DNA of 64,000 nucleotides from Streptomyces spinoverrucosus. GTDB taxonomy: Bacteria; Actinomycetota; Actinomycetes; Streptomycetales; Streptomycetaceae. The stretch lies in the NCBI RefSeq assembly GCF_015712165.1, contig NZ_JADPZX010000001.1:3286001-3350000 (forward strand). Direction: 5' to 3'. Of the stretch, positions 1 to 64,000 are shown piece after piece. Position 1 is the first letter of the stretch. Each line of letters starts with the position of its first letter. A program made the position numbers and the translations under genes. The notes beneath the pieces are model-generated. The model did no database searches and had not been told where the DNA came from. It worked only from the letters and a program-made list of their open reading frames with translations.

Positions 1-347
1 AGGCCGTGGGCGCCGAGCTGGGCCAGCCAGGCCGCATCGGAGACGTCGGTCTTGCGGCCGGGCAGGTTCTTGACCTGCCGGGCGTTGACCAGGATCACGG
101 CCAAGTCCTCGGACAGCAGGTAGTAGAACGGCTTCCAGTAGTCGCTGGTTGCCTCGATCACCACCAGGGTGACCTCGGCGGCGAGCAGGTGATCCCGCAG
201 CGCAAGGACCGCGTTCGTCGTCGAACCCCACGTCGTGGTCTCGGTGGTGAACGACCCCCGCCGTTTCGCAGTCGGCGTGCGAACGCACACCTTGGCGTCC
301 TTCTTGCTGATGTCCACACCAGCGCAGCGTTCGTGCAGCACGTCCAC
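1..347 (-). CDS. IS110-family transposase, cut by the window edge
   Basis: This is the N-terminal ~115 residues of an IS110-family (DEDD) transposase; the rest lies left of the window. The GTG start at 347 follows a GGGAGGGAG ribosome site. The frame reads HERCAGVDISKKDAKVCV, then VVIEATSDYWKPFYYLL, and then LPGRKTDVSDAAWLAQL. The GVDISKKD aspartate, the glutamate in VIEAT and the KTDxxDA pair are the acidic residues expected of the RuvC-like DEDD domain. It is clearly different from the second IS110-family transposase at 2290-3480, so this is not the same element twice. An internal GTG at 341 is a possible alternative start. Whether it is intact beyond the window cannot be told. Confidence 0.85.
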   Translation of the reverse strand, partial: MDVLHERCAGVDISKKDAKVCVRTPTAKRRGSFTTETTTWGSTTNAVLALRDHLLAAEVTLVVIEATSDYWKPFYYLLSEDLAVILVNARQVKNLPGRKTDVSDAAWLAQLGAHG

Positions 348-670
348 AGCTCTGCTCCCTCCCAGCCGGCAACCGGTACACCGTTCCGGGAGGGCCAGGG
401 CGAAACAGGAATTCTGACGCACGTGCTCACAGCAACACTCCACGGTTCCCGTGGACGGCCCTCAGTGCCACGCTGACCTGCGAGCTCACCGGCATCACAG
501 AGACATCGGCTTCGGCCGGAACGAACCCCTCCAGCGTCCCGGACCGGCATCACCCCACGTCAGGGCAGACGGAAGCACCTTCGGCGCACGCCACGGGATT
601 TACCACGCCCCCGGCGCGCACCAAAGGTGCGCTGGTTCGCTGACCTGCGAAAACACTCTCGCGGAGGCGA

Positions 671-693
671 TTGTCAGTGGTGGGATCTACCTT
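671..693 (+). promoter_or_regulatory. PafBC-type (RecA-independent) DNA-damage promoter of the SWIM gene
   Basis: TTGTCAGTG at 671-679, eight bases, then TACCTT at 688-693 fits the actinobacterial RecA-NDp/PafBC consensus TTGTCRGTG-N8-TANNNT. The expected start of transcription, about 7 bases after the -10, falls at or next to the ATG at 701, so the mRNA is probably leaderless. This also argues against the in-frame TTG at 671 being the start, because it is part of the promoter. Confidence 0.7.
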
Positions 694-700
694 CGATGGC

Positions 701-2056
701 ATGACTCAGCAGGGGGTGCGCTGGACTGCGGAACAGGTGCTGGCACTGGCGCCTGACGCCGCGTCACGCAAGGCGGGAAGCAAACTCGGAGCGGCCGGGC
801 CGTGGTCCGAGACGGGGAGTTCCGACGAGGGGACGGTATGGGGACTGTGCAAGGGCAGTGGCAGCAAGCCGTATCAGACGGTCATCGACATCGCGGACGC
901 GTCCGGCCCCGCGTACAAATGCAGTTGTCCGAGCCGCAAGTTCCCGTGCAAACACGCGCTCGGGCTGCTGCTGCTCTGGTCGGGTGACGACGCGGCGGTG
1001 CCGCCGGGTCAGGCGCCGGACTGGGCCGAGCAGTGGACTGCGGGCCGACGGCAGCGCGCCGCGGAGAAACGGACGCCGGGCACGGCGGGTTCGCCGGCCG
1101 CCGCCGCTGATCCGGAGGCGGCGCGGCGCAGGGCAGAGCGCCGCGCCGAGCGGGTCACTGCGGGCGCGACCGAGTTGGAGCAGCGCCTGGCGGACCTGCT
1201 GCGGGGCGGCCTGGCCGCGGCCGAGCAGGCGGGGTACGGGCTGTGGGAGGAGACGGCGGCCCGCATGGTCGACGCCCAGGCGCCCGGACTGGCAGCGCGG
1301 GTAAGGGAGTTGGGTGCGATCCCGGCGTCCGGTCCGGGGTGGCCAGTGCGGCTGCTGGAGGAGTGCGCTCTGCTCCACCTCCTCGACCAGGGCTGGCTGC
1401 ACCGTGACCGGCTGCCGGAGAGCCTGGCGGCGACGGTCCGCTCCCGTATCGGCCTGCCCGCCTCGGCGGACGGCCCGCCGGTGCGCGACCGCTGGCTGGT
1501 CATGGCCCAGTACGACACGGCGGACACCCGACTGACGACGCGCCGCATCTGGCTGTACGGCGCCGACTCCGACCGCACCGCTCTCCTTCTTTCCTATGGC
1601 GCGGCCGGCCGAGCCCCCGAGCTCGCCCTGCCGGTCGGCCTGACCCTGGAGGCAGAGGTGTCGGCCTACCCGGGCGCGGGCCAGGCGCGCGCGGCCCTCG
1701 GCGAACAGTTCGCGCCGCCCGCACCGACGCCGATACGGCCTCCGGGCATGACGACGACCCAAGCCGCCGCCCACTACGGCGAGGCGCTCCGCGCCGACCC
1801 GTGGCTCGACTCGGTCCCGGTGACCCTGGACCGGGTCATACCGACCCCGGACGGCGACTCCTGGCAGCTGGCGGACGCCGACGAGGACGCGGCGCTGCCC
1901 CTCACCCCGGCCGCCCGCTCCCGCCCCGGCCTCTGGCGCCTCGTCGCCCTCTCGGGCGGCACGCCCGTCAAGGTCTTCGGCGAGTGCGGCCACCAGGGCT
2001 TCACCCCGCTGACGGCCTGGCCGCAGGGAGCGGCCCCAGCGGTACCGCTGTGCTGA
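701..2056 (+). CDS. SWIM zinc-finger family protein
   Basis: The protein has 451 residues. A SWIM zinc finger (CxCx6CxH) is visible as CSCPSRKFPCKH at residues 74-85, preceded by a region conserved in this Streptomyces family (QGVRWTAEQVLALAPDAASR). The rest is helical, rich in Ala/Arg, with no other domain I recognise. SWIM fingers bind DNA or protein; the exact role of this family is unknown. ATG at 701 was chosen because a PafBC-type promoter ends 7 bases upstream and no ribosome site precedes it. That promoter suggests induction by DNA damage. In other Streptomyces such genes often lie near MoxR, VWA and DUF5691/DUF5682 genes. Here an IS110-family element separates it from the DUF5691 gene. 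Confidence 0.85.
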   Translation: MTQQGVRWTAEQVLALAPDAASRKAGSKLGAAGPWSETGSSDEGTVWGLCKGSGSKPYQTVIDIADASGPAYKCSCPSRKFPCKHALGLLLLWSGDDAAVPPGQAPDWAEQWTAGRRQRAAEKRTPGTAGSPAAAADPEAARRRAERRAERVTAGATELEQRLADLLRGGLAAAEQAGYGLWEETAARMVDAQAPGLAARVRELGAIPASGPGWPVRLLEECALLHLLDQGWLHRDRLPESLAATVRSRIGLPASADGPPVRDRWLVMAQYDTADTRLTTRRIWLYGADSDRTALLLSYGAAGRAPELALPVGLTLEAEVSAYPGAGQARAALGEQFAPPAPTPIRPPGMTTTQAAAHYGEALRADPWLDSVPVTLDRVIPTPDGDSWQLADADEDAALPLTPAARSRPGLWRLVALSGGTPVKVFGECGHQGFTPLTAWPQGAAPAVPLC

Positions 2057-2079
2057 CCCCGCCCATGACCGACGTACAT

Positions 2080-2247
2080 CCCGGACATCACCGCGGTTCG
2101 TCCCAGACGTCACCGCCGCGAACCCCGGCCGTCATGCGATTCGTCCCGGCCCGTCAGAGCCGCAAACCCCGGCCGTCACCGCGATTCGCCCCGGCCATCA
2201 CCGCCACCGCTGCAAGCCTCGGCCGTCACCGCCATTACATCGCGGCC
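2080..2247 (+). repeat. Degenerate ~22-bp tandem repeat
   Basis: About seven imperfect units of 21-28 bases, each starting CCCGG(C/A)C(G/A)TCA and followed by a CCGCGATTCG-like half, fill most of the space between the SWIM gene and the IS110-family element. No convincing reading frame uses them. The function is unknown; the unit boundaries are approximate. Confidence 0.6.
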
Positions 2248-2289
2248 GACCGCGGACCAGCGCGCCGAAAGGACTTCCCAATCGTGATG

Positions 2290-3480
2290 TCAAGCCGCAG
2301 CCGTGATGGGAGGTGAACCTTGATAGCACTGTCCGTCACGGATCATCGCCCACAGCACGTTGAGCCTGCGGCGGGCGAGCGCGAGCAGAGCCTGCTTGTG
2401 CCCCTTCCCCTCACTCCTCTTGCGCTGGTAGTACGCCTTGGAGGCGGGGCAGGTTGTGATGCTGACCATCGCCGAGAGGTACATGCTCCGCAGCAGGCCG
2501 CGGTGATAGCGCCTGGGCCTGCGCAGGTTGCCGCTCACGCGGCCGGAGTCACGGGGTCTGGGGGCCAGGCCGGCGAAGCCGGCCAGCCGGTCCGCACTGC
2601 CGAAGGCGTCCATGTCACCGCCGGTCGCGGCGATGAACTCGGCGCCGAGCTTGGTGCCCATGCCGGGCATACTGCGGATCACCTCGGCGTGCGGGTGCTC
2701 GCGAAACTTGGCCTCGATCAGAGCGTCGAGCTCGGCGATTTCCTCATCGAGGGCCATCACCCCCTTCGCCAGGCGGGCCACCATGGCGGCAGCCAGCTTC
2801 TCGCCCGGCAGCGCGGTCTGCTGGGCCTGGGCGGCCTCCACGGCCGTCCTCGCGAGTGTGGCGGCGCCGCGCACCTTGCGGTTCTTCAGCCAGCTCTCGA
2901 TCCTCTTGGCGCCCGCGCGGCGGATCGCGGCCGGGGTCTGGTAGCCGGTCAGCAGCATCACCGGGCCCTTGTTGACCAGGTCCAGCGACCGCTCCAACGC
3001 GGGGAAGATCTCCAGCAGCTGAGCCCGCAGGCGGTTGATCTGCCGGGTGCGGTCGAACACCACGTCCAAGCGGCGGGTGGTCAGGGTGCGCAGGTCGACG
3101 GCGATCTCGTCGCCCGGCCGCAGGAGGCCGAGGTCGCGGCGGACACGGGCCTGGTCGGCGATGACGAACGCGTCCCTGGCATCCGTCTTGCCTTCGCCCT
3201 TGTAGGTCGCCGAGGCGCGGTGGACCGCCAGGCCGGTGAGGTAGGCCATGGGCTGGCCATGGCTGAGCAACAGGCCGATGAGCAGGGCGGCGCCACCGTG
3301 GTTGAGGTCGACGGCCCACAGCACGTCGGTGGATATCTCCAACACGTCGCCGATGAGCTGGAGCAGCTCGGTCTCGTCGTTCAGGACCCGGCGGGACAGC
3401 AGCCGCTGACCGTCCGCGTCGATCACCACGCAGTGGTGGTGTTCCTTGCCGATGTCCACCCCGGCCCAGATCTCGGGCAC
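2290..3480 (-). CDS. IS110-family transposase (DEDD recombinase), complete
   Basis: The protein has 396 residues, the normal IS110 length. The N-terminal DEDD domain shows GVDIGKEHHHC (Asp8), the acidic DLNHGG segment and KTDARDAFVIAD. The C-terminal Tnp_20 domain has MPGMGTKLGAEFIAATGGD, then the region FAGLAPRPRDSGR, which should hold the catalytic serine. The GTG start at 3480 follows GGAGGGA. No frameshift is visible, so the enzyme may be active. It acts on its own element with a bridge RNA guide, as established for the family. Confidence 0.92.
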   Translation of the reverse strand: MPEIWAGVDIGKEHHHCVVIDADGQRLLSRRVLNDETELLQLIGDVLEISTDVLWAVDLNHGGAALLIGLLLSHGQPMAYLTGLAVHRASATYKGEGKTDARDAFVIADQARVRRDLGLLRPGDEIAVDLRTLTTRRLDVVFDRTRQINRLRAQLLEIFPALERSLDLVNKGPVMLLTGYQTPAAIRRAGAKRIESWLKNRKVRGAATLARTAVEAAQAQQTALPGEKLAAAMVARLAKGVMALDEEIAELDALIEAKFREHPHAEVIRSMPGMGTKLGAEFIAATGGDMDAFGSADRLAGFAGLAPRPRDSGRVSGNLRRPRRYHRGLLRSMYLSAMVSITTCPASKAYYQRKRSEGKGHKQALLALARRRLNVLWAMIRDGQCYQGSPPITAAA

Positions 3481-3612
3481 GTTCCCTCCGCCAGCTCGCC
3501 GTCACGTCCATCCCGCAGACGACCTCGCCGACGTTGTCCTACAGCAGCGATCAAGTCGCGTCTCCCAATTGGCGGTCGAGTCGTCGCGGGGCTCCGGGCG
3601 GCCAAGTCCTTT
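3481..3612 (-). ncRNA. Candidate bridge-RNA end of the IS110-family element
   Basis: This is the non-coding stretch upstream of the transposase start and inside the tentative element end. IS110-family elements encode a bridge RNA in one non-coding end (left end in the IS110 branch, right end in IS1111). Only position supports the call; I could not fold it or identify target and donor loops. Confidence 0.25.
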
Positions 3613-3717
3613 GAGCCATCGAGCGGTCTCTCCCGTGACAGCCATACCCAGAACCCCTGGGCCCTCCGATCTTACGAATGACCAGATCAGACCCACGACT
3701 TGAAAGGTAGGACTCTC

Positions 3718-5376
3718 GTGAACAGGACAGCGACTCCTGTGGGCCCGCCCGCACCGGGCGCCCTCGCCGCCCACGGTCACGCGGGCGCCACCGCGTGGGA
3801 GGACCTGGTCACCACCGCCCTGCTCGGCACGGACCGGCGCACGCCGCCGCCCTCGCCCGCCGCACCGGGCAGGGAAGCACCGATGGCCCTGCTGGACGCA
3901 GCGGCCGCGGAGACCGTACGACGCCGGGCCGGCCTCCGCCCCGCACGCCCGGCGCCCCGCCCGGACCCGGCCCCCGAGGACGCGCGCCCGCCCCTGCCCG
4001 CCGCCGCGGCCCGCAGACTCGCCCTGCTGCTGGCCGACCGCCCAGGCGCGTCCGGCGGCGGCCGCAGAGGCACGGCACCCGACCTCATGGAGCTGCTCCC
4101 GCAGTGGCTCGCCCTGGCCAACGCCCACCACTACGCGGCGCCCCCGGAGGCGCTGCCCGCCCTCCTCGACGCGGCCCGCGGTCGTACGGACCTCCGCCCC
4201 GCCGTCCTGACCTTCGCAGGCCCGCGCGCTCTGTGGCTGGCCCGCCTCAACCCGGACTGGCGCTTCGCCCTGCGTGCGACGCCGGGCGGAGGCACGACGC
4301 TGCCGCATCTCGAAGACACGGAGAAGGTGCGGCAGCTCTGGGACGAGGGCCTGTTCGCCGAGCGGGTGTCCCTCCTGGCCGCATTCCGCGCCCAGGCACC
4401 CATCGGCGCACGCGACCTGCTCGCATCGACCTGGAGCACTGAACGGGCCGAGGACCGCCTGATGTTCCTCGACTCCCTCCGTACGAACCTCACCGCCGAC
4501 GACGAGCCGTTCCTGGAACAGGCCCTGGCCGACCGAAGCCGCAACGTACGGGCCACGGCGGCCGAGCTGCTCTCGGCACTGCCCGGCTCGGCACTGGCCG
4601 CCCGGATGGCGGTCCGGGCCGGAGCGTGCGTGGCCGTGGACCACACCGGGGACACGCCCACACTCTCCGTCGAGGCGCCCCATGAATGCGACGCGAGCAT
4701 GGAGCGGGACGGCGTGGTCGCCAAGGCCCCCGCCGGGCGCGGCGAACGCTCCTGGTGGTTCGGCCAGTTGGTGGAGGCGGCGCCCCTCACGACCTGGCAG
4801 GCGCGACTGGGCGGGCGTACGCCGCAGGAGATCGTGGCACTCCCGGTGGCCGACGACTGGCAGGCCGAACTGCACGCCGCGTGGTGCCGGGCGGCCGTCA
4901 GACAGCGGAACGCCGACTGGGCCCGCGCCCTGCTCGGCACGCCCTCGGCCCCGGAGGCCGGCGGCCCCGGCGCGGTGTCGCTGGCCGAGCGGGCCAAGCT
5001 GCTGGACACCCTCGGCGCCGAGGAGCGAGCCGAGTGGGTCGCCGGATTCATCGCCACGCACGGCCTGTCCGAGGCGTTCCAGCTGCTGGGGGTGTGTGCG
5101 GTGCCGTGGTCCCCGCCCCTCGGACGAGCGGTCGTCGACGCGCTCAACATCGCGCGGGACGCGGGAAGTTATCCATGGAGTTTCAGTGGAGTGATGGGCC
5201 TGGCCGAACGCTGCCTAGACCCGTCCGAGGCCAACCGCCTCGACGGCCTGCTGGCGGTACCCGAGGAACCGGAGAACGCATCACCAGGAGCTGGCGGCTA
5301 CTGGGCCGAGGCCTTCCAGCGCCTGGTCACGACCTTGCGCCTACGAGCGGCGATGGCCGAGGAGCTGAACCCTTGA
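3718..5376 (+). CDS. DUF5691 family protein
   Basis: The protein has 552 residues and is predicted soluble. It starts MNRTATPVGPPAPG and contains the early motif WEDLVTTALLGTDRR typical of DUF5691. The middle part (LFAERVSLLAAFRAQ, RSRNVRATAAELLSALPGS) looks like a HEAT-like helical repeat. GTG at 3718 was chosen over the in-frame TTG at 3700 because AAAGGTAGG lies just upstream. The molecular function is unknown; genes of this family usually sit with SWIM, MoxR ATPase and VWA genes. Here the IS110-family element lies directly upstream, so its native promoter may have been separated from it. Confidence 0.8.
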   Translation: MNRTATPVGPPAPGALAAHGHAGATAWEDLVTTALLGTDRRTPPPSPAAPGREAPMALLDAAAAETVRRRAGLRPARPAPRPDPAPEDARPPLPAAAARRLALLLADRPGASGGGRRGTAPDLMELLPQWLALANAHHYAAPPEALPALLDAARGRTDLRPAVLTFAGPRALWLARLNPDWRFALRATPGGGTTLPHLEDTEKVRQLWDEGLFAERVSLLAAFRAQAPIGARDLLASTWSTERAEDRLMFLDSLRTNLTADDEPFLEQALADRSRNVRATAAELLSALPGSALAARMAVRAGACVAVDHTGDTPTLSVEAPHECDASMERDGVVAKAPAGRGERSWWFGQLVEAAPLTTWQARLGGRTPQEIVALPVADDWQAELHAAWCRAAVRQRNADWARALLGTPSAPEAGGPGAVSLAERAKLLDTLGAEERAEWVAGFIATHGLSEAFQLLGVCAVPWSPPLGRAVVDALNIARDAGSYPWSFSGVMGLAERCLDPSEANRLDGLLAVPEEPENASPGAGGYWAEAFQRLVTTLRLRAAMAEELNP

Positions 5377-5505
5377 CGAAGTGGACCACGACACCCGGCC
5401 TCGCCTGTCCCACCGCGGAAACAGGCGCCACACCCCGTCACGGCAGCAGAGCACCACCCCACGACGCGTGGCCCCGCCTCGAAAACGCAGCGCCGCCTCA
5501 GAGGC

Positions 5506-5922
<417 letters not shown>

Positions 5923-6630
5923 CACTGCCTCCATGAAGCGATTTCATCCATCCGTACCGACAAGTACCGCACAGATCCCTCATGCCCGTACGCGCGGCGC
6001 GCCACCCGCACCCACGGCCACCGCGCACTCGCCGGGCCGCACCCCCACCGGGGAAGTGAACGAACGTTATCGCCAGCAGGCCGCAACCGGCAGTTTTACG
6101 CTGTGGACCGAGGGGGAAATCACATAGTGGGACACATTCGAACGCGCGGAGTTCCATGGAACCCGCGCAACGGGAGCCGCAACGAGGTGGCCCCACCCCC
6201 GCGCCGCAGGCCGCGCGCCGTGGGTGGTGAGGCGCATCGACGCAGGCACGAAGGGCATCAACGGCACGTAGCGCAGGACACACATTCCGTCACCAACACC
6301 ACATCAGCCTCACAGCGCGCATGAGACGTCACACGTTGGCGCAACCCCGCACAACACCAGACAGGCGACCGAGCCCCCACACCGCGCGACCCGCGCCACA
6401 AACTGCACCCCACGCACCACTCGGCACCACTCAGCACCAATAAGCAGCGCGCTGCCAGCACCCCGCAGCACCCCACAGCACCAAGAAACGCAAGCACTCG
6501 AAACACAGCGCACGTCCCGCACCACCCAAGCGCCACGCCCCACCCTTCGCGCCCCGTAAACCCTCCACCGCGACTCCCACGGGCGCACACGGGACAGAGC
6601 CGTCCACCGTGTGCCGACGGGAGGTCGGCC
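5923..6630. other. Gene-less divergent intergenic region
   Basis: About 700 bases lie between the divergent icmB and the lipase-like gene. They must hold both promoters. The stretch 6260-6600 is rich in CAC/ACC triplets and gives only cysteine- and tryptophan-rich frames on the minus strand, which look non-coding. I see no clear RNA structure. Confidence 0.5.
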
Positions 6631-7524
6631 ATGAAGGTCACGCAGGTCACCAGGGCGCTACTGCCCTTTCACCCGCTCTACCGGCATCTGCTCCCCATCC
6701 CGGGCAACCTCGCGGGACTCTCGCTGGCCCTCCTGAAAGCCACCGCCCTGGAGATCGCGATCCTGGCCGGCCACCTGATCCTTTACCCGTCCGGCATCAT
6801 CCAGGAGCGCCGTGCGCCGGCGCCCCGGATTCCCGCCCAGGAGGGCGCCGCCCAGCTCCCCACGGAGACCAAGCCCCCAGTCGTCCTGCTGCACGGCTTC
6901 ATCGACAACCGCTCGGTCTTCCTGCTCCTGCGCCGCTCCCTGGCCCAGCACGGCAGGCACCAGGTCGTGTCACTGAACTACTCCCCGCTGACCTGCGACA
7001 TCCGTACGGCCGCCAAGCTACTCGGACGGCACATAGAGGAGATCTGCGAACGCACGGACAGCGATCAGGTCGACATCGTGGGCCACAGCCTCGGCGGCCT
7101 CATCGCGCGCTACTACGTGCAGCGACTCGCCGGCGACACCCGCGTACGGACGCTCGTCACGCTCGGTACGCCCCATTCCGGCACCCGGGTCGCGCCGCTG
7201 GCCAACGCGCACCCCATAGTGCGCCAGATGCGCCCCGGCTCCGCCGTCATCGAGGAGCTGGCGCTGCCCGCGCCCGGCTGCCGTACGCGGTTCGTGAGCT
7301 TCTGGAGCGATCTCGACCACCTGATGGACCCGCTGGAGACAGCCTGTCTGGAGCACCCCGACCTGCTGGCGCAGAACGTCCGGGTCAGCGGCATCGGCCA
7401 CCTCGCCCTCCCGGTGCACCCCGCCGTGGCGTCCGGCATACACCAGGCCCTCGAGGGCGCTTACCACAGCACCACGGAGGGTGCCCAGTCCGCCACGCAC
7501 AACGGCGGCCTCACCGTGGCCTGA
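6631..7524 (+). CDS. Alpha/beta-fold lipase/esterase
   Basis: The protein has 297 residues. It shows the oxyanion-hole segment VVLLHGFIDNR at 84-94 and the nucleophile elbow GHSLGG with Ser153. A C-terminal IGHLALPVHP supplies a candidate catalytic His, and the acid is probably within WSDLDHLMDP. It resembles secreted or membrane-associated triacylglycerol lipase/PGAP1-like hydrolases. The N-terminus (residues 20-52) is hydrophobic and may anchor it to the membrane. The ATG is preceded by GGGAGG. The substrate is unknown. Confidence 0.85.
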   Translation: MKVTQVTRALLPFHPLYRHLLPIPGNLAGLSLALLKATALEIAILAGHLILYPSGIIQERRAPAPRIPAQEGAAQLPTETKPPVVLLHGFIDNRSVFLLLRRSLAQHGRHQVVSLNYSPLTCDIRTAAKLLGRHIEEICERTDSDQVDIVGHSLGGLIARYYVQRLAGDTRVRTLVTLGTPHSGTRVAPLANAHPIVRQMRPGSAVIEELALPAPGCRTRFVSFWSDLDHLMDPLETACLEHPDLLAQNVRVSGIGHLALPVHPAVASGIHQALEGAYHSTTEGAQSATHNGGLTVA

Positions 7525-7746
7525 CCATTCCCCGTCGGCCCCCATCCAGCCACCTGGGCGTCACCCAACAACCCCGGCCGGCCACCCCCTGGCCACCTGC
7601 CCACACCGGGGCCACACAGCCAACTCACCGCCCTGGAGCAGCCGTAGACATCGAACAAACTTCGAACACAAACCCAAACCCGTGCCCGCAGTCCCCCGAA
7701 ACACGGCCGAATGCCCGTTTCCTGCGCGCGCGAAACCTGCAGAAGA

Positions 7747-7776
7747 TTGTCGTGCCCGCGTACCGCCGGGTACAGT
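7747..7776 (+). promoter_or_regulatory. Putative housekeeping promoter of the M23 peptidase gene
   Basis: TTGTCG at 7747-7752 and TACAGT at 7771-7776 are separated by 18 bases, matching the HrdB-type pattern. The start of transcription would be ~7783, about 40 bases before the GTG. Upstream, 7525-7746 shows nothing else recognisable. Confidence 0.4.
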
Positions 7777-7824
7777 CGCCGCACTGCTCTGCCAGCCCCT
7801 GTTGTCGAGGCGAAAGAGAAGTTG

Positions 7825-9441
7825 GTGAACGACCGTCACCCGTCGGGGGCCATGACCACCCCGGCTCCGGCTTCCGAAGCCGCCTCGGCGCATTATGCGT
7901 CGTACGGCACCCAGGAAGCCCCGTACGGCGACTTCACCACATACGCCGGCTACCCCGCCAACGGTTTTGACACCGGCGGCCACGCCACGACGACCGCCCC
8001 GAGCGCCACCACGACCTTCGAGATCGATCCCCTCTTCGGCGACCTCTCGCAGACCGGTCACGGCACGGGCGCGTACGACGCCTCCCAGTGGTCCACCGGC
8101 AGCCATCAAACCGTCAACTACGACCCGTACGCGGCCCAGCCCCACACCGCCTACGACACCGGCGCCTACGACACGACCACCTGGACCGCCGACCACCAGC
8201 AGCTGCCTCTCATCCCGCCGCAGGCCGGCGCGGTGGACGCGACCGGCCAGTGGGACGCCAGTGCCTGGCTCCAGCCCGAGCAGGGCGGCCCGGCCGACCA
8301 GACCCAGCAGTGGGAATGGGGCACGCAGGCCTTCGACACCGGCGCGTACGACGCCACGCAGTGGAACTCCGACGGCGGCCAGGGCACCGCCCAGAGCCCC
8401 GACGAGTACAAGCAGCACACCGAAGCCTTCCACCAGCAGGCCGAGTCCTTCCCCCAGCAGGCCGGGGCGTTCGACCAGCACACCGGAGAATTCGACCCGC
8501 ACACCGGCGACTTCGCGCAGCACGCCGAGCCCTTCGACCAGCAGGCGACCGCGACGTTCGAGCAGGTCGACCTCGGCGAAGCCACTCACGGCGACGGCGA
8601 GCCGGACACCACTGGCGAGACTGCCGCCGCGGCCCCCTTCCTCCTCGACGACCAGGAGGAGGTCACCCCCGCCCCGACCGGCCGCGCGGCCACCCGCAGC
8701 GCCGCCCGCTCCCGTCGCCGTACGCCCGCCAAGCGCTCCGCGCTGCTGACCGTCGCCGTGCCCTCGGCGTGCGTGATGGGCGTGGCCGGTATCGCGGCCG
8801 CCTCCGTCGGCACCTTGTCCGGAGACGACCAGGACACCTCGACGACGGCCGCGGACGCGCCGGCGGTGAAACCATCCGCCGCCAACCAGCAGCTGAACAC
8901 CCAGCTCGAAAGCCTCACCGCGGAGGCCCAGGACTTCGGCGACCGGGTCAGCCGTACGCAGGAGCGCATCGACCTCAAGGCGCAGCAGGCGGCCGAGAAG
9001 AAGCGGGCGGCGGAGGAGGCGGCCCGCAAGGAGCGGCTGCGGCCGAAGTTCGCGCTTCCAGTCGCGCAGCACGGACTCAGCGCCTACTACGGCCAGGCCG
9101 GCATCAACTGGATGTCCGTGCACACCGGCATCGACTTCCCCGTCTCGTACGGCACGACGGTGATGGCCGCGACCGACGGCACGGTCCGCACGGAGTGGAA
9201 CAGCGCGTACGGCAACATGATGATCGTAACGGCGATGGACGGCACGGAGACCTGGTACTGCCACCTCTCCAGCTACCAGGTGGCCTCCGGTACGACCGTC
9301 AAGGCCGGCGACCCGATCGCGTACTCCGGCAACTCCGGCAACTCGACCGGCCCGCACCTGCACTTCGAGGTGCGCCCCGGCGGCGGTGCGGCGGTCGACC
9401 CGCTGTCCTGGCTGCGCAGCCACGGGCTCGACCCGTCGTAA
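7825..9441 (+). CDS. Membrane-anchored M23 (LytM) peptidase with long Q/G/T-rich N-terminus
   Basis: The protein has 538 residues. Residues 1-290 are low-complexity, rich in Gly, Gln, Thr and Tyr, with many Phe-Asp-Thr-Gly-like and QQAE/QQAG repeats. A basic RRRTPAKR precedes a single membrane segment near 305-330. A short coiled coil (QLNTQLESLTAEAQDFGDRV) follows, and then the M23 domain. Zinc ligands are visible as His433 and Asp437 (HTGID) and His513 in HLHFE (with catalytic His511). It probably cuts peptidoglycan cross-bridges outside the membrane. The N-terminal half would then be cytoplasmic. GTG at 7825 follows AAAGAGAAG; ATG at 7852 is an alternative. Confidence 0.85.
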   Translation: MNDRHPSGAMTTPAPASEAASAHYASYGTQEAPYGDFTTYAGYPANGFDTGGHATTTAPSATTTFEIDPLFGDLSQTGHGTGAYDASQWSTGSHQTVNYDPYAAQPHTAYDTGAYDTTTWTADHQQLPLIPPQAGAVDATGQWDASAWLQPEQGGPADQTQQWEWGTQAFDTGAYDATQWNSDGGQGTAQSPDEYKQHTEAFHQQAESFPQQAGAFDQHTGEFDPHTGDFAQHAEPFDQQATATFEQVDLGEATHGDGEPDTTGETAAAAPFLLDDQEEVTPAPTGRAATRSAARSRRRTPAKRSALLTVAVPSACVMGVAGIAAASVGTLSGDDQDTSTTAADAPAVKPSAANQQLNTQLESLTAEAQDFGDRVSRTQERIDLKAQQAAEKKRAAEEAARKERLRPKFALPVAQHGLSAYYGQAGINWMSVHTGIDFPVSYGTTVMAATDGTVRTEWNSAYGNMMIVTAMDGTETWYCHLSSYQVASGTTVKAGDPIAYSGNSGNSTGPHLHFEVRPGGGAAVDPLSWLRSHGLDPS

Positions 9442-9507
9442 CCCGCCCACACGGCAGTCGGGGGCCCACCCGCGAAACCCCCGAAGCCCCCGGACCCTTC
9501 CGTACCG

Positions 9508-11982
9508 CTACAGCTTCTCCACCGGCGCATACCGCAGCAGCAGCCGCTTCGGCTTCGCGTCCCCGAAGTCGATCGTCGCCTCGGCGTTGGCGCCCGTGCC
9601 CTTCACCCCGACGACGGTGCCGAGCCCGAACTGGTCGTGCGTCACCCGGTCCCCCACCGCCAGCCCGACCACCGGCTGCTCGGCCGTCCGCCGAGTGGCG
9701 AACCCGGACGCTCCCGACGCCGAGGAACGCGAGCGGGACGAGGACAGGGAAGCCGCCACGCCCGAGACCGGGCCCGCGGGGGCCGCGGAGGCGCCCGTCC
9801 GCTTCCAGTCCACGTGCGCCGCGGGGATCTCCTCCAGGAAACGGGACGGCGGATTGTACTGCGGCTGCCCCCAGGCGCTGCGCATCACCGACCGCGTGAG
9901 GTACAGCCGCTCCCGCGCGCGTGTGATGCCGACGTACGCCAGGCGGCGCTCCTCCTCCAGCTCCTTGGTCTGGCCGAGAGCACGCATGTGCGGGAAGACG
10001 CCGTCCTCCATGCCGGTGAGGAAGACGACCGGGAATTCGAGGCCCTTGGCGGTGTGCAGGGTCATCAGCGTGATGACGCCGTCGCCCTCCTCCTCGTCGG
10101 GGATTTGGTCGGAGTCGGCGACCAGCGCGACCTGCTCCAGGAAGTCGGCCAGCGTGCCCGCCTCCCCTTCGCCGCGCTCCTGTTCGAACTCCAGGGCGAC
10201 GGCGGCGAGTTCCTGAAGGTTCTCGATCCGGGTCTCGTCCTGCGGGTCGGTGGAGGCCTGCAACTCGGCCAGGTAGCCGGTGCGTTCGAGCACGGCCTCC
10301 AGGATCGTCGCCGGGCCGGCCCCGGACTCGACGATCGTACGGAGGTCCTCCATCAGCGTGTTGAACCGCTTGACGGCGTTCGTCGACCGCGCGGCCATGC
10401 CGTACGCCTCGTCGACCCGCTTCAGCGCCTGCGGGAAGCTGATCTTCTCGCGCTGGGAGAGCGCGTCGATCATCGCCTCCGCGCGGTCGCCGATGCCCCG
10501 CTTGGGGACATTGAGGATCCGGCGCAGCGGGACCGAGTCCTCCGGGTTGGCCAGCACCCGCAGGTAGGCCAGGACGTCCCGGACCTCCTTGCGCTCGTAG
10601 AAGCGGACGCCGCCGACGACCTTGTAGGGCAGGCCGACCCGGATGAAGATCTCTTCGAAGACGCGGGACTGGGCGTTCGTGCGGTAGAAGACGGCGACGT
10701 CGCCGGCCTTCGCCTCGCCCGCGTCCGTGAGGCGGTCTATCTCGTCGGCGACGAACTGCGCCTCGTCGTGCTCGGTGTCGGCGACATAGCCGGTGATGCG
10801 CGCGCCCGCGCCCGCGTTGGTCCACAGGTTCTTGGGGCGGCGGGACTCGTTGCGCTCGATGACCGCGTTGGCCGCGGTGAGGATCGTCTGGGTGGAGCGG
10901 TAGTTCTGCTCCAGCAGGATCGTCGTCGCGTCCGGGTAGTCCTCCTCGAACTGGAGGATGTTGCGGATGGTCGCGCCGCGGAAGGCGTAGATCGACTGGT
11001 CGGCGTCACCCACCACGCACAGCTCGGCGGGCTTGAGGTCGCCCTCGCTGGGCGGTACATCTTCGTCGTGCTCGCCGGTGCCGACGAGCTCGCGGACGAG
11101 GGCGTACTGGGCGTGGTTGGTGTCCTGGTACTCGTCGACCAGGACGTGCCGGAAGCGGCGGCGGTAGTGCTCGGCGACGTCCGGGAAGGCGCGGAGCAGG
11201 TTGACCGTCGTCATGATCAGGTCGTCGAAGTCGAGGGCGTTCGCCTCGCGCAGGCGTGACTGGTACAGCGCGTATGCCTGGGCGAGGGTCTTCTCGAAGC
11301 CGTCGGCGGCCTGGGTGGCGAAGTCCTCCTCGTCGATCAGCTCGTTCTTGAGGTTGCTGATCTTGGCGCTGAAGGACTTGGGCGGGAAGCGCTTGGGGTC
11401 GAGGTCCAGATCGCGGCAGACCAGGGACATCAGGCGCTTGCTGTCGGCGGCGTCGTAGATCGAGAAGGACGAGGTGAAGCCGAGCTTCTTGGACTCCCGG
11501 CGCAGGATGCGTACGCAGGCGCTGTGGAAGGTCATCACCCACATCGCGTTCGCGCGCGGGCCGACGAGCTGCTCGACGCGCTCCTTCATCTCGCCCGCTG
11601 CCTTGTTGGTGAAGGTGATCGCGAGGATCTGGCCCGGATGCACCCCGCGCTCGGCGAGGAGGTGGGCGATGCGGTGGGTGAGGACGCGCGTCTTGCCGGA
11701 GCCGGCACCGGCCACGATGAGCAGGGGGGAGCCGGAGTGGACGACGGCGGCGCGCTGGTTTTCGTTCAGCCCTTCCAGGAGCGCGGCCGAGTCCATGGCG
11801 GGGCGCGGGGCGCCGTCGCGGTAGTAGGCGTCCCGGTCCGGGGGCACGTCGAACTTCCCGCCGAACAGATCGTCCGGAATCGACTCCGGAGCGTGATCGT
11901 CCTCGGGCGGCGGCGGAGGTTCCTCGTGGGCCCGCGGGGCCTGGAGGTCCGCCAGGAAGCTGTCGTCAAAGAGGCTGCTCAT
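9508..11982 (-). CDS. pcrA: ATP-dependent DNA helicase PcrA/UvrD
   Basis: The protein has 824 residues, full length for an SF1A helicase. The Walker A is AGAGSGKT at 91-98 and motif II is DEYQDTN at 283-289. Motif III (GDADQSIYAFRGA), motif IV (LEQNYRS) and motif VI (VGITRARERLYL) follow. A C-terminal Tudor-like RNA-polymerase-binding module (VGDRVTHDQFGLGTVVGVKG) ends the protein. It acts in nucleotide excision repair and in removing replication-transcription conflicts. ATG at 11982 lies almost at the predicted start of transcription of a PafBC-type damage promoter. Confidence 0.96.
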   Translation of the reverse strand: MSSLFDDSFLADLQAPRAHEEPPPPPEDDHAPESIPDDLFGGKFDVPPDRDAYYRDGAPRPAMDSAALLEGLNENQRAAVVHSGSPLLIVAGAGSGKTRVLTHRIAHLLAERGVHPGQILAITFTNKAAGEMKERVEQLVGPRANAMWVMTFHSACVRILRRESKKLGFTSSFSIYDAADSKRLMSLVCRDLDLDPKRFPPKSFSAKISNLKNELIDEEDFATQAADGFEKTLAQAYALYQSRLREANALDFDDLIMTTVNLLRAFPDVAEHYRRRFRHVLVDEYQDTNHAQYALVRELVGTGEHDEDVPPSEGDLKPAELCVVGDADQSIYAFRGATIRNILQFEEDYPDATTILLEQNYRSTQTILTAANAVIERNESRRPKNLWTNAGAGARITGYVADTEHDEAQFVADEIDRLTDAGEAKAGDVAVFYRTNAQSRVFEEIFIRVGLPYKVVGGVRFYERKEVRDVLAYLRVLANPEDSVPLRRILNVPKRGIGDRAEAMIDALSQREKISFPQALKRVDEAYGMAARSTNAVKRFNTLMEDLRTIVESGAGPATILEAVLERTGYLAELQASTDPQDETRIENLQELAAVALEFEQERGEGEAGTLADFLEQVALVADSDQIPDEEEGDGVITLMTLHTAKGLEFPVVFLTGMEDGVFPHMRALGQTKELEEERRLAYVGITRARERLYLTRSVMRSAWGQPQYNPPSRFLEEIPAAHVDWKRTGASAAPAGPVSGVAASLSSSRSRSSASGASGFATRRTAEQPVVGLAVGDRVTHDQFGLGTVVGVKGTGANAEATIDFGDAKPKRLLLRYAPVEKL

Positions 11983-11991
11983 CGCTCTCCG

Positions 11992-12014
11992 AGTCTAGGG
12001 CGCCCCACTGACAA
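11992..12014 (-). promoter_or_regulatory. PafBC-type DNA-damage promoter of pcrA
   Basis: Read on the minus strand: TTGTCAGTG (12014-12006), eight bases, then TAGACT (11997-11992), an excellent fit to TTGTCRGTG-N8-TANNNT. Transcription would start about 3 bases before the pcrA ATG, giving a near-leaderless mRNA. The same motif lies upstream of the SWIM gene. Confidence 0.75.
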
Positions 12015-12163
12015 CCCGCGGCCACCCCGAGAACATCGCCGCCCGGGAGGCCGACGATCTTGCGGAGAGAGGCGGGAGTCACGTGCGGACAATCTACGGA
12101 ATCCACTGGCCCACTGCCCACATCGCGCCCCCCGGCGGACCACCAGCCCGCCCGAACCGAGAC

Positions 12164-12234
12164 GCCCCCGACCGCCCGGACCGAGAGCCCCCGACCGCCC
12201 GGGCCGAGGCGCCCCCGACCGCGCGGGCCGAGGC
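12164..12234 (+). repeat. Three ~24-bp tandem repeats upstream of pcrA
   Basis: Three near-identical units beginning GCCCCCGACCGCSCGG and ending CCGAG lie in the 650-base intergenic region between pcrA and the NlpC/P60 gene. Apart from these units and the regulatory sites listed separately, 12015-12380 holds nothing recognisable. Confidence 0.6.
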
Positions 12235-12383
12235 AACCCCGCGCGTCCCCGGCCTCGACCGCACGGACCAAGACACCCCGCAGCCGCACCGGTCGGGCGC
12301 TCACCGTCCGAACACGATCTCACGCGTGCCGTAATGGCTGACTAAAGGTCACGAAAATGTATCGGGCATATCACCCACCAACC

Positions 12384-12413
12384 TTCACACGGGCCACACG
12401 AGTTGGCTACCGT
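12384..12413 (+). promoter_or_regulatory. Possible promoter for the riboswitch/NlpC transcript
   Basis: TTCACA at 12384-12389 and TACCGT at 12408-12413 have an 18-base spacer. Transcription would start near 12420, just before the riboswitch. The match is only moderate. Confidence 0.3.
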
Positions 12414-12459
12414 GCCGATCAGGCCGCACGACCCTAACCGGCGAACCTCGCCGGGCCGC

Positions 12460-12626
12460 GCGGCCTCCGCCGAGTCCGGTGCGCCTTGAGGCAGCCGGAG
12501 CCGGGGACCCAACCGAACTTGGGGTGAATCGGTCCAACTCCCTTCCCGGGAGCGGATCGTAGGGCAAACCTTCCGAACCACCCGCCCGAACCCGACAGCT
12601 AACCCGGTAGGCGGCACATGGAAGGA
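12460..12626 (+). promoter_or_regulatory. ydaO-yuaA (c-di-AMP) riboswitch
   Basis: The conserved blocks of the Streptomyces ydaO family occur in order: CCGCCGAGTCCGG, then CTTGAGGCAGCCGGAGC, GGGGACCC, CTTGGGGTGAATCGG, AGGGCAAACCTTCCG, and GACAGCTAACCCGGTAGGCGG. Outer stem P1 pairs 12467-12471 with 12610-12614. Immediately downstream, AAGGAG (12622-12627) can pair with CTCCTT (12632-12637), hiding the ribosome site of the NlpC/P60 gene. In Streptomyces this class senses cyclic di-AMP and lowers expression of cell-wall hydrolases. Confidence 0.85.
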
Positions 12627-12636
12627 GTCGCCTCCT

Positions 12637-13818
12637 TTGGCGTCGCACCGCAAGTCGCGCCCCACGGGCGCGCGGGTAGCAGGCATACGGACCCCCGCCC
12701 TCGCCACCGCTGCCCTGACCTCCGTGGCCCTGCTCTCCCAGACGGCCAACGCCGCCCCCTCGACCGACGACAAGCCCAGTCTCGAAGAGGTCGAGAAGAA
12801 GGTCGACGACCTCTACCGCCAGGCGGAGTCCGCGACCGAGAAGTACAACGCGGCCAAGGAGAAGACCGCGAAGCAGCGCAAGCGCGTCGACACCCTCCTG
12901 GACGACGTCGCCCAGCGCACGCAGAAGCTCAACGAGGCCCGTGAGGAGCTGGGGACCTACGCCGCCGCCCAGTACCGCACGGGCGCGTCCGTCCCCGACA
13001 CCGCCACCTTCCTGCTCGCCGACTCCCCGCAGGACTACTTCGACCAGACCCAGCTGATGGGTCGTCTGACCAACCGTCAGAAGGACGCGGTCGACGAGTA
13101 CTTCACCGAGCAGTCTGCGACGATGCAGAAGCGCCAGGAGGCCACCGAGAGCCTGGCGACGCTCACCGAGTCGCAGAGCGACCTGCAGACGGCCAAGACC
13201 ACCGTCCAGAAGAAGCTCGCCGACGCGCGTGAACTGCTGTCGGAGCTGACCGCCGAGGAGAAGGCCCGCCTCGCGGCGATCGAGAAGAAGAAGCAGGAGG
13301 AGGCCGAGCGCAAGGCCGCCGAGCTCGCCCAGCAGCAGGCGGAGGAGCAGCGACGCCAGGAGGCGGCCCAGCAGGAGCAGGAGTCGGCCGGCGGCGGATC
13401 CTCAGCCGGCGCGGGCAACGAGTCCGGCTCCGACACCTCCGTGTCGGACTCCTCGTACGCCCCGAAGGCCGAGAAGGCGCTCGCCTTCGCCCGCGCGCAG
13501 ATCGGCAAGCCGTACGTCTGGGGCGCCACCGGCCCCGAATCCTACGACTGCTCGGGCCTGACCCAGGCCGCGTGGAAGGCCGCCGGCGTCAGCCTGCCCC
13601 GCACCACCTACGACCAGGTCAACGCCGGCACGACGGTCTCCATCGCCGCCGCCCGGCCGGGCGACCTGATCTTCTTCTACGACGACGTCACCCACGTCGG
13701 CCTCTACATCGGCAACGGCATGATGATCCACGCGCCGAAGCCGGGCACCTACGTCCGCGAGGAGTCGGTCTACTACGACGGCGAGTCCTCCATCCACAGC
13801 GTCGTCCGCCCGGCCTGA
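12637..13818 (+). CDS. NlpC/P60 peptidoglycan endopeptidase (riboswitch-controlled)
   Basis: The protein has 393 residues. A Sec-type signal peptide (basic start, hydrophobic core ending QTANAAPS) is followed by a coiled coil at about 45-255, Glu/Lys/Gln-rich, and a Ser/Gly linker. The NlpC/P60 domain has catalytic Cys305 (YDCSGL), His353 (HVGLY) and His365 (IHAP). It is expected to hydrolyse D-Glu-mDAP bonds of stem peptides outside the cell. The start is TTG at 12637 with GAAGGAG 9 bases upstream, within a hairpin that includes the start codon's first base. It lies directly behind a c-di-AMP riboswitch. It is paralogous to the protein at 14704-15768. Confidence 0.92.
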   Translation: MASHRKSRPTGARVAGIRTPALATAALTSVALLSQTANAAPSTDDKPSLEEVEKKVDDLYRQAESATEKYNAAKEKTAKQRKRVDTLLDDVAQRTQKLNEAREELGTYAAAQYRTGASVPDTATFLLADSPQDYFDQTQLMGRLTNRQKDAVDEYFTEQSATMQKRQEATESLATLTESQSDLQTAKTTVQKKLADARELLSELTAEEKARLAAIEKKKQEEAERKAAELAQQQAEEQRRQEAAQQEQESAGGGSSAGAGNESGSDTSVSDSSYAPKAEKALAFARAQIGKPYVWGATGPESYDCSGLTQAAWKAAGVSLPRTTYDQVNAGTTVSIAAARPGDLIFFYDDVTHVGLYIGNGMMIHAPKPGTYVREESVYYDGESSIHSVVRPA

Positions 13819-13846
13819 CACCCGGCGCCGCGAGGCGACCGATGGG

Positions 13847-13886
13847 CACGCGCGCGTGCGGCTGTTTCGAGCGGCACGCGCGCGTG
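13847..13886. terminator. Bidirectional terminator-like hairpin
   Basis: CACGCGCGCGTGC (13847-13859) and its exact reverse complement (13874-13886) form a 13-bp stem with a 14-base loop. It sits between the end of the plus-strand NlpC/P60 gene and the end of the minus-strand membrane-protein gene. There is no T tract, as is common in Streptomyces. Confidence 0.65.
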
Positions 13887-13896
13887 GGGCGGGACG

Positions 13897-14250
13897 TCAG
13901 GTCCAGAGCACGGCGACGAAGATGTTGGCCGTGGTCAGCAGGCCCACCAGCCCGAACATGCCCTTGTCCACCTTCTCGTCGTCCCGTTTCACATAGACGA
14001 GGCCGAGGATGACGATCAGCAGGGCCAGCTTCACGCCGATCTTGATGTTGTTGACGGGCTGATCGTCGGCCTGGTTCAGGCCGACCAGGATGACGCCGGT
14101 GACCAGCATGGTCAGCGCGCCGTGCAGCATCGCGGGGACGAATCGTGCGGTGCCCTGGCCCATCGCCTTCATCTGGGTGAGGAAACCGCCCAGCAGGGAA
14201 GCGATGCCGATGATGTGCAGGCCGACGAAGAGGTGGATGAGTGCGTCCAT
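13897..14250 (-). CDS. Small integral membrane protein, function unknown
   Basis: The protein has 117 residues and about four hydrophobic segments: LFVGLHIIGIASLLGGFL near the start, then LHGALTMLVTGVILVGL, IGVKLALLIVILGLVYV and a final VGLLTTANIFVAVLW. Charged loops (VKRDDEKVDKG) lie between. No enzyme motif is seen. It has no clear ribosome site, and it converges on the NlpC/P60 gene. Confidence 0.75.
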   Translation of the reverse strand: MDALIHLFVGLHIIGIASLLGGFLTQMKAMGQGTARFVPAMLHGALTMLVTGVILVGLNQADDQPVNNIKIGVKLALLIVILGLVYVKRDDEKVDKGMFGLVGLLTTANIFVAVLWT

Positions 14251-14570
14251 GGGGCCGGAGCCTAATCAGGGGGTTCCGGGCTGCCTGACACCGGGCCTGC
14301 CCCTGAGCGCACGGCGACTGCATATATGCGCCATAGCACCTCTGCCCTCACACCCGCCCCGGAATCGCCGCATCGGTCATCGCACTGCGTGAAGACGACG
14401 GCCCCGAACCGGGATCACGATCACATACGGTCACCCAGCGTTCCCCTGTCGTCACTTCCGCACAAGGCGTCACCACGCCGACACGCCCGGGTTTAGCGTC
14501 CTCCACCAGGTGACCGGCTCCCCACCGCCGCTCCGGCCCGGGGCGGCAGCCGAGCACCACCGCCGAGAAG

Positions 14571-14649
14571 GTCCGGCGGCGCCCCGCATCCCCTGTGCGG
14601 GACGCCGCCGGACGCGTAAGCCGCCCCGGGCGGTCGTACGTCCGCCCGG
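14571..14649 (+). promoter_or_regulatory. Strongly structured 5' leader of the second NlpC/P60 gene
   Basis: Hairpin 1: GTCCGGCGGCG (14571-14581) and CCCGCA (14583-14588) pair with TGCGGG (14596-14601) and CGCCGCCGGAC (14603-14613): 17 pairs, one mismatch, 7-base loop. Hairpin 2: CCGGGCGG (14626-14633) pairs with CCGCCCGG (14642-14649). A -10-like TAGCGT at 14494-14499 would put both inside the transcript. The upstream gene is divergent, so these are not its terminators. The ydaO blocks seen at 12460 are absent. The remainder of 14251-14703 shows nothing else. Confidence 0.45.
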
Positions 14650-14703
14650 TGGCCGTACGGACACGGCGGTCGCCCGAGTCGTACGAAAGGACGTGCAGTC
14701 CAC

Positions 14704-15768
14704 GTGGCAGCGCACCGCAAGCCCCGACAACGCTCGGCCCACGGCACCAAGGCCCGCACGGCGGCGACGATCGCCCTCGCGGGCGCGGCAACCGCCACGG
14801 GCCTCGACGGGACCGGCCACGCCGAGCCTCAGCTGACGCCGGGGCAGGTCAAGGCCAAGGTGGACCAGCTGTACCAGGAGGCGGAGGTCGCCACCGAGAA
14901 GTACAACGGCGCGAAGGAGCAGGCGAGAGCGGCGCAGCAACGGCTGGGCACGCTGCAGGACGAGGCGGCCCGCAAGGAGGACCGGCTCAACTCCGCCCGG
15001 GACGCGCTCGGTTCGTACGCCGCTGCCCAGTACCGGGAGGGCGGCCTCGACCCCGCGCTGCGACTCGCCCTCTCCGACGACCCCGACCAGTACCTCGACG
15101 GCGCCGCGTTCGCCGAACGCGTCGGCGACCGGCAGACGGCCGCTGTCGCACGCGTACGCCGACAGCTGCGGGAGATCGAGCAACTGCGCGGCGCCGCCCG
15201 CGTCGAACTGGCCTCCCTGCAGTCACGACAGGCCGAACTGAACCGGCACAAGAAGACCGTCACCGGCAAGCTGGGCGAGGCGCGGCAGTTGCTGTCCCGG
15301 CTGACGGCCGAGGAGCGGGCGCGGCTCGCCCAGGGCGGCACCGACCGCGCCTCGCGCGCCTCGACGACCGGCCGCGACGCCCTCCAGGCCCCCGGCTCCG
15401 CCACGACGACGGCACCCAACTCCCGTGCCGCGGCGGCCGTCTCGTACGCCTACCAGAAGCTCGGCAGCCCCTACGTCTGGGGCGCCACGGGTCCCAACGC
15501 CTTCGACTGCTCGGGCCTGATCCAGGCCGCGTACCGCTCCGCCGGGGTCTCCCTGCCCCGCACGACCTACGCCCAGATCGACGCCGGCCGCCGCGTCTCA
15601 CGCTCCGAACTGCTCCCCGGGGACCTGGTCTTCTTCTACTCCGGCATCAGCCACGTCGGCCTCTACGTCGGCAACGGCCAGATGATCCACGCCCCCAACC
15701 CCTCGGCTCCGGTCCGCGTGGCCCCGATCGACGAGATGCCGTTCGCGGGGGCTACGCGGGTGGTGTGA
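14704..15768 (+). CDS. NlpC/P60 peptidoglycan endopeptidase
   Basis: The protein has 354 residues: a signal peptide (TAATIALAGAATATG), a coiled coil at ~40-215 and the NlpC/P60 domain. Catalytic Cys269 (FDCSGL), His317 (HVGLY) and His329 (IHAP) are present. It shares layout and much sequence with the protein at 12637-13818 (QVKAKVDQLYQEAEVATEKYN), so this is a locally duplicated pair. GTG at 14704 has GAAAGGA 13 bases upstream, a rather long spacing. Unlike its paralogue it lacks a ydaO riboswitch but has a structured leader. Confidence 0.9.
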   Translation: MAAHRKPRQRSAHGTKARTAATIALAGAATATGLDGTGHAEPQLTPGQVKAKVDQLYQEAEVATEKYNGAKEQARAAQQRLGTLQDEAARKEDRLNSARDALGSYAAAQYREGGLDPALRLALSDDPDQYLDGAAFAERVGDRQTAAVARVRRQLREIEQLRGAARVELASLQSRQAELNRHKKTVTGKLGEARQLLSRLTAEERARLAQGGTDRASRASTTGRDALQAPGSATTTAPNSRAAAAVSYAYQKLGSPYVWGATGPNAFDCSGLIQAAYRSAGVSLPRTTYAQIDAGRRVSRSELLPGDLVFFYSGISHVGLYVGNGQMIHAPNPSAPVRVAPIDEMPFAGATRVV

Positions 15769-15822
15769 GAGTTCATTGAGGTCGGCGCGGGAGCCGCTGC
15801 GTCCGGCTGGCGTCAGGACGTT

Positions 15823-16599
15823 TCAGCGGATCGTTCCGAGCCACAGTCGGCGCCCGAGGTCGTCCAGCTCCTCCTTGCGTTCCTCGCACTCGGGGATGGC
15901 CTGCCGGAGCAAGGCCCAGTAGTCCGCTCCGTGTCCGGAGACCCTGATGTGGGCGAGTTCGTGGGCGATGACGTAGTCGACAAGGTGAGCGGGCAGCTGG
16001 AACAGCGCCCAGTGCAGCGCCATGGTCCCCTGGGCGCCGTCGCCCGGCCGGTAGGTGCCCCACCGGCTGCCAACATCACGTACGGCGATTTCCGGCTCCC
16101 GGACCTCCATGCGAGCGGCCCATGGCTGAAGCCTCCCTTTCGCCCAGAGTTGCCCCCTCGTCCGGTACCAGCTGATAAGCGCACGCCTGGCAGCCGCGGG
16201 CTCCCGCGCGACGCGCTCGGCTATCACCAGCCGCCCGGCAACCAGCCGAACGCCGGGATTCCCGTCGTCCGTAACTCGGAGGCGGTACGCACGCCCGAGG
16301 TAGCTGAACGTCTCACCGTCCCGGAAGGCACGCACGGGGTGGGCGGGCGGGTGCTCGGCCCGCAGGCGCAGTTTGTCAGCCAGCCACGCCTCCCCCTCGC
16401 GCAGAAAGTCCTCCGCTCGTTCTGCATCGCACCCCTGCGGAACCCGCAGGAGAAGAGCACCGTCGCGTTCCACCGTGAGTGCCAGGCGTCGGCGGCGGGC
16501 GCTGACCACCACACGGAACTCCCTGTCCCCCACAATGATCACCTGGCCGTCCTCCAGCACGGTTCGGCACGGGTCTTGCGGCTTGGCGGTCTCTTGCAC
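15823..16599 (-). CDS. YgjP-like (DUF45/M48-clan) metallopeptidase
   Basis: The protein has 258 residues. The zinc site HELAHIRVSGHGADYW near residue 220 (HExxH plus a downstream His) and GSRWGTY are hallmarks of the YgjP/DUF45 group. GTG at 16599 lies 5 bases after the hsdR stop, so the two are probably co-transcribed and coupled. In many bacteria this peptidase family accompanies type I restriction genes; its job there is unproven, perhaps turnover of the HsdR subunit. No signal peptide, so it is cytoplasmic. Confidence 0.85.
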   Translation of the reverse strand: MQETAKPQDPCRTVLEDGQVIIVGDREFRVVVSARRRRLALTVERDGALLLRVPQGCDAERAEDFLREGEAWLADKLRLRAEHPPAHPVRAFRDGETFSYLGRAYRLRVTDDGNPGVRLVAGRLVIAERVAREPAAARRALISWYRTRGQLWAKGRLQPWAARMEVREPEIAVRDVGSRWGTYRPGDGAQGTMALHWALFQLPAHLVDYVIAHELAHIRVSGHGADYWALLRQAIPECEERKEELDDLGRRLWLGTIR

Positions 16600-16604
16600 G
16601 CCGC

Positions 16605-19600
16605 CTATTGTCCCCGGGCAGCGGCCCGGAACGCCGCGGCGTGCCGCTGAGCGTGCCCGGTCAAAGCTTGGGAGAGGTTGCGCAGAGGCTCCTTGGCACG
16701 GTCTCGCGGCTTGACACCGGCCCTGCGTAGTTCGCGCCAGAGCTCGCTCTGCAGAGAGTCGAGGCTGGCCTCGTTGTCCGACCAGGCAGCACTCGACACA
16801 TGCCGCTCGATGACGGCAGCCAGGTCGACGGTGACGCTCCTCAGGACGGCTGTGTCGGGCAGGTCAAAGGCCGGGTCCTCGGTCATCCGGTCGGAGAGCT
16901 TTGTGTACAGCTGCTGCTCGGCCGGGGTGAGGTCGGCGACCTCGGGGTCGACCTCCTCGGCCTGCCGCGCCCGGTCGATCAAGGGGCCGATGCGCACCTT
17001 GATCTCTTCCCAGCGCCCCGCGAACTCCTCCAGGATCGCCTCCAGCTCCTGGGACAGCGTGCGCAGCACGGGCCGGTCGTCCGCCTTACGCCGTTCCTCC
17101 AGGTGGTAGCGCAGTGCCTGCACCTGCTCGGCCGCCGATTCCCGCACGTCGGGAATGCGGTCCACCACCTCGTCGAAGTCGGGGGCGAGGATGGAGACCG
17201 GCGCGATGACCTGTTGGATCTCGGGAAGTTCAAGGTGGTCCGCGACCATGGCACGCACCTTGCGCCCGTACGCCCTGACGGAGAAGGTCCCGCCCTCGGC
17301 GTCCCGGTAGTGCCGCCGTACCCGCTTCTGCAACAGCGTCCATTTCCGCGCCTCGGGGACCAGCTTCAGAGCCGCCCCGTGTGGAAGGACGCGCTCCAGC
17401 GCGGAGGTGAAGCGGCTCATACGGGCGTCGAACTCGGATCGCGCGTTCTCGTCACCGAGCGTGAGCGTGCCGTGGGCGATGCCGCCGGGGGTGTCGAGGC
17501 CGGTGATACCCAGGTCCGTGAGGAAGTCCCGCAGCTCGTCCGCGGCCTCCTGCATTTCCGGAACCTCGACCTTGTCGAGGCTGCGGACCGTCCGGAGCGT
17601 GGACCCGTCGCCCTTGTACGCCGGAAGGGTGACTGCCAGGTCGCTGAGCACGCCGTAGTAGTCCACGACGCGGCCCTCGTACTTGCCACGGCGTGGCCGG
17701 TTCACGCGGGCGATGGCCTGGAGCAGTTCGGCGTCCTGGATGGGACGGTCCAGGTACAGCGCCTGCTCGATGGGCGCGTCGAACCCGGTCAGCAGCATGG
17801 ACTTCACGATGAGGAACGCGACGGGCCGGGGCTCCTCGACGTGCGGGGTGGCCAGCCCGCTCCAGGGGTTCCGGGCAACGCTGCCGGCCGGTGCAGGATC
17901 GTTCTCGGGGATATGGTGCGTGACCCACGGATTGTCCGGCGGAAGCTGCGGAAACGGCTCCAGGAAGCGCTCGACGTACTCCTGCTGGGCCACCGGGTCG
18001 GTCCACTCGCGCCACTGCCCGCGCTTCTTCTCACTCCCGGCGGAGATGACGGGCACGAAGTCCATCCGACGCAGGATCTCCTGGTACTGCCAGGCACGCA
18101 GCAGCACCAGGTCGTCCCAGGTGTAGTCCGCGAGATCCTTGTGCCGCAGGGACTCCGGCTCGAAGTCCCTCACCCTGGCGAGGAGTTCGGCCCGGGCGTC
18201 GTTCAGCATGTGCCGGTACAGCACGGCGGCGCTGCGGCTCACCGCGGCGACCTGTGCCTTGAAGCCACCGGTCAGCGGCCCGGTGACGTAGTGCTCCAGC
18301 ATGTCGACGGCCTTGGCCCGGATCACCGGCAGCGACTCGGCGACGGTGCGACTCGTCGGTTTGAGCCGCTCGCGCATCTTCCTCTGCTGACCGGCCCGCA
18401 ACCCGGCGATCAGGTTCTCGAACTTCGCGTTCAGTTCGTCGCTGTCCCGGACCCCGGCCGGCCCCGTTCGCCCCTCGTAACGCACGGGCACGACGACCTT
18501 GTCCCGCTCGGCCTCGTCCATGAGGTACGAGTCGAGGAACGCTCCGTCCGGCTCCAGCCCGAAGATGCGTCCGGTGTCCGTCAGCCGTCCCTTCATGATC
18601 GGTGTACCGGTGAAGCCGACCCGGGCGGCCTTCGGGACGGAGTCGCGCAGACAGGCGTGCAGGACGGAGGTGTGCGACCGGTGCGCCTCGTCGACGAGTA
18701 CGAGGACGTACGGTTCGTCGCTGCACTCGGTGAACCGCCGGCGGACCTCCTCGACAGCCGCCTCTCCGGGCGTCGGATCGGACGCCTCCTCGGCCGATGC
18801 CCCCTGGGCGAGGCGTTCCTGCGCGGCCTCGAACTCGGCCACGGGGTCACGGTCGTCGGCGGTCTCGCCCTCGCCGGTGCCGAGGACACCGGGAATGCGT
18901 CCCAGATACTTCTGGATCATCGTGAAGATGACGGCACGTCCGCCGCGCTTCCCCGCGCGCTCCAGCATGCCCTCCACATCCGAGCGGGACCCCGCGACTC
19001 GGACGTCGGACCCACTGACCCGGACCGCGGCAGCCAGCTGCTGCTCCAGCTGCCTGCGGTCGGTGACGACGAGCAGCGTGAAGCGGTTGAGCTGAGGGTC
19101 GCGACTGGTGTGCAGCCTACGGGCGAGAAAGGCCATGGTGAGGCTCTTGCCGGAGCCCTGGGTGTGCCAGATGACGCCGCCGCGTTCGTCCTGACCGGCG
19201 GCCGGATCGTCCACGGTCCGCCCGGTACGCAGTTTCCGGACGATCTTCTCGACGGCACGGTACTGCTGGTGACGGCAGACGGCCTTGACCGTGACCGAGG
19301 GTTCTCCCGGCTTGCCCTTCACGGGCATCTCGAAGACGTAGTGCCGCACGATGTTCAGCAGGTTGCGGGGCTTGAGCACGATGGCGACGAGGCGGTGCAG
19401 GTCGGTGGGCGTCGCCCCCGGCTCCAGCAACCGCGCCTTGTCGTCCCGCCGCACCTCCTGCAATGCGCGCCCCAGCTCTTTGTCGTCCTTGTAGTCCGGG
19501 GTCACGCTGCGCCAGGGCGCGAAGTGGTTCTCGTCGGACGTGATGGTGCCGAGGGCCGCGTGCTCACCGGCTGCGGCGACGAGCAGTTGCACGGGCGCGA

Positions 19601-20270
19601 AGAACTCCGGCACCTGCGAGCGGGCGTCGCGTCGGTCGCGTCCGTGGTCTTCGTCGAGCGGTACGCCCGCGTAGCCGCGCAGGTCGCGGATGGCCTCACC
19701 GATCGCGTCCTTGACGTCCGGGCTCTTGCATTCGACGACGACAAGCGGAATGCCGTTCACGAAGAGCACGAGGTCGAGGATGATCTCGGCTCCGTCGAAC
19801 GTCCTGACACGCAGCTGGTCGGCGACGAGGAAATCGTTCCTCTTGAGGATCTCGCCGTCGTCCAGCCCTTCCAGATCCCAGTCGATGAACTGCGCGTTGA
19901 CCGTCCCGCCGTGATGGTGCTCCTCGTCACCGGTGACCTGTGTGCCCTTGATCAACCGGCTGGTCAGTTCACCGTTGACGGTGACGAGCGAGTTGGTCGC
20001 GACGTTCCGGGCGGTGCGCCGCAGATCATCGATCGCGGCATCGGCATCGGCCTCCGTCATCCAGGAACCGCCCCCGTCGGGCAGCCGGTTGACCCGCCGC
20101 ACGGCGGCGCGCAGCCGCTTCAGCAGGAGCAGTTCGCTGTACGCCCGCTCGTCGCCCTCGGGTTCCGGCCGGCTGAGGTCGGGCCCGTGCACGTGCCGCC
20201 ACCCCATCGCCTTCAACTGGTCGATGATCGGCTGTTCGGTCTCGTCCCGTTCGGCCGTGCCCCGTGCCAT
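16605..20270 (-). CDS. hsdR: Type I restriction endonuclease subunit R
   Basis: The protein has 1221 residues, full length. The nuclease site is Asp166 and Glu180-x-Lys182 (VVVECKSPD), of PD-(D/E)xK type. The translocase has Walker A QGSGKS at 371-376, DEAH at 527-530 and VGFTGTPI, followed by motifs near VKSMLLTGFDAP and QAIARVNRPR. The C-terminal helical HsdR domain is present. It translocates and cuts unmodified DNA with HsdM and HsdS. ATG at 20270 follows GGAGGGG; an upstream in-frame extension to 20372 looks non-coding. hsdM and hsdS lie 3 kb further upstream, separated by regulatory genes. No frameshift is seen. Confidence 0.95.
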   Translation of the reverse strand: MARGTAERDETEQPIIDQLKAMGWRHVHGPDLSRPEPEGDERAYSELLLLKRLRAAVRRVNRLPDGGGSWMTEADADAAIDDLRRTARNVATNSLVTVNGELTSRLIKGTQVTGDEEHHHGGTVNAQFIDWDLEGLDDGEILKRNDFLVADQLRVRTFDGAEIILDLVLFVNGIPLVVVECKSPDVKDAIGEAIRDLRGYAGVPLDEDHGRDRRDARSQVPEFFAPVQLLVAAAGEHAALGTITSDENHFAPWRSVTPDYKDDKELGRALQEVRRDDKARLLEPGATPTDLHRLVAIVLKPRNLLNIVRHYVFEMPVKGKPGEPSVTVKAVCRHQQYRAVEKIVRKLRTGRTVDDPAAGQDERGGVIWHTQGSGKSLTMAFLARRLHTSRDPQLNRFTLLVVTDRRQLEQQLAAAVRVSGSDVRVAGSRSDVEGMLERAGKRGGRAVIFTMIQKYLGRIPGVLGTGEGETADDRDPVAEFEAAQERLAQGASAEEASDPTPGEAAVEEVRRRFTECSDEPYVLVLVDEAHRSHTSVLHACLRDSVPKAARVGFTGTPIMKGRLTDTGRIFGLEPDGAFLDSYLMDEAERDKVVVPVRYEGRTGPAGVRDSDELNAKFENLIAGLRAGQQRKMRERLKPTSRTVAESLPVIRAKAVDMLEHYVTGPLTGGFKAQVAAVSRSAAVLYRHMLNDARAELLARVRDFEPESLRHKDLADYTWDDLVLLRAWQYQEILRRMDFVPVISAGSEKKRGQWREWTDPVAQQEYVERFLEPFPQLPPDNPWVTHHIPENDPAPAGSVARNPWSGLATPHVEEPRPVAFLIVKSMLLTGFDAPIEQALYLDRPIQDAELLQAIARVNRPRRGKYEGRVVDYYGVLSDLAVTLPAYKGDGSTLRTVRSLDKVEVPEMQEAADELRDFLTDLGITGLDTPGGIAHGTLTLGDENARSEFDARMSRFTSALERVLPHGAALKLVPEARKWTLLQKRVRRHYRDAEGGTFSVRAYGRKVRAMVADHLELPEIQQVIAPVSILAPDFDEVVDRIPDVRESAAEQVQALRYHLEERRKADDRPVLRTLSQELEAILEEFAGRWEEIKVRIGPLIDRARQAEEVDPEVADLTPAEQQLYTKLSDRMTEDPAFDLPDTAVLRSVTVDLAAVIERHVSSAAWSDNEASLDSLQSELWRELRRAGVKPRDRAKEPLRNLSQALTGHAQRHAAAFRAAARGQ

Positions 20271-20387
20271 GAACTGTGCGCCCCTCCGCCCCGCCCCTGC
20301 TGCCGGTCGGTGACCGTCCTCGCCGTCGTCGACCGTCCGCCTATTCTGCGACGGATGTGGCGTGGGTGACACACGTATGGGTGGTCG

Positions 20388-21404
20388 TTATGGCCGCAGG
20401 GCTGCGACCGGACGGGATTTGGCCGATTGTCGCCGGTCACGGGCGGTCAGGGCGGCTTGGCGGACGAGGGCGGCGGTGTCCTGTCGGGTGGAGCAGAGTG
20501 TGGTGGCTGAGGGGGCGCCGCTCTCGGCGGGTGCGGTGCTACGACAGCCCCGGCACAGGCCGCCGACGAAGGCGGCGGGACGCCCGGGCACGCCGCACTC
20601 CGTGCACTCCGGCATGAGACGGCGGAGGGGGCGCGGTTCGCCGGCTTCGGGCGCCGGTTCTGGGGCGGTCGAGGGTGTGGGGCTGGGCGGCAGTTTGTCC
20701 CGCAGTCGGCGAGCGACGAACCCCCTCGGTGCGTGGACGGCGTCGGGCAGGCCCGAGGTGACGGCCTGCAAGAGGGAAACGGGAGTTGCGCCCCGTTCCA
20801 GCCAGGGGACGACCAGGTCGGTGAGGGCGCTGCAGTCGGCGTCGGAGAGGGCGAGGCGGGAGTCGATGCGGCCGAGCCGGGCGAGGGTTCGGTAGGCGGT
20901 GGCGCGGTGGGATTCGGGGGTGGTGGGTGCAGGTTCCGGGGCGGGGTCACTGGATGGGGTGACCTCGTCCGAATCGCCGACCGGCCCCGCGATGTGCACG
21001 GCTTCGTCGCCGTCCAGGAAGCGAGCCCACCAGGCGCTGTCGCGTGCGGTGCTGGACCAGAACGTACGGAAGACCCAGCGCGTGCCGGAGTCGCTGGTGG
21101 TGGCGAGGCCGCGGACGCGGTGGAGATGCCCGGCGCGGGAGAGGAAGTTGAGCGCGCTACGGACGGCCTGCTGCCCGTAGAGGGGAAGCGTCTTGGCGAG
21201 GCTCTTCACGTCCATAGCAGCGCCCTCGGGGAGCCGGTCCACGTAGGCCGCGATGTAGGCCTCGCGGACGGGGAGGTGCGTGAAGTCAGCGGGGCGGGAA
21301 GCGACGCCGGGCTCGCCCGGGGCGGTGCGCTTGCCGTAGCCGGGATTGGCCATGGGATGAGCTGCGGGTGCAGGCAGGGCAGCGTTAGAGTCTTCGTAAG
21401 CCAC
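20388..21404 (-). CDS. Winged-helix protein with C-terminal zinc ribbon
   Basis: The protein has 338 residues. Residues ~40-125 (REAYIAAYVDRLPEGAAMDVKSLAKTL and onwards) look like a winged helix-turn-helix of the MarR-like type common in Streptomyces. A Pro-rich linker and a helical middle region follow. A CxxC-x(n)-CxxC ribbon (CTECGVPGRPAAFVGGLCRGC) lies near residue 275. It is probably DNA-binding, with unknown targets. GTG at 21404 has GGAAAAGG upstream; ATG at 21353 is an alternative start without a ribosome site. It lies between hsdR and the DUF397 gene on the same strand. Confidence 0.7.
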   Translation of the reverse strand: MAYEDSNAALPAPAAHPMANPGYGKRTAPGEPGVASRPADFTHLPVREAYIAAYVDRLPEGAAMDVKSLAKTLPLYGQQAVRSALNFLSRAGHLHRVRGLATTSDSGTRWVFRTFWSSTARDSAWWARFLDGDEAVHIAGPVGDSDEVTPSSDPAPEPAPTTPESHRATAYRTLARLGRIDSRLALSDADCSALTDLVVPWLERGATPVSLLQAVTSGLPDAVHAPRGFVARRLRDKLPPSPTPSTAPEPAPEAGEPRPLRRLMPECTECGVPGRPAAFVGGLCRGCRSTAPAESGAPSATTLCSTRQDTAALVRQAALTARDRRQSAKSRPVAALRP

Positions 21405-21637
21405 GAGATCGCCTTTTCCGATCTTGAGGTGAGACCCCGGCGGGTGTTGGTAGCACCCGACCGGGGTTGTTTGTTGCTGCGAACGCTAGAGGGCGACGAC
21501 GGCGCGTCGCAAGCCGATCACGAAAAGTCATGTCGACTGGCAGGAAGGCGAGTTGCTGGGAGGGTGGGTGGCGGGTTGAACCCCACCACCCATTCCTTGC
21601 AAACGGCGCTCGGGTCCCGGACCTCGCCCCTCGAAGC

Positions 21638-21886
21638 TCAAGCGCCGGTACGGGCGTACGCGACGAAGGCGGCCCAAGCGGCTCCGGCGACTGCGAACCG
21701 GGGGCTTTGGGGGCCGAGCTTCGAGTCTCGGACGTGGATGGTGTGGGGGCAGGGGGCGACTTCCACGCAGGCGGCGTCCTCGAAGTCGCTGTGGGTGGAC
21801 TTGCGCCAGTCGAGGGCGGCTTCTAGGCAGGCGCCGCCCTGGCTGTCGCTATAGCTGGACTTGTACCAGGTAAGGCGTTCGCTCAT
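21638..21886 (-). CDS. DUF397 domain protein
   Basis: The protein has 82 residues. The DUF397 signature appears as DWRKSTHSDFEDAACVEVAP, then IHVRDSKLG, preceded by a second partial copy (WYKSSYSDSQGGACLEAA), so the domain start is duplicated. The ATG overlaps the stop of the XRE gene (ATGA), indicating coupling. In Streptomyces DUF397 proteins are encoded next to WhiJ-like XRE regulators and are thought to antagonise them. Confidence 0.85.
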   Translation of the reverse strand: MSERLTWYKSSYSDSQGGACLEAALDWRKSTHSDFEDAACVEVAPCPHTIHVRDSKLGPQSPRFAVAGAAWAAFVAYARTGA

Positions 21887-22701
21887 CTCTCCTCTGCCAC
21901 CTTTCTGATGAACGTGGCCGACTCCTCCACGCCGAGGCAGTGCATGCGGATCATCGCATGGGTCTGTGTGAGTGCACTCACCTTGTCCGGACTGGCATGC
22001 AGGACGCTGACCTCCGGCGCTTCGACGTATCCGTAGTGGTCATGCTCCGGCGTCTCCAAGAGAACGATGCTGCCGTTTAGGGCAACACCGCTACAGCGGC
22101 CGAAAGGAAGCACCTGAACCGACACGTTACGCAGGGCACCGACCTCCATCAGGTGCTGAAGCTGCTCTCCCATCACATGCCTCCCTCCGACACGGGTACG
22201 GAGCGCGGCTTCGTAGACGACGAAGCCGTACATCACGCCCGCCCTGCGCCGCAGCGCATCAGCCCTCCGGAGACGAGCCGCCACGCGCTCGTTGACCGTC
22301 TCATCATCCAGGGGAGGCGAGCTGGCGCCAATCAGCGCTCGGGCGTAGGCCTCTGTTTGCAGCAGTCCAGGGATGAGTAGCGGCTCATACCACGAGACGG
22401 CGATCGCCTCGGCCTCAAGGGTCATGTACTCCTGCGACCGTGCCGGGAAAGGTTCCGGCTTCAGATACTCCTGAGCCGCGACAAGCTTCCCGCCCGCCCC
22501 GCACACCTGATCCGCGACCTGCAACAACCGCAGCGTAGGCCGACGGCGGCCGTTCTCCATCGACTTGACGTACTCGTAGTCGTAACCGGCCTCTTTGGCC
22601 AGCGCCTCACGGCCGATACCGGCCTCCGCACGCCACATCTTGATCTGGCTGCCGCAGTACCGCCACGCGATCGGCGGCTGCGAGTTCACCTCGGTCGCCA
22701 C
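21883..22701 (-). CDS. WhiJ/AbaA-like XRE regulator with DUF5753 domain
   Basis: The protein has 272 residues. An XRE helix-turn-helix covers ~20-75 (IKMWRAEAGIGREALAKEAGYDYEYVKSMENGRR is the helix region, residues abutting it conserved). A DUF5753 domain follows (ISWYEPLLIPGLLQTE-like: AVSWYEPLLIPGLLQTEAYA). The family includes WhiJ and the AbaA locus regulators of Streptomyces development. GTG at 22701 was selected because GGAGG lies 5 bases upstream; the frame is open further to 22878 but overlaps the promoter region of the divergent gene. It is translationally coupled to DUF397 and divergent from an RsbW-type ATPase, the standard triad. Confidence 0.85.
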   Translation of the reverse strand: MATEVNSQPPIAWRYCGSQIKMWRAEAGIGREALAKEAGYDYEYVKSMENGRRRPTLRLLQVADQVCGAGGKLVAAQEYLKPEPFPARSQEYMTLEAEAIAVSWYEPLLIPGLLQTEAYARALIGASSPPLDDETVNERVAARLRRADALRRRAGVMYGFVVYEAALRTRVGGRHVMGEQLQHLMEVGALRNVSVQVLPFGRCSGVALNGSIVLLETPEHDHYGYVEAPEVSVLHASPDKVSALTQTHAMIRMHCLGVEESATFIRKVAEER

Positions 22702-22831
22702 ACACACCTCCGCCGGGTCCACACCGGGTACAACCACCCGCCGTACCCGCGCCGTTACTCGTGAGGCTACGCGCGAGCCGGGACGGTGATCTCGCCAACC
22801 GCGAAACATCGACGCAAGGGATGAACAGCGC

Positions 22832-23275
22832 ATGCAGACCCCGTGGCCGCCGCTGCCGACGACGACTCCGAAGGACATCGAGTGGCGGCTACCGCGTCAC
22901 GCACGCAGCGTCGGCCGGGCGCGCACCCTGTTCCGCGAACAGGCGGCATCCTGGGAGCTGCCGCAGGACGTGACAGACACGGCGGAACTCCTCCTGAGCG
23001 AACTGATGACGAACGCATACCGCCACGCCCGGGTCCCAGCCGGCCGCGAGATCTGGGCCCGCTGCGCCCTCACGGACGACCGCCTCCGCATCACGGTGAC
23101 GGACGCCAGCGACACGCTCCCGACGCTGGCCACGGCTTGTTTGGACGACGAGTCAGGCCGGGGCCTCGCGCTGGTGGCTGCACTGGCGGACAACTGGGAT
23201 ACGCAGAGAAGAGAGTGCGGCATCGGCAAGGAGGTGTGGTTCGAACTCGTCACGAAGCCGTCAAGCCACAGTTAG
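22832..23275 (+). CDS. RsbW-type ATP-binding (GHKL) protein
   Basis: The protein has 147 residues. The HATPase N box is ELMTNAYRHA near residue 57, and the G1/G2 region is VTDASDTLP and DDESGRGLALV. It is the family of anti-sigma-factor-like serine kinases that flank WhiJ/DUF397 pairs in Streptomyces. ATG at 22832 has AAGGGA upstream. Its last 15 bases overlap the 3' end of hsdS on the opposite strand. It is the only plus-strand gene in the defence island. Confidence 0.85.
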   Translation: MQTPWPPLPTTTPKDIEWRLPRHARSVGRARTLFREQAASWELPQDVTDTAELLLSELMTNAYRHARVPAGREIWARCALTDDRLRITVTDASDTLPTLATACLDDESGRGLALVAALADNWDTQRRECGIGKEVWFELVTKPSSHS

Positions 23276-24427
23276 AAGATCACTGGAGAGAGCTGCTTTC
23301 AAGTTTCCCAACTTCGCCTTCTCGGCGATTAGCGAAGCCCTCTTCATGCGCACTGCCCAGATCTGCTCAACCAATTGCTTGCGATCCCCCTCTGAGGGAA
23401 CGCAGACGGGCAGTTGCGAGAAATCGCTCTTGTTAATGATCGGCGTGACTTGAAGGTTGAGCAGGGACTTAGCCCGACGCATCGCAGACCGCACCGCCAG
23501 GTAAACAAAGCGGTGATCAAATCCTTGATGTGGGATCACAGCATTGATCTGCTGATTGGTACAGCTTTCAACGCCGGACAGGGCAACTTTTCCAGCACCA
23601 AATCCGATACAGACCGCCAGCGTAGATCCAGCGGGAATGATCCGGAGATCTCTTGCGCGAGAGCTGGCAATGCTTCTTTCAGGGTCAGAGAGCGCACCTT
23701 CAGCATCACGCACTTGAGACGGCGTGAAGAGCGGGATTCCACCCTCTAGGGTGCTGGAATCCCAATCAGGTGGAGGGGTAGCGCCGGTTACGACCGTACC
23801 GAGTTCCGATACGACGCCTGCGGGGTCCTTTGATCCGAAAGTGTCCTGCAGCAGCCCTTCCTCAAAAGACTCCAACTTGACGACGGCTGCCTCGATGCCC
23901 TGCACCTGATCATCTACGGCTTGAATAACTTCCAGGATACTTAGCTGCCTCGCCAGCGGTATGTCCGGAATCCTTAGCGTTTCAAACTCACGCTTGGATA
24001 GTTTGACCATGCTTTCCGACGTACCTTGAGCCATCGCCATGATACGACGGCGCGTGTCATGATGACGAAGCACAAGTTCCAAAAATGAAGTCGAGTAGGA
24101 CTTCTTAACCCGGATCCTCATCATAAGGTCTGGAAAAAGACAAGGAACGCCAATGTCTCGATAAACGCCAGCCAGCCCGACCAGTTGGCGCGTATTAGCA
24201 CGACTGACAAGCAGGTCACCATCAGCCAACAACGCTTTATGCCCAGGAGAGATCCCCCATGGCGCATTCTTGAGCTGAAGCGGCTTGAAGCCGTCCACAG
24301 AAAGACAGCCTAGCCCTAGCATTTGCATGCCTGTCCACGCTTGACTTTCCCGCGGGGAATATCCGTTCTGAATGGGCTCCGCTAGGACCTCACGGAGCTC
24401 AGTAGTTGGCCACGCTTCAGCCCTCAT
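23261..24427 (-). CDS. hsdS: Type I restriction-modification specificity subunit
   Basis: The protein has 388 residues. Two target-recognition domains each end in a helical spacer: first half ending [27 protein letters not shown], second half ending [26 protein letters not shown]. Characteristic segments are [13 protein letters not shown] and [11 protein letters not shown]. It sets the bipartite DNA target for the HsdM/HsdR complex. The ATG overlaps the hsdM stop by 11 bases, so the two are coupled. Base composition is clearly lower in G+C than the surroundings, a usual sign of specificity genes moving by exchange. The target sequence cannot be predicted here. Confidence 0.92.
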
Positions 24428-27188
24428 ACCTAAGCTCCTTCAAGAACCCCTCCAACGCCTCCGCAGCCGCTTCCCGCCGCCCCTCGATCTCCCGCAGCGA
24501 AACCCCGTACTTCTGCTCCCACACCCGATACGTCTCCGCCAACTCCCGCCGACGTCGCACCACGTGCCCTTCGAGCTTCGTCTCGAGGTCGGCGCGGAGG
24601 ATGCTGAGGACCACCTCCCGTTCACCCGCCCTCTCGGCCAGCTCGCGGCGAGCCTTGGTCAGGCCCGCCTCGGGCGGCTCTGCCGCAGCCTCGGGCCTCG
24701 CGGCCACCGGCAGCTCCAACAACGCACCCTGCCCAGCCGCCTCCTCCGCCGCCGGAACCGCCTTGCGCTTGCCCTTGCCGGAAACCGAAGCCCCCTTCTT
24801 CGCAGCCCTCTCGCGCTCCGCCTCCCGCTTGGTGCGGATCGAGGCCACCGGCCAGAACGCGTCCTCCAGGTCCTCGATCGCCCGCTTGGCCTCCGCCCGC
24901 CGCTTCGTCAGGTCCCGCATCTCGGCCTTGCTCAGGACGGCCTCTGCCAATGCCGGGTCGATGCCACTCCCGGCGCCCGACTCGGCATCCGCGTCGTCGT
25001 CACCGTCCAGCGCCGCCTGCCGCGCCTCCGCCAACGCCGCCTCTGCCTCCTGCGCCGCCTTCGCCTTGGCGTCCAGTTCGGCGTGGGTACGCTCCGCCGA
25101 TGCCAGGTCCTCCAGGAACTTCGGGGCGATCGCCGCGACCACCTTGTGGTCGTACGCCTGCCTCCGCTCCGCCGCCGTACGCTCCCGCCGGCCGCCCGTG
25201 CGCGGGTCCGGCTCGGGGGCGAGCATGGTGTGGACCGTCTCCCCCCAGCCGTCGACGACTCCCGCAAAACCGGTCACCGACAACGCCTTCAGCTCGTTCT
25301 TCGCATCGTGCCACCAGCCTGCCACCGCGCCCGCGAGCGCGTACCGGTCGAGGAGACCGACCGACAGGAGCCGGTTCTGGAAGGAACCGATCAGGTCCTT
25401 CCGCAGTCGCGCGAGCTGGGCCTTGCGCTCCTGGTCGGTGCGGTCGTCCCCGGCCACGGGCTCCAGGGCCGCGATCTGGTCCGCTTCCGCCGTCCACCAC
25501 TCCGCGAAGGCGTCCCAGAGCATCTGCTCCCGTCCGCTCGCCAGCTCCGCCAGACGCGCCGCGTCCGGGCGGCGTTCCGGCTCGGGGAAGTCGACGTAGT
25601 CCGGGTCGTCGGCGCGTACGTCGAACAGGTCGGACACCTTGATGTCGTAGGCGTCCAAGAGGTCCTTCTTCGCCTCGACCTCCGTCACCGGTACGCCGCC
25701 GACCAGGTGCGCCCGCACATCCTGCGGCTCCGGCGGCGGCGTGTTGTCGACGTAGCGACGGATGTTGAAGTTGAAGTCGTTGTCCGCCAGTTCCTCCCGC
25801 GTCACCGCGCGTGCGAAGCCGGGTACGTCCTCGAAGACCTCGTCGTCCTGCCAGGCGTGGAACGTCGAGACGATCTTCTCGATGTGCTCGGGGAGCAGGA
25901 TGTTCTGCGCCCGCTCGGCGTGGAACTCGCGGTCCGCGTTGATGAAGAGGACCTTGCCCCGGCGGTCGGGGCGGCGGCGGCTCGGCGGGCGCAGGACCAG
26001 GACACAGGCCGGGATTCCCGTGCCGTAGAAGAGGTTGGGGGCGAGGCCGATCACGGCCTCGATCAGGTCATGCTCCATGAGGAGCTTCGCGCGGATCTTC
26101 TGTTCCTCGCCGCCGCGGAAGAGCACGCCGTGCGGCATGACCGTGAACACCGCGCCCGACCGGCGCTTCACCATGTCCAGCATGTGCTGGAGGAACATCA
26201 GGTCCGCCTTGCCGCGCTCGGACGTCTCGCCGTGTGGCATGCGCTGCTTCAGGCGCGGAACCTCGTCCTTCTTGTAGTCCATCGAGAAGGGCGGGTTGCT
26301 GAGGACGAGGTCGAAGTCGGCTTCGGGGTGGAGCGGGTTGGTGAGGGTGTCGCCCGTGCGCAGGGAGAACTTCTTGGCCCCGTGGAAGAGCATGTTCATC
26401 GTGGCCATCACCCAGGAGCCGCTGTTGGCGTCCTGGCCTGCGAGGCCGAGGTTGCGGGAGTCGCCGCCGTGCTCGTCGACGTACTCCATGGCGTGGATGA
26501 GCATGCCGCCCGAGCCCACACAGGGGTCGTACACCCTCATGTCGCCGTGCGGACGGGCCAGTTCCACCATCATGCGGACGACGGCACGCGGGGTGTAGAA
26601 CTCACCGCCCTTGCTGCCGGCCGTGTCTGCGAAGTCCTTGATCAGGTACTCGTAGGCAGCACCGATCATGTCGGGGAACTCGAAGTCCTCACCGCGCAGC
26701 CGGATGCCGCCGAAGTGGTCGATGAGAGAGGCGAGGCGCTTGTCGGCGAGTTCGGCGGCCGACTTGCGCGCGTTGCCGCCGCCTCCGATGCGGTTGAAGT
26801 TGACGTGGGCGAACAGGCCGCGCAGCTCGCTGTTGCCCGGCTGTCGTTCGAGTTCGTCCAGGGCGGGCTGGAGATAGTCGGATGCGACGTTGTCTACCGC
26901 CCCGGCCAGCCGGTCCCAGCGAGCGGCCTTCGGGACGAAGATCGCGCCGTGGGCGTCGTACCACTCGTACGACTCCGCCTCGTCCTCGGCCTCCTCCTGA
27001 GTGTCACCCTCAGCCAGGCGTTCCTTGATGATCGCTTCGCGCGCGGCCTCGAACTCGTCGTTGACCCGCTTGAGGAAGAGCAGGACGAAGATGAAGTCGC
27101 GGTACTCGGCGGCGTCCATCGTGCCGCGCAGGATGTCGGCCGCCGCGAAGAGATGGCGTTCCAACTGCGCGAGCGTGAGCTTGGCCAC
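24417..27188 (-). CDS. hsdM: Type I restriction-modification DNA methyltransferase, long form
   Basis: The protein has 923 residues, much longer than the usual ~500. Residues ~5-140 form the HsdM N-terminal helical domain. Motif X/I region is [11 protein letters not shown] (195-205) and [10 protein letters not shown] (221-230); motif IV is NPPF (298-301), an N6-adenine type. After the methylase core (to ~500) comes a ~400-residue extension rich in Glu, Arg and Ala, predicted helical or coiled coil ([20 protein letters not shown]). GTG at 27188 follows AGGGGAG. It protects host DNA and forms the core of the restriction complex. A 14-bp inverted repeat lies just upstream. Confidence 0.93.
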
Positions 27189-27214
27189 GTACGGCACTCC
27201 CCTGGTGACTGTTC

Positions 27215-27264
27215 GGCTTCCGGTTGCAACATGGCATTGCAATGCGAGCGTGCAACCGGAAGCC
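27215..27264. promoter_or_regulatory. 14-bp perfect inverted repeat upstream of hsdM
   Basis: GGCTTCCGGTTGCA (27215-27228) and its exact reverse complement (27251-27264) flank 22 bases that themselves contain the palindrome ATTGCAAT. It lies 27 bases upstream of hsdM and 67 bases downstream of rloB on the minus strand. It could terminate rloAB transcription or be an operator for hsdMS; there is no T tract. Confidence 0.6.
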
Positions 27265-27331
27265 TACGGTCTTCCGAGAGGGCCATCGCCACCGCGCGCG
27301 ACAGTGACTGTGAGTGCCTTTAAGTGCCCGC

Positions 27332-28045
27332 TCAGTAGTCGGATACGTCCAGGCCTTCTTCGACGAACTTCCACACGTCCGTGTACGGGTCCCAGCCGTT
27401 CTGGTCCGCACGGCCGGCGTGACGGCTGACGAGGTCTTCCGCATAGCGCTGTGCCGTCTTGTACCGGCCGCTGAACTGCCCCCGCATGACGTGCTTGGCC
27501 TGCTCCTCGGAAACCGATCGGATGGCGGGGCCGTAGGTCTGCGCGAAGCCGGACTGTTGCTTGAGCCGATTCGCCGCGCTGTCGCAGACTCCGCCGAAGG
27601 TGCTCGTGTAGTTCTGGTAGTGCAGCAGCCGCCACAGTTCGAAGCACGGGTGGGAGTAGGCGATGTGAAGTTCCTCCCGCTTGGCCTTGGCGAAGGCTGT
27701 GGGGATGTCCTCGTGCTGGTCGCGGTCGAACAGGCACCACACCTGCGGCCAGTTCCAGTCGTCGGGACTGATCCCTGCCTTCTTGGCGGCGCGGCGAACC
27801 TCGTGCCACTTGGTGATGGCGTCTTCCACCAGCGGGAGCGGCTTGCGGCGCTTGCTGGGCGCGCTGCGGTTCTCGACCTTGCAGACGATCTCGTGACGGG
27901 GGTCCTTGCGGGTGCCGTGCTCCGTCACGAAAGTGACGAAACCCGGTTCCGTGACCGCGCCCTCGGTGAAGACGTACACCTCCCGGCGCAGCTTCTTCCG
28001 CTTCTTGACGCGTGCCGGATTGTCCCGCCCCTTGTCCCTCGCCAT
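27332..28045 (-). CDS. rloB: RloB-like protein with TOPRIM-like motifs
   Basis: The protein has 237 residues. It begins with a very basic stretch, then VYVFTEGAVTEPGF (Glu28) and VWCLFDRDQHED (Asp107, Asp109), which looks like the Glu plus DxD of a TOPRIM fold. HPCFELWRLLHYQNY is the conserved RloB segment. RloB is the partner of the RloA ATPase, found linked to type I restriction loci and similar to AbiL second components. Function is probably a nuclease triggered by the ATPase. Its ATG overlaps the rloA stop by one base. Confidence 0.85.
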   Translation of the reverse strand: MARDKGRDNPARVKKRKKLRREVYVFTEGAVTEPGFVTFVTEHGTRKDPRHEIVCKVENRSAPSKRRKPLPLVEDAITKWHEVRRAAKKAGISPDDWNWPQVWCLFDRDQHEDIPTAFAKAKREELHIAYSHPCFELWRLLHYQNYTSTFGGVCDSAANRLKQQSGFAQTYGPAIRSVSEEQAKHVMRGQFSGRYKTAQRYAEDLVSRHAGRADQNGWDPYTDVWKFVEEGLDVSDY

Positions 28046-29304
28046 CAGGAACGCTCTGCCTCCCCTGCCAGTGCCGTGAGCACCGTGCGTCCGATCTGGC
28101 CCTGGTCGACGTTCGGCACGCCGCCGTAAGCACCTGCCAGGTACGAGTCCTCAAGATCCTCTTCGGGCTTGGGGTCGAAGTCGCTCAGCGGATACAGCTC
28201 CGTGGCACCGCGCTTGTCCTTCTCCGTCAGCCAGATCTGCCCCGGCTCAAGCGGCCGGCCGCCTCTGGGGCTCTTCAGCAGGGACGCGTCGTGCGAGGTG
28301 AAGAGCAGCTGAGCAGCCGTCTTGTTGGACCAGGTTGCCTGGAACAGTCTGACTACTTCGGATGCGAACCTTGGATGCAAACTCGCGTCCAGCTCGTCGA
28401 TGAGCAGCACGGCGCCGCTGTCGAGAGCCAGCAGAAGCGGGCCGATGAGAGCGAACCAGGAGCGGGTGCCGAACGATTCCTTCGCCCAGTCCAGGGCCAC
28501 CGCGGTGTCAGGGTCACTGCCGTGCAGCAGCCTGACCGTAGGGGCACTGCCTCCTGGTTGGCGTTCCACTTCGGCGCCCTGGATACCCAGATCGGCCACT
28601 CTCAGCAGGTCCCGGACGCGTTCCCGGTGCCTGTCGTCGAGGAGCTGCTGGGCGGTGTAGGTCTCGCGGTCCCTCAACTCCGTCTCGGGGGTGATGTCCC
28701 ACAGGTTCGACCGGAACCAGTCGTAGATCCGAGACAGTTGGGGGTGGTTGTCACTCGCGGCGCGGCTGAGGAGCAGTGCGTTGGGACGCGTGGAGCGTGC
28801 CAGGCGCGCCCGATCTTGGACACGGTCGCCCGGAAAGTCGTAGACATTCTCACGCGAGGCGTCCCGGTCGAGCCAGACCTGTCGGCGGCCCTTCGGATAG
28901 GCGTGGAGCCACTCGGACTCCACCCGCCGGTCGCCCAGCTCGAAGCCGTAGGTCCAGCGCACTCCGTCCTCCAGGACGAAGTCGACCTCGTAGAAAGTGC
29001 TCGCCTCCGGCGACTCGGCGTCAAGGGCGAAAGGCTCGCGTTCAGGGACACCGATGTAAGAGGTCCACAAACCGTAGGAGTCCAGGACCGCGCTTCTCAT
29101 CTTCTTGAGCGCGGTGATGACGTTGGACTTGCCCGAGGCGTTGGCGCCGAAGACTCCGACGACCGGATAGACCGCCAGCTCCTTGCCGTCGGAGAGCCGG
29201 ACCGTTCGCGCCGCGTCGGACTCCTCCTCGGGCGCAACGACGAAGGACAGCTCCTGCTCGTCACGCAGTGACCGCACGTTCGCCGTACGGAAACGCAGCA
29301 GCAT
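28045..29304 (-). CDS. rloA: RloA-like AAA (OLD/AAA15) ATPase
   Basis: The protein has 419 residues. The Walker A is GANASGKS (53-60), right after the ABC/SMC-type N-terminus RFRTANVRSLRDEQELSF. Walker B is LLIDELDASLHP (Asp303, Glu304), and the sensor is LFTSHDASLL. This is the AAA15 type used by RloA, AbiL and PARIS AriA. It is followed by rloB with a one-base overlap, a two-gene defence module. ATG at 29304 has GGAAGGAGG upstream. It is separated from the chromosomal response-regulator gene by 61 bases. Confidence 0.88.
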   Translation of the reverse strand: MLLRFRTANVRSLRDEQELSFVVAPEEESDAARTVRLSDGKELAVYPVVGVFGANASGKSNVITALKKMRSAVLDSYGLWTSYIGVPEREPFALDAESPEASTFYEVDFVLEDGVRWTYGFELGDRRVESEWLHAYPKGRRQVWLDRDASRENVYDFPGDRVQDRARLARSTRPNALLLSRAASDNHPQLSRIYDWFRSNLWDITPETELRDRETYTAQQLLDDRHRERVRDLLRVADLGIQGAEVERQPGGSAPTVRLLHGSDPDTAVALDWAKESFGTRSWFALIGPLLLALDSGAVLLIDELDASLHPRFASEVVRLFQATWSNKTAAQLLFTSHDASLLKSPRGGRPLEPGQIWLTEKDKRGATELYPLSDFDPKPEEDLEDSYLAGAYGGVPNVDQGQIGRTVLTALAGEAERS

Positions 29305-29344
29305 AAGGCCCTCCTTCCGTCGGCCACAGCGTATCCGTGTGATC

Positions 29345-29358
29345 GTAGGCGTGCCTAC
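29345..29358. promoter_or_regulatory. Short palindrome between rloA and the response-regulator gene
   Basis: GTAGGC-GT-GCCTAC is a 6-bp-arm palindrome in the 61-base gap. It could be an operator for rloAB or a weak terminator; nothing decides between them. Confidence 0.3.
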
Positions 29359-29365
29359 CGGACGG

Positions 29366-30112
29366 TCACACCAGCCGTCGAGCCGTCGCCCACCGCGTCA
29401 GCTCGTGCCGGTTGGAGAGCTGGAGCTTCCTCAGGACCGCCGAGACATGGGACTCGACCGTCTTCACCGAGATGTACAGCTGCTTGGCGATCTCCTTGTA
29501 CGCGTAGCCGCGGGCGATGAGCCGCAGGACCTCCCGCTCGCGCTGGGTGAGACGATCCAGGTCCTCGTCGACCGGCGGGGCGTCGGTGGAGGCGAAGGCG
29601 TCGAGGACGAAGCCGGCCAGACGCGGTGAGAAGACCGCGTCGCCCTCCTGGACCCGGAATATCGAGTCGACCAGGTCCGTGCCGGTGATCGTCTTCGTGA
29701 CGTAGCCCCGCGCGCCGCCGCGGATCACGCCGATCACGTCCTCCGCCGCGTCCGAGACGGACAGGGCGAGGAAACGGACCGGCTGCTCGGCGTCGGCCAT
29801 CAACGCGGCGCAGCGGCGCAGCACTTCGACCCCGCCGCCACCCGGGAGGTGCACATCGAGCAGGACCACCTCGGGCCGGGTCGCGGTGATGACCGTGACC
29901 GCCTGGTCGACGTCCGCGGCCTCGCCGACGACCTCGACGCCGGTCTGCTCGGTCTGTCCGATCTCGGCCTGTACGCCCGTACGGAACATGCGGTGGTCGT
30001 CGACGAGCACCACGCGCACGTGCCGCTGTCCCGCGCCGCCGCCCGCTGTCGGTGCGGGCTCGGCCGCCTCTTCCGCTCCCGCCGTCCCGTTCGCCTCGGT
30101 CGGGTCGCTCAT
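29366..30112 (-). CDS. NarL/LuxR-family response regulator
   Basis: The protein has 248 residues. A receiver domain (VVLVDDH, phosphoacceptor Asp86 in VLLDVHLP, Lys in YVTKTI) is followed by a LuxR-type helix-turn-helix (LTQREREVLRLIARGYAYKEIAKQL). Residues 1-30 form an Ala/Glu/Gly-rich tail. The ATG overlaps the kinase stop (ATGA). It is the partner of the PspC-kinase upstream and probably responds to envelope stress, as in LiaSR-like systems. Confidence 0.92.
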   Translation of the reverse strand: MSDPTEANGTAGAEEAAEPAPTAGGGAGQRHVRVVLVDDHRMFRTGVQAEIGQTEQTGVEVVGEAADVDQAVTVITATRPEVVLLDVHLPGGGGVEVLRRCAALMADAEQPVRFLALSVSDAAEDVIGVIRGGARGYVTKTITGTDLVDSIFRVQEGDAVFSPRLAGFVLDAFASTDAPPVDEDLDRLTQREREVLRLIARGYAYKEIAKQLYISVKTVESHVSAVLRKLQLSNRHELTRWATARRLV

Positions 30113-31443
30113 GACGTCTTCTCCGCCCTCTCCATCTCCAGCTCGACCTCCGTGCCGCCGTCGGGCACCGCCCGCAGCCGGGCCGTGCCGCCGTTGCGCT
30201 CCATGCGGCCGATGATCGATTCTCTGACGCCCATGCGGTCGGCCGGTATCGAGTCGAGGTCGAAGCCGGGACCACGGTCCCGGACGGACACGAAGACCGT
30301 CTTTCCCTCGACCTCGGCGTAGACCTGCACGGCGCCGCCTTCGCCACCGTACTTGGCGGCGTTCACCATCGCCTCGCGCGCGGCCTGCATCTGTGCGCCG
30401 ATCCTCTCGTCGAGCGGGCAGTCGCCGACCACGACGACCTCTATGGGGACGCCGTGCTTGTCCTCCACCTCCGCGGCGTTGCGCCGTACCGCGTCGGCGA
30501 GGGTGGTCGGCTCGTCGGCCTCGTCCTTGCCGGTGCCCTCCGGCTTGTAGAGCCAGGTGCGCAGGTCGCGCTCCTGGGCGCGGGCGAGGCGGCGCACCTC
30601 GCCCGCGTTGTCCGCGTTGCGCTGTATCAGCGTCAGGGTGTGCAGCACCGAGTCGTGGACGTGGGCGGCGACCTCCGCGCGCTCCTGGGCGCGGATACGC
30701 ATCAGCCGCTCCTCGGACAGGTCCTGGGTCATACGGACCAGGTACGGACCGGCGAGGAGCGTTATGCCGACGAGCACCGCGAGGGCCGCCTGCAGGACCG
30801 AGCCGAGGTGGGCGGCGGAGCCCTGGAGCACGAAGACGCCGGTGACGCCGGCCGTGACCAGCAGGACCCCGGCCACCGCGCGCAGCAGGGTGAGGGTGCG
30901 CTTGCGGCGGCCGACCTCGACCCAGCGGGCCCGGCGGGCGTTGTCCGCCTGGCGCCAGACCAGGGCGACACCGGCGCCGACCAGCACGGTCGGCAGGAGG
31001 TAGGCCTGGGCGCCGCCGCCCAGGTTCACATTGCCCACGAAGACCATGGCCACGACGACCATGAGCAGCAGGGCGACGATCTGGCCCTTGTCCGGCTTGC
31101 GGGCCACGAGTCTCTTGCGGCCGTCGGACGAGGTCTCGGTGGTGACCAGGGACGGCGGCTTCTGTGCCTCGACGCCGCCGACGCCGAGCGGCACGAAGAA
31201 CCAGAAGGCGGCGTAGAGCAGCGCTCCGAGGCCGTCGGCCATGAACAGGCCGACGAACACCAGGCGCACCCAGATCACGGGCAGGCCGAGATGCCCGGCG
31301 AGCCCCCGCGCGACGCCACCGAGCCAGCGTCCGTCACTGCTGCGGTAGAGCTTGCGCGGCGGCCGCGGTTCGTCGAGTGGCGCTGCTGCGGTTGCGGCTT
31401 CCGGCATGCCATTGATGGTCACACGCTCGGCGGGCCGGAGCAT
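30109..31443 (-). CDS. PspC-domain sensor histidine kinase
   Basis: The protein has up to 444 residues. A PspC domain at ~30-90 (KLYRSSDGRWLGGVARGLAGHLG) is followed by several membrane segments to ~235. The HisKA_3 dimerisation helix has His263 (AAHVHDSVLHTL), and a C-terminal ATPase domain carries AREAMVNAAKYGG and RDRGPGFD. It is a NarL-type kinase (like LiaS/DesK). The start is uncertain: GTG/ATG at 31422 or 31407 are possible, and an ATCAGGGT box overlaps the 31443 start. It is divergent from a PspC/LiaF-like protein. Confidence 0.88.
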   Translation of the reverse strand: MLRPAERVTINGMPEAATAAAPLDEPRPPRKLYRSSDGRWLGGVARGLAGHLGLPVIWVRLVFVGLFMADGLGALLYAAFWFFVPLGVGGVEAQKPPSLVTTETSSDGRKRLVARKPDKGQIVALLLMVVVAMVFVGNVNLGGGAQAYLLPTVLVGAGVALVWRQADNARRARWVEVGRRKRTLTLLRAVAGVLLVTAGVTGVFVLQGSAAHLGSVLQAALAVLVGITLLAGPYLVRMTQDLSEERLMRIRAQERAEVAAHVHDSVLHTLTLIQRNADNAGEVRRLARAQERDLRTWLYKPEGTGKDEADEPTTLADAVRRNAAEVEDKHGVPIEVVVVGDCPLDERIGAQMQAAREAMVNAAKYGGEGGAVQVYAEVEGKTVFVSVRDRGPGFDLDSIPADRMGVRESIIGRMERNGGTARLRAVPDGGTEVELEMERAEKTS

Positions 31444-31531
31444 CAGGGTCGACCCCTTAGACCACCCTGATCTTCGCCGGGCCCGTCCGTCGAACGCCTC
31501 CCCCGCCCCGGCTCAGGGGCGATATCAGGGT
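31442..31531. promoter_or_regulatory. Repeated ATCAGGGT box between divergent PspC genes
   Basis: ATCAGGGT occurs at 31442-31449 and 31524-31531, and its reverse complement ACCCTGAT at 31464-31471; a near copy (CCAGGGTCA) follows at ~31536. The first and second make an inverted pair with a 14-base spacer. The density suggests binding sites of the adjacent response regulator. Confidence 0.5.
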
Positions 31532-31586
31532 CCGACCAGGGTCATTCCGACTCCCGCGGCGGCGGCTCGCCCGTCACCATGGACTC

Positions 31587-33113
31587 ATGACTGATCACCA
31601 GCACGCCGCGGATGCCGTGCCCGACGCGGGCACCGCGTCCGACGCTGCGGCCGCGACCACCGCAGGTGAGGAACCGCGCGCGCACGAGGGCGCGCGCGGC
31701 AAGAGCAACACGAGCGGCGGCAAGAGCAACACGAGCGCCGGGAGCGCGGCCCGCGGGACCGGTGACCCCGGCGTGCCCAGTGATTTCGGCGGGCCCGGTG
31801 ATCCCGGCGAGCAGGGTGATCCCGGGGGGCCCAGGACGCTGGAGCCTCCGCACAAGTTCCGGCGGGATCGGCGGCACAAGATGTTCGCCGGGGTGTGTGC
31901 CGGGCTGGGGCGGCAATGCGACATGGATCCGGTGATCTTCCGGATCACCCTCGCCGTGCTCTCCGCGACCGGCGGTATCGGACTCATCTTCTACGGCTTC
32001 GCCTGGCTCTTCGTCCCGTACGACGACGAGGACGAGAACGAGGTCCGCAAGCTCCTGACCGGCCGGGTCGACGGACAGGCCCTCACCGCCGTGCTGTTCG
32101 CGCTGGTCGGCTGCGGTGTCTTCCTGACATTGCTGAACAACGGCGGGGTGCTGACCTTCGCCGTCGTCCTCTCCCTCCTCCTCGCGGGCGCCGGTTACTG
32201 GTCGCATCGCCGGGGCGCCCCGGACCCCGACCCGCTGGCGGCGCAGGCGGTCGCCGACGCCCCACCGGAGGCCCAGGCGCCGCCGGTCCCCGCCGCGTAC
32301 CCCTCCTGGTGGCGGGACCCGATCGTCAAGGACGGCACGCATGTCGGCGGTACCGGCTATCTGTGGGGTCCGCGCGATTCCCGCGACCGGGACATCGCGG
32401 CGGCCGTCAACGTCAGCCTCGGTGCGGAAACCGGCCCTCAGGCCTCCCTCACCCAGCGCACCGCGCCGCCCAAGCCGCGCGGCCCGCGCTGGATCGGCGG
32501 CTGGGTCTTCCTGCTCGCACTCCTGGCGGGTGCGGTCGGCACACGCGTGACGTGGCAGGAGCAGCCGCTGGGCACCAGCCTGCAGACCGGCCTGGCCTGC
32601 GCGCTCGCCGTCATCGGGCTGGGCATCGCGGTCAGCGCGTTCCTGGGCCGCACGGGAGCGGGGTCGATCTTCCTGGCGATCATCACGGCGGGGTTGCTCG
32701 CCGGGGCGGCGGCGATGCCCAAGAACATCGGCACGGAGTGGATACGCACGACGTGGCGTCCCGCCGCGGTGGCCGACGTGGAGCGGAAGTACGACCTCGG
32801 CACCGGCGTCGGCACGCTGGATCTGACCCGGCTGAACCCGGCGAAGGGCCAGACGGTGTCCACGGACGCCGAGGTGGGCGTGGGCCGGCTGCGGGTGATC
32901 GTGCCGCCGGACGTGACCGTGAAGGCGAACATCGACGTGGGGGTGGGTGACATCCAGCTGCCGGGCGAGCAGAAGCAGGACGTGGATGTGGAGCCGGGCA
33001 AGTACCGGGAGGTGACGCTGACTCCGGCGTCGGGTGTGAAGGGCGCCGGCACGGTCGATCTCGACCTCAGGGTGGGCGTCGGTCAGGTGGAGGTGAGCCG
33101 TGCTGCGTCATGA
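31587..33113 (+). CDS. PspC domain membrane protein with LiaF-like C-terminus
   Basis: The protein has 508 residues. An Ala/Gly-rich N-terminal tail (1-85) includes a short tandem GKSNTSG-like repeat. The PspC domain (~90-150: KMFAGVCAGLGRQCDMDP, then IGLIFYGFAWLFVPY) comes next, followed by more membrane segments and, from ~400, a beta-rich domain (VGRLRVIVPPDVTVKANIDVG) like LiaF/DUF2154. It probably senses envelope state and modulates the divergent kinase. It overlaps the next gene by 14 bases. Confidence 0.88.
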   Translation: MTDHQHAADAVPDAGTASDAAAATTAGEEPRAHEGARGKSNTSGGKSNTSAGSAARGTGDPGVPSDFGGPGDPGEQGDPGGPRTLEPPHKFRRDRRHKMFAGVCAGLGRQCDMDPVIFRITLAVLSATGGIGLIFYGFAWLFVPYDDEDENEVRKLLTGRVDGQALTAVLFALVGCGVFLTLLNNGGVLTFAVVLSLLLAGAGYWSHRRGAPDPDPLAAQAVADAPPEAQAPPVPAAYPSWWRDPIVKDGTHVGGTGYLWGPRDSRDRDIAAAVNVSLGAETGPQASLTQRTAPPKPRGPRWIGGWVFLLALLAGAVGTRVTWQEQPLGTSLQTGLACALAVIGLGIAVSAFLGRTGAGSIFLAIITAGLLAGAAAMPKNIGTEWIRTTWRPAAVADVERKYDLGTGVGTLDLTRLNPAKGQTVSTDAEVGVGRLRVIVPPDVTVKANIDVGVGDIQLPGEQKQDVDVEPGKYREVTLTPASGVKGAGTVDLDLRVGVGQVEVSRAAS

Positions 33114-33324
33114 GTTCCAGCCGGGAAGGCTGGTGGCCGGGGCCGTCGTCACCGCGGCTGGTGTCCTGTACGCCGGGGACGCGGGTGGCGCATGGGAGAC
33201 ACCGTGGTTCGCGGCGTTCCCCATGATGGTGGGCGGACTGTGTCTGGCCGCCGTGGCCGGGATACTGAGCCGGGGCATACGCCGCCGTGGGGCACGCCGC
33301 GAGGCCGCCCGGGGCGAGGGCTAG
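33100..33324 (+). CDS. Small membrane protein
   Basis: The protein has 74 residues. GTG at 33100 lies inside the end of the PspC gene. Two hydrophobic segments (LVAGAVVTAAGVLYAG and FAAFPMMVGGLCLAAVAGIL) and a basic C-terminus are seen. The overlap suggests co-translation with the PspC/LiaF-like protein. No family is recognised. Confidence 0.75.
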   Translation: MLRHEFQPGRLVAGAVVTAAGVLYAGDAGGAWETPWFAAFPMMVGGLCLAAVAGILSRGIRRRGARREAARGEG

Positions 33325-33926
33325 GGAAACGCGCGACGCCGACGTCTCGCGGGTGGGCACCGAATCGGGGACCGCACGACTCGACCGCGCCCCGCCCACC
33401 CGCGCGGCTCGACTGCCGCCCCACCTGCGTGGCTCAGCCGCCAGCCGCCTACACGCCCTGACCGGCGAACGTCGGCCACCCAAGTGGCCCGCCACACAAT
33501 CGCCCCGCGCATTTGCCCAGGCTCCAGCAGCTACCGCCATTGGGTTCCAGCTGCCCAACTGGCTGACCGCCCGGGGAAGCCAGCATCCAGCCGCCCGGGT
33601 AGGCCGGCACCCAGCCGCCCAAGGCCCGCCAACCCCGCGGATGGCCCAAACGCCGCCGCCCAGTCAGCAAGTCGGCCGACCAGCAAGGCCAGCTGGCCAA
33701 GGCCCCAGCAAGGCCATCCAATCCATGCCAACCCACCCGTGCCAACCAGCCAACACCAACCCGCCAGTGCCAGCCAACCCGCCGATGCCAGCCAGCCCGC
33801 CAACGCCAACCCGCCGACGCCAGCCAGCCGATTCCGACCAGCCGATTCCGACCAGCCAATGCCAGCCAACCGATGCCGACCCGCCGATGCCAGCCAGCCA
33901 AATAGGAAGCAGCCCCTCACCCCACG
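33325..33926. repeat. Gene-less stretch with degenerate CCAACCCGCC/GCCAGCCA tandem repeat
   Basis: From about 33720 to 33905 short units of 9-16 bases such as ATGCCAGCC, AACCCGCC and GATTCCGACCAGCC recur, including an exact doubling of CGATTCCGACCAGC at ~33829-33858. The frames opened by the repeat on both strands are Pro/Ala- or Trp/Gly-rich and look non-coding. It lies between convergent genes. 33325-33720 holds nothing recognisable. Confidence 0.6.
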
Positions 33927-34460
33927 CTAGCGATACCCGCCCGCCCGCCGTCGCCGTCGTGAGCGAAGGGCCGCGTCCAGGGAGAGCATGGGGGCGCCGG
34001 CGAGGACGAGGGGGAGCCAGGCCATCAGATAGGCGAGGTCGTTGCCGTAGTAGTACGGGTCGGAGGCCCAGCTGACGGTGAGCCAGAGGCTCAGGGAGAT
34101 CAGCGCGCCGCCGAGGGCGGCGAGGCGGGCGAGGAGGCCGAGGAGGATGCCGATGCCGACGGCGAGTTCACCGAAGGCCATGGCGTAGCCGAAGGCGACC
34201 GGGTTCTCCAGGGCCAGGTCGACGAGGGCGGGGATGGCCGAGGAGTCCCGGACGGTGCGCATCGTGTCGCCGATGGAGCCGGAACCGGCTTCCTGCATGA
34301 ACGCGCTGTCGGTGAGTTTGTCGAGACCGGCGTAGATGAACGTGACGCCGAGGAAGATCCGGAGGGGAAGGAGGGCGTAGCGGGTGGCGGTGTCACGCCA
34401 GTCGGCGTGGCCGCCGTCGTAGTGGGAGCTGTGCGTCTCTGTACGAACACCGTGAGTCAT
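33927..34460 (-). CDS. DoxX family membrane protein
   Basis: The protein has 177 residues and four membrane segments. ALLPLRIFLGVTFIYAGLDKL is the DoxX start; GYAMAFGELAVGIGILLGLLARLAALGG and a final LMAWLPLVLAGAPMLSLD follow. DoxX proteins relate to the thiosulfate:quinone oxidoreductase subunit and, in actinobacteria, to membrane oxidoreductase complexes with SodA/SseA; here the role is unknown. It lacks a clear ribosome site. The 217 bases upstream show nothing recognisable. Confidence 0.85.
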   Translation of the reverse strand: MTHGVRTETHSSHYDGGHADWRDTATRYALLPLRIFLGVTFIYAGLDKLTDSAFMQEAGSGSIGDTMRTVRDSSAIPALVDLALENPVAFGYAMAFGELAVGIGILLGLLARLAALGGALISLSLWLTVSWASDPYYYGNDLAYLMAWLPLVLAGAPMLSLDAALRSRRRRRAGGYR

Positions 34461-34677
34461 CGCTGCATAGCCGCCTCTCGCACGCCGTGCCGTCGCCCTT
34501 ACAAGACCATACGTACGAAAGGAAGGACCCGCTCATTCACATACCGGCCGGATTTGGCAAAGGTCGGCAGTCCGCCCGAGTCCGCCTGCACAAGTCGAGG
34601 TCAGGCCAAGCCCAGCCGGACTGGTCGACGACACCCAACCCGTCTGGCCGATGACACCCAATCAGCCCAGCAGGCCC

Positions 34678-36009
34678 TCACTCCGTCACCTCGATCACAT
34701 ACGCGTTGGTCTCCACCCCAGCCGTCGTGACCACCCGCACCGCCACCCGCCCGGGTTCCACCTCGGCCGGTACGGGCACGGTCAGCAGGGTGTCCGTCGG
34801 GTTGCTGAAGCCGCCGGTGATCGGGACGAGGGGGACGTGGACATGGACGGGGCCGATCTGGACGACCATGCGGGAGAGGCGGTCGGCGGTACCGGCACCC
34901 GGCGGGACGAAGCCCGCGCCGCGGATCTCGATGTCCTCGCCGGTGCGGATGGGCGCGTCCAGGTCACCGGCCTCGCGGGCGCGGACGACGGAGAGGACGA
35001 CGGGGCGGCCGCCCTCGGCGTACTTGCCGGCGAGGTAGGTGGCCGCCGACACCAGGACCACCACCGCCAGCCCCCACGGCAGGTCGGGCAGTTGTTCGGG
35101 TCGGCGCGCCAGCCGCACCGCCGCGAACACCAGGGCGACGGCGCTGATCACGACGTACTGGATGTCGGCGAAGGTGCCCCGCCCCGAATCGTCCGTCAGC
35201 AGATCGGCCGCCCTCGGCCGGTCCGCGCGGACCTTCTGCAGCCGTTGCCCGAGGACGCGCAGCCCGACCACCCGCCGTACCAGCACGGCGATCCCGCAGG
35301 CCACGGCGAGGACGGTCACCACCCCGGCGCCACGGGCGAGTTCGAGGCCGGCGATCAGCTCGTCGCGGGCGCCGGGCGAGGAGGCGGCGGCCAGCTGCCC
35401 CGCCAGCACCAGCACGGAGTAGGCGACGAACAGCACCCACATCGCCGCGACGGCACGGGACGTCGACAGGCGGTTGTCCTCGCCGATGACGGGGGCCAGC
35501 ACGCCACCGCGCGCTCGGTGGAAGAAGGAGGCCGCCGTCAGGGCCACCGCCACCAGCAGCGCCGCGAGCAGCCCGGCGGTACGGGCCGTCGTCCAGCCGG
35601 TGCCGATCGCCGTCAGCGACTGCACCAGCAGCAACAGCAGGACCAGCGCCCACACCGCGATCGCCGTGCGGCGCCACAGGCGGGACAGCCAGGCCTCGCC
35701 CTCGGCGCGGGCGCGTTCGGCGACCGCCGCCGCGGACTGGGTCAGTTCGTCGGAGACCCACTGGCGAGAGGCCGACGCGGAGTGGGCCACGGCCGCGGGA
35801 AGGCCCTGCCCGGCCGCGAACTCGTCCCGCATCAGCAGGAATTCGGCCACCGCCCGCCGATGCCCCGCGCGCGCCCCGTGCGGACAGTCCCCGCAGGTGC
35901 AGCCACCGCCATGAGCGCTCCCGAACGCGCCCGTGCGCGCCTCCAGGCTCTGCCTCGCCTCCTGCACCGCCACGCCCGACGCCCGCCTTCCGCGCATCCC
36001 CGTGCCCAT
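34678..36009 (-). CDS. Multi-pass membrane protein with C-terminal Ig-like domain
   Basis: The protein has 443 residues. The N-terminal soluble part contains a small Cys-rich patch (CTCGDCPHG). About seven hydrophobic segments follow between ~115 and 330. The last ~110 residues (IRTGEDIEIRGAGFVPPG, then VAVRVVTTAGVETNAYVIEVTE) look like an IPT/TIG-type beta-sandwich. No enzyme motif was found, and I do not recognise the family. The topology would place the Ig-like domain on one side of the membrane, possibly outside. Confidence 0.75.
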   Translation of the reverse strand: MGTGMRGRRASGVAVQEARQSLEARTGAFGSAHGGGCTCGDCPHGARAGHRRAVAEFLLMRDEFAAGQGLPAAVAHSASASRQWVSDELTQSAAAVAERARAEGEAWLSRLWRRTAIAVWALVLLLLLVQSLTAIGTGWTTARTAGLLAALLVAVALTAASFFHRARGGVLAPVIGEDNRLSTSRAVAAMWVLFVAYSVLVLAGQLAAASSPGARDELIAGLELARGAGVVTVLAVACGIAVLVRRVVGLRVLGQRLQKVRADRPRAADLLTDDSGRGTFADIQYVVISAVALVFAAVRLARRPEQLPDLPWGLAVVVLVSAATYLAGKYAEGGRPVVLSVVRAREAGDLDAPIRTGEDIEIRGAGFVPPGAGTADRLSRMVVQIGPVHVHVPLVPITGGFSNPTDTLLTVPVPAEVEPGRVAVRVVTTAGVETNAYVIEVTE

Positions 36010-36189
36010 TCGGCTGCCCCCATTCGGCCGCCCACTTGTCCGGGAGCCGCCGCAACGCCGTACAACTCCCCCGCGATGTCAGCGAATTGTGCCCTACGAC
36101 ACCCGGTACGCGTCCGGCAGGTCCGGGCAGCTCTGTCGGCGTGGGTGAACGCACGGTCGCCGTGTTGACCTGGCTGCGAGAATTTCCGT

Positions 36190-37086
36190 ATGGCCGAGAT
36201 CATCCAGCGGGACGGGACCTGGGCCTTCGACGGCAGCACGGTGCGCATCACGCCGGGGCTGCACCGCTCCGTGCCGCTGTTCCGGCAGACGTACGGGCAG
36301 GTCGTCGTGCCGCTTGAGGCCGTCGCGGGTGTGGTGTACGAGCCCGACCGCAAGCGCGGGCGGCTCCGGCTGCGGCTGCGCGAGGGCGCGGATCCGCTGC
36401 TCCAGGCGACCGCCGGCCGGCTGCCCGACGCGGCCGATCCCTACCAGCTCACGGTGGACCTGGACCGTTCCGGGGTCGCCGAGTACGTGGCCGAGGAGAT
36501 CCGGCAGGCCCTGATGCTGGAGCAGATCCCCAAGGAGCCGACCCACGCGTATCTGCTGCCCGGGCCGCCGGTCCCGGTCTCGGTGCGGTCCTCCGACGGG
36601 ACGGTCTCCTTCGACGGTACGCAGGTCAGGATCGACTGGAGCGACATCTCGGACCGCGTCAAACGCGCGACCGGCCCGCGGATCATCGCCCTCGGCGACC
36701 TCGTCAGGGTCGAGTGGCTGCCCAACTCAGGCTCCGAGGACGGCTTCCTGCGCTTCGTCACCCACGAGACGGCACACTCCAAACTGCCGCCCGAGAAGGA
36801 CCCGTACGCCCTGGACCTGTGGGGCAGCACCCGCCGCGATCTGCTCACCGCCCTGCTCGCCACCGCCGTCACCGCCCGGCTGCCGCACCCGTCCACCCAC
36901 TCGCACACCAGCCCCGGCGAACCCACCGACCGCCCACCGCGCCCGAGTCCCACCGTTGCGCCGCCGGCCGACCATCACGACGTACTCCTGCGCCGCCTGC
37001 GGGAGTTGGGCGAACTTCACCGGGACGGGGTACTCACGGACGAGGAGTTCGCGATGACGAAGGCGGCGGTGCTGCGGGGGTTCTGA
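36190..37086 (+). CDS. DUF4429 domain protein with SHOCT tail
   Basis: The protein has 298 residues. Two tandem DUF4429 units are seen (MAEIIQRDGTWAFDGSTVRI and VRSSDGTVSFDGTQVRI), each with the W/SFDG-TVRI signature, a PH-like beta fold. The C-terminus (LLRRLRELGELHRDGVLTDEEF) is a SHOCT oligomerisation motif. It is predicted cytoplasmic; its function is unknown. The family is widespread in Streptomyces. Confidence 0.85.
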   Translation: MAEIIQRDGTWAFDGSTVRITPGLHRSVPLFRQTYGQVVVPLEAVAGVVYEPDRKRGRLRLRLREGADPLLQATAGRLPDAADPYQLTVDLDRSGVAEYVAEEIRQALMLEQIPKEPTHAYLLPGPPVPVSVRSSDGTVSFDGTQVRIDWSDISDRVKRATGPRIIALGDLVRVEWLPNSGSEDGFLRFVTHETAHSKLPPEKDPYALDLWGSTRRDLLTALLATAVTARLPHPSTHSHTSPGEPTDRPPRPSPTVAPPADHHDVLLRRLRELGELHRDGVLTDEEFAMTKAAVLRGF

Positions 37087-37136
37087 GGACGCCCGCTGGA
37101 CACCGGATCCCTCTGTACGACAGCAGATCCTGCTCG

Positions 37137-37931
37137 CTACGACAGCAGATCCGGCTCCCTGCGTGTGATGTCCTGCCACAGCGGCTGGTAGTTGATCCAC
37201 GCGACCAGATCGCCGCCCAGCTGTTCCCGCGTCGCGACCGCTTGCTTGTGGTCGATCAGGATCGGGCGGCCCGCCGCCTTCGCGGTCAGCTGCACCTGGC
37301 AGGAACGCTCCATGGACATGAACCACCAGGCCGCCGCGTCCACCGAGTCGCCGACGGTCAGCAGGCCGTGGTTGCGCAGCACGAGTGCCTTGTGGGAGCC
37401 GAGCGCGGCGGCGATACGGCGGCCCTCCTCGGCGTTGACGGAGACGCCGGTGTAGGCGTCGTACAGCGCGTGGTCCTCGTAGAAGGCGCAGCTCTCCTGG
37501 GTGATCGGGTCGAGCAGGTCACCGAGCGCGGACAGGGCGCGGCCGTGCACGGAGTGGCAGTGGGCGACGGCGACGACGTCGGGGCGGGCGGCGTGCACCT
37601 GGGCGTGCACGGTGAAGGCGGCCTGGTTGACGTGGTAGCGGCCCTCGACGACCTGCCCGTCCTGGTTGGTCAGGACGAGGTCGCTGACGGTGACGTGCCG
37701 GAACGGCATGCCGAACGGATTGACCCAGAAGCAGTTCGTGTACTCGGGGTCGCGGGCGGTGATGTGCCCGGAGACGCCGTCCTCGAAGCCGTACCGCCCG
37801 AAGACCCGCAGCGCGCCCGCGAGCCGTTCCTTGCGGTGCCGGCGCTCGTCGTCGACCGATTCGTACATCGGCGGCATCGCGAACTGCAGCCGGTCGGTGG
37901 GCAGGGGCTGGGGCGGGGTGGGCGCGGGCAT
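37137..37931 (-). CDS. Class II aldolase/adducin family protein
   Basis: The protein has 264 residues. Metal-binding histidines are visible in VAVAHCHSVHG and LRNHGLL, and the acidic residue is likely in FYEDHALY. The N-terminal GRYGFEDGVSGHITARDP is the typical substrate-phosphate region. It may act on a sugar phosphate or hydroxy acid; the substrate is unknown. ATG at 37931 has GGAGG 4-5 bases upstream; the frame stays open to 38093 but that part overlaps the divergent promoter region. A 15-bp repeat of its terminal codons occurs directly after the stop. Confidence 0.85.
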   Translation of the reverse strand: MPAPTPPQPLPTDRLQFAMPPMYESVDDERRHRKERLAGALRVFGRYGFEDGVSGHITARDPEYTNCFWVNPFGMPFRHVTVSDLVLTNQDGQVVEGRYHVNQAAFTVHAQVHAARPDVVAVAHCHSVHGRALSALGDLLDPITQESCAFYEDHALYDAYTGVSVNAEEGRRIAAALGSHKALVLRNHGLLTVGDSVDAAAWWFMSMERSCQVQLTAKAAGRPILIDHKQAVATREQLGGDLVAWINYQPLWQDITRREPDLLS

Positions 37932-38074
37932 GGGTCCTCCAGCGCTGGGTTCCGGTACGGAGCGGAAGTTACCCCCGGTCAGCGCAGGAGAACAGGGCTT
38001 CGGTGACATGCGCGACACTCCGCCGCAGCACATACCCGACGGAGGATGTCCGGTTTCGGCGGCACACTCGTCGT

Positions 38075-38548
38075 ATGGCAGCGAACTGGGCATCCTTCGT
38101 CACCGCCGAACCCGATCTCGCGAAGACCGTCGAGGAACGCTTCGGCGCCCACACTCACCACATCCTCGCGACCCTGCGCAAGGACGGCTCGCCGCGCACC
38201 ACGGGGATCGAGGTGCGGTTCCTCAACGGCGAGCTGTGGCTCGGCATGATGCCGGACTCGCGCAAGGCGCTGGACCTGCGCCGCGACCCGCGCTTCGCGC
38301 TCCAGGCGAACCCCGGGGAGGGTACGTCGATGGGCGGCGGTGACGTACGGATCGCCGGGCGGGCGATCGAGGTCGAGGACGCGGAGACCAAGGCCAGGTA
38401 CGGCGAAGAGGTGGAACCGCCGGAGCCGTTCCACCTCTTCCGCACCGAGCTGACCGAGGTCGTACGGACCTACGTCGAGGACGACACCTACCTCGTCCTG
38501 CAGGTCTGGAAGCCCGGCGAGCCCCTGCGCACGATCAAGCGCACCTGA
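38075..38548 (+). CDS. Pyridoxamine-phosphate-oxidase-like (PPOX) flavin/F420 protein
   Basis: The protein has 157 residues, a split-barrel fold. Typical segments are HHILATLRKDGSPRTTGIEVRF, LWLGMMPDSRKALDLRRDPRFAL and the C-terminal VVRTYVEDDTYLVLQVWKP. Such proteins bind FMN, F420 or haem; the cofactor cannot be told. ATG at 38075 has no ribosome site and may be leaderless. It is divergent from the aldolase gene and convergent with guaA. Confidence 0.85.
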   Translation: MAANWASFVTAEPDLAKTVEERFGAHTHHILATLRKDGSPRTTGIEVRFLNGELWLGMMPDSRKALDLRRDPRFALQANPGEGTSMGGGDVRIAGRAIEVEDAETKARYGEEVEPPEPFHLFRTELTEVVRTYVEDDTYLVLQVWKPGEPLRTIKRT

Positions 38549-38564
38549 TCGAACGCCGCAGGGC

Positions 38565-40139
38565 TCACTCCCACTCGATCGTCCCCGGCGGCTTCGACGT
38601 CACGTCGAGGACGACCCGGTTGACGTCCCGCACCTCGTTGGTGATCCGGGTGGAGATCCGGGCGAGGACGTCGTACGGCAGTCGCGACCAGTCGGCCGTC
38701 ATGGCGTCCTCGGAGGACACCGGGCGGAGCACGATCGGGTGGCCGTAGGTCCGGCCGTCGCCCTGGACACCGACGGACCGGACGTCCGCGAGCAGCACCA
38801 CCGGGCACTGCCAGATGTCACGGTCGAGGCCGGCCGCCGTCAGCTCCTCGCGGGCGATGGCATCGGCCTCGCGAAGCAGGTCGAGCCGCTCCTTGGTGAC
38901 CTCGCCGACGATACGGATGCCCAGTCCCGGTCCCGGGAACGGCTGGCGCTGGACGATCTCCTCGGGCAGGCCGAGCTCCTGGCCGACCATCCGGACCTCG
39001 TCCTTGAACAGCTTGCGCAGCGGCTCGATCAGCTTGAACTCGAGGTCCTCGGGGAGGCCGCCGACGTTGTGGTGGGACTTGATGTTGGCGGTGCCGGTGC
39101 CGCCGCCGGACTCCACCACGTCCGGGTACAGCGTGCCCTGGACCAGGAACTCCACGGCCGGACCCTCGTCCGCGATGATCTCGGCCTGCGCCTGCTCGAA
39201 GACCCGGATGAACTCGCGGCCGATGATCTTCCGCTTCTCCTCGGGGTCGGAGACCCCGGCCAGCGCCTTGAGGAACCGCTCCTCGGCGTCGACGACCTTC
39301 AGCTGCACGCCGGTGGCGGCCACGAAGTCCTTCTCGACCTGCTCGGTCTCGCCCTTGCGCATCAGGCCGTGGTCGACGTACACGCAGGTCAGCTGGGGGC
39401 CGATGGCCTTCTGGACGAGGGCGGCGGCGACGGCGGAGTCCACGCCGCCGGACAGACCGCAGATCGCGCGCTTGTCGCCGACCTGGGCGCGGATCGCCTC
39501 GACCTGCTCCTCGATGACGTTGCCGGTGGTCCAGGACGGGCTGAGGCCCGCGCCCCGGTACAGGAAGTGCTCCAGCACCTGCTGGCCGTGCGTGGAGTGC
39601 ATGACCTCGGGGTGGTACTGGACGCCGTACAGCTTCTTGTCGTCGTTCTCGAACGCGGCGACCGGGACGACGTCCGTGGAGGCCGTGACGCGGAAGCCCT
39701 CGGGGGCGGCGGAGCACGCGTCGCCGTGCGACATCCACACGGCCTGCTCCTCCGGGGTGCCCTCGAAGAGGGTGGAGGACGACTTGGACACATGCAGGTC
39801 CGTACGGCCGTACTCGCGGGCGCCCGTGTTGTCCACCGTGCCGCCGAGGGCCTGCGCCATCAGCTGGAAGCCGTAGCACATGCCGAAGACGGGGACGCCG
39901 GCCTCGAAGATCTCGCGGTCCAGACGGGGCGCGCCCTCCTCGTACACCGACGAGGGGCCGCCGGACAGGATGATCGCCGCCGGATTCTTGGCGAGCATCT
40001 CCTGGACCGGCATCGTGCTCGGCACGATCTCGCTGTAGACCCGGGCCTCGCGGACGCGTCGGGCGATGAGCTGGGCGTACTGCGCACCGAAGTCGACGAC
40101 CAGGACGGTGTCGGGGGCGGCGGGGGTCGCTGATGACAC
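38565..40139 (-). CDS. guaA: GMP synthase (glutamine-hydrolysing)
   Basis: The protein has 524 residues, full length. The class I glutamine amidotransferase domain has Cys88 (GMCYGFQ) and His176/Glu178 (YHPEV). The ATP pyrophosphatase domain has the PP-loop SGGVDS at 230-235, and the C-terminal dimer domain ends KPPGTIEWE. It converts XMP to GMP with glutamine and ATP. GTG at 40139 follows GGAAGG by 6 bases. It is divergent from the chorismate mutase transcription unit. Confidence 0.97.
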
Positions 40140-40229
40140 GGGTTGCCTTCCGGCGGCTTGATGAGGGGCTGTACCACCAATTCTAACGGGGCTGGCGCGG
40201 GTGACCGCCGTCTCAGGATGCGAACCGGA

Positions 40230-40258
40230 TTGGCCGTCACCGAAAGCCACGGCATACT
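40230..40258 (+). promoter_or_regulatory. Promoter of the chorismate mutase leader
   Basis: TTGGCC (40230-40235) and CATACT (40253-40258) are 17 bases apart. Seven bases past the -10 is the A of the leader ATG at 40265, so the transcript would be leaderless. Confidence 0.5.
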
Positions 40259-40264
40259 GACCAC

Positions 40265-40336
40265 ATGCTCACGCACCCGACCTTCGTCTTTACCTATGGC
40301 AACCGGCCCGCCGGCTGCCATGGTCGTGCTGCTTGA
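40265..40336 (+). CDS. Putative leader peptide with Phe/Tyr codons
   Basis: A 23-codon frame ([20 protein letters not shown], then RAA and TGA) starts exactly where transcription is predicted to start. It has three aromatic codons within five residues (Phe-Val-Phe-Thr-Tyr), two of them the rare TTT and TAT. The downstream gene makes prephenate, the precursor of Phe and Tyr. An attenuator-like hairpin lies 20 bases past the stop. This is an inference; no homologue check was possible. Confidence 0.45.
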
Positions 40337-40355
40337 GCAACTGACAAGCGACTTC

Positions 40356-40392
40356 CCAGGCGCCCCGGGCCGACAAGGTCCGGGGCGTCTGG
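40356..40392 (+). terminator. Attenuator-like hairpin before chorismate mutase
   Basis: CCAGGCGCCCCGG (40356-40368) pairs over all 13 positions (one G-U) with CCGGGGCGTCTGG (40380-40392), with an 11-base loop. It lies between the leader frame and the gene. An upstream hairpin (GGCA/TGCC with CCGG/CCGG, 40298-40319) and an alternative pairing of CGGCCCG (40304-40310) with CGGGCCG (40366-40372) would allow switching. There is no T tract. Confidence 0.5.
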
Positions 40393-40445
40393 CGTTCTCC
40401 GGCTCTTGTCGCTCCGGGGCCGCGTCCGACGAGGAGCCCCCGATC

Positions 40446-40871
40446 ATGACCACCACAGCCGAGAACACGCGGACGGCCGCTCCGGCCGCCATCGCAGCCG
40501 AGCACGCGCAGACCCCGAGCGCAGCCGTGGCCGCCGCCGCGACCACCGCCGCCGCGACCACCGCAACCGCGGCCACCGCCCCCTCCCCCTCCCCCTCCAC
40601 CGACAAGACCGGCGCCCGCACCGACGAGGCCGCCGAGCTGATCGCCGGTGCGCGTGACCGCATCGACGCGCTCGACGACCGGATCATCGGCCTGATCCAG
40701 GAACGGATGGCCGTGTCGGCCGTGATCCAGGAGGCCCGCATCACCTCCGGCGGGCGGCGTGTGAACCTCTCCCGGGAGATGGAGGTGCTCGGCCGCTACC
40801 GGCAGGAGCTCGGCAAGCCGGGCACCGCCCTCGCCATGACGCTTCTCGAACTGTGCAGGGGTCGCATCTGA
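40446..40871 (+). CDS. Chorismate mutase (AroQ type)
   Basis: The protein has 141 residues. The first ~55 are Ala/Thr/Ser/Pro-rich and probably disordered. The all-helical AroQ domain follows: ARDRIDALDDRIIGLIQERMAVSAVIQEARI holds the active-site Arg and other residues, then GRRVNLSREMEVLGRYRQELG. It converts chorismate to prephenate, the branch to Phe and Tyr. ATG at 40446 follows AGGAG by 8 bases. Regulation by a leader peptide is proposed separately. No signal peptide, so it is the cytoplasmic biosynthetic type. Confidence 0.9.
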   Translation: MTTTAENTRTAAPAAIAAEHAQTPSAAVAAAATTAAATTATAATAPSPSPSTDKTGARTDEAAELIAGARDRIDALDDRIIGLIQERMAVSAVIQEARITSGGRRVNLSREMEVLGRYRQELGKPGTALAMTLLELCRGRI

Positions 40872-41566
40872 GTTCGCACCCCCTCTCACCCGTACGGCCC
40901 GTGACCGCCGCCCGCCGCTCTTCGTTGGTCCCGATGTCCGTGCCAGCCAGGGGCGGGCCCGAAAGAACCACGCGTGGCTCGCTGGAGCGATGAGACGTAC
41001 GGATCGTGCCGTGCGTCGTGGGACCTCGCTCCGGGGAAGTGACCGGACGGCAGGGGACAGCAGCCCGGTCACCCAAGAGAACGGTCGGCTCCGGGGACGC
41101 CCGGGGCCGACCGGCGGGAATGTCCAAGGCAGCCCAAGTCCCGCCGCAGACAACCGCATTGTGGTGCGGTACGGCGCAACCCGGTGGCGCGACGACGCAC
41201 CGCCAGAGGCCGAGACCATCCGGAGACAAGCGGCGCAACCCCCCGGCGCCGCTTCCCAGGCACCGGCGCTGCCCTGACGCCGGTGCTGACGAAAGAAGGG
41301 CCCCGCGGCTCCGCCCCGCGGGGCCCTTCTTCATGCCCCGACGTCGACCGGCCGACAGGCCGCTACACCAAACCCCCACCTCTCATCCACTGATTTTCAA
41401 AACCTTCACCAAATGACCACATTCAGCCTCATCATGGCCATTTCAAGCCAAACTTGATCCGCTCAACCGTTGGGCAGTGCTTGATCGATTTAGATCACCT
41501 CGTCCGTCCGCGATCACCGGGGCCTCCGATGAATGCGCAGGTGACGGACAGAGGGGAGCTCGACGA
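40872..41566 (+). other. Gene-less region with several strong hairpins
   Basis: About 700 bases separate chorismate mutase from the metalloprotease gene. Hairpins: GTGACCGG/CCGGTCAC near 41037-41071; a 13-pair stem at 41083-41112; GCACCGGCG/CGCCGGTGC at 41260-41286; and the terminator at 41293-41331. The spacing suggests either a long 3' UTR or a separate structured RNA. From 41340 on the sequence becomes AT-richer and should hold the next promoter. TGATC-GATTTA-GATCA at 41482-41497 is a possible operator. Confidence 0.4.
41293..41331. terminator. Strong bidirectional terminator hairpin
   Basis: AAGAAGGGCCCCGCGG (41293-41308) is followed after 7 bases by its exact reverse complement (41316-41331): a 16-bp perfect stem with an A/T-rich base, the classic shape of a Streptomyces terminator. 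It lies 420 bases after chorismate mutase. Confidence 0.85.
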
Positions 41567-42184
41567 ATGGCGATCAGACGGAGGACGACCTTCGTCGTGG
41601 GCGTGGCGGCCGCGGCCCTGGGCGCAGCCACCACCGTCGTCCACGCGGCTTACACGGACAACATGTACCCGACCGCGAACTACAGCCCGACGTGCCGGGA
41701 CGGCGAGATGGGCGACACGTTCTGCCAGACCGACAACCGGACGCTGACGGCCTACCGGGAAGGCAGCCTGAGCTCGGCGGAGAAGAGCACCGTCTCGCGC
41801 GCGCTGAAGGACTACTTCGGGCCGACCGACCTCGTCGTGAAGATCCAGTCCTCGGGTGTCTACAGCGGCGGAGCCGAGACGGACATCATCTACAAGTCGA
41901 AGACGCTGGCCAGGACCAAGATCGGCATCGCCTGGTGCGACGACGCCGTCACGTCCCGGAAGTGCGACCAGCACTACATCGCCTTCAACAAGAACCACAG
42001 CGCGATCGGCCCCATCAACAAGGCGGACGCCTGCCACGAGACCGGGCACGCGGTCGGCCTGACGCACGGCCCCAACGCCAGCCCCGCCAAGGGCCTGCAC
42101 GACAACCGGCTCGGCTGCATGTCCTACGACGACATCTACGGCCTGGGCGCGAACAACAAAGAGAACATCAACTCCACGTACTGA
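41567..42184 (+). CDS. Secreted zinc metalloprotease (metzincin-type HExxHxxGxxH)
   Basis: The protein has 205 residues. A signal peptide (RRRTTFVVGVAAAALGAATTVVHA) is cleaved near residue 27. The zinc site HETGHAVGLTH is at 157-167 (His157, Glu158, His161, His167). Six cysteines suggest disulfides. A downstream Met in LGCMSYDD could be the metzincin Met-turn. ATG at 41567 follows GGGGAG. The substrate is unknown. It precedes two exported paralogues on the same strand, with a 21-base gap to the first. Confidence 0.85.
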   Translation: MAIRRRTTFVVGVAAAALGAATTVVHAAYTDNMYPTANYSPTCRDGEMGDTFCQTDNRTLTAYREGSLSSAEKSTVSRALKDYFGPTDLVVKIQSSGVYSGGAETDIIYKSKTLARTKIGIAWCDDAVTSRKCDQHYIAFNKNHSAIGPINKADACHETGHAVGLTHGPNASPAKGLHDNRLGCMSYDDIYGLGANNKENINSTY

Positions 42185-42205
42185 GAGCTGACCAGGGGGA
42201 ATCTC

Positions 42206-43255
42206 GTGGCAATGACCACCAGAACAAAGATCACCGGGGTCGCGCTGGGCGCGGCTCTGGCGGGTTCGGCCGCGCTCGTCCCGTTCACGGCCGACACGGG
42301 GGCGGACAACGCCGGCCGGCCCGGCGAGGTCGTCCTGGCCGAGTCGAAGGACGCCGTCCCGTCCACCACCGCGACCGACTGGATCTCGTACGGCGACCAT
42401 GCCGCGGTCGTCCGTGTGACGGCCGAGCACGAAGGTTCCGCGGACAGCGAGGAGGTCGCAGCCGGCGAAGGCTATCTGTCGCGGACGGTCGATCTGCAGG
42501 TCAAGGAGCGCGTGTGGTCGCGGTCCGGGGCCGCGGCGCTGCCGACCACGCTGACGATCGTCGCCGACGGCTGGGAGTTCAAGGGGGACACCAAATCCCG
42601 CGTCGGGTCGCACGACGCTTCGCGCCTTGAGGTCGGGCACGACTACCTCGTCTCGCTCGCCGGCTTCTCCGACGGCGAGTGGTCGACGCTGGGCACCGGC
42701 GGCATCCTCCCCTACGACGACAGTCAGGTGGGCCAGGGTGAGTTCGAGGGCGAGACGGTCACCGCCACCGCGTACCGCTCGACGCTGCAGGCGCGGCTGG
42801 TCACCGGCAATGAGCAGCCGCTGGCGTACCGGTCCGTCGGCAAGTCCGCGGCCGACGTCAAGACCTTCCTGACGAGCGCGACCCCGAACGCCACCGCGGC
42901 GCAGAACTACAACCTGGACGCCGTGGCCCGGGCACGACTGGTGGCCAAGGCCGCGCAGGCGGCCGCGGCAGCGGCGGACACCTTCTGCCGGGTGGCGGCG
43001 CCGCTCGCGACCGACGAGGGCAGCAAGTACACCTCCGACGAGCTCTCGGACATCGTCGGAGACCTCGCCGGAATGGCGGACACCCCGCTGAACGCCGCGA
43101 TCCTGCGGGCCTACTCCGCGCAGCTCCGCTCCAGCACGGACACCACCACCTGGAACGAGAGCAAGGTCCGCCTGACCTCGATCGCCCGGATCGAGAGTGA
43201 GTGCGGCATCGAGGTGGGGTCACTGCTGCCGAACGACACCGCCGACGCGGAGTGA
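42206..43255 (+). CDS. Exported protein of unknown function (paralogue 1)
   Basis: The protein has 349 residues, with a signal peptide (TKITGVALGAALAGSAALVPFTA) but no lipobox cysteine. Conserved with the next protein: SYGDHAAVVRVTAE, SRTVDLQVKERVWSRSG, LEVGHDYLVSLAGFSDGEW, GGILPYDDSQVGQGEFEG, and the C-terminus ECGIEVGSLLPNDTADAE. No known domain is recognised. GTG at 42206 follows AGGGGGA. It probably shares a transcript with the metalloprotease gene. Confidence 0.8.
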   Translation: MAMTTRTKITGVALGAALAGSAALVPFTADTGADNAGRPGEVVLAESKDAVPSTTATDWISYGDHAAVVRVTAEHEGSADSEEVAAGEGYLSRTVDLQVKERVWSRSGAAALPTTLTIVADGWEFKGDTKSRVGSHDASRLEVGHDYLVSLAGFSDGEWSTLGTGGILPYDDSQVGQGEFEGETVTATAYRSTLQARLVTGNEQPLAYRSVGKSAADVKTFLTSATPNATAAQNYNLDAVARARLVAKAAQAAAAAADTFCRVAAPLATDEGSKYTSDELSDIVGDLAGMADTPLNAAILRAYSAQLRSSTDTTTWNESKVRLTSIARIESECGIEVGSLLPNDTADAE

Positions 43256-43418
43256 TCCGACCACTCGGTCCTCCCTGAGCCGTGGCCCGAGCGATCGGGC
43301 CACGGCCTTGTCTCCGGACCCCGCCGCCACTCATGAACGATCACGGCCCCTGCCGCGTCGTAGTGGCGGCGGACCGCAGATGAGTCCCGCCTACGGCACT
43401 CGACCAAGGGAAGTCCCG

Positions 43419-44438
43419 TTGGCCATCACCATGCGCACGAAGGTCAAGACCGCTGTGCTGGGCGCGGCGCTCGCCGGTTCGCTCGCTCTCGTCTCGTGCG
43501 GGAACGGCAGCCAGGAACGCGCCGGCGGCCAGGACGTCATCGCCACCGACTCGAAGGAGGCGCTGCCTTCCAGCACCGCGACCGACTGGGTCTCCTACGG
43601 GGATCAGGTCGCCGTCGTGCGGGTCACGGCCGAGCAGGAGCGGCGCGACACGGGCGGGGCCGCCGAGGGAGGCGAGGAGTATCTGCCGAGGACGGTAGAC
43701 CTGCGGGTGGATGAGCGCGTCTGGTCACGGTCCGGCGCACCGGCCCTCCCCGACAGCCTGTCGGTCACCGTCGACGGCTGGCAGGTCAAGGGCGACAGCC
43801 GGGTCCGCGTGGGGACTCCTGACGCTTCACGGCTGGAGATCGGGCACGACTACGTGATCTCGTTCGCCCGCTTCACCGACGGCGCCTGGGCACCGCTGGG
43901 GTCGGGCGGCGTTCTGCCCTATGACGACGGCCGGGTCGGCGAAGGGGAATTCGAAGGGGACTCCGTCACCGTCGACGCCTACCGTTCGGCGCTGCGGCGG
44001 CAGCTGGTCCCAGGCAGCGAGGAGCCGCTGGCGTACCGTGCCGCCGGGAAGCCCGCCTCCGCGGTCCGGGGCATTCTGCGCAAGGCGACTCCGGACCCCA
44101 CGGCGGCACAGCACTTCGACCTCGATCCGATCGCCCGGTACCAGAAGGTCGCGGGCGTGGCCGAGCCGGCGGACACCTTCTGCTCCGTGGCGTCACCGCT
44201 CGCGGTTTCCGAGGGGAGCCGTCACACACCGGACGAACTCGCCCCCATCCTCACGGACCTCGCCGACATGGCCTCGGACGACGGCGCGCCGCTGCGCACG
44301 TACGCGACGTCGCTCCGTTCCGGCGGCTCCGCCCCGGTGGACGACACCGCCCGCAAGTCCTCGATCGACGTGATCGAGAAGGAGTGCGGCATCGAGGTCG
44401 GAGACCTGCTGCCGAGCGACACGGACGCCGCGGAGTGA
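43419..44438 (+). CDS. Putative lipoprotein of unknown function (paralogue 2)
   Basis: The protein has 339 residues. It resembles paralogue 1 along its whole length, so it is a tandem duplicate. Unlike that one, its signal peptide ends in a lipobox (LALVSCGN), predicting a membrane-anchored lipoprotein. TTG at 43419 was chosen with AAGGGA 7 bases upstream, because the start LAITMRTKVKT aligns with paralogue 1's VAMTTRTKITG; ATG at 43431 is possible. The intervening 163 bases hold no gene. Confidence 0.8.
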   Translation: MAITMRTKVKTAVLGAALAGSLALVSCGNGSQERAGGQDVIATDSKEALPSSTATDWVSYGDQVAVVRVTAEQERRDTGGAAEGGEEYLPRTVDLRVDERVWSRSGAPALPDSLSVTVDGWQVKGDSRVRVGTPDASRLEIGHDYVISFARFTDGAWAPLGSGGVLPYDDGRVGEGEFEGDSVTVDAYRSALRRQLVPGSEEPLAYRAAGKPASAVRGILRKATPDPTAAQHFDLDPIARYQKVAGVAEPADTFCSVASPLAVSEGSRHTPDELAPILTDLADMASDDGAPLRTYATSLRSGGSAPVDDTARKSSIDVIEKECGIEVGDLLPSDTDAAE

Positions 44439-44481
44439 CGCGGGCGGCCGAGTTCCACGCGACCAGAGATGTGATGCAGCC

Positions 44482-44513
44482 CACATAAAGTCTATGTGAG
44501 TTGAGGGCAACTC
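44482..44513 (+). promoter_or_regulatory. Palindrome and small hairpin upstream of the LAxTG gene
   Basis: CACATA-AAGTC-TATGTG (44482-44498) could be an operator; GAGTTG-AGGG-CAACTC (44498-44513) follows directly. They lie ~125 bases before the ATG. The function is unproven. Confidence 0.3.
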
Positions 44514-44636
44514 CTTGTGGGCCTCACCGGTCACACCTACCGAATCAACAGGCCACTCTCGTATCTCCGAGAAAGGCCTCGCCCACCCGCGCCGCGGCCT
44601 TCGCTGCCGCAGCGCACCAGACTCCTCGAGGTCTTC

Positions 44637-45653
44637 ATGAAGATTCGCCGTGCCATGGCAACCGCGGCCGCGACCGCGGTCATAGCGCCGCTCGCGCTGC
44701 TGTCGGCGCCCGCCGCGTTCGCGGATGACACACAGACGGCGACGCCGACCGGCACGGCCAGCTCGTCGACGACCGCCAGCCCGACCAGCACGGAGACGGG
44801 GACCCCGACCGGCACGGCCACCGCCACGCCGACCGAAACGGGCACGCCCACCAACACGCCGACGAGCCAGGCGCCGAGCTCGACGCCGCCGCAGACGTCC
44901 GAGCCGACCCAGACGTCCGAGCCGACCTCGGAGCCGACGGACCCGGAGGTCCCGTACTGCGAGGACCTGGACGAGAACTTCGCCAACGCCAAGGTGTCCG
45001 CCGACATCAAGGGCCTGCCGGGCAAGGTTGTCGCGGGTGACGGCTTCCACGCCTTCCAGCTGGTCGTGACCAACGAGTCGGACACCGACGTCGAGGGTGT
45101 CGCCTTCTACGCCGAGGTGGAGAACTACGAGCTCGACGAGTCGAAGTTCCTCAGCCCGTACGTCGAGCTGGAGTTCAAGAACCCCCAGACGGGGTCCTGG
45201 GACGAGATCCGGGACGAGTTCGGCTACGCCGGTGACTACTTCTTCTACGTGGAGAAGCTGAAGTCCAAGGCGAGCGAGACGATCGACCTGCGCGTCAGCA
45301 TCGACGCCAAGGCCCCGGCCGGCGACGCCTACTCCTTCGGCTCCGGCGCCTACCTCGACAACATCGACGGCCAGGACTGCATCGCCGAGGGCTGGGCCCA
45401 GTACGACTTCGAGGTCCTGAAGGCCGGCTCCGAGAACCCCGCGCCGGGTACCGCCGAGCCGAGCGACAACGACGACAAGGACTCGGTGAAGAAGCCGCAG
45501 GGTGACGTCTCCGCCCTGCCCACCGGCAACCTCGCCGACACCGGTTCCAGCTCCGCGCTGCCCATGATCGGCCTGGTCGGCGGTGTCGCCGTCGTCGCCG
45601 GTGCGGGTGCGGTGTTCGTCGTCCGGCGCAAGAAGGCCGGTGCGGAGGCGTAA
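44637..45653 (+). CDS. Cell-wall-anchored protein with LAxTG sortase signal
   Basis: The protein has 338 residues. A signal peptide (MKIRRAMATAAATAVIAP, ending PAAFA) is followed by a Thr/Pro/Ser-rich stalk (~30-105) with TPTGTA/TPTET repeats. A folded domain at ~110-275 looks beta-rich (AFQLVVTNESDTDVEGVAFYAEVENYE). The C-terminal sorting signal is LADTG at 299-303, then a hydrophobic segment and RRKKAGAEA. LAxTG is the class E sortase motif of Streptomyces, so it should be linked to peptidoglycan. The ligand or role is unknown. A strong terminator follows. Confidence 0.85.
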   Translation: MKIRRAMATAAATAVIAPLALLSAPAAFADDTQTATPTGTASSSTTASPTSTETGTPTGTATATPTETGTPTNTPTSQAPSSTPPQTSEPTQTSEPTSEPTDPEVPYCEDLDENFANAKVSADIKGLPGKVVAGDGFHAFQLVVTNESDTDVEGVAFYAEVENYELDESKFLSPYVELEFKNPQTGSWDEIRDEFGYAGDYFFYVEKLKSKASETIDLRVSIDAKAPAGDAYSFGSGAYLDNIDGQDCIAEGWAQYDFEVLKAGSENPAPGTAEPSDNDDKDSVKKPQGDVSALPTGNLADTGSSSALPMIGLVGGVAVVAGAGAVFVVRRKKAGAEA

Positions 45654-45673
45654 GCACGCCTGAGCCAGAGACA

Positions 45674-45721
45674 AAGAGAGAGGGAGCTGCGCTCGGAGGG
45701 GGGCGCAGGTCCCTCTCTCTT
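45674..45721. terminator. Strong bidirectional terminator
   Basis: AAGAGAGAGGGA (45674-45685) pairs perfectly with TCCCTCTCTCTT (45710-45721), and an inner CTGCGC/GCGCAG extends the stem; GATTTT follows. It sits between the convergent LAxTG gene and GMC oxidoreductase gene. Confidence 0.9.
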
Positions 45722-45740
45722 GATTTTCCTGTTCCTGCGG

Positions 45741-47519
45741 TTACTTCTTGGGCGGCACCGTCGGCATCCCCAGGAACGGCAGCCTCAGCGCGCCGAACGC
45801 GTCCGCCGGGACCGCCGGGGACGTCGGCTCGACCGGCTTCAGGCGTTCGTACGCCACGCCCTGCTGCGGGCGCGGGTCGGCCTCGCCCTTGTTCGGCCAG
45901 TACGACATCGCCCGCTCGGCCTGTGCCGTGATGGTGAGGGACGGGTTGACGCCCAGGTTGGCGGTGACGGCCGCGCCGTCGACGACGGAGATGCCCGGGT
46001 GGCCGTACAGCCGGTGGTACGGGTCGATCACGCCGGTCTCCCGGGAGTCACCGATCGGGCAGCCGCCGAGGAAGTGCGCGGTGAGCGGGGTGCCCATCAG
46101 TTCGCCGATGTTGCTGCCGGGGAAGCCGTTGATCTCCTCGGCGATCGCCGACGCGCCCTCCGAAGCGGCCTTGATCTGCTTGGGGTTGGGGGCGCCGTGG
46201 CCCTGCCTGGCGGTCAGCAGACCCTTGCCGACGCCGTCCGGCTTCAGATACGTCGTCAGTGAGTTGTCCAGCGACTGCATCACCAGGCCGATGATGGTCC
46301 GCTCCGACCAGCGGTGGTTGTTGAGGGAGCGGAGCATGATGAGGGGGTGCCGGGCGGCGTTGCGCAGGAAGGCCAGCAGGCGGGAGGAGCCCTCCGCGTA
46401 CGGGATCTGCATGATCGCCAGACCGCCCATCGAGTTGGAGCCCTTGCCGTACCGGACCGGCTCGATGTGGGTGTTGGCGTCCGGGTGGATGGAGGACGTG
46501 ATGGCGACGCCGCGTGTGAAGTCGACCTTCTGCTCGCCGGTGACCTTGCGGTAGCGGCGGTTGGTGGTCTGGGCGCCGACCAGGGCCTCGGAGTTGGTAC
46601 GGGTGAGTTCACCGAGGCGGTCGGAGAGGTACGGCAGCCGGCCGGTGGCCTTCATGCGGTGCAGCAGGGTCTGGGTGCCGTAGGTGCCGGCCGCCAGGAC
46701 GACACGCTGGGCGCGGAAGGTTCGGCCGCCGCCCTTCTTGCCCTTGTCGGTGGGCAGGGTGGTGACGGCGTACCCGCCCTGTGAGTCGTCGGTGACGGCG
46801 ACGACCGTGGTCATGGGGTGGACGACCGCGCCGGCCTTCTCGGCGAGATAGAGGTAGTTCTCGTTGAGGGTGTTCTTGGCCCCGTGCCGGCAGCCGGTCA
46901 TGCACTCGCCGCACTCGGCACAGGCCCGCCGGGCCGGGCCGGCGCCGCCGAAGTAGGGGTCGGCCGCCTCCTCGCCGGGGCGCGCCCTGACCTTGCCGTC
47001 GGCGTCCTCGCCGTCGCCGAAGAAGACCCCGACCGGCGCCATGTGGAAGGTGTCGCCGACGCCCATCCGCTGCGCGGCGGCCTTCAGGTGGACGTCGGAG
47101 GGGGTCATCGTCGGGTTCAGCCGCACGCCGAGCATGCGCTGGGCCTGGTCGTAGTACGGCGCCAGCTCCTCCTGCCAGTCGGTGATGTGGCCCCACTGGG
47201 GGTCCTCGAAGAAGGGCTTCGGCGGTACGTAGAGGGTGTTGGCGTAGTTGAGCGAGCCGCCGCCGACGCCTGCGCCGGCCAGGACCATGACGTTGCCGAG
47301 CAGGTGGATGCGCTGGAGGCCGTACATGCCGAGCTTGGGGGCCCAGAGGTAGTTCTTGAGGTCCCAGGAGTTCTTGGGGAGGGTGGTTCGGGTGAAGCGG
47401 CGGCCCGCCTCCAGAACGCCGACTTTGTATCCCTTTTCGGTGAGGCGCAGGGCGGTGACCGAGCCGCCGAAGCCGGAGCCGACAACTATGACGTCGTAGT
47501 CGTAGGTGTCCTGGGGCAC
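45741..47519 (-). CDS. GMC-family FAD oxidoreductase
   Basis: The protein has 592 residues. The FAD-binding Rossmann motif GSGFGG is at 14-19, then LEAGRR. VMVLAGAGVGGGSLNYANTL is the second GMC signature, and GISVVDGAAVTANLGVNPSLTI the C-terminal one. A Cys cluster (CAECGECMTGC) is seen mid-protein, as in cholesterol-oxidase-like relatives. It likely oxidises an alcohol or sterol. GTG at 47519 follows GAGGAG by 5 bases. It lies 80 bases after the aldehyde dehydrogenase gene, suggesting that the alcohol and aldehyde oxidations are linked. Confidence 0.9.
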   Translation of the reverse strand: MPQDTYDYDVIVVGSGFGGSVTALRLTEKGYKVGVLEAGRRFTRTTLPKNSWDLKNYLWAPKLGMYGLQRIHLLGNVMVLAGAGVGGGSLNYANTLYVPPKPFFEDPQWGHITDWQEELAPYYDQAQRMLGVRLNPTMTPSDVHLKAAAQRMGVGDTFHMAPVGVFFGDGEDADGKVRARPGEEAADPYFGGAGPARRACAECGECMTGCRHGAKNTLNENYLYLAEKAGAVVHPMTTVVAVTDDSQGGYAVTTLPTDKGKKGGGRTFRAQRVVLAAGTYGTQTLLHRMKATGRLPYLSDRLGELTRTNSEALVGAQTTNRRYRKVTGEQKVDFTRGVAITSSIHPDANTHIEPVRYGKGSNSMGGLAIMQIPYAEGSSRLLAFLRNAARHPLIMLRSLNNHRWSERTIIGLVMQSLDNSLTTYLKPDGVGKGLLTARQGHGAPNPKQIKAASEGASAIAEEINGFPGSNIGELMGTPLTAHFLGGCPIGDSRETGVIDPYHRLYGHPGISVVDGAAVTANLGVNPSLTITAQAERAMSYWPNKGEADPRPQQGVAYERLKPVEPTSPAVPADAFGALRLPFLGMPTVPPKK

Positions 47520-47599
47520 GTGTGCTCCTCGTTGAGTGTCCGTGCGGGTTGTGAGTGGCTGGTCGCGCGCAGTTCCCCGCGCCCCTTGAAGACAGGGCG

Positions 47600-49225
47600 T
47601 CAGCGGAACCGGAAGGCCTTCATGAGCCGCAGGCTCCTGCTCATGAATTGCGCGTACTTCTCGTCGTCCATGCCCAGCGAGGGCGCCATCGGCAGCAGGC
47701 GCTGGTGGGCGATCGTCTGGGCCTCCGTGTACTTGAGGATGCCCTCGGAGCCGTGGCGGCGGCCCAGGCCGGAGTCCTTCATGCCGCCCATGGGGGACTG
47801 GACGCTGCCGTACGCCGGCGCGTAGCCCTCGTTGATGTTGACGGTGCCGGTGCGCAGGCGGGCGGCGACCTCGCGGCCGCGGCGGGCGTCCTTCGTCCAG
47901 ACCGAGGAGTTCAGGCCGTACGGCGTGGAGTTGGCGTGCTCGATCGCCTCGTCGTCGGTCTTGAAGCGGTAGACGGAGACGACCGGGCCGAAGGTCTCCT
48001 CCGTGCAGACGGCCATGGGGGTCTCGACGCCGTCGAGGATGGTCGGCTCGTAGAAGTACGGGCCGATGTCCGGGCGGGCGACCCCGCCCGCGACGAGCGT
48101 CGCGCCCTTGGCCACCGCCTCCTCCACATGCCGCTTCACGGTCTCCAGCTGGCGTTCGCCCACCAGTGAGCCCATGTCGGCGCCGTACGCGAGGGACTTG
48201 CCGAGTCGCATGGCCTTCGTGCGGGCGGCGAAGCGGTCCACGAAGGCGTCGGCGATCGACTCGTGGACGTACAACCGCTCGATGGAGATGCAGAGTTGGC
48301 CCGCGGAGGAGAAGCAGGCGCGGACGGCGCCGGCGGCGGCCTTCTCGACGTCGGCGTCCGCCAGGACCAGCATGGCGTTCTTGCCGCCCAGTTCGAGGGA
48401 GACGCCGACGAGTCGGGCGGCGGCGCCCTGCGCGACCTCGCGGCCGGTGCGGGTGGAGCCGGTGAAGGAGACGTAGTCGGCGTGCTTGACGACCTCGGGG
48501 CCGACGACCGGGCCCTCGCCGAGGACGACCTGGAAGACCTCCGCGGGCAGCCCGGCCTCGATCAGCAGGTCGCGCGCCCACAGCGCGGTGAGGCAAGTCT
48601 CCGTGTCCGGCTTCATCACGACGGCGTTGCCCGCGACGAAGGCCGGGAGCGCGTCGCCCACCGACAGCTCCAGCGGGTAGTTCCAGGGGGCGATCTGGCC
48701 GACCACGCCACGGGGGTGGCGCAGTTCGGTGACCTTGGTGAGGGTCGGGATGGCGCCGGTGTGCCGCTTGGGCTTCAGATAGGCGGCGGCCCTACGGCCG
48801 TAGTGCCGGGCCGCGACGGAGACGGCCTGCACCTCCTCGTGGGCGTGCAGCCGGGCCTTGCCGGTCTCCAGCTGGATCAGGTCGAGGACCTCGGCCTGGC
48901 GCTCGAGGACCAGGTCGTGGAAGCGGAGCAGCACGGCTGCGCGCTGCCGGATCGGCGTCTGCGCCCACACGGCCTGTGCGCTGCGGGCCGCCGCGAACGC
49001 CTTCTGTACGTCCTCCGGCGTGGACTCGGGCAGGTCGGCCAGCTTCTCGCCGGTGAACGGCGTGTGGTTGGCGGTCCGGCCGGAACCGGCCACGCCCCGG
49101 GTGAGCTGGGCGATCAGCTCGGGGGTGACCACGTCCGCGGCGGTGCGGGCGCCCTCGGGGGCGGGGGCGAGGGGGTTGGTGCCGGTGCTGTGCGTGGCCT
49201 GCTCCAGGGCCTGCGAGTCCGTCAT
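47600..49225 (-). CDS. Succinic semialdehyde dehydrogenase (NADP, aldehyde dehydrogenase family)
   Basis: The protein has 541 residues. The catalytic Glu278 is in SLELGGKN and Cys312 in SSAGQLCIS; the NAD(P) fold has FTGSTRTGREV. The N-terminus (~45 residues) is extended, as in the actinobacterial GabD2-type enzymes. It would oxidise succinic semialdehyde (from GABA) to succinate, though other aldehydes are possible. ATG at 49225. It lies upstream of the GMC oxidoreductase on the same strand. Confidence 0.85.
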   Translation of the reverse strand: MTDSQALEQATHSTGTNPLAPAPEGARTAADVVTPELIAQLTRGVAGSGRTANHTPFTGEKLADLPESTPEDVQKAFAAARSAQAVWAQTPIRQRAAVLLRFHDLVLERQAEVLDLIQLETGKARLHAHEEVQAVSVAARHYGRRAAAYLKPKRHTGAIPTLTKVTELRHPRGVVGQIAPWNYPLELSVGDALPAFVAGNAVVMKPDTETCLTALWARDLLIEAGLPAEVFQVVLGEGPVVGPEVVKHADYVSFTGSTRTGREVAQGAAARLVGVSLELGGKNAMLVLADADVEKAAAGAVRACFSSAGQLCISIERLYVHESIADAFVDRFAARTKAMRLGKSLAYGADMGSLVGERQLETVKRHVEEAVAKGATLVAGGVARPDIGPYFYEPTILDGVETPMAVCTEETFGPVVSVYRFKTDDEAIEHANSTPYGLNSSVWTKDARRGREVAARLRTGTVNINEGYAPAYGSVQSPMGGMKDSGLGRRHGSEGILKYTEAQTIAHQRLLPMAPSLGMDDEKYAQFMSRSLRLMKAFRFR

Positions 49226-49329
49226 GAGCCGCAGGGTATGCCGCGCCGAAGGCTTTGTGTACCCGTCGGTAATCGGGATTCACCGAGTGCACACATCCCG
49301 CCAGTGATCACTGGCAACGAACCTGCTGA

Positions 49330-51705
49330 TCAGGGCGTTGGTGAGGCCCGGTCGGCTTCGATCTGGAGTCGGTCGCGGGCGCCCTTGAACACGGCGGTGC
49401 CCTTCTTCTCGTCGGGCGTGCCCTTGGGCATGTCTACGCGCAACTCGTACATACGGCTGTCGTCGGTGAGGATCACCAGTTGCATGACGCGGGTCGGGTC
49501 CTCCGCCGTGTTGTAGGTGGTGTCGGCGAGGACGGCTTCCTGGCCGTCGAAGCTGGTGCGGGTGTACTGCGTGCGGGCGTCGCCGTTGTAGCTGTCCCAG
49601 GTGGCGTGCGCCTCGCGGGCCCGGGTCATCGGGGAGCCGGGTGCCTTGTCCCACTGGGTGAGGCGGACCTGGATGGTGTTGCCGAGGGCGTAGACGACCA
49701 GGCGGGGCGGATCCTCGGCACTGCCCTCGCGGGCGGCTTCCGCGTAGTCGCCGGGGAGGGCGAGGACGGCGGCCAGGTCCTTCTCGCGGTGCTCGATCCA
49801 GGTGGGGCGGGCGGACTCGACGACGCCGGGGGCCGAACTGTGGGTGGCGGTGCGCTCCGTGACGGACGCCTCGTCGGGGTCGGGGTCGGGGCGGAAGGAG
49901 GACGTGGCGAACCAGACGCCGCCGGTGAGGAGGATGCCGAGCAGGACGGCGGGGACGGGGTGGCGGAGGGGGTGACGTGCGGCGGCTTTCGTGGGCCGTT
50001 GGGTGGGATCCGGGGCCGTGGGCTGCTCGGAGGGGTCCGGCGCCGTGCGCCGCTCGGGGGCGTCCGGCTCCGACGGCTGCTCGGCGGGATCCGGGGCCGA
50101 CGGCTGCCCGGTGGCGTTCGGTGCCGTGCGCCGCCCGGAGGGGTCCGGTGCCGTGCGCTGTTCGGCGGCGTCCGGCTCCGACGGCTGCTCGGGGGCGTCC
50201 GGGGCCGTGCCCTGCTCGGGGGCGGCCCGGGCCGTGGGCTGCTCGGTGACGTCCGACTCCGACGGCCGCCCGGAGGGGTCCGGTGCCGTGCGCCGCCCGG
50301 AGGGGTCCAGTGCCGTGCGCTGTTCGGCGGCGTCCGGCTCCGACGGCTGCTCGGGGGCGTCCGGGGCCGTGCCCTGCTCGGGGGCGGCCCGGGCCGTGGG
50401 CTGCTCGGTGACGTCCGACTCCGACGGCCGCCCGGAGGCGTCCGGCGCCGTGCGCCGCCCGGAGGGGTCCGGCTCCGACGGCTGCCCGGTGGCATTCGGC
50501 GCCGTGCCCTGCTCGGGGGCGGCCCGGGCCGTGGACTGCTCGGTGACGTCCGACTCCGACGGCTGCCCGGAGGCGTCCGGCGCCGTGCGCCGCCCGGAGG
50601 GGTCCGGCTCCGACGGCTGCCCGGTGGCATTCGGCGCCGACGGCTGCTCGGCGGGATACGGGGCCGACGGCTGCCCGGAGGCGTTCGGCGCCGTGCCCTG
50701 CTCGGAGGCGTCCGGCGCCGTGCGCTGTTCAGGGGCGTCCGGTGGGGTCGTCCGCGGCTGCGGTACCGCCGCGGCCTCCCCCCGCAGCCGTACCGTCCCG
50801 GCGTCGTCCGCGAAGCCCTCCAGGTCCGACGCCTCCTGAGCGACCGCCGCCGCATCGTCCGGCACCTTCGGCCAGTCCTCCGCCACCGCCCCCAACCCCG
50901 CGGCGACCTCCTCCGGCCCCGGCCGCTGCTCCGGATCCTTCGCCAGGAGCTGGACGAGCAGCGGCCCCAGCGGGCCGGCCTGCTTCGGCTCGGGCAGATC
51001 CGCGGCGAGGATCGCGGCGAGCGTCGACTCCAGCGTCGTACGGCGGAACGGGGACCAGCCCTCGACGGCGGCGTACAGGAGAACCCCCAGTGACCACAGG
51101 TCGGAGGCGGGGCCCGCGCTGCGGCCGGACATGCGTTCGGGGGCGATGAACTCCAGGGAGCCGACGAACTCCCCACTGGCGGTGAGGGATTCCTCGCCTT
51201 GGACGTGGGCGATGCCGAAGTCGGTGAGGACGACGCGGCCGTGGGGGCCGAGCAGCACATTGGCGGGTTTGACGTCCCGGTGCACGATGCCGACCGCGTG
51301 CGCGGCACGCAGCGCGCCGAGGACGGCGAGGCCGATACGGGCGGACTCGGCGGGTGGGAGCGGGCCGCGCCGCAGCAGCTCGTGAAGGGATTCTCCCCGG
51401 ATCAACTCCATGACGATCCAGGGGATTCCGTCCTCCTCGACGACGTCGTGGATGGTGACGGCGGACGAATGGTCGACGCGGGCGGCGGCCCGGGCCTCGC
51501 GGTACAGGCGGTGGCCGGCCCGGCGGTGGGACTCGTCCTCCGGATGACCCGGCAACCGGGGCTGCTTGACGGCGACTTCCCGCGCGACGAGTTCGTCACG
51601 CGCCCGCCAGACCGTGCCCATGCCACCGGAGCCGATACGTTCGATCAACCGGTAGCGCCCGCCGACCAGACGACCGTCGCGCTGGTGTTCGCCGCCGTCA
51701 CTCAT
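49330..51705 (-). CDS. Membrane Ser/Thr protein kinase with 28-unit 9-residue repeat
   Basis: The protein has 791 residues. The kinase domain (~18-280) has the Gly loop GSGGMG, Lys47 (VAVKQ), HRDVKPANV (catalytic Asp144) and DFG (162-164). Then 28 in-phase nine-residue units (consensus Q-P-T-A-P-D-P-S/T-G/E) form a ~250-residue linker, followed by one membrane segment (VPAVLLGILLTGGVWFA) and a ~150-residue outer domain shared with neighbouring kinases. It lacks PASTA domains. ATG at 51705. It is the last of six tandem kinases. Confidence 0.9.
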   Translation of the reverse strand: MSDGGEHQRDGRLVGGRYRLIERIGSGGMGTVWRARDELVAREVAVKQPRLPGHPEDESHRRAGHRLYREARAAARVDHSSAVTIHDVVEEDGIPWIVMELIRGESLHELLRRGPLPPAESARIGLAVLGALRAAHAVGIVHRDVKPANVLLGPHGRVVLTDFGIAHVQGEESLTASGEFVGSLEFIAPERMSGRSAGPASDLWSLGVLLYAAVEGWSPFRRTTLESTLAAILAADLPEPKQAGPLGPLLVQLLAKDPEQRPGPEEVAAGLGAVAEDWPKVPDDAAAVAQEASDLEGFADDAGTVRLRGEAAAVPQPRTTPPDAPEQRTAPDASEQGTAPNASGQPSAPYPAEQPSAPNATGQPSEPDPSGRRTAPDASGQPSESDVTEQSTARAAPEQGTAPNATGQPSEPDPSGRRTAPDASGRPSESDVTEQPTARAAPEQGTAPDAPEQPSEPDAAEQRTALDPSGRRTAPDPSGRPSESDVTEQPTARAAPEQGTAPDAPEQPSEPDAAEQRTAPDPSGRRTAPNATGQPSAPDPAEQPSEPDAPERRTAPDPSEQPTAPDPTQRPTKAAARHPLRHPVPAVLLGILLTGGVWFATSSFRPDPDPDEASVTERTATHSSAPGVVESARPTWIEHREKDLAAVLALPGDYAEAAREGSAEDPPRLVVYALGNTIQVRLTQWDKAPGSPMTRAREAHATWDSYNGDARTQYTRTSFDGQEAVLADTTYNTAEDPTRVMQLVILTDDSRMYELRVDMPKGTPDEKKGTAVFKGARDRLQIEADRASPTP
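49999..50754 (-). repeat. 27-bp tandem repeat array (28 units) inside the kinase gene
   Basis: Twenty-eight contiguous 27-bp units, all in frame, encode nine-residue units such as QPSEPDPSG, RRTAPDASG, RPSESDVTE and QPTARAAPE. Blocks of five to six units are themselves duplicated. The array is a likely hot spot for length change by slippage or recombination. Confidence 0.9.
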
Positions 51706-51748
51706 GTCCCATCCCTACCCTGCGGGACACGTCTTTGTCGACGCGGGG

Positions 51749-53536
51749 TCAGAGCTTGTCGATGTCCAGGTTCGCGATCGCGATCCGGGCCACCTCTCGG
51801 CCCCGTTCCGTGAAGTCGCCCGCGCCGGGGTAGCTGACGGTGAGCTTGTACATGTCCCCGCCGGAGGTCCGGTAGTAGAAGATCTGCACTTCGCGGGGGA
51901 GCGGATTCTGGCTGTCGGTCGTCTTGTACGCGATGGTGTTCCGCGCGGCGTCCTTGCCCTTGTACTTGGTCTCGTCGTCCGGCTTGGTCGCCGGGTTCTC
52001 CGGCATCGCGAAGTCGTAGCTGCCGCTCTGCTCGAAGACGCCGTTGTCCTCGTACATCTCGGCGGCCGCGGACTCCTTGATGGAGTTGCCCGTGTCCTCG
52101 GCCTTCTTGTCCAGGCGCAGGCCGACCCAGATGCTGCCGCTCAGGTCGGTGTACGTCACCCAGTGGTCGTCGTCGGTGTCCTCGGGCACGGCCCGCGTGT
52201 AGCCGTCGGGAAACGCGACGGTCGCGGCGACGTCCCTCTCGGCCTTCGTCTTCCAGCCCTCGGGCAGCGGGCCCGCGAACGGGTCGGCGACGACCAGGTA
52301 CGCCGCCACCGCCGCAGCGACGACCGCCGCGCCCAGCCCGAGCAGCGTCTTGCGGCCCAGCCGGATCCCGCCCCCGTTGGTTCCGGCGACGGTCACGACC
52401 TGCGTGGGCGCCGGCGCGGGCGTCGGCGGATTGGCGGCCGCTTCCAGCAGGGAGCGGACCTGGGCGGCGTTGGGACGGCGCGCCGGGTCCTTCTGGAGCA
52501 GGCCGTTGATGACCTCGGCGAGTGGACCGGACGCCGAGGCGGGCGGCGCGGGCGTGGCGTTGAGGACGGACTGGAGGGTGGCCGGGGTGTTGCTGCGGCG
52601 GAACGGCGAGACTCCCTCGGTGGCCGCGTAGAGCACGACGCCCAGCGACCACAGGTCCGACGCCGGGCCGGGGCGCTGGCCGAGGACCCGCTCCGGGGCG
52701 ATGTACTCGGGCGAGCCGACGAAGCCGCCGGTGTCGGTCAGGTTCGTCTCGCCCTCGATCTGGGCGATGCCGAAGTCGGTGAGGACGACGCGGTCGTGAC
52801 GGCCCAGCAGGACGTTGTCCGGTTTGACGTCCCGGTGCAGGATGCCGGCCGCGTGCGCGGCCTCCAGCGCGCCGAGCACCTCCAGGCCGATCCTGGCCGC
52901 GTCGCGGGCGGAGAGGGTGCCCTCCTGGAGCGCGTCGCCGAGGGAACGTCCCTGCACGAGCTCCATCACGATCCACGGCCGGCCGTCCACCACGGCGACG
53001 TCATGGACGTTCACCACCGCCGGGTGGTCGAGCCGGGCCGCGGCGCGGGCCTCGCGGCGCATCCGCTCGAAGGCGTTGTCGCGTTCGCGCTCGGGAAGGT
53101 GATCCGGGACGCGGGGTTCCTTGACCGCGACCTCCCGGTCCACCGTCTCGTCCTTGGCGCGCCACACCGTGCCCATGCCGCCGTGCCCGAGCTTGGCGAG
53201 CAGCCGGTAGCGGCCCGCGACGAGCCGACCGGCACCGGGGTCCTGCGGAGGCTGGTGGGCGGGCTGCTGCGGGGTGTGGGGCGCGGGCTGCTGCGGGGTG
53301 TGGGGCGCGGGCTGCTGAGGCGCCGGGTGCGCGGGTTGTTGCTGCGGATTGTGGTGGGACGGTTGCTGCTGCGGCGTCGGTTGGGCGTGGTGCGCGGGCT
53401 GCTGCTCCGGCACGACCTGGGTGGGCGATGCGTACGGGTTGTTCGGATGCGGTACTGCGGCGGGCTGAACCGGCGGTTGCAGACCAAAACTCGTTGGCTC
53501 GTCGGACCCGTAGCGGGCTCCCCCGTTGTTGCTCAT
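51749..53536 (-). CDS. Membrane Ser/Thr protein kinase with Gln/Pro-rich N-terminus
   Basis: The protein has 595 residues. A Pro/Gln/His-rich N-terminal tail (~35-105) carries repeated APHTPQQP units. The kinase domain (~108-370) has GHGGMG, VAVKE, HRDVKPDNV and DFGIAQ. One membrane segment (LLGLGAAVVAAAVAAYLVV) and an outer domain follow (EGWKTKAERDVAATVAFPDGY, then WVTYTDLSGSIWVGL). ATG at 53536 has a weak ribosome site; a Met 4 codons earlier is possible. It is 43 bases upstream of the next kinase. Confidence 0.9.
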   Translation of the reverse strand: MSNNGGARYGSDEPTSFGLQPPVQPAAVPHPNNPYASPTQVVPEQQPAHHAQPTPQQQPSHHNPQQQPAHPAPQQPAPHTPQQPAPHTPQQPAHQPPQDPGAGRLVAGRYRLLAKLGHGGMGTVWRAKDETVDREVAVKEPRVPDHLPERERDNAFERMRREARAAARLDHPAVVNVHDVAVVDGRPWIVMELVQGRSLGDALQEGTLSARDAARIGLEVLGALEAAHAAGILHRDVKPDNVLLGRHDRVVLTDFGIAQIEGETNLTDTGGFVGSPEYIAPERVLGQRPGPASDLWSLGVVLYAATEGVSPFRRSNTPATLQSVLNATPAPPASASGPLAEVINGLLQKDPARRPNAAQVRSLLEAAANPPTPAPAPTQVVTVAGTNGGGIRLGRKTLLGLGAAVVAAAVAAYLVVADPFAGPLPEGWKTKAERDVAATVAFPDGYTRAVPEDTDDDHWVTYTDLSGSIWVGLRLDKKAEDTGNSIKESAAAEMYEDNGVFEQSGSYDFAMPENPATKPDDETKYKGKDAARNTIAYKTTDSQNPLPREVQIFYYRTSGGDMYKLTVSYPGAGDFTERGREVARIAIANLDIDKL

Positions 53537-53624
53537 GCGTCCATGCATATCGCGGCAGGCGCTTCGGCATCCACCGCGAAGGCTCACCGGTCACAGACCC
53601 GTGACTCGGGCCGTCGCTTATCTC

Positions 53625-54683
53625 CTATTTAGGTGGGCTGTTGGAGGCGTCGGCGGACGGCGACGCGGACGTGCTCAAGGACGTGCTCGGCGTCGGACTC
53701 ACCGGCGTACCCCCGCCCTCCCCGGCACCGCCGTTCATGAACAGCGCCGCCGCCGACACCCCGGCCGCCACCATCGCGGCGACCAGCAGGGCGATCACCA
53801 GCCGGTCCCGCGGGATGCGTTGCGGGCGGGTCGGCTCCGGCGTACGGCCCGTCTCCAGGAACTCCCCCAGCATCCGCTCCGCCTGCGCCGCGTCCAACCG
53901 CCGCTCCGGGTCGCGCTCCAGCAGCCCGAGTACGACGGGCAGCAGCGGCCCGACCTGCGCGGGCGGCCGGATCGGCGCGGCCACCACGGCGTGCAGGAGA
54001 CCGCCCAACGAGTCGCGGTGGAACGGCGATTCGCCGCTGACCGCCGTGCACAGCAGCACGCCGAGCGACCACAGGTCGGAGGCCGGGCCGGTGCCGGACC
54101 CCGACATCCGCTCGGGCGCGGTGTACTCGGGCGAGCCGACGAACGTCCCCGACTCGGTGAGCGTGGTGGCGCCCTCGACCTGGGCGACGCCGAAGTCGGT
54201 GAGGACGACACGGCCGGTGCCCGACTCGATGAGCACGTTCGCCGGCTTGAGGTCGCGGTGCAGGACGCCGTCCTCGTGCGCCGCGCGCAGCGCGCCGAGC
54301 AGGGCGATGCCGATCCGGGCGGCCTCGCGGACGTCGACCGGGCCGTGCGCGGCGATCCGGTCGGCGAGGGAGCCGCCGTCGATCAACTCCATGACGATGT
54401 AGAGGCGTTCGTCGTGCTCGACGACGTCGTGGACGACGCTGATGTGCGGGTGCCGCAACTGGGCCAGCGCACGGGCCTCACGCAGCGTGCGATCGCGTGA
54501 GGAACGGACGCGGGCCGCCGACGGCGAGTCGTCCGGGACCAGTTCCTTGACGGCCACCTGGCGGCCGAGCAGCTCGTCGGTGGCCCGCCAGACGACGCCC
54601 ATGCCGCCCCGCCCGAGCGCCGCCTGAAGCCGGTAACGGCCCGCGATGACCCGCTCGTCGGACCCCTCGCTCCCCATGAGCAC
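53625..54683 (-). CDS. Short membrane Ser/Thr protein kinase without a folded outer domain
   Basis: The protein has 352 residues. The kinase domain (~15-270) has GRGGMG, VAVKE, HRDLKPANV and DFGVAQ. A membrane segment (LVIALLVAAMVAAGVSAAALFM) is followed by only ~30 Ser/Thr/Pro-rich residues, so it lacks the outer domain found in the other kinases. The start is GTG at 54683 (GGGG nearby) or ATG at 54677. It may phosphorylate partners of its neighbours without sensing by itself. Confidence 0.88.
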   Translation of the reverse strand: MLMGSEGSDERVIAGRYRLQAALGRGGMGVVWRATDELLGRQVAVKELVPDDSPSAARVRSSRDRTLREARALAQLRHPHISVVHDVVEHDERLYIVMELIDGGSLADRIAAHGPVDVREAARIGIALLGALRAAHEDGVLHRDLKPANVLIESGTGRVVLTDFGVAQVEGATTLTESGTFVGSPEYTAPERMSGSGTGPASDLWSLGVLLCTAVSGESPFHRDSLGGLLHAVVAAPIRPPAQVGPLLPVVLGLLERDPERRLDAAQAERMLGEFLETGRTPEPTRPQRIPRDRLVIALLVAAMVAAGVSAAALFMNGGAGEGGGTPVSPTPSTSLSTSASPSADASNSPPK

Positions 54684-54755
54684 ATCATGCCCCAGCCGGA
54701 GCGGGACCCTCCGGGCCGAACGGGTGGCGTGGCCGACAAACGCCCATGCCCACGG

Positions 54756-56357
54756 TCAGGACGACTTGGGCCGCCACCCTTGCAGCAGGGTGTCGAACTG
54801 CTTCCGCGTCGTCTCCCAGTCCGCCGCGGGAGCCGACATGTAGATCGCGTACTCGACGCCGTCCCGGGCGATGTACATCTCCTCGATCGCCCGGCGCGGC
54901 CCCGCGTAGACGCCCGGGTCACTCTCCAGCGCGACCCATGTGTACTCCCACAGGGAACCCTCGCGGTCCCGGTAGTTGTTCTTCTCCATGGTCACGCGCT
55001 GGTACTGCGCCAGCCGCTGGAGCTGCTCCTCCAGGTCCAGCTGGTGCTCGTAGGGGTCGTCGAAGTCCGGTGAGGTGTCGACGGCGATGCGGACGAGGTG
55101 GATACCGCCGTCGGGCGAGTAGTCGATCTGCGTGAGGTCGCCCTGGACGCCGTACACCGACCGCTTCCAGCGATCGCTGGGCAGCGAGAGGCTGAAACCG
55201 GCCGGGTCGTCCTTGCGCACCCAGGTGGCCGGGACTGACTCCTGCGGGCTCGGTGAGGTCGAGGCGGAGGGGGTGACGGACGACGTGGCCGACCCGCCGT
55301 CCCGGGAGCGGCTCTCGTCCCACTGCTGCACCAGCACCGCACCGGCCCCGCCGACGACCGCCGCCATGGCCACGACGAGGGCCAGGGTGCGCAGCCGACG
55401 CCGCCGTGGGGCCGGCACGGCCACCGGGGCGGGAGCGACGTGGTGCGGCCGGGAGTGCTCCCGCGTCTCCTGCCGCGCCGGGCCCGGCTCCGGCTGCCGT
55501 GCGGGCGGCACGTACACCTCGGTCACCTGCGGCCGGCCCCCGTCCGCCACCTCGGCGAGCAGCCGCTCCGCCTCGTCGGAGGCGGGCCGCGCGGCCGGTT
55601 CCTTGCGGAGCAGCGCGTTGATCACGGGTCCGAGCGGGCCGGCGTTCCGGGGCTCGGTGGGATGCTCCTCGACGACGGCCTGCATGGTGGACAGCGGCGA
55701 GGTGCGGCGGAACGGCGAGGTGCCCTCCACCGCCGTGTACAGCGTCGCGCCGAGCGCCCACAGGTCGGACGCCGGTCCCGGGTCGTGCCCGCGGATCCGC
55801 TCGGGGGCGAGGTAGTCCACCGAGCCGACGACCTCTCCGGTGCGGGTGATCGTCGTGTCGCCGTCGATCTGCGCGATGCCGAAGTCGGTGAGCAGGACGC
55901 GGCCGTCGTCGGCGAGCAGCACGTTGCCGGGCTTGACGTCCCGGTGCAGCACGCCGGCGGTGTGCGCGGCCCGCAGGGCGCGCAGCACCCACATGCCGAT
56001 CCGGGCGGCCTCGGCGGACTCGACCCGGCCCCGCTGCTTGACCGCGTCGGCGAGCGAACGGCCCTCGACCAGCTCCATCACGATCCACGGCCGGCCGTCG
56101 TGTTCGAGTACGTCGTGGACGGTGACCACGGCCGAGTGGTTGATCCGCGCGGCAGCGCGCGCCTCCGCACGGGTGCGGGCCAGCAGGACGGCCTGGTCGC
56201 TCTCGGAGACGTAGAGCGCGGCGGTCAACTCCTTGATCGCGACGGCCCGGTGCAACACCTCGTCATGGGCACGCCATACCCGACCCATGCCACCGCTGCC
56301 GATGGCGTCGGTGAGCCGGTAGCGGCCCCCGATGAGCGCGCCCTGCATCTGATTCAC
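54756..56357 (-). CDS. Membrane Ser/Thr protein kinase
   Basis: The protein has 533 residues. The kinase domain has GSGGMG, VAIKE, HRDVKPGNV and DFGIAQ. A Pro/Arg-rich linker, a membrane segment (LALVVAMAAVVGGAGAVLV), a Ser-rich spacer and an outer domain follow (FSLSLPSDRWKRSVYGVQG, then LVRIAVDTSPDF). GTG at 56357 follows GGGG; ATG at 56348 is an alternative. The outer domain resembles those of the other kinases here. Confidence 0.9.
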   Translation of the reverse strand: MNQMQGALIGGRYRLTDAIGSGGMGRVWRAHDEVLHRAVAIKELTAALYVSESDQAVLLARTRAEARAAARINHSAVVTVHDVLEHDGRPWIVMELVEGRSLADAVKQRGRVESAEAARIGMWVLRALRAAHTAGVLHRDVKPGNVLLADDGRVLLTDFGIAQIDGDTTITRTGEVVGSVDYLAPERIRGHDPGPASDLWALGATLYTAVEGTSPFRRTSPLSTMQAVVEEHPTEPRNAGPLGPVINALLRKEPAARPASDEAERLLAEVADGGRPQVTEVYVPPARQPEPGPARQETREHSRPHHVAPAPVAVPAPRRRRLRTLALVVAMAAVVGGAGAVLVQQWDESRSRDGGSATSSVTPSASTSPSPQESVPATWVRKDDPAGFSLSLPSDRWKRSVYGVQGDLTQIDYSPDGGIHLVRIAVDTSPDFDDPYEHQLDLEEQLQRLAQYQRVTMEKNNYRDREGSLWEYTWVALESDPGVYAGPRRAIEEMYIARDGVEYAIYMSAPAADWETTRKQFDTLLQGWRPKSS

Positions 56358-56501
56358 GTTTCCCCGCAATGCTCTTGACAGAGTCAGGGTAGGGACCCGT
56401 CCTCGAACGGGGAACCACGGGGGCGCCAAGGAGACCGCACTGTGACGGTTGTCGCTTTCGGTGACCGGAAGCAACCATGGGGCCAACTGCCCCCGACGGG
56501 G

Positions 56502-59333
56502 TCAGCCGGTGGCCCGGTAGGTCGCCGCCGCCTGCTCGTACAGCCGGGTCACCTGGTCCCGCTCGGCCTCCGGTCCGCGCACCTGGAGCACGTGGTAGCG
56601 CCCGTCGAGGAGCATCGCGAGATTGCGCACGAACAGGTCGCGGCCGCTGTCGTCACTCCACGTGAACTGCCCCTCGGCCATGGTCCGCCCGCCCACCTCT
56701 ATGGTCTTCAGACCGGTGGAGGTCGCCCAGCTCGACTCCCGGTACGGCCGCAGTTCGGGCTCCCGCTCCCGCTGGTACGCCATCGGATCGCTGCCGTACT
56801 CGTCCGCGCCGTCCCGTCCCGGTACGACGATCAGCTCGAAGTCGCCCTGGGAGTAGACGACCTGCCCGCTGCCGTTCTTCGGCGCGCGCTGCCAGCCCTC
56901 GGCAACGGCGACACGGAAGCCCTCCGGGTCGTCGTGCAGGGTGAAGCCCTCGGCGACCTCGGCCCGCGTTCCGGTCGGCTCGTCGTCCGGCGAGTTCTGG
57001 TCGGGGCGCGGCTCGCTGCTCGCCTCCGGCGTCGGGTCGGGCGCCTGGCTGACCTGACCGGCGGCCCCGGTCCGGTCGGGGGCCGCGCCGCTGTCGCCGC
57101 TGTCGCCGCTCTCGTCGGCCTTCGGCATGAACAGCACGGCGTACGCGATCGCGCCGGCCAGCGCGAGCAGTATCAGCAGGAGCAGGGTGCGGCCGAGGCT
57201 GCGGGGGGAACGCGTCTTCTCCTTCCCCCGCTTGTGCCGCCCGTGCCGGGCGGGCAGACCGGCGCGCCGCCTGCGCACCAGCTCGCCCTTGCGGCGCACG
57301 ATCGGCAGCCGGCTCGCGTCGGGCGGCGGCGCGGCGACGACATGCACGCCGGCCTCCGGCTCGGGCGCGGACCGCACCAGCGAACGCAGCCAGCCGCGCA
57401 GTTCCTCGAAGTCCAGCCGCTCGGTGGGGTCCTGGCGCAGCAGCGACTCCACGACCGGCCGCAGCGGCCCGCACTCCTCGGCGAAGGCGGGCGGCTCGGC
57501 GCACACCAGCTGCACCAGCTCGGCCGTCGACTCCTCCGGGTAGGGCGCATGCCCCTGTACGGCCCTGAAGAGCAGCGCCCCCAGCGCCCACAGGTCGGTG
57601 GCGGGACCGATGGGCGGCGCGAGCTGCCAGTTCTCGTGCACCGGCCCGGCCTGCTCCGGCGCCCACCGCTCGGTCACGGGTCCCACCACAGCCATCCGCG
57701 CCTGCCGCGCCCGCTCCGCCGCCAGCGCGGTGGCGGGGCCGCGGGGGGCCGCGGGGGTTCCGGCTACGAGGTCGTCCCAGCGGGTGCCGCTACGGCCTTG
57801 GAGTGCCGCTTCCTGAGCAGGGGCGGGTACGGCGGGGTGAACGAGGCCGTTATTGCGGGCGGCGGGCTCGATGCCCGGCCGGGCGAGGCCGTTGCTGTGG
57901 GGCGGCACGCCAGGCTGCTGGGTGAGGCCGTCGCCGTGGGGTGGCAGGCCGTGCTGCCTGAGACTGTCGCCGTGGGGCGGCAGGCCGTGCTGCCTGAGAC
58001 TGTCGCCGTGGGGTGGCAGGCCGTGCTGCCTGAGACTGTCGCCGTGGGGCGGCACGCCAGGCTGGGCCAGGCCGTTGGTCTGGAGCCGTCCACTCGGCTG
58101 GACCAGGCCGTCGCCGTGGGGCGGCAGCGCAGGCTGCGTGAGGCCGTTGCCCTGGTGCGGTACGCCCTGCCGCGCCGGGCCGCCGCTCTGGGACTGCCCG
58201 TTGTTCCCGACCCCGGTGTTGCGCGGCTCCGCGCCATGCCAGGGCGTGGCGCGTACGCCGTACGGGTCGGCTATCTGGCCCGGCGGGCCGCCCTGGGGCC
58301 CGCCCGTGTACGACGGCTGCTCCCTGCCGCCCTCGGATGCGGGGCGGGCGCCGGGCAGGGCAGCGCCGCCGCTCTGCTGGGCCTCCTGGACCCGGGCCGC
58401 GGCCCGCGCCCCTGCCCGGTACGCGGCGATCGCCCCGGCCCGTGCCGCCCGGATGTCCCCGCCGGACTCCTGCGCCCGGCGCGCCAGCGCGGCCGAACCT
58501 CCCACGCCGCCCGTCGCGTCCGCACCCGGCACCGCCAGCCCTCCGGCCGCCCGCGCCTCGATGGCCGCCCGCCGGGCAGCCTCGGGATCGCCGCCACTGA
58601 GCCCGTTCGGACCATGACCCTCGGCAGAGCCGCCCGCTCCGAACGTCCCCCTGGCCGCTCCCAGGCCCCCGGCAGCCCCGCCGTCGTCGCCGCCACCGTC
58701 GTCGTACAGCGGCGCCGGCACCGGGTCGTACCCGCACAACGCTTCCTCCGCCGCCCCCACCGCCAGGCCGGTCAGCATGACCCGCCCGTCGTCGCAGACC
58801 AGCACTGTCCGCGCGGTGATGTTCCGGTGCACCCAGCCGTGCGCGTGCAGCACCCGCAGCGCCGTCAGCACGTCGGAGGCGACCTCGGCCGCCCGATACG
58901 GCGTCAGCGGCTGCTCGGCGAGCAGCGCGGCCAGCGGTCGCGCCGCCACCAACTCGCTCACCACCCACAGCGACCCGCCCTCGGCGAACACGTCGAAGAC
59001 CTGGTCGAGCCGCGGATGGTCAGGGATCGCGGCAGCGGCCTGGGCGGCCTCCACCGCACGCCGTACCGCCGGATCCGTGGGCCGCCGAACCGCCCCCGCG
59101 CGCCCGGTCGACGGCCGCCGCGCCGCACGCTCACGCGCCGTGAACCCCTCGGGCAGCCCCTCCGCGTCGAGCACCTCCGCCTCGACGACCTCCGGCAACG
59201 GCACCTGCCGGACCAGGACTTCCTGCCCGCTGTAGGTGTCGAAGGCCCGGGTCTCCGTGAGTTCGTACTCGTCGGAGGGCGGCAGCGGCAGGCGGTAGCG
59301 GTCGGCGAGTACCCGCCCCGCATAGTCGTCCAC
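56502..59333 (-). CDS. Pseudokinase-like membrane protein with a large repeat-containing insertion
   Basis: The protein has 943 residues. The kinase fold is present, but the catalytic signatures are lost: no Gly loop, Arg42 in place of the ATP-binding Lys (VLVRQV), HRN (169-171) instead of HRD, and TGL (188-190) instead of DFG. A ~380-residue Gly/Pro/Gln/Ala-rich insertion, including 12-residue tandem repeats (LPPHGDSLRQHG), separates the N-lobe part from the C-lobe (PATDLWALGALLF). Then come a membrane segment (LLLLILLALAGAIAYAVLF) and an outer domain. GTG at 59333 follows GGGGGAGG. It probably acts by scaffolding or allostery. Confidence 0.85.
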   Translation of the reverse strand: MDDYAGRVLADRYRLPLPPSDEYELTETRAFDTYSGQEVLVRQVPLPEVVEAEVLDAEGLPEGFTARERAARRPSTGRAGAVRRPTDPAVRRAVEAAQAAAAIPDHPRLDQVFDVFAEGGSLWVVSELVAARPLAALLAEQPLTPYRAAEVASDVLTALRVLHAHGWVHRNITARTVLVCDDGRVMLTGLAVGAAEEALCGYDPVPAPLYDDGGGDDGGAAGGLGAARGTFGAGGSAEGHGPNGLSGGDPEAARRAAIEARAAGGLAVPGADATGGVGGSAALARRAQESGGDIRAARAGAIAAYRAGARAAARVQEAQQSGGAALPGARPASEGGREQPSYTGGPQGGPPGQIADPYGVRATPWHGAEPRNTGVGNNGQSQSGGPARQGVPHQGNGLTQPALPPHGDGLVQPSGRLQTNGLAQPGVPPHGDSLRQHGLPPHGDSLRQHGLPPHGDSLRQHGLPPHGDGLTQQPGVPPHSNGLARPGIEPAARNNGLVHPAVPAPAQEAALQGRSGTRWDDLVAGTPAAPRGPATALAAERARQARMAVVGPVTERWAPEQAGPVHENWQLAPPIGPATDLWALGALLFRAVQGHAPYPEESTAELVQLVCAEPPAFAEECGPLRPVVESLLRQDPTERLDFEELRGWLRSLVRSAPEPEAGVHVVAAPPPDASRLPIVRRKGELVRRRRAGLPARHGRHKRGKEKTRSPRSLGRTLLLLILLALAGAIAYAVLFMPKADESGDSGDSGAAPDRTGAAGQVSQAPDPTPEASSEPRPDQNSPDDEPTGTRAEVAEGFTLHDDPEGFRVAVAEGWQRAPKNGSGQVVYSQGDFELIVVPGRDGADEYGSDPMAYQREREPELRPYRESSWATSTGLKTIEVGGRTMAEGQFTWSDDSGRDLFVRNLAMLLDGRYHVLQVRGPEAERDQVTRLYEQAAATYRATG
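57930..58058 (-). repeat. 36-bp tandem repeats in the pseudokinase gene
   Basis: Three complete 36-bp units (57930-57965, 57966-58001, 58002-58037) plus a partial fourth differ only by one base, which is silent. Such identity implies recent expansion. They encode PPHGDSLRQHGL. Confidence 0.85.
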
Positions 59334-59516
59334 GTTGCCTCCCCCGGCCGCCCGGTGGTCAATTCCGTTCGTGTGGCGCCCCGTTCCGGATGCGTTCCCG
59401 ATGCGTACGGTTCGCAACCACTCACGATACGTGCCGGAGGCAACCCGCACGGAGGGATGGGGAGATCTCACGAGATCCCATGGGACGCCCTGCGCGGGGC
59501 CAGCGCCCCGGCCCGG

Positions 59517-61508
59517 TCACGCCTTCGGTTTGAAGGTGCTGGTCAGCGTCCGCCACGTGGACTTGCGCAGTTCGCCGTCCCACGCCGCGGCCTTCGCCGT
59601 GTACATCAACGCATAGCCCTGATGGTCGTTGACGACGAACCCCCGGTCGATCGTCCGGTACTTCGTACCTCCGTCGACATAGGTGAACTCCCAGTCGGCC
59701 GTGTTCCAACCGCGGTAGTCCACCTCCTCTATTCGGATCCGGTCGTACTGCGAGCGCGTCATGTAGCGCTCCTGGTTCTTCCAGTCCTGCACGGGGTCGT
59801 CCTTGGGCGTGGCGGTCCAGGCGATGAGCAGTTTCTGCCCGTTGGGCCCGGTGAACCGGTCACCTGCCGCGTCCGACGAACCGTACTTCCAGCCCTTGGG
59901 CAGTCCTATGGAGTAGCCCTGGCCGCCCTGGTACGTCTTCTCCGCGGCGGAGCCGTCCGAGGAGTCCCCGGCGTCCGAGGAGTTGTCCGACGAGCCGTCC
60001 GACTCCTGGTCGCCGTCCCCGGCCGCCGCCCCGCCACTGGCGCTGGGCGTGTTGCCCGGCGTGGACCCCGCCGATGCCGACGCCGACGCCGCACCGTCGG
60101 TGTGGGCGCCGCCGTCGTCGGACCTGGTGTCGGCGCTCTCGCTCGCCCCGGCGGCCGTCTTGTCGCCGCCCCGGGACTGGTTGGACCCGTCGTCGCCCGA
60201 GTTGAGCGCCACGGCCAGCACGACACCGAGCACGGCGAGCACCACGACCACCGCGATGACCACCAGCGTCCGCCGGGGCACCACGTCGGTGAGCGGCGCC
60301 CTCGGCACCGGCCGCGGCGGCAGGTCCGGCGGCGTCATCACGGGCCATCCGGAACTCCGGCCGCCAGACGCGCTCTTCGTACCGGACTCCGGCGCGGACA
60401 CAGCGGTCGTACGCCCCGCGTCCCCGCCCGATGTATCCCCGCTCCCGGACGTCGTACGAGCTGCCGCCGCCGCGCCCGTGGCCACCGCGGCCTTGCGGGC
60501 CGACGGCAACGCCCCGCGCAGCCGGTCACCCCCTTCGCGGCTCTCGCCGCCCGCCGAACTCCTCTTCTTCGCGGGCGCGTCCGGCTGTGGGGGCAGCGGC
60601 ACGACCTTGGTCGCGTCCGCCGGCTCGGCCGTCTTCGGGTCGGGCGCGTTGATCACGCCGTTGAGCAGGGCCCGGGCGCCGGCGTCGTCGAGGCGCTTCT
60701 CGGGGTCCTTGGTGAGCAGCCCGTAGATGACGTCCTTGAGCGGGCCGGCGTTCTTCGGCTCCTCCAGCGGCTCGGTCATCACCGCGGTGAGCGTGGCGAT
60801 CGCGGAGCCCTTGTCGTACGGCGGGACACCCTCGACCGCCGCGTACAGCAGACCGCCGAGCGACCACAGGTCGGCGGCCGGGCCGGGCTTGTGGCCGCGG
60901 GCGCGCTCGGGGGAGATGTAGGAGGGCGCGCCGACGAGCATGCCGGTGGAGGTGATGGACGGGTCGCCCTCGACCTGGGCGATGCCGAAGTCGGTGAGCA
61001 CGACCCGGCCGTCGTCGGCGATCAGCACGTTCGACGGCTTCACGTCGCGGTGCAGGATGCCCTCGCGGTGCGCCGAGCGCAGTACGTCGAGGACGGCGAG
61101 GCCGACCTCGGCGGCGCGCCGGGGCTGAAGCAGGCCGTCCTCGCGGATGACTTCGGCGAGGGACTTGCCCTCGACGAGTTCCATCACGATCCATGGCCGG
61201 TCGTCCTCGTCGACCACGTCGAAGACCGTCACCGCGCTGGTGTTGCGGATCCGCGCGATGGCCTTGGCCTCGCGCAGGGTGCGCGTGATGAGCCGGCGCT
61301 TCTCGTCCTCGTCGATGTTGGTCGGGAACCGCAGCTCCTTGACGGCGACCGTCCGGCCGAGGGTCTCGTCCTCGGCGCGCCACACCGTGCCCATGCCGCC
61401 GCGGCCCAGCACGTCTCCCAGCCGGTACCGCCCGGCGAGAAGACGCTGCTCGTTCTTGTCCTGACGAGTGTCCTGACGGGATGTCCCCGCCCGCTCCGCC
61501 TCCGACAT
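59517..61508 (-). CDS. Membrane Ser/Thr protein kinase (first of the cluster)
   Basis: The protein has 663 residues. The kinase domain (~25-285) has GRGGMG, VAVKE, HRDVKPSNV and DFGIAQ. A linker, a membrane segment (LVVIAVVVVLAVLGVVLAVAL), a long Ser/Gly/Asp-rich spacer and an outer domain follow (YSIGLPKGWKYGSSDAAGD, then WNTADWEFTYVDGG). ATG at 61508 follows GAGGGG. It is 85 bases downstream of glpD, so it could be read through from it. Confidence 0.9.
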   Translation of the reverse strand: MSEAERAGTSRQDTRQDKNEQRLLAGRYRLGDVLGRGGMGTVWRAEDETLGRTVAVKELRFPTNIDEDEKRRLITRTLREAKAIARIRNTSAVTVFDVVDEDDRPWIVMELVEGKSLAEVIREDGLLQPRRAAEVGLAVLDVLRSAHREGILHRDVKPSNVLIADDGRVVLTDFGIAQVEGDPSITSTGMLVGAPSYISPERARGHKPGPAADLWSLGGLLYAAVEGVPPYDKGSAIATLTAVMTEPLEEPKNAGPLKDVIYGLLTKDPEKRLDDAGARALLNGVINAPDPKTAEPADATKVVPLPPQPDAPAKKRSSAGGESREGGDRLRGALPSARKAAVATGAAAAARTTSGSGDTSGGDAGRTTAVSAPESGTKSASGGRSSGWPVMTPPDLPPRPVPRAPLTDVVPRRTLVVIAVVVVLAVLGVVLAVALNSGDDGSNQSRGGDKTAAGASESADTRSDDGGAHTDGAASASASAGSTPGNTPSASGGAAAGDGDQESDGSSDNSSDAGDSSDGSAAEKTYQGGQGYSIGLPKGWKYGSSDAAGDRFTGPNGQKLLIAWTATPKDDPVQDWKNQERYMTRSQYDRIRIEEVDYRGWNTADWEFTYVDGGTKYRTIDRGFVVNDHQGYALMYTAKAAAWDGELRKSTWRTLTSTFKPKA

Positions 61509-61593
61509 GCGTCCCCTCATGCAACCCGCCCTGACAGAGCCTCCATTGTCCCTCACCCGACAAGTGGCTCACGCCCAGGGTGCCCCCACGCTC

Positions 61594-63300
61594 CTACAAC
61601 GGCACGATGTCCGGCGCCCCCAGCCTCGCCGCGTCCGCCGTGAGGTCGTCCGGCTGGCGCTGCGACTCCCGCTCGGCCTCGACCCGCTTCTCGTAGTGCT
61701 GGACCTCGCGCTCGATCTGGTCCTTGTCCCAGCCCAGCACGGGCGCCATCAACTCGGCGGCCTCGCGGGCACAGCGGGTGCCCCGGTCGAAGGTCTCTAT
61801 GGAGATCCGGGTGCGCCGCGTCAGGACGTCGTCCAGGTGCCGCGCGCCTTCGTGCGAGGCCGCGTACACGACCTCGGCGCGCAGATAGTCGTCGGCGCCC
61901 GTGAGCGGCTCGCCCAGCGAGGAGTCCGCGGCGATGAGGTCGAACAGTTCCTCGGCCATGGACCCGTACCGGTTCAGCAGGTGTTCGACGCGCACCACAT
62001 GGAGGCCGGTGCGCGCGGCGATCCGCGCCCGCGCGTTCCACAGCGCCCGGTACCCCTCCGCACCGAGCAGCGGTACGTCCTCGGTGACGCACTCGGCGAC
62101 CCGCAGATCCAGCCCGTGCACCGCCTCGTCGACCGCGTCCTTGGCCATCACCCGGTACGTCGTGTACTTGCCGCCCGCCACCACGACCAGCCCCGGCACC
62201 GGGTGCGCGACGGTGTGCTCGCGGGACAGCTTGCTGGTGGCGTCCGACTCGCCGGCGAGCAGCGGCCGCAGACCGGCGTACACACCCTCGACGTCGTCCC
62301 GTGTCAGCGGCACCGCGAGCACCGAGTTCACATGCTCCAGCAGATAGTCGATGTCGGCGCTGGACGCGGCGGGGTGCGCCTTGTCGAGGTCCCAGTCGGT
62401 GTCGGTGGTGCCGATGATCCAGTGCCGGCCCCAGGGGATGACGAACAGCACGGACTTCTCGGTGCGCAGGATCAGCCCGGTGGTGGAGTGGATGCGGTCC
62501 TTGGGCACGACGAGGTGGATGCCCTTGGACGCCCGGACGTGGAACTGCCCCCGCTCCCCCACCATCGCCTGGGTGTCGTCGGTCCACACGCCGGTGGCGT
62601 TGACGATCTGCTTGGCGTGGATCTCGTACTGCCCGCCGCCCTCGACGTCCTGCACCCGGGCCCCGACCACGCGCTCGCCCTCGCGCAGGAAACCGGTCAC
62701 CCGCGCCCGGTTGGCCGCCTTCGCCCCGTACGACACCGCCGTACGCACCAGCGTGGCGACGAACCGGGCGTCGTCCATCTGGGCGTCGTAGTACTGCAAA
62801 GCGCCGACCAGCGCGTGCTTCTTCAGTGCGGGTGCCACGCGCAGGGCCTGATGGCGGCTCAGGTGCCGATGTACGGGCAGGCCTCGTCCGTGTCCGCGGG
62901 CCATCGACATGGCGTCGTAGAGCGCGACGCCCGAACCGGCGTACAGCCGTTCCCAGCCCTTGTGCTGCAAGGGGTAGAGGAAGGGCACCGGCTTCACCAG
63001 ATGCGGCGCCAGCCGCTCCAGTAGCAGGCCGCGCTCCTTCAGCGCCTCGCGGACGAGGCCGAAGTCGAGCATCTCCAGGTAGCGCAGGCCGCCGTGTATG
63101 AGTTTGCTGGACCGGCTCGATGTGCCCGACGCCCAGTCACGCGCCTCGACCAGGCCTGTCGACAGGCCGCGGGTCACGGCGTCCAGCGCGGTGCCCGCGC
63201 CGACCACTCCGGCGCCCACGACCAGCAGGTCCAGTTCCCGCTCGGCCATCGCCGCGAGCGACTCGGCGCGCTGCGCCGGCCCCAGTGTCCCTGTCCTCAC
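61594..63300 (-). CDS. glpD: Aerobic glycerol-3-phosphate dehydrogenase
   Basis: The protein has 568 residues. The FAD motif VVGAGVVGAGTALDAVTRG is near residue 27; DWASGTSSRSSKLIHGGLRYLE is the GlpD signature; ATGVWTDDTQ and GTTDTDWD follow, and the C-terminal DAO_C domain is present. It oxidises glycerol-3-phosphate to dihydroxyacetone phosphate at the membrane, passing electrons to quinone. GTG at 63300 follows GGGAGG by 5 bases. It starts a run of nine minus-strand genes. Confidence 0.94.
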   Translation of the reverse strand: MRTGTLGPAQRAESLAAMAERELDLLVVGAGVVGAGTALDAVTRGLSTGLVEARDWASGTSSRSSKLIHGGLRYLEMLDFGLVREALKERGLLLERLAPHLVKPVPFLYPLQHKGWERLYAGSGVALYDAMSMARGHGRGLPVHRHLSRHQALRVAPALKKHALVGALQYYDAQMDDARFVATLVRTAVSYGAKAANRARVTGFLREGERVVGARVQDVEGGGQYEIHAKQIVNATGVWTDDTQAMVGERGQFHVRASKGIHLVVPKDRIHSTTGLILRTEKSVLFVIPWGRHWIIGTTDTDWDLDKAHPAASSADIDYLLEHVNSVLAVPLTRDDVEGVYAGLRPLLAGESDATSKLSREHTVAHPVPGLVVVAGGKYTTYRVMAKDAVDEAVHGLDLRVAECVTEDVPLLGAEGYRALWNARARIAARTGLHVVRVEHLLNRYGSMAEELFDLIAADSSLGEPLTGADDYLRAEVVYAASHEGARHLDDVLTRRTRISIETFDRGTRCAREAAELMAPVLGWDKDQIEREVQHYEKRVEAERESQRQPDDLTADAARLGAPDIVPL

Positions 63301-63596
63301 CGCTGCCTCCCGGTCATCGCCTCGCGTCGGCCGCACCCGTCGGGCGAGGCCCGGTCCACATCCCCCACGCTCAAAGTCTGACCGTGTCGTCCGACTTCAG
63401 CCACCACACACCCCCGAGCCTGTGGACAACCTGCACGGACACGGACGGCCACGGCCGGACACGGGCGCGGACACGAGCATGGGCGATACCACAAATCGGT
63501 CATATTTACCCCTAGTCTGACATTGCGCGCGCTCATCCTGTCCACAGGGCTTGCGCACCTGTCGCGCTTCGGTTACTGGGAAGGACGGCCCACGCC
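63301..63596. other. Divergent intergenic region
   Basis: It lies between glpD and the dehydrogenase-family gene and must hold both promoters. An AT-rich patch at 63495-63525 (TCATATTTACCCC, then TAGTCT) is the likeliest core promoter, but I cannot assign -35/-10 boxes with confidence. Confidence 0.35.
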
Positions 63597-64000
63597 ATGC
63601 CCGCAGATCTCGCCGTCATCGGACTCGGCCCGCTCGGCCTGCCGCTGGCCCAGGCCGCAGTCGCCGCCGGGATCCCCACCGTCGGCTACAAGACCGGTCC
63701 CGAGCCCGGCTCGCTCAGCCCCGCCGAACTGCGCCGGATGCTCTCAGGGGGCTTCCGGCACGCCGCGGGCCCGAGCGAGCTCGGCCGGGTGCGCACCGCG
63801 GTCATCTGCGCCCCGACCCCCAGAAGCGCGGACGGCGGGCTGGACCTGAGCCAGGTGGAGGCGGCCGCCCGCACCCTGGCCGCGCGGCTGCGCCCGCACA
63901 CCACGGTCATCCTGGAATCCCCCGTGTACCCGGGCACGACCGAGGAATTCCTCCGCCCGCTGCTCGAAGAGGGCTCACGGCTGCGCGCCGGCCGCGACTT
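63597..64000 (+). CDS. UDP-glucose/GDP-mannose dehydrogenase family protein, cut by window end
   Basis: Only the first ~134 residues are present. The Rossmann motif GLGPLGLPLA at residues 9-18 and the later VRTAVICAPTPRSADGGLDL and TVILESPVYPGTTEEF match the N-terminal NAD domain of the nucleotide-sugar dehydrogenase family (WecC/Ugd type). It would oxidise a UDP- or GDP-sugar to the uronate, for surface polysaccharide. ATG at 63597 has AAGGA upstream. It continues beyond the window. Confidence 0.85.
   Translation, partial: MPADLAVIGLGPLGLPLAQAAVAAGIPTVGYKTGPEPGSLSPAELRRMLSGGFRHAAGPSELGRVRTAVICAPTPRSADGGLDLSQVEAAARTLAARLRPHTTVILESPVYPGTTEEFLRPLLEEGSRLRAGRD

Follow-up and report, generated by a model that had tools for sequence, protein, structure and literature searches.

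In Escherichia coli, the chorismate mutase gene pheA is preceded by a Phe leader peptide (pheL) and controlled by attenuation, as the relevant part of a review outlines (PMC11802643). An actinobacterial case is the aroR leader of Corynebacterium glutamicum, which carries Phe-Tyr-Phe and lies before aroF (Neshat et al. 2014; PMC11802643, PMC4046766, available text); in the account of that review, aroR responds to Phe, not Tyr. Within the genus Streptomyces, eight leaders have been described in S. lividans (PMC8079986), of which seven are leaderless and several lack a typical Rho-independent terminator; these are Leu (two), Trp (two), Ala, Ile, Met and Thr leaders, and the available text describes none as Phe/Tyr. 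The uORFC-13-1 motif before aroF of Acholeplasma is likewise a predicted Phe-containing uORF with a terminator at an aromatic-pathway gene (PMC8632094, available text). As to attenuation in Streptomyces generally, 96 novel premature transcripts were reported for S. clavuligerus in the available part of PMC8269248, and the available part of PMC1262725 presents the ilvB and leuA cases as ambiguous; according to that paper, altering codons of the ilvB leader left regulation in S. coelicolor unaffected, so that a convincing layout is no proof of attenuation in Streptomyces.

Here we analyzed a leader preceding the gene of chorismate mutase, the enzyme that opens the path to Phe and Tyr, in a 64,000-nt stretch of Streptomyces DNA (hereafter, the window). 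Compared with pheA, this leader is probably leaderless and carries Phe and Tyr in T-ending codons, and the protein downstream matches chorismate mutase models only. It also differs from aroR, which controls DAHP synthase instead of chorismate mutase, and from uORFC-13-1, which belongs to another phylum and another gene, both being set apart here by description. Searches of an open paper library, together with the available text of the papers cited here and of PMC13236596, PMC4833913 and PMC2965389, turned up no account of a leader ahead of an actinobacterial chorismate mutase gene. The element may already be present, unnamed, in supplementary data sets; the attenuator class is known, and the Phe/Tyr leader before the Streptomyces chorismate mutase is apparently an undescribed member of it.

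Organization of the leader and the chorismate mutase gene

The following features, all on the plus strand and numbered from the first letter of the window, were assigned (basis in brackets):

40210 to 40226, plus strand: GTCTCA box (GTCTCAGGATGCGAACC), preceding the −35-like hexamer and a candidate site for a regulator (occurrence count)
40230 to 40258, plus strand: promoter-like pair, TTGGCC (40230 to 40235) and CATACT (40253 to 40258) with a 17-nt spacer (sequence; conservation)
40265 to 40336, plus strand: predicted, probably leaderless leader ORF, 23 codons and TGA (ORF position, conservation)
40283 to 40297, plus strand: putative control codons TTC GTC TTT ACC TAT, Phe-Val-Phe-Thr-Tyr (codon conservation)
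40294 to 40323, plus strand: predicted pause hairpin 1:2, H1 (fold, double changes, swap tests)
40305 to 40323, plus strand: strand 2 of the predicted antiterminator 2:3, its partner being 40356 to 40371 (fold, swap tests)
40330 to 40350, plus strand: predicted hairpin P2b, across the leader stop codon UGA at 40334 to 40336 (stem score)
40356 to 40392, plus strand: terminator-like hairpin T, consisting of strand 3 or A (40356 to 40371), the loop (40372 to 40376) and strand 4 or B (40377 to 40392) (fold energy, covariation)
40393 to 40399, plus strand: weak U-containing tail CGUUCUC, 3′ of T (T-run count)
40399 to 40410, plus strand: strand 5 or C, with complementarity to the loop of T and a portion of B (40372 to 40383), giving a candidate locking hairpin B:C
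40431 to 40436, plus strand: Shine-Dalgarno-like GAGGAG of chorismate mutase (sequence)
40446 to 40871, plus strand: chorismate mutase, type II, AroQ class (PF01817; NF005894 and TIGR01808 above cut-off)

The promoter-like pair, the 23-codon frame and the chorismate mutase gene all lie where a first-pass annotation, made from the letters alone, had placed them, and the Phe-Val-Phe-Thr-Tyr that it read in the leader frame was recovered as the five codons listed. The hairpin that it drew with 13 pairs is at the right position, and folding gives it 16 pairs (two of them G-U) around a 5-nt loop. The upstream hairpin and alternative pairing that it proposed also occur in relatives, with weaker support than the terminator hairpin; its 7-bp alternative is most likely CGGCCCG (40304 to 40310) with CGGGCCG (40366 to 40372).

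A scan of 39900 to 40900 for strict sigma-70 and U-rich-terminator consensus sequences called neither, which means that the promoter and the terminator both depart from the canonical sequences. Rfam likewise gave no family at the gathering threshold in the leader region, the best sub-threshold match (E-value 0.0041) lying on the minus strand with 21.7 of the 59 bits needed. Elsewhere in the window, at 12458 to 12628, a c-di-AMP riboswitch (RF00379) was matched with 72.3 bits. As to the protein, the N-terminal 50 to 60 residues of chorismate mutase (window 40446 to 40620) are rich in Ala, Thr and Pro, and most named relatives among the matches listed align to it only from about residue 40 to 60 on, unlike the adjoining leader RNA.

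Conservation and distribution of the leader element

Two sets of sequences were used. Protein searches found 57 loci (L001 to L057), of which L035 was left out as its contig ends inside the element, and the RNA model R1 was built from the remaining 56. A wider set, anchored on the core pattern TTT or TTC and TAT or TAC, was reduced from 159 to 155 sequences by removal of duplicates (L136 among them) and to 146 by removal of nine DAHP-synthase leaders; L162, having neither leader nor chorismate mutase, and L168, a DAHP-synthase leader with its core outside the pattern, were left out, and matches to the hairpin only were not counted as the element. Since the sequences outside L001 to L057 come from RNA-model matches, counts on the 146 lean to conservation, whereas the 56 protein-found sequences are free of that bias. 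Within the 146, the presence of chorismate mutase downstream was not verified one by one for L066 to L106, and for L045 the limits of T were assigned manually, the hairpin finder having chosen its B:C hairpin.

Across the 56 protein-found sequences, the stretch from the −10-like box through the hairpin is almost invariant. Lack of conservation of the frame or hairpin had been named beforehand as what would refute the first reading; in the event the frame, the aromatic codons, the −10 spacing and the hairpin are all conserved in the genus and in most genera of the family, and the hairpin covaries.

R1 matched 81 of the 84 genus genomes with E-values of 3e-20 or better, a count that takes in the own genome and some source genomes of the model, and gave no such match in G257, G318 and G344. 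In the family sample, 37/38 of the genus genomes listed and 16 of the 17 family genera were matched, the latter with E-values of 1.3e-7 or better; the best R1 match in the remaining genus, g14, was 1.4e-6 and not confident in the sampled genomes. Neither R1 nor R2 gave a confident match in G155, G170, G200 and G204. Within the window's genus, the protein had a match in 147 of 150 genomes; of the three genomes left, two (G114 and G139) have the element and one (G103) lacks it. At least 27 named loci occur among the protein matches, all of them Streptomyces among the matches listed, and we infer that this genus (g1) is Streptomyces and the family (f1) Streptomycetaceae.

Of 60 loci fetched from R1 matches (L111 to L170), 52 came from f1 and the related family f3 and eight from f19. 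Chorismate mutase lies downstream in 51 of the 52 f1/f3 loci, L162 being the exception. Over 296 phylum genomes, R2 matched 25 at 1e-5, and the convincing full-length matches were confined to the window's genus (nine) and f39 (one). The own genome holds no second full-length copy; its other matches are partial and mostly cover the GC-rich hairpin.

Leader codons and predicted start site

The leader of the window contains only three aromatic codons, and TTT and TAT stand at the leader core in all 56 protein-found sequences, the window included. In the wider set, TTT occurs together with TAT in 139/146 leaders, and 145 of the 146 have at least two Phe and Tyr codons up to the core Tyr codon; the core reads F-T-Y-G in 126, F-S-Y-G in nine and F-F-Y-G in five. 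Trp precedes the Tyr codon in 6/146 chorismate mutase leaders, and the peptides have 18 to 28 residues (median 23; 146 distinct leaders). That TTT and TAT are rare, as first proposed, is borne out by 27 window ORFs, with TTT as 10 of 305 Phe codons and TAT as 27 of 314 Tyr codons, these ORFs being partly chosen by high GC3, which lowers the counts of T-ending codons; among 29 window ORFs chosen by length alone, where false ORFs are possible, the counts are 26/302 and 28/248, respectively.

In L016 to L018 and L054, a one-base insertion after the FTYG core shifts the frame with the RNA otherwise the same, and in L016 to L018 the shifted ORF runs 8 bases longer, to a TGA. Selection after the core thus seems to act on the RNA and not on the peptide.

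The −10-like box CATACT is present in 53 of the 56 protein-found sequences, and the leader starts with ATG in 52 and GTG in four. The start-codon script favoured a −10-like motif upstream, so its result of 138/146 is partly by construction and the spacing was recounted on the protein-found set, in which the box stands 6 nt (40 sequences, the window among them) or 7 nt (16 sequences) before the start codon. Such a spacing is too short to hold a Shine-Dalgarno site, which implies that the start is leaderless.

Mutually exclusive pairings in the leader RNA

The mutually exclusive pairings 1:2, 2:3 and 3:4 are all predicted by folding and agree with a classical attenuator, with modest support for 2:3 and 1:2 on representatives. 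In the window, T has an energy of −36.8 kcal/mol, and the 2:3 fold, with P2b nested in it, −30.5 kcal/mol. Over 72 diverse sequences, 95.5% of the cells of H1 and T were paired, compared with 88.6% in shuffled alignments (0/500); slid versions paired 33 to 49% of cells, a comparison that favours the tested structure because it was read off one of the sequences. In the same alignment, double changes were found in 11 of 21 pairs, nine of 15 in T and two of six in H1.

Strand 1 of H1 holds most of the Tyr codon, and the swap tests for this hairpin were modest (57/2000 with representatives, 30/500 with all 146). Strand 2, made of the H1 loop and 3′ arm, has the 5′ arm of T as its partner; own pairs of this 2:3 helix were stronger than swapped ones on the 146 sequences, with energies of −25.3 against −23.6 (0/500), and the test was less clear on 23 representatives (47/2000), five of which come from the window's genus group. 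Between H1 and T, the best stem covers the leader stop codon in 139/146 leaders. This stem, P2b, has a mean score of 5.28, compared with 4.29 after shuffling, and its arms vary (TGCTTG/CAAGCG, TGTCTG/CAGACA, GCCTG/CAGGC). Further, a T-run of three or more falls within 12 nt of the T stem in 83/146 leaders, the other 63 having less.

When no ribosome is included, the terminator fold is clearly more stable than the read-through fold, both in the window (−79.2 and −63.6 kcal/mol) and in the mean of the 146 (−78.3 and −60.9 kcal/mol). Read-through must therefore rest on masking by the ribosome and on the order of folding, as it does in other attenuators.

A proposed attenuation mechanism and its alternatives

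Taken from the sequence and its conservation, the leader is probably a ribosome-mediated transcription attenuator, in which the availability of charged tRNA-Phe, and perhaps of charged tRNA-Tyr, would set how strongly chorismate mutase is expressed. The start site, the termination and the amino-acid response are predictions from layout and conservation. Transcription would start at or next to the leader ATG, and the leaderless ORF would be translated. With Phe and Tyr ample, the ribosome would reach the UGA, H1 and T would fold, and RNA polymerase would stop after T. Under a shortage of Phe (or Tyr), a ribosome stalled at UUU or UAU would cover strand 1, so that strand 2 would pair with strand 3 (A), T would be blocked and the chorismate mutase gene would be transcribed. 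The B arm left free could then, in sequences of the window's family, pair with the downstream strand C and lock the read-through form. The ribosome footprint reaches about 15 nt downstream of the P-site. In the window, a stall at UUU is predicted to leave strand 2 free and a stall at UAU to cover its first bases, which makes Tyr sensing doubtful in Streptomyces and Phe the predicted dominant signal, in line with what the review states for C. glutamicum aroR (PMC11802643).

The best-surviving alternative is translational attenuation, in which the leader ribosome would alter folding so as to hide or expose the Shine-Dalgarno sequence of chorismate mutase, T being no terminator. T of the window indeed lacks a strong U-tract after it, GGGGC near 40416 can pair in the fold with GCCCC adjoining the Shine-Dalgarno sequence, and the accessibility of that sequence is 0.286, compared with 0.349 when the upstream sequence is shuffled (n = 140). 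This effect is weak, however, with 85/140 sequences under their own shuffle, and the f3 and f39 relatives, with U-runs after T, have a terminator layout; we therefore hold this alternative improbable, and sequestration of the Shine-Dalgarno sequence was rejected as the main mechanism for the smallness of its effect. The weak tail of T could also be accommodated by Rho-dependent termination gated by leader translation, with Rho entering in the leader or after it and the hairpins merely tuning pausing; for actinobacterial cys operon leaders without obvious terminators, candidate Rho sites have been proposed (PMC1262725, available part). A Rho site alone would not need the conserved, sequence-specific complementarity of T and 2:3, and the leader stretch is very structured, which renders termination by Rho still less probable than translational control. 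That the nascent FxFTYG is an arrest peptide stalling the ribosome by itself, as the nearly fixed F-T-Y-G (126/146) might suggest, is very improbable indeed, given that the synonymous codons are fixed too (56/56), that the peptide after the core is not conserved (the frame-shifted L016 to L018 and L054, with the RNA unchanged) and that other species have FSYG or FFYG.

A candidate fifth strand

Beyond the three pairings of the transcription attenuator proposed above, the 3′ arm of T has a possible partner in strand C. Own B:C pairs were stronger than swapped ones in all 146 sequences (0/500), in the 23 representatives (0/2000), in the 91 genus sequences (0/1000) and in the other 55 (1/1000). 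When 137 distinct f1 sequences were aligned, 75.7% of the B:C cells were paired against 69.8% after shuffling (0/500), with 99 double changes against 52.6 (0/500). As relatedness is not taken into account by shuffling, none of these counts should be read as a probability, and the support is weaker than that for T. In L027, L118, L120 and L131, C is about equalled as a partner by another stretch that lies further downstream, and the f3 and f39 representatives (L156, L157 and L107) show no strong partner for the T loop or 3′ arm. A five-strand, self-locking attenuator, with strand C trapping the 3′ arm of T after antitermination and the stop-codon hairpin timing the release of strand 2, is thus put forward tentatively, as an elaboration about which we have more doubt than confidence.

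Leaders of related families and other aromatic-pathway genes

Relatives in f3 and f39 have the same layout, with longer U-runs after T; in f39 (L107 and L108), T is followed by a run of T, and the ORF after L107 looks chorismate mutase-like by eye. In f19, another family of the class, the leaders (MQRKFWRFYGYRPTG..., MRTAWSFWYGDG...) are rich in Phe, Trp and Tyr and resemble the element in hairpin layout, and the gene after them encodes type I DAHP synthase, as called by eye at ten loci (L109, L110 and L163 to L170) and at L109 also by NCBIfam. The exact pattern FWRFYGY was found in 16 of 296 class genomes, all of f19 and some of them sources of the pattern, and the backwards control gave 0 among the matches listed. 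With Phe/Tyr before chorismate mutase and Phe/Trp/Tyr before the first shikimate step, the codons of each leader match the end products of the enzyme that it precedes, although Trp also occurs in the 6/146 chorismate mutase leaders given above.

Other aromatic-pathway genes were also inspected. For the Streptomyces class II DAHP synthase (L218), a leader was considered and rejected, as the sole aromatic-rich ORF (MSALRYRRLTSWAWAGRPDITP) occurs in the own genome only (0/11 relatives). In the 600 nt scanned upstream of prephenate dehydratase (L219), no ORF of 6 to 40 codons with at least three F, Y or W was found. On the minus strand, in L220 and its relatives, an ORF upstream of DAHP synthase ending in NWWWTASPAAH and a stop resembles, by eye, the S. 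lividans trpE leader (MFAHSTRNWWWTAHPAAH).

The GTCTCA box occurs in the 90 nt before the leader start codon in 79/146 leaders, 71 of them at −55 to −59, compared with 1/146 in a background window. The same hexamer was also seen upstream of DAHP synthase in 12 aligned genus loci. It is possible, judging from these occurrences, that one regulator is common to aromatic-pathway genes via GTCTCA. NdgR was considered as the owner of the box and rejected, the 15-bp motif published for it being different (PMC4340878, available text).

Implications

Should the switch act in the way put forward here, the chorismate branch point of Streptomyces would have a defined cis element for control by the aromatic end products, one that is conserved through most of the family. 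It would also offer a clean case for asking whether leaderless leader ORFs and weak-tailed hairpins attenuate transcription in high-GC bacteria.
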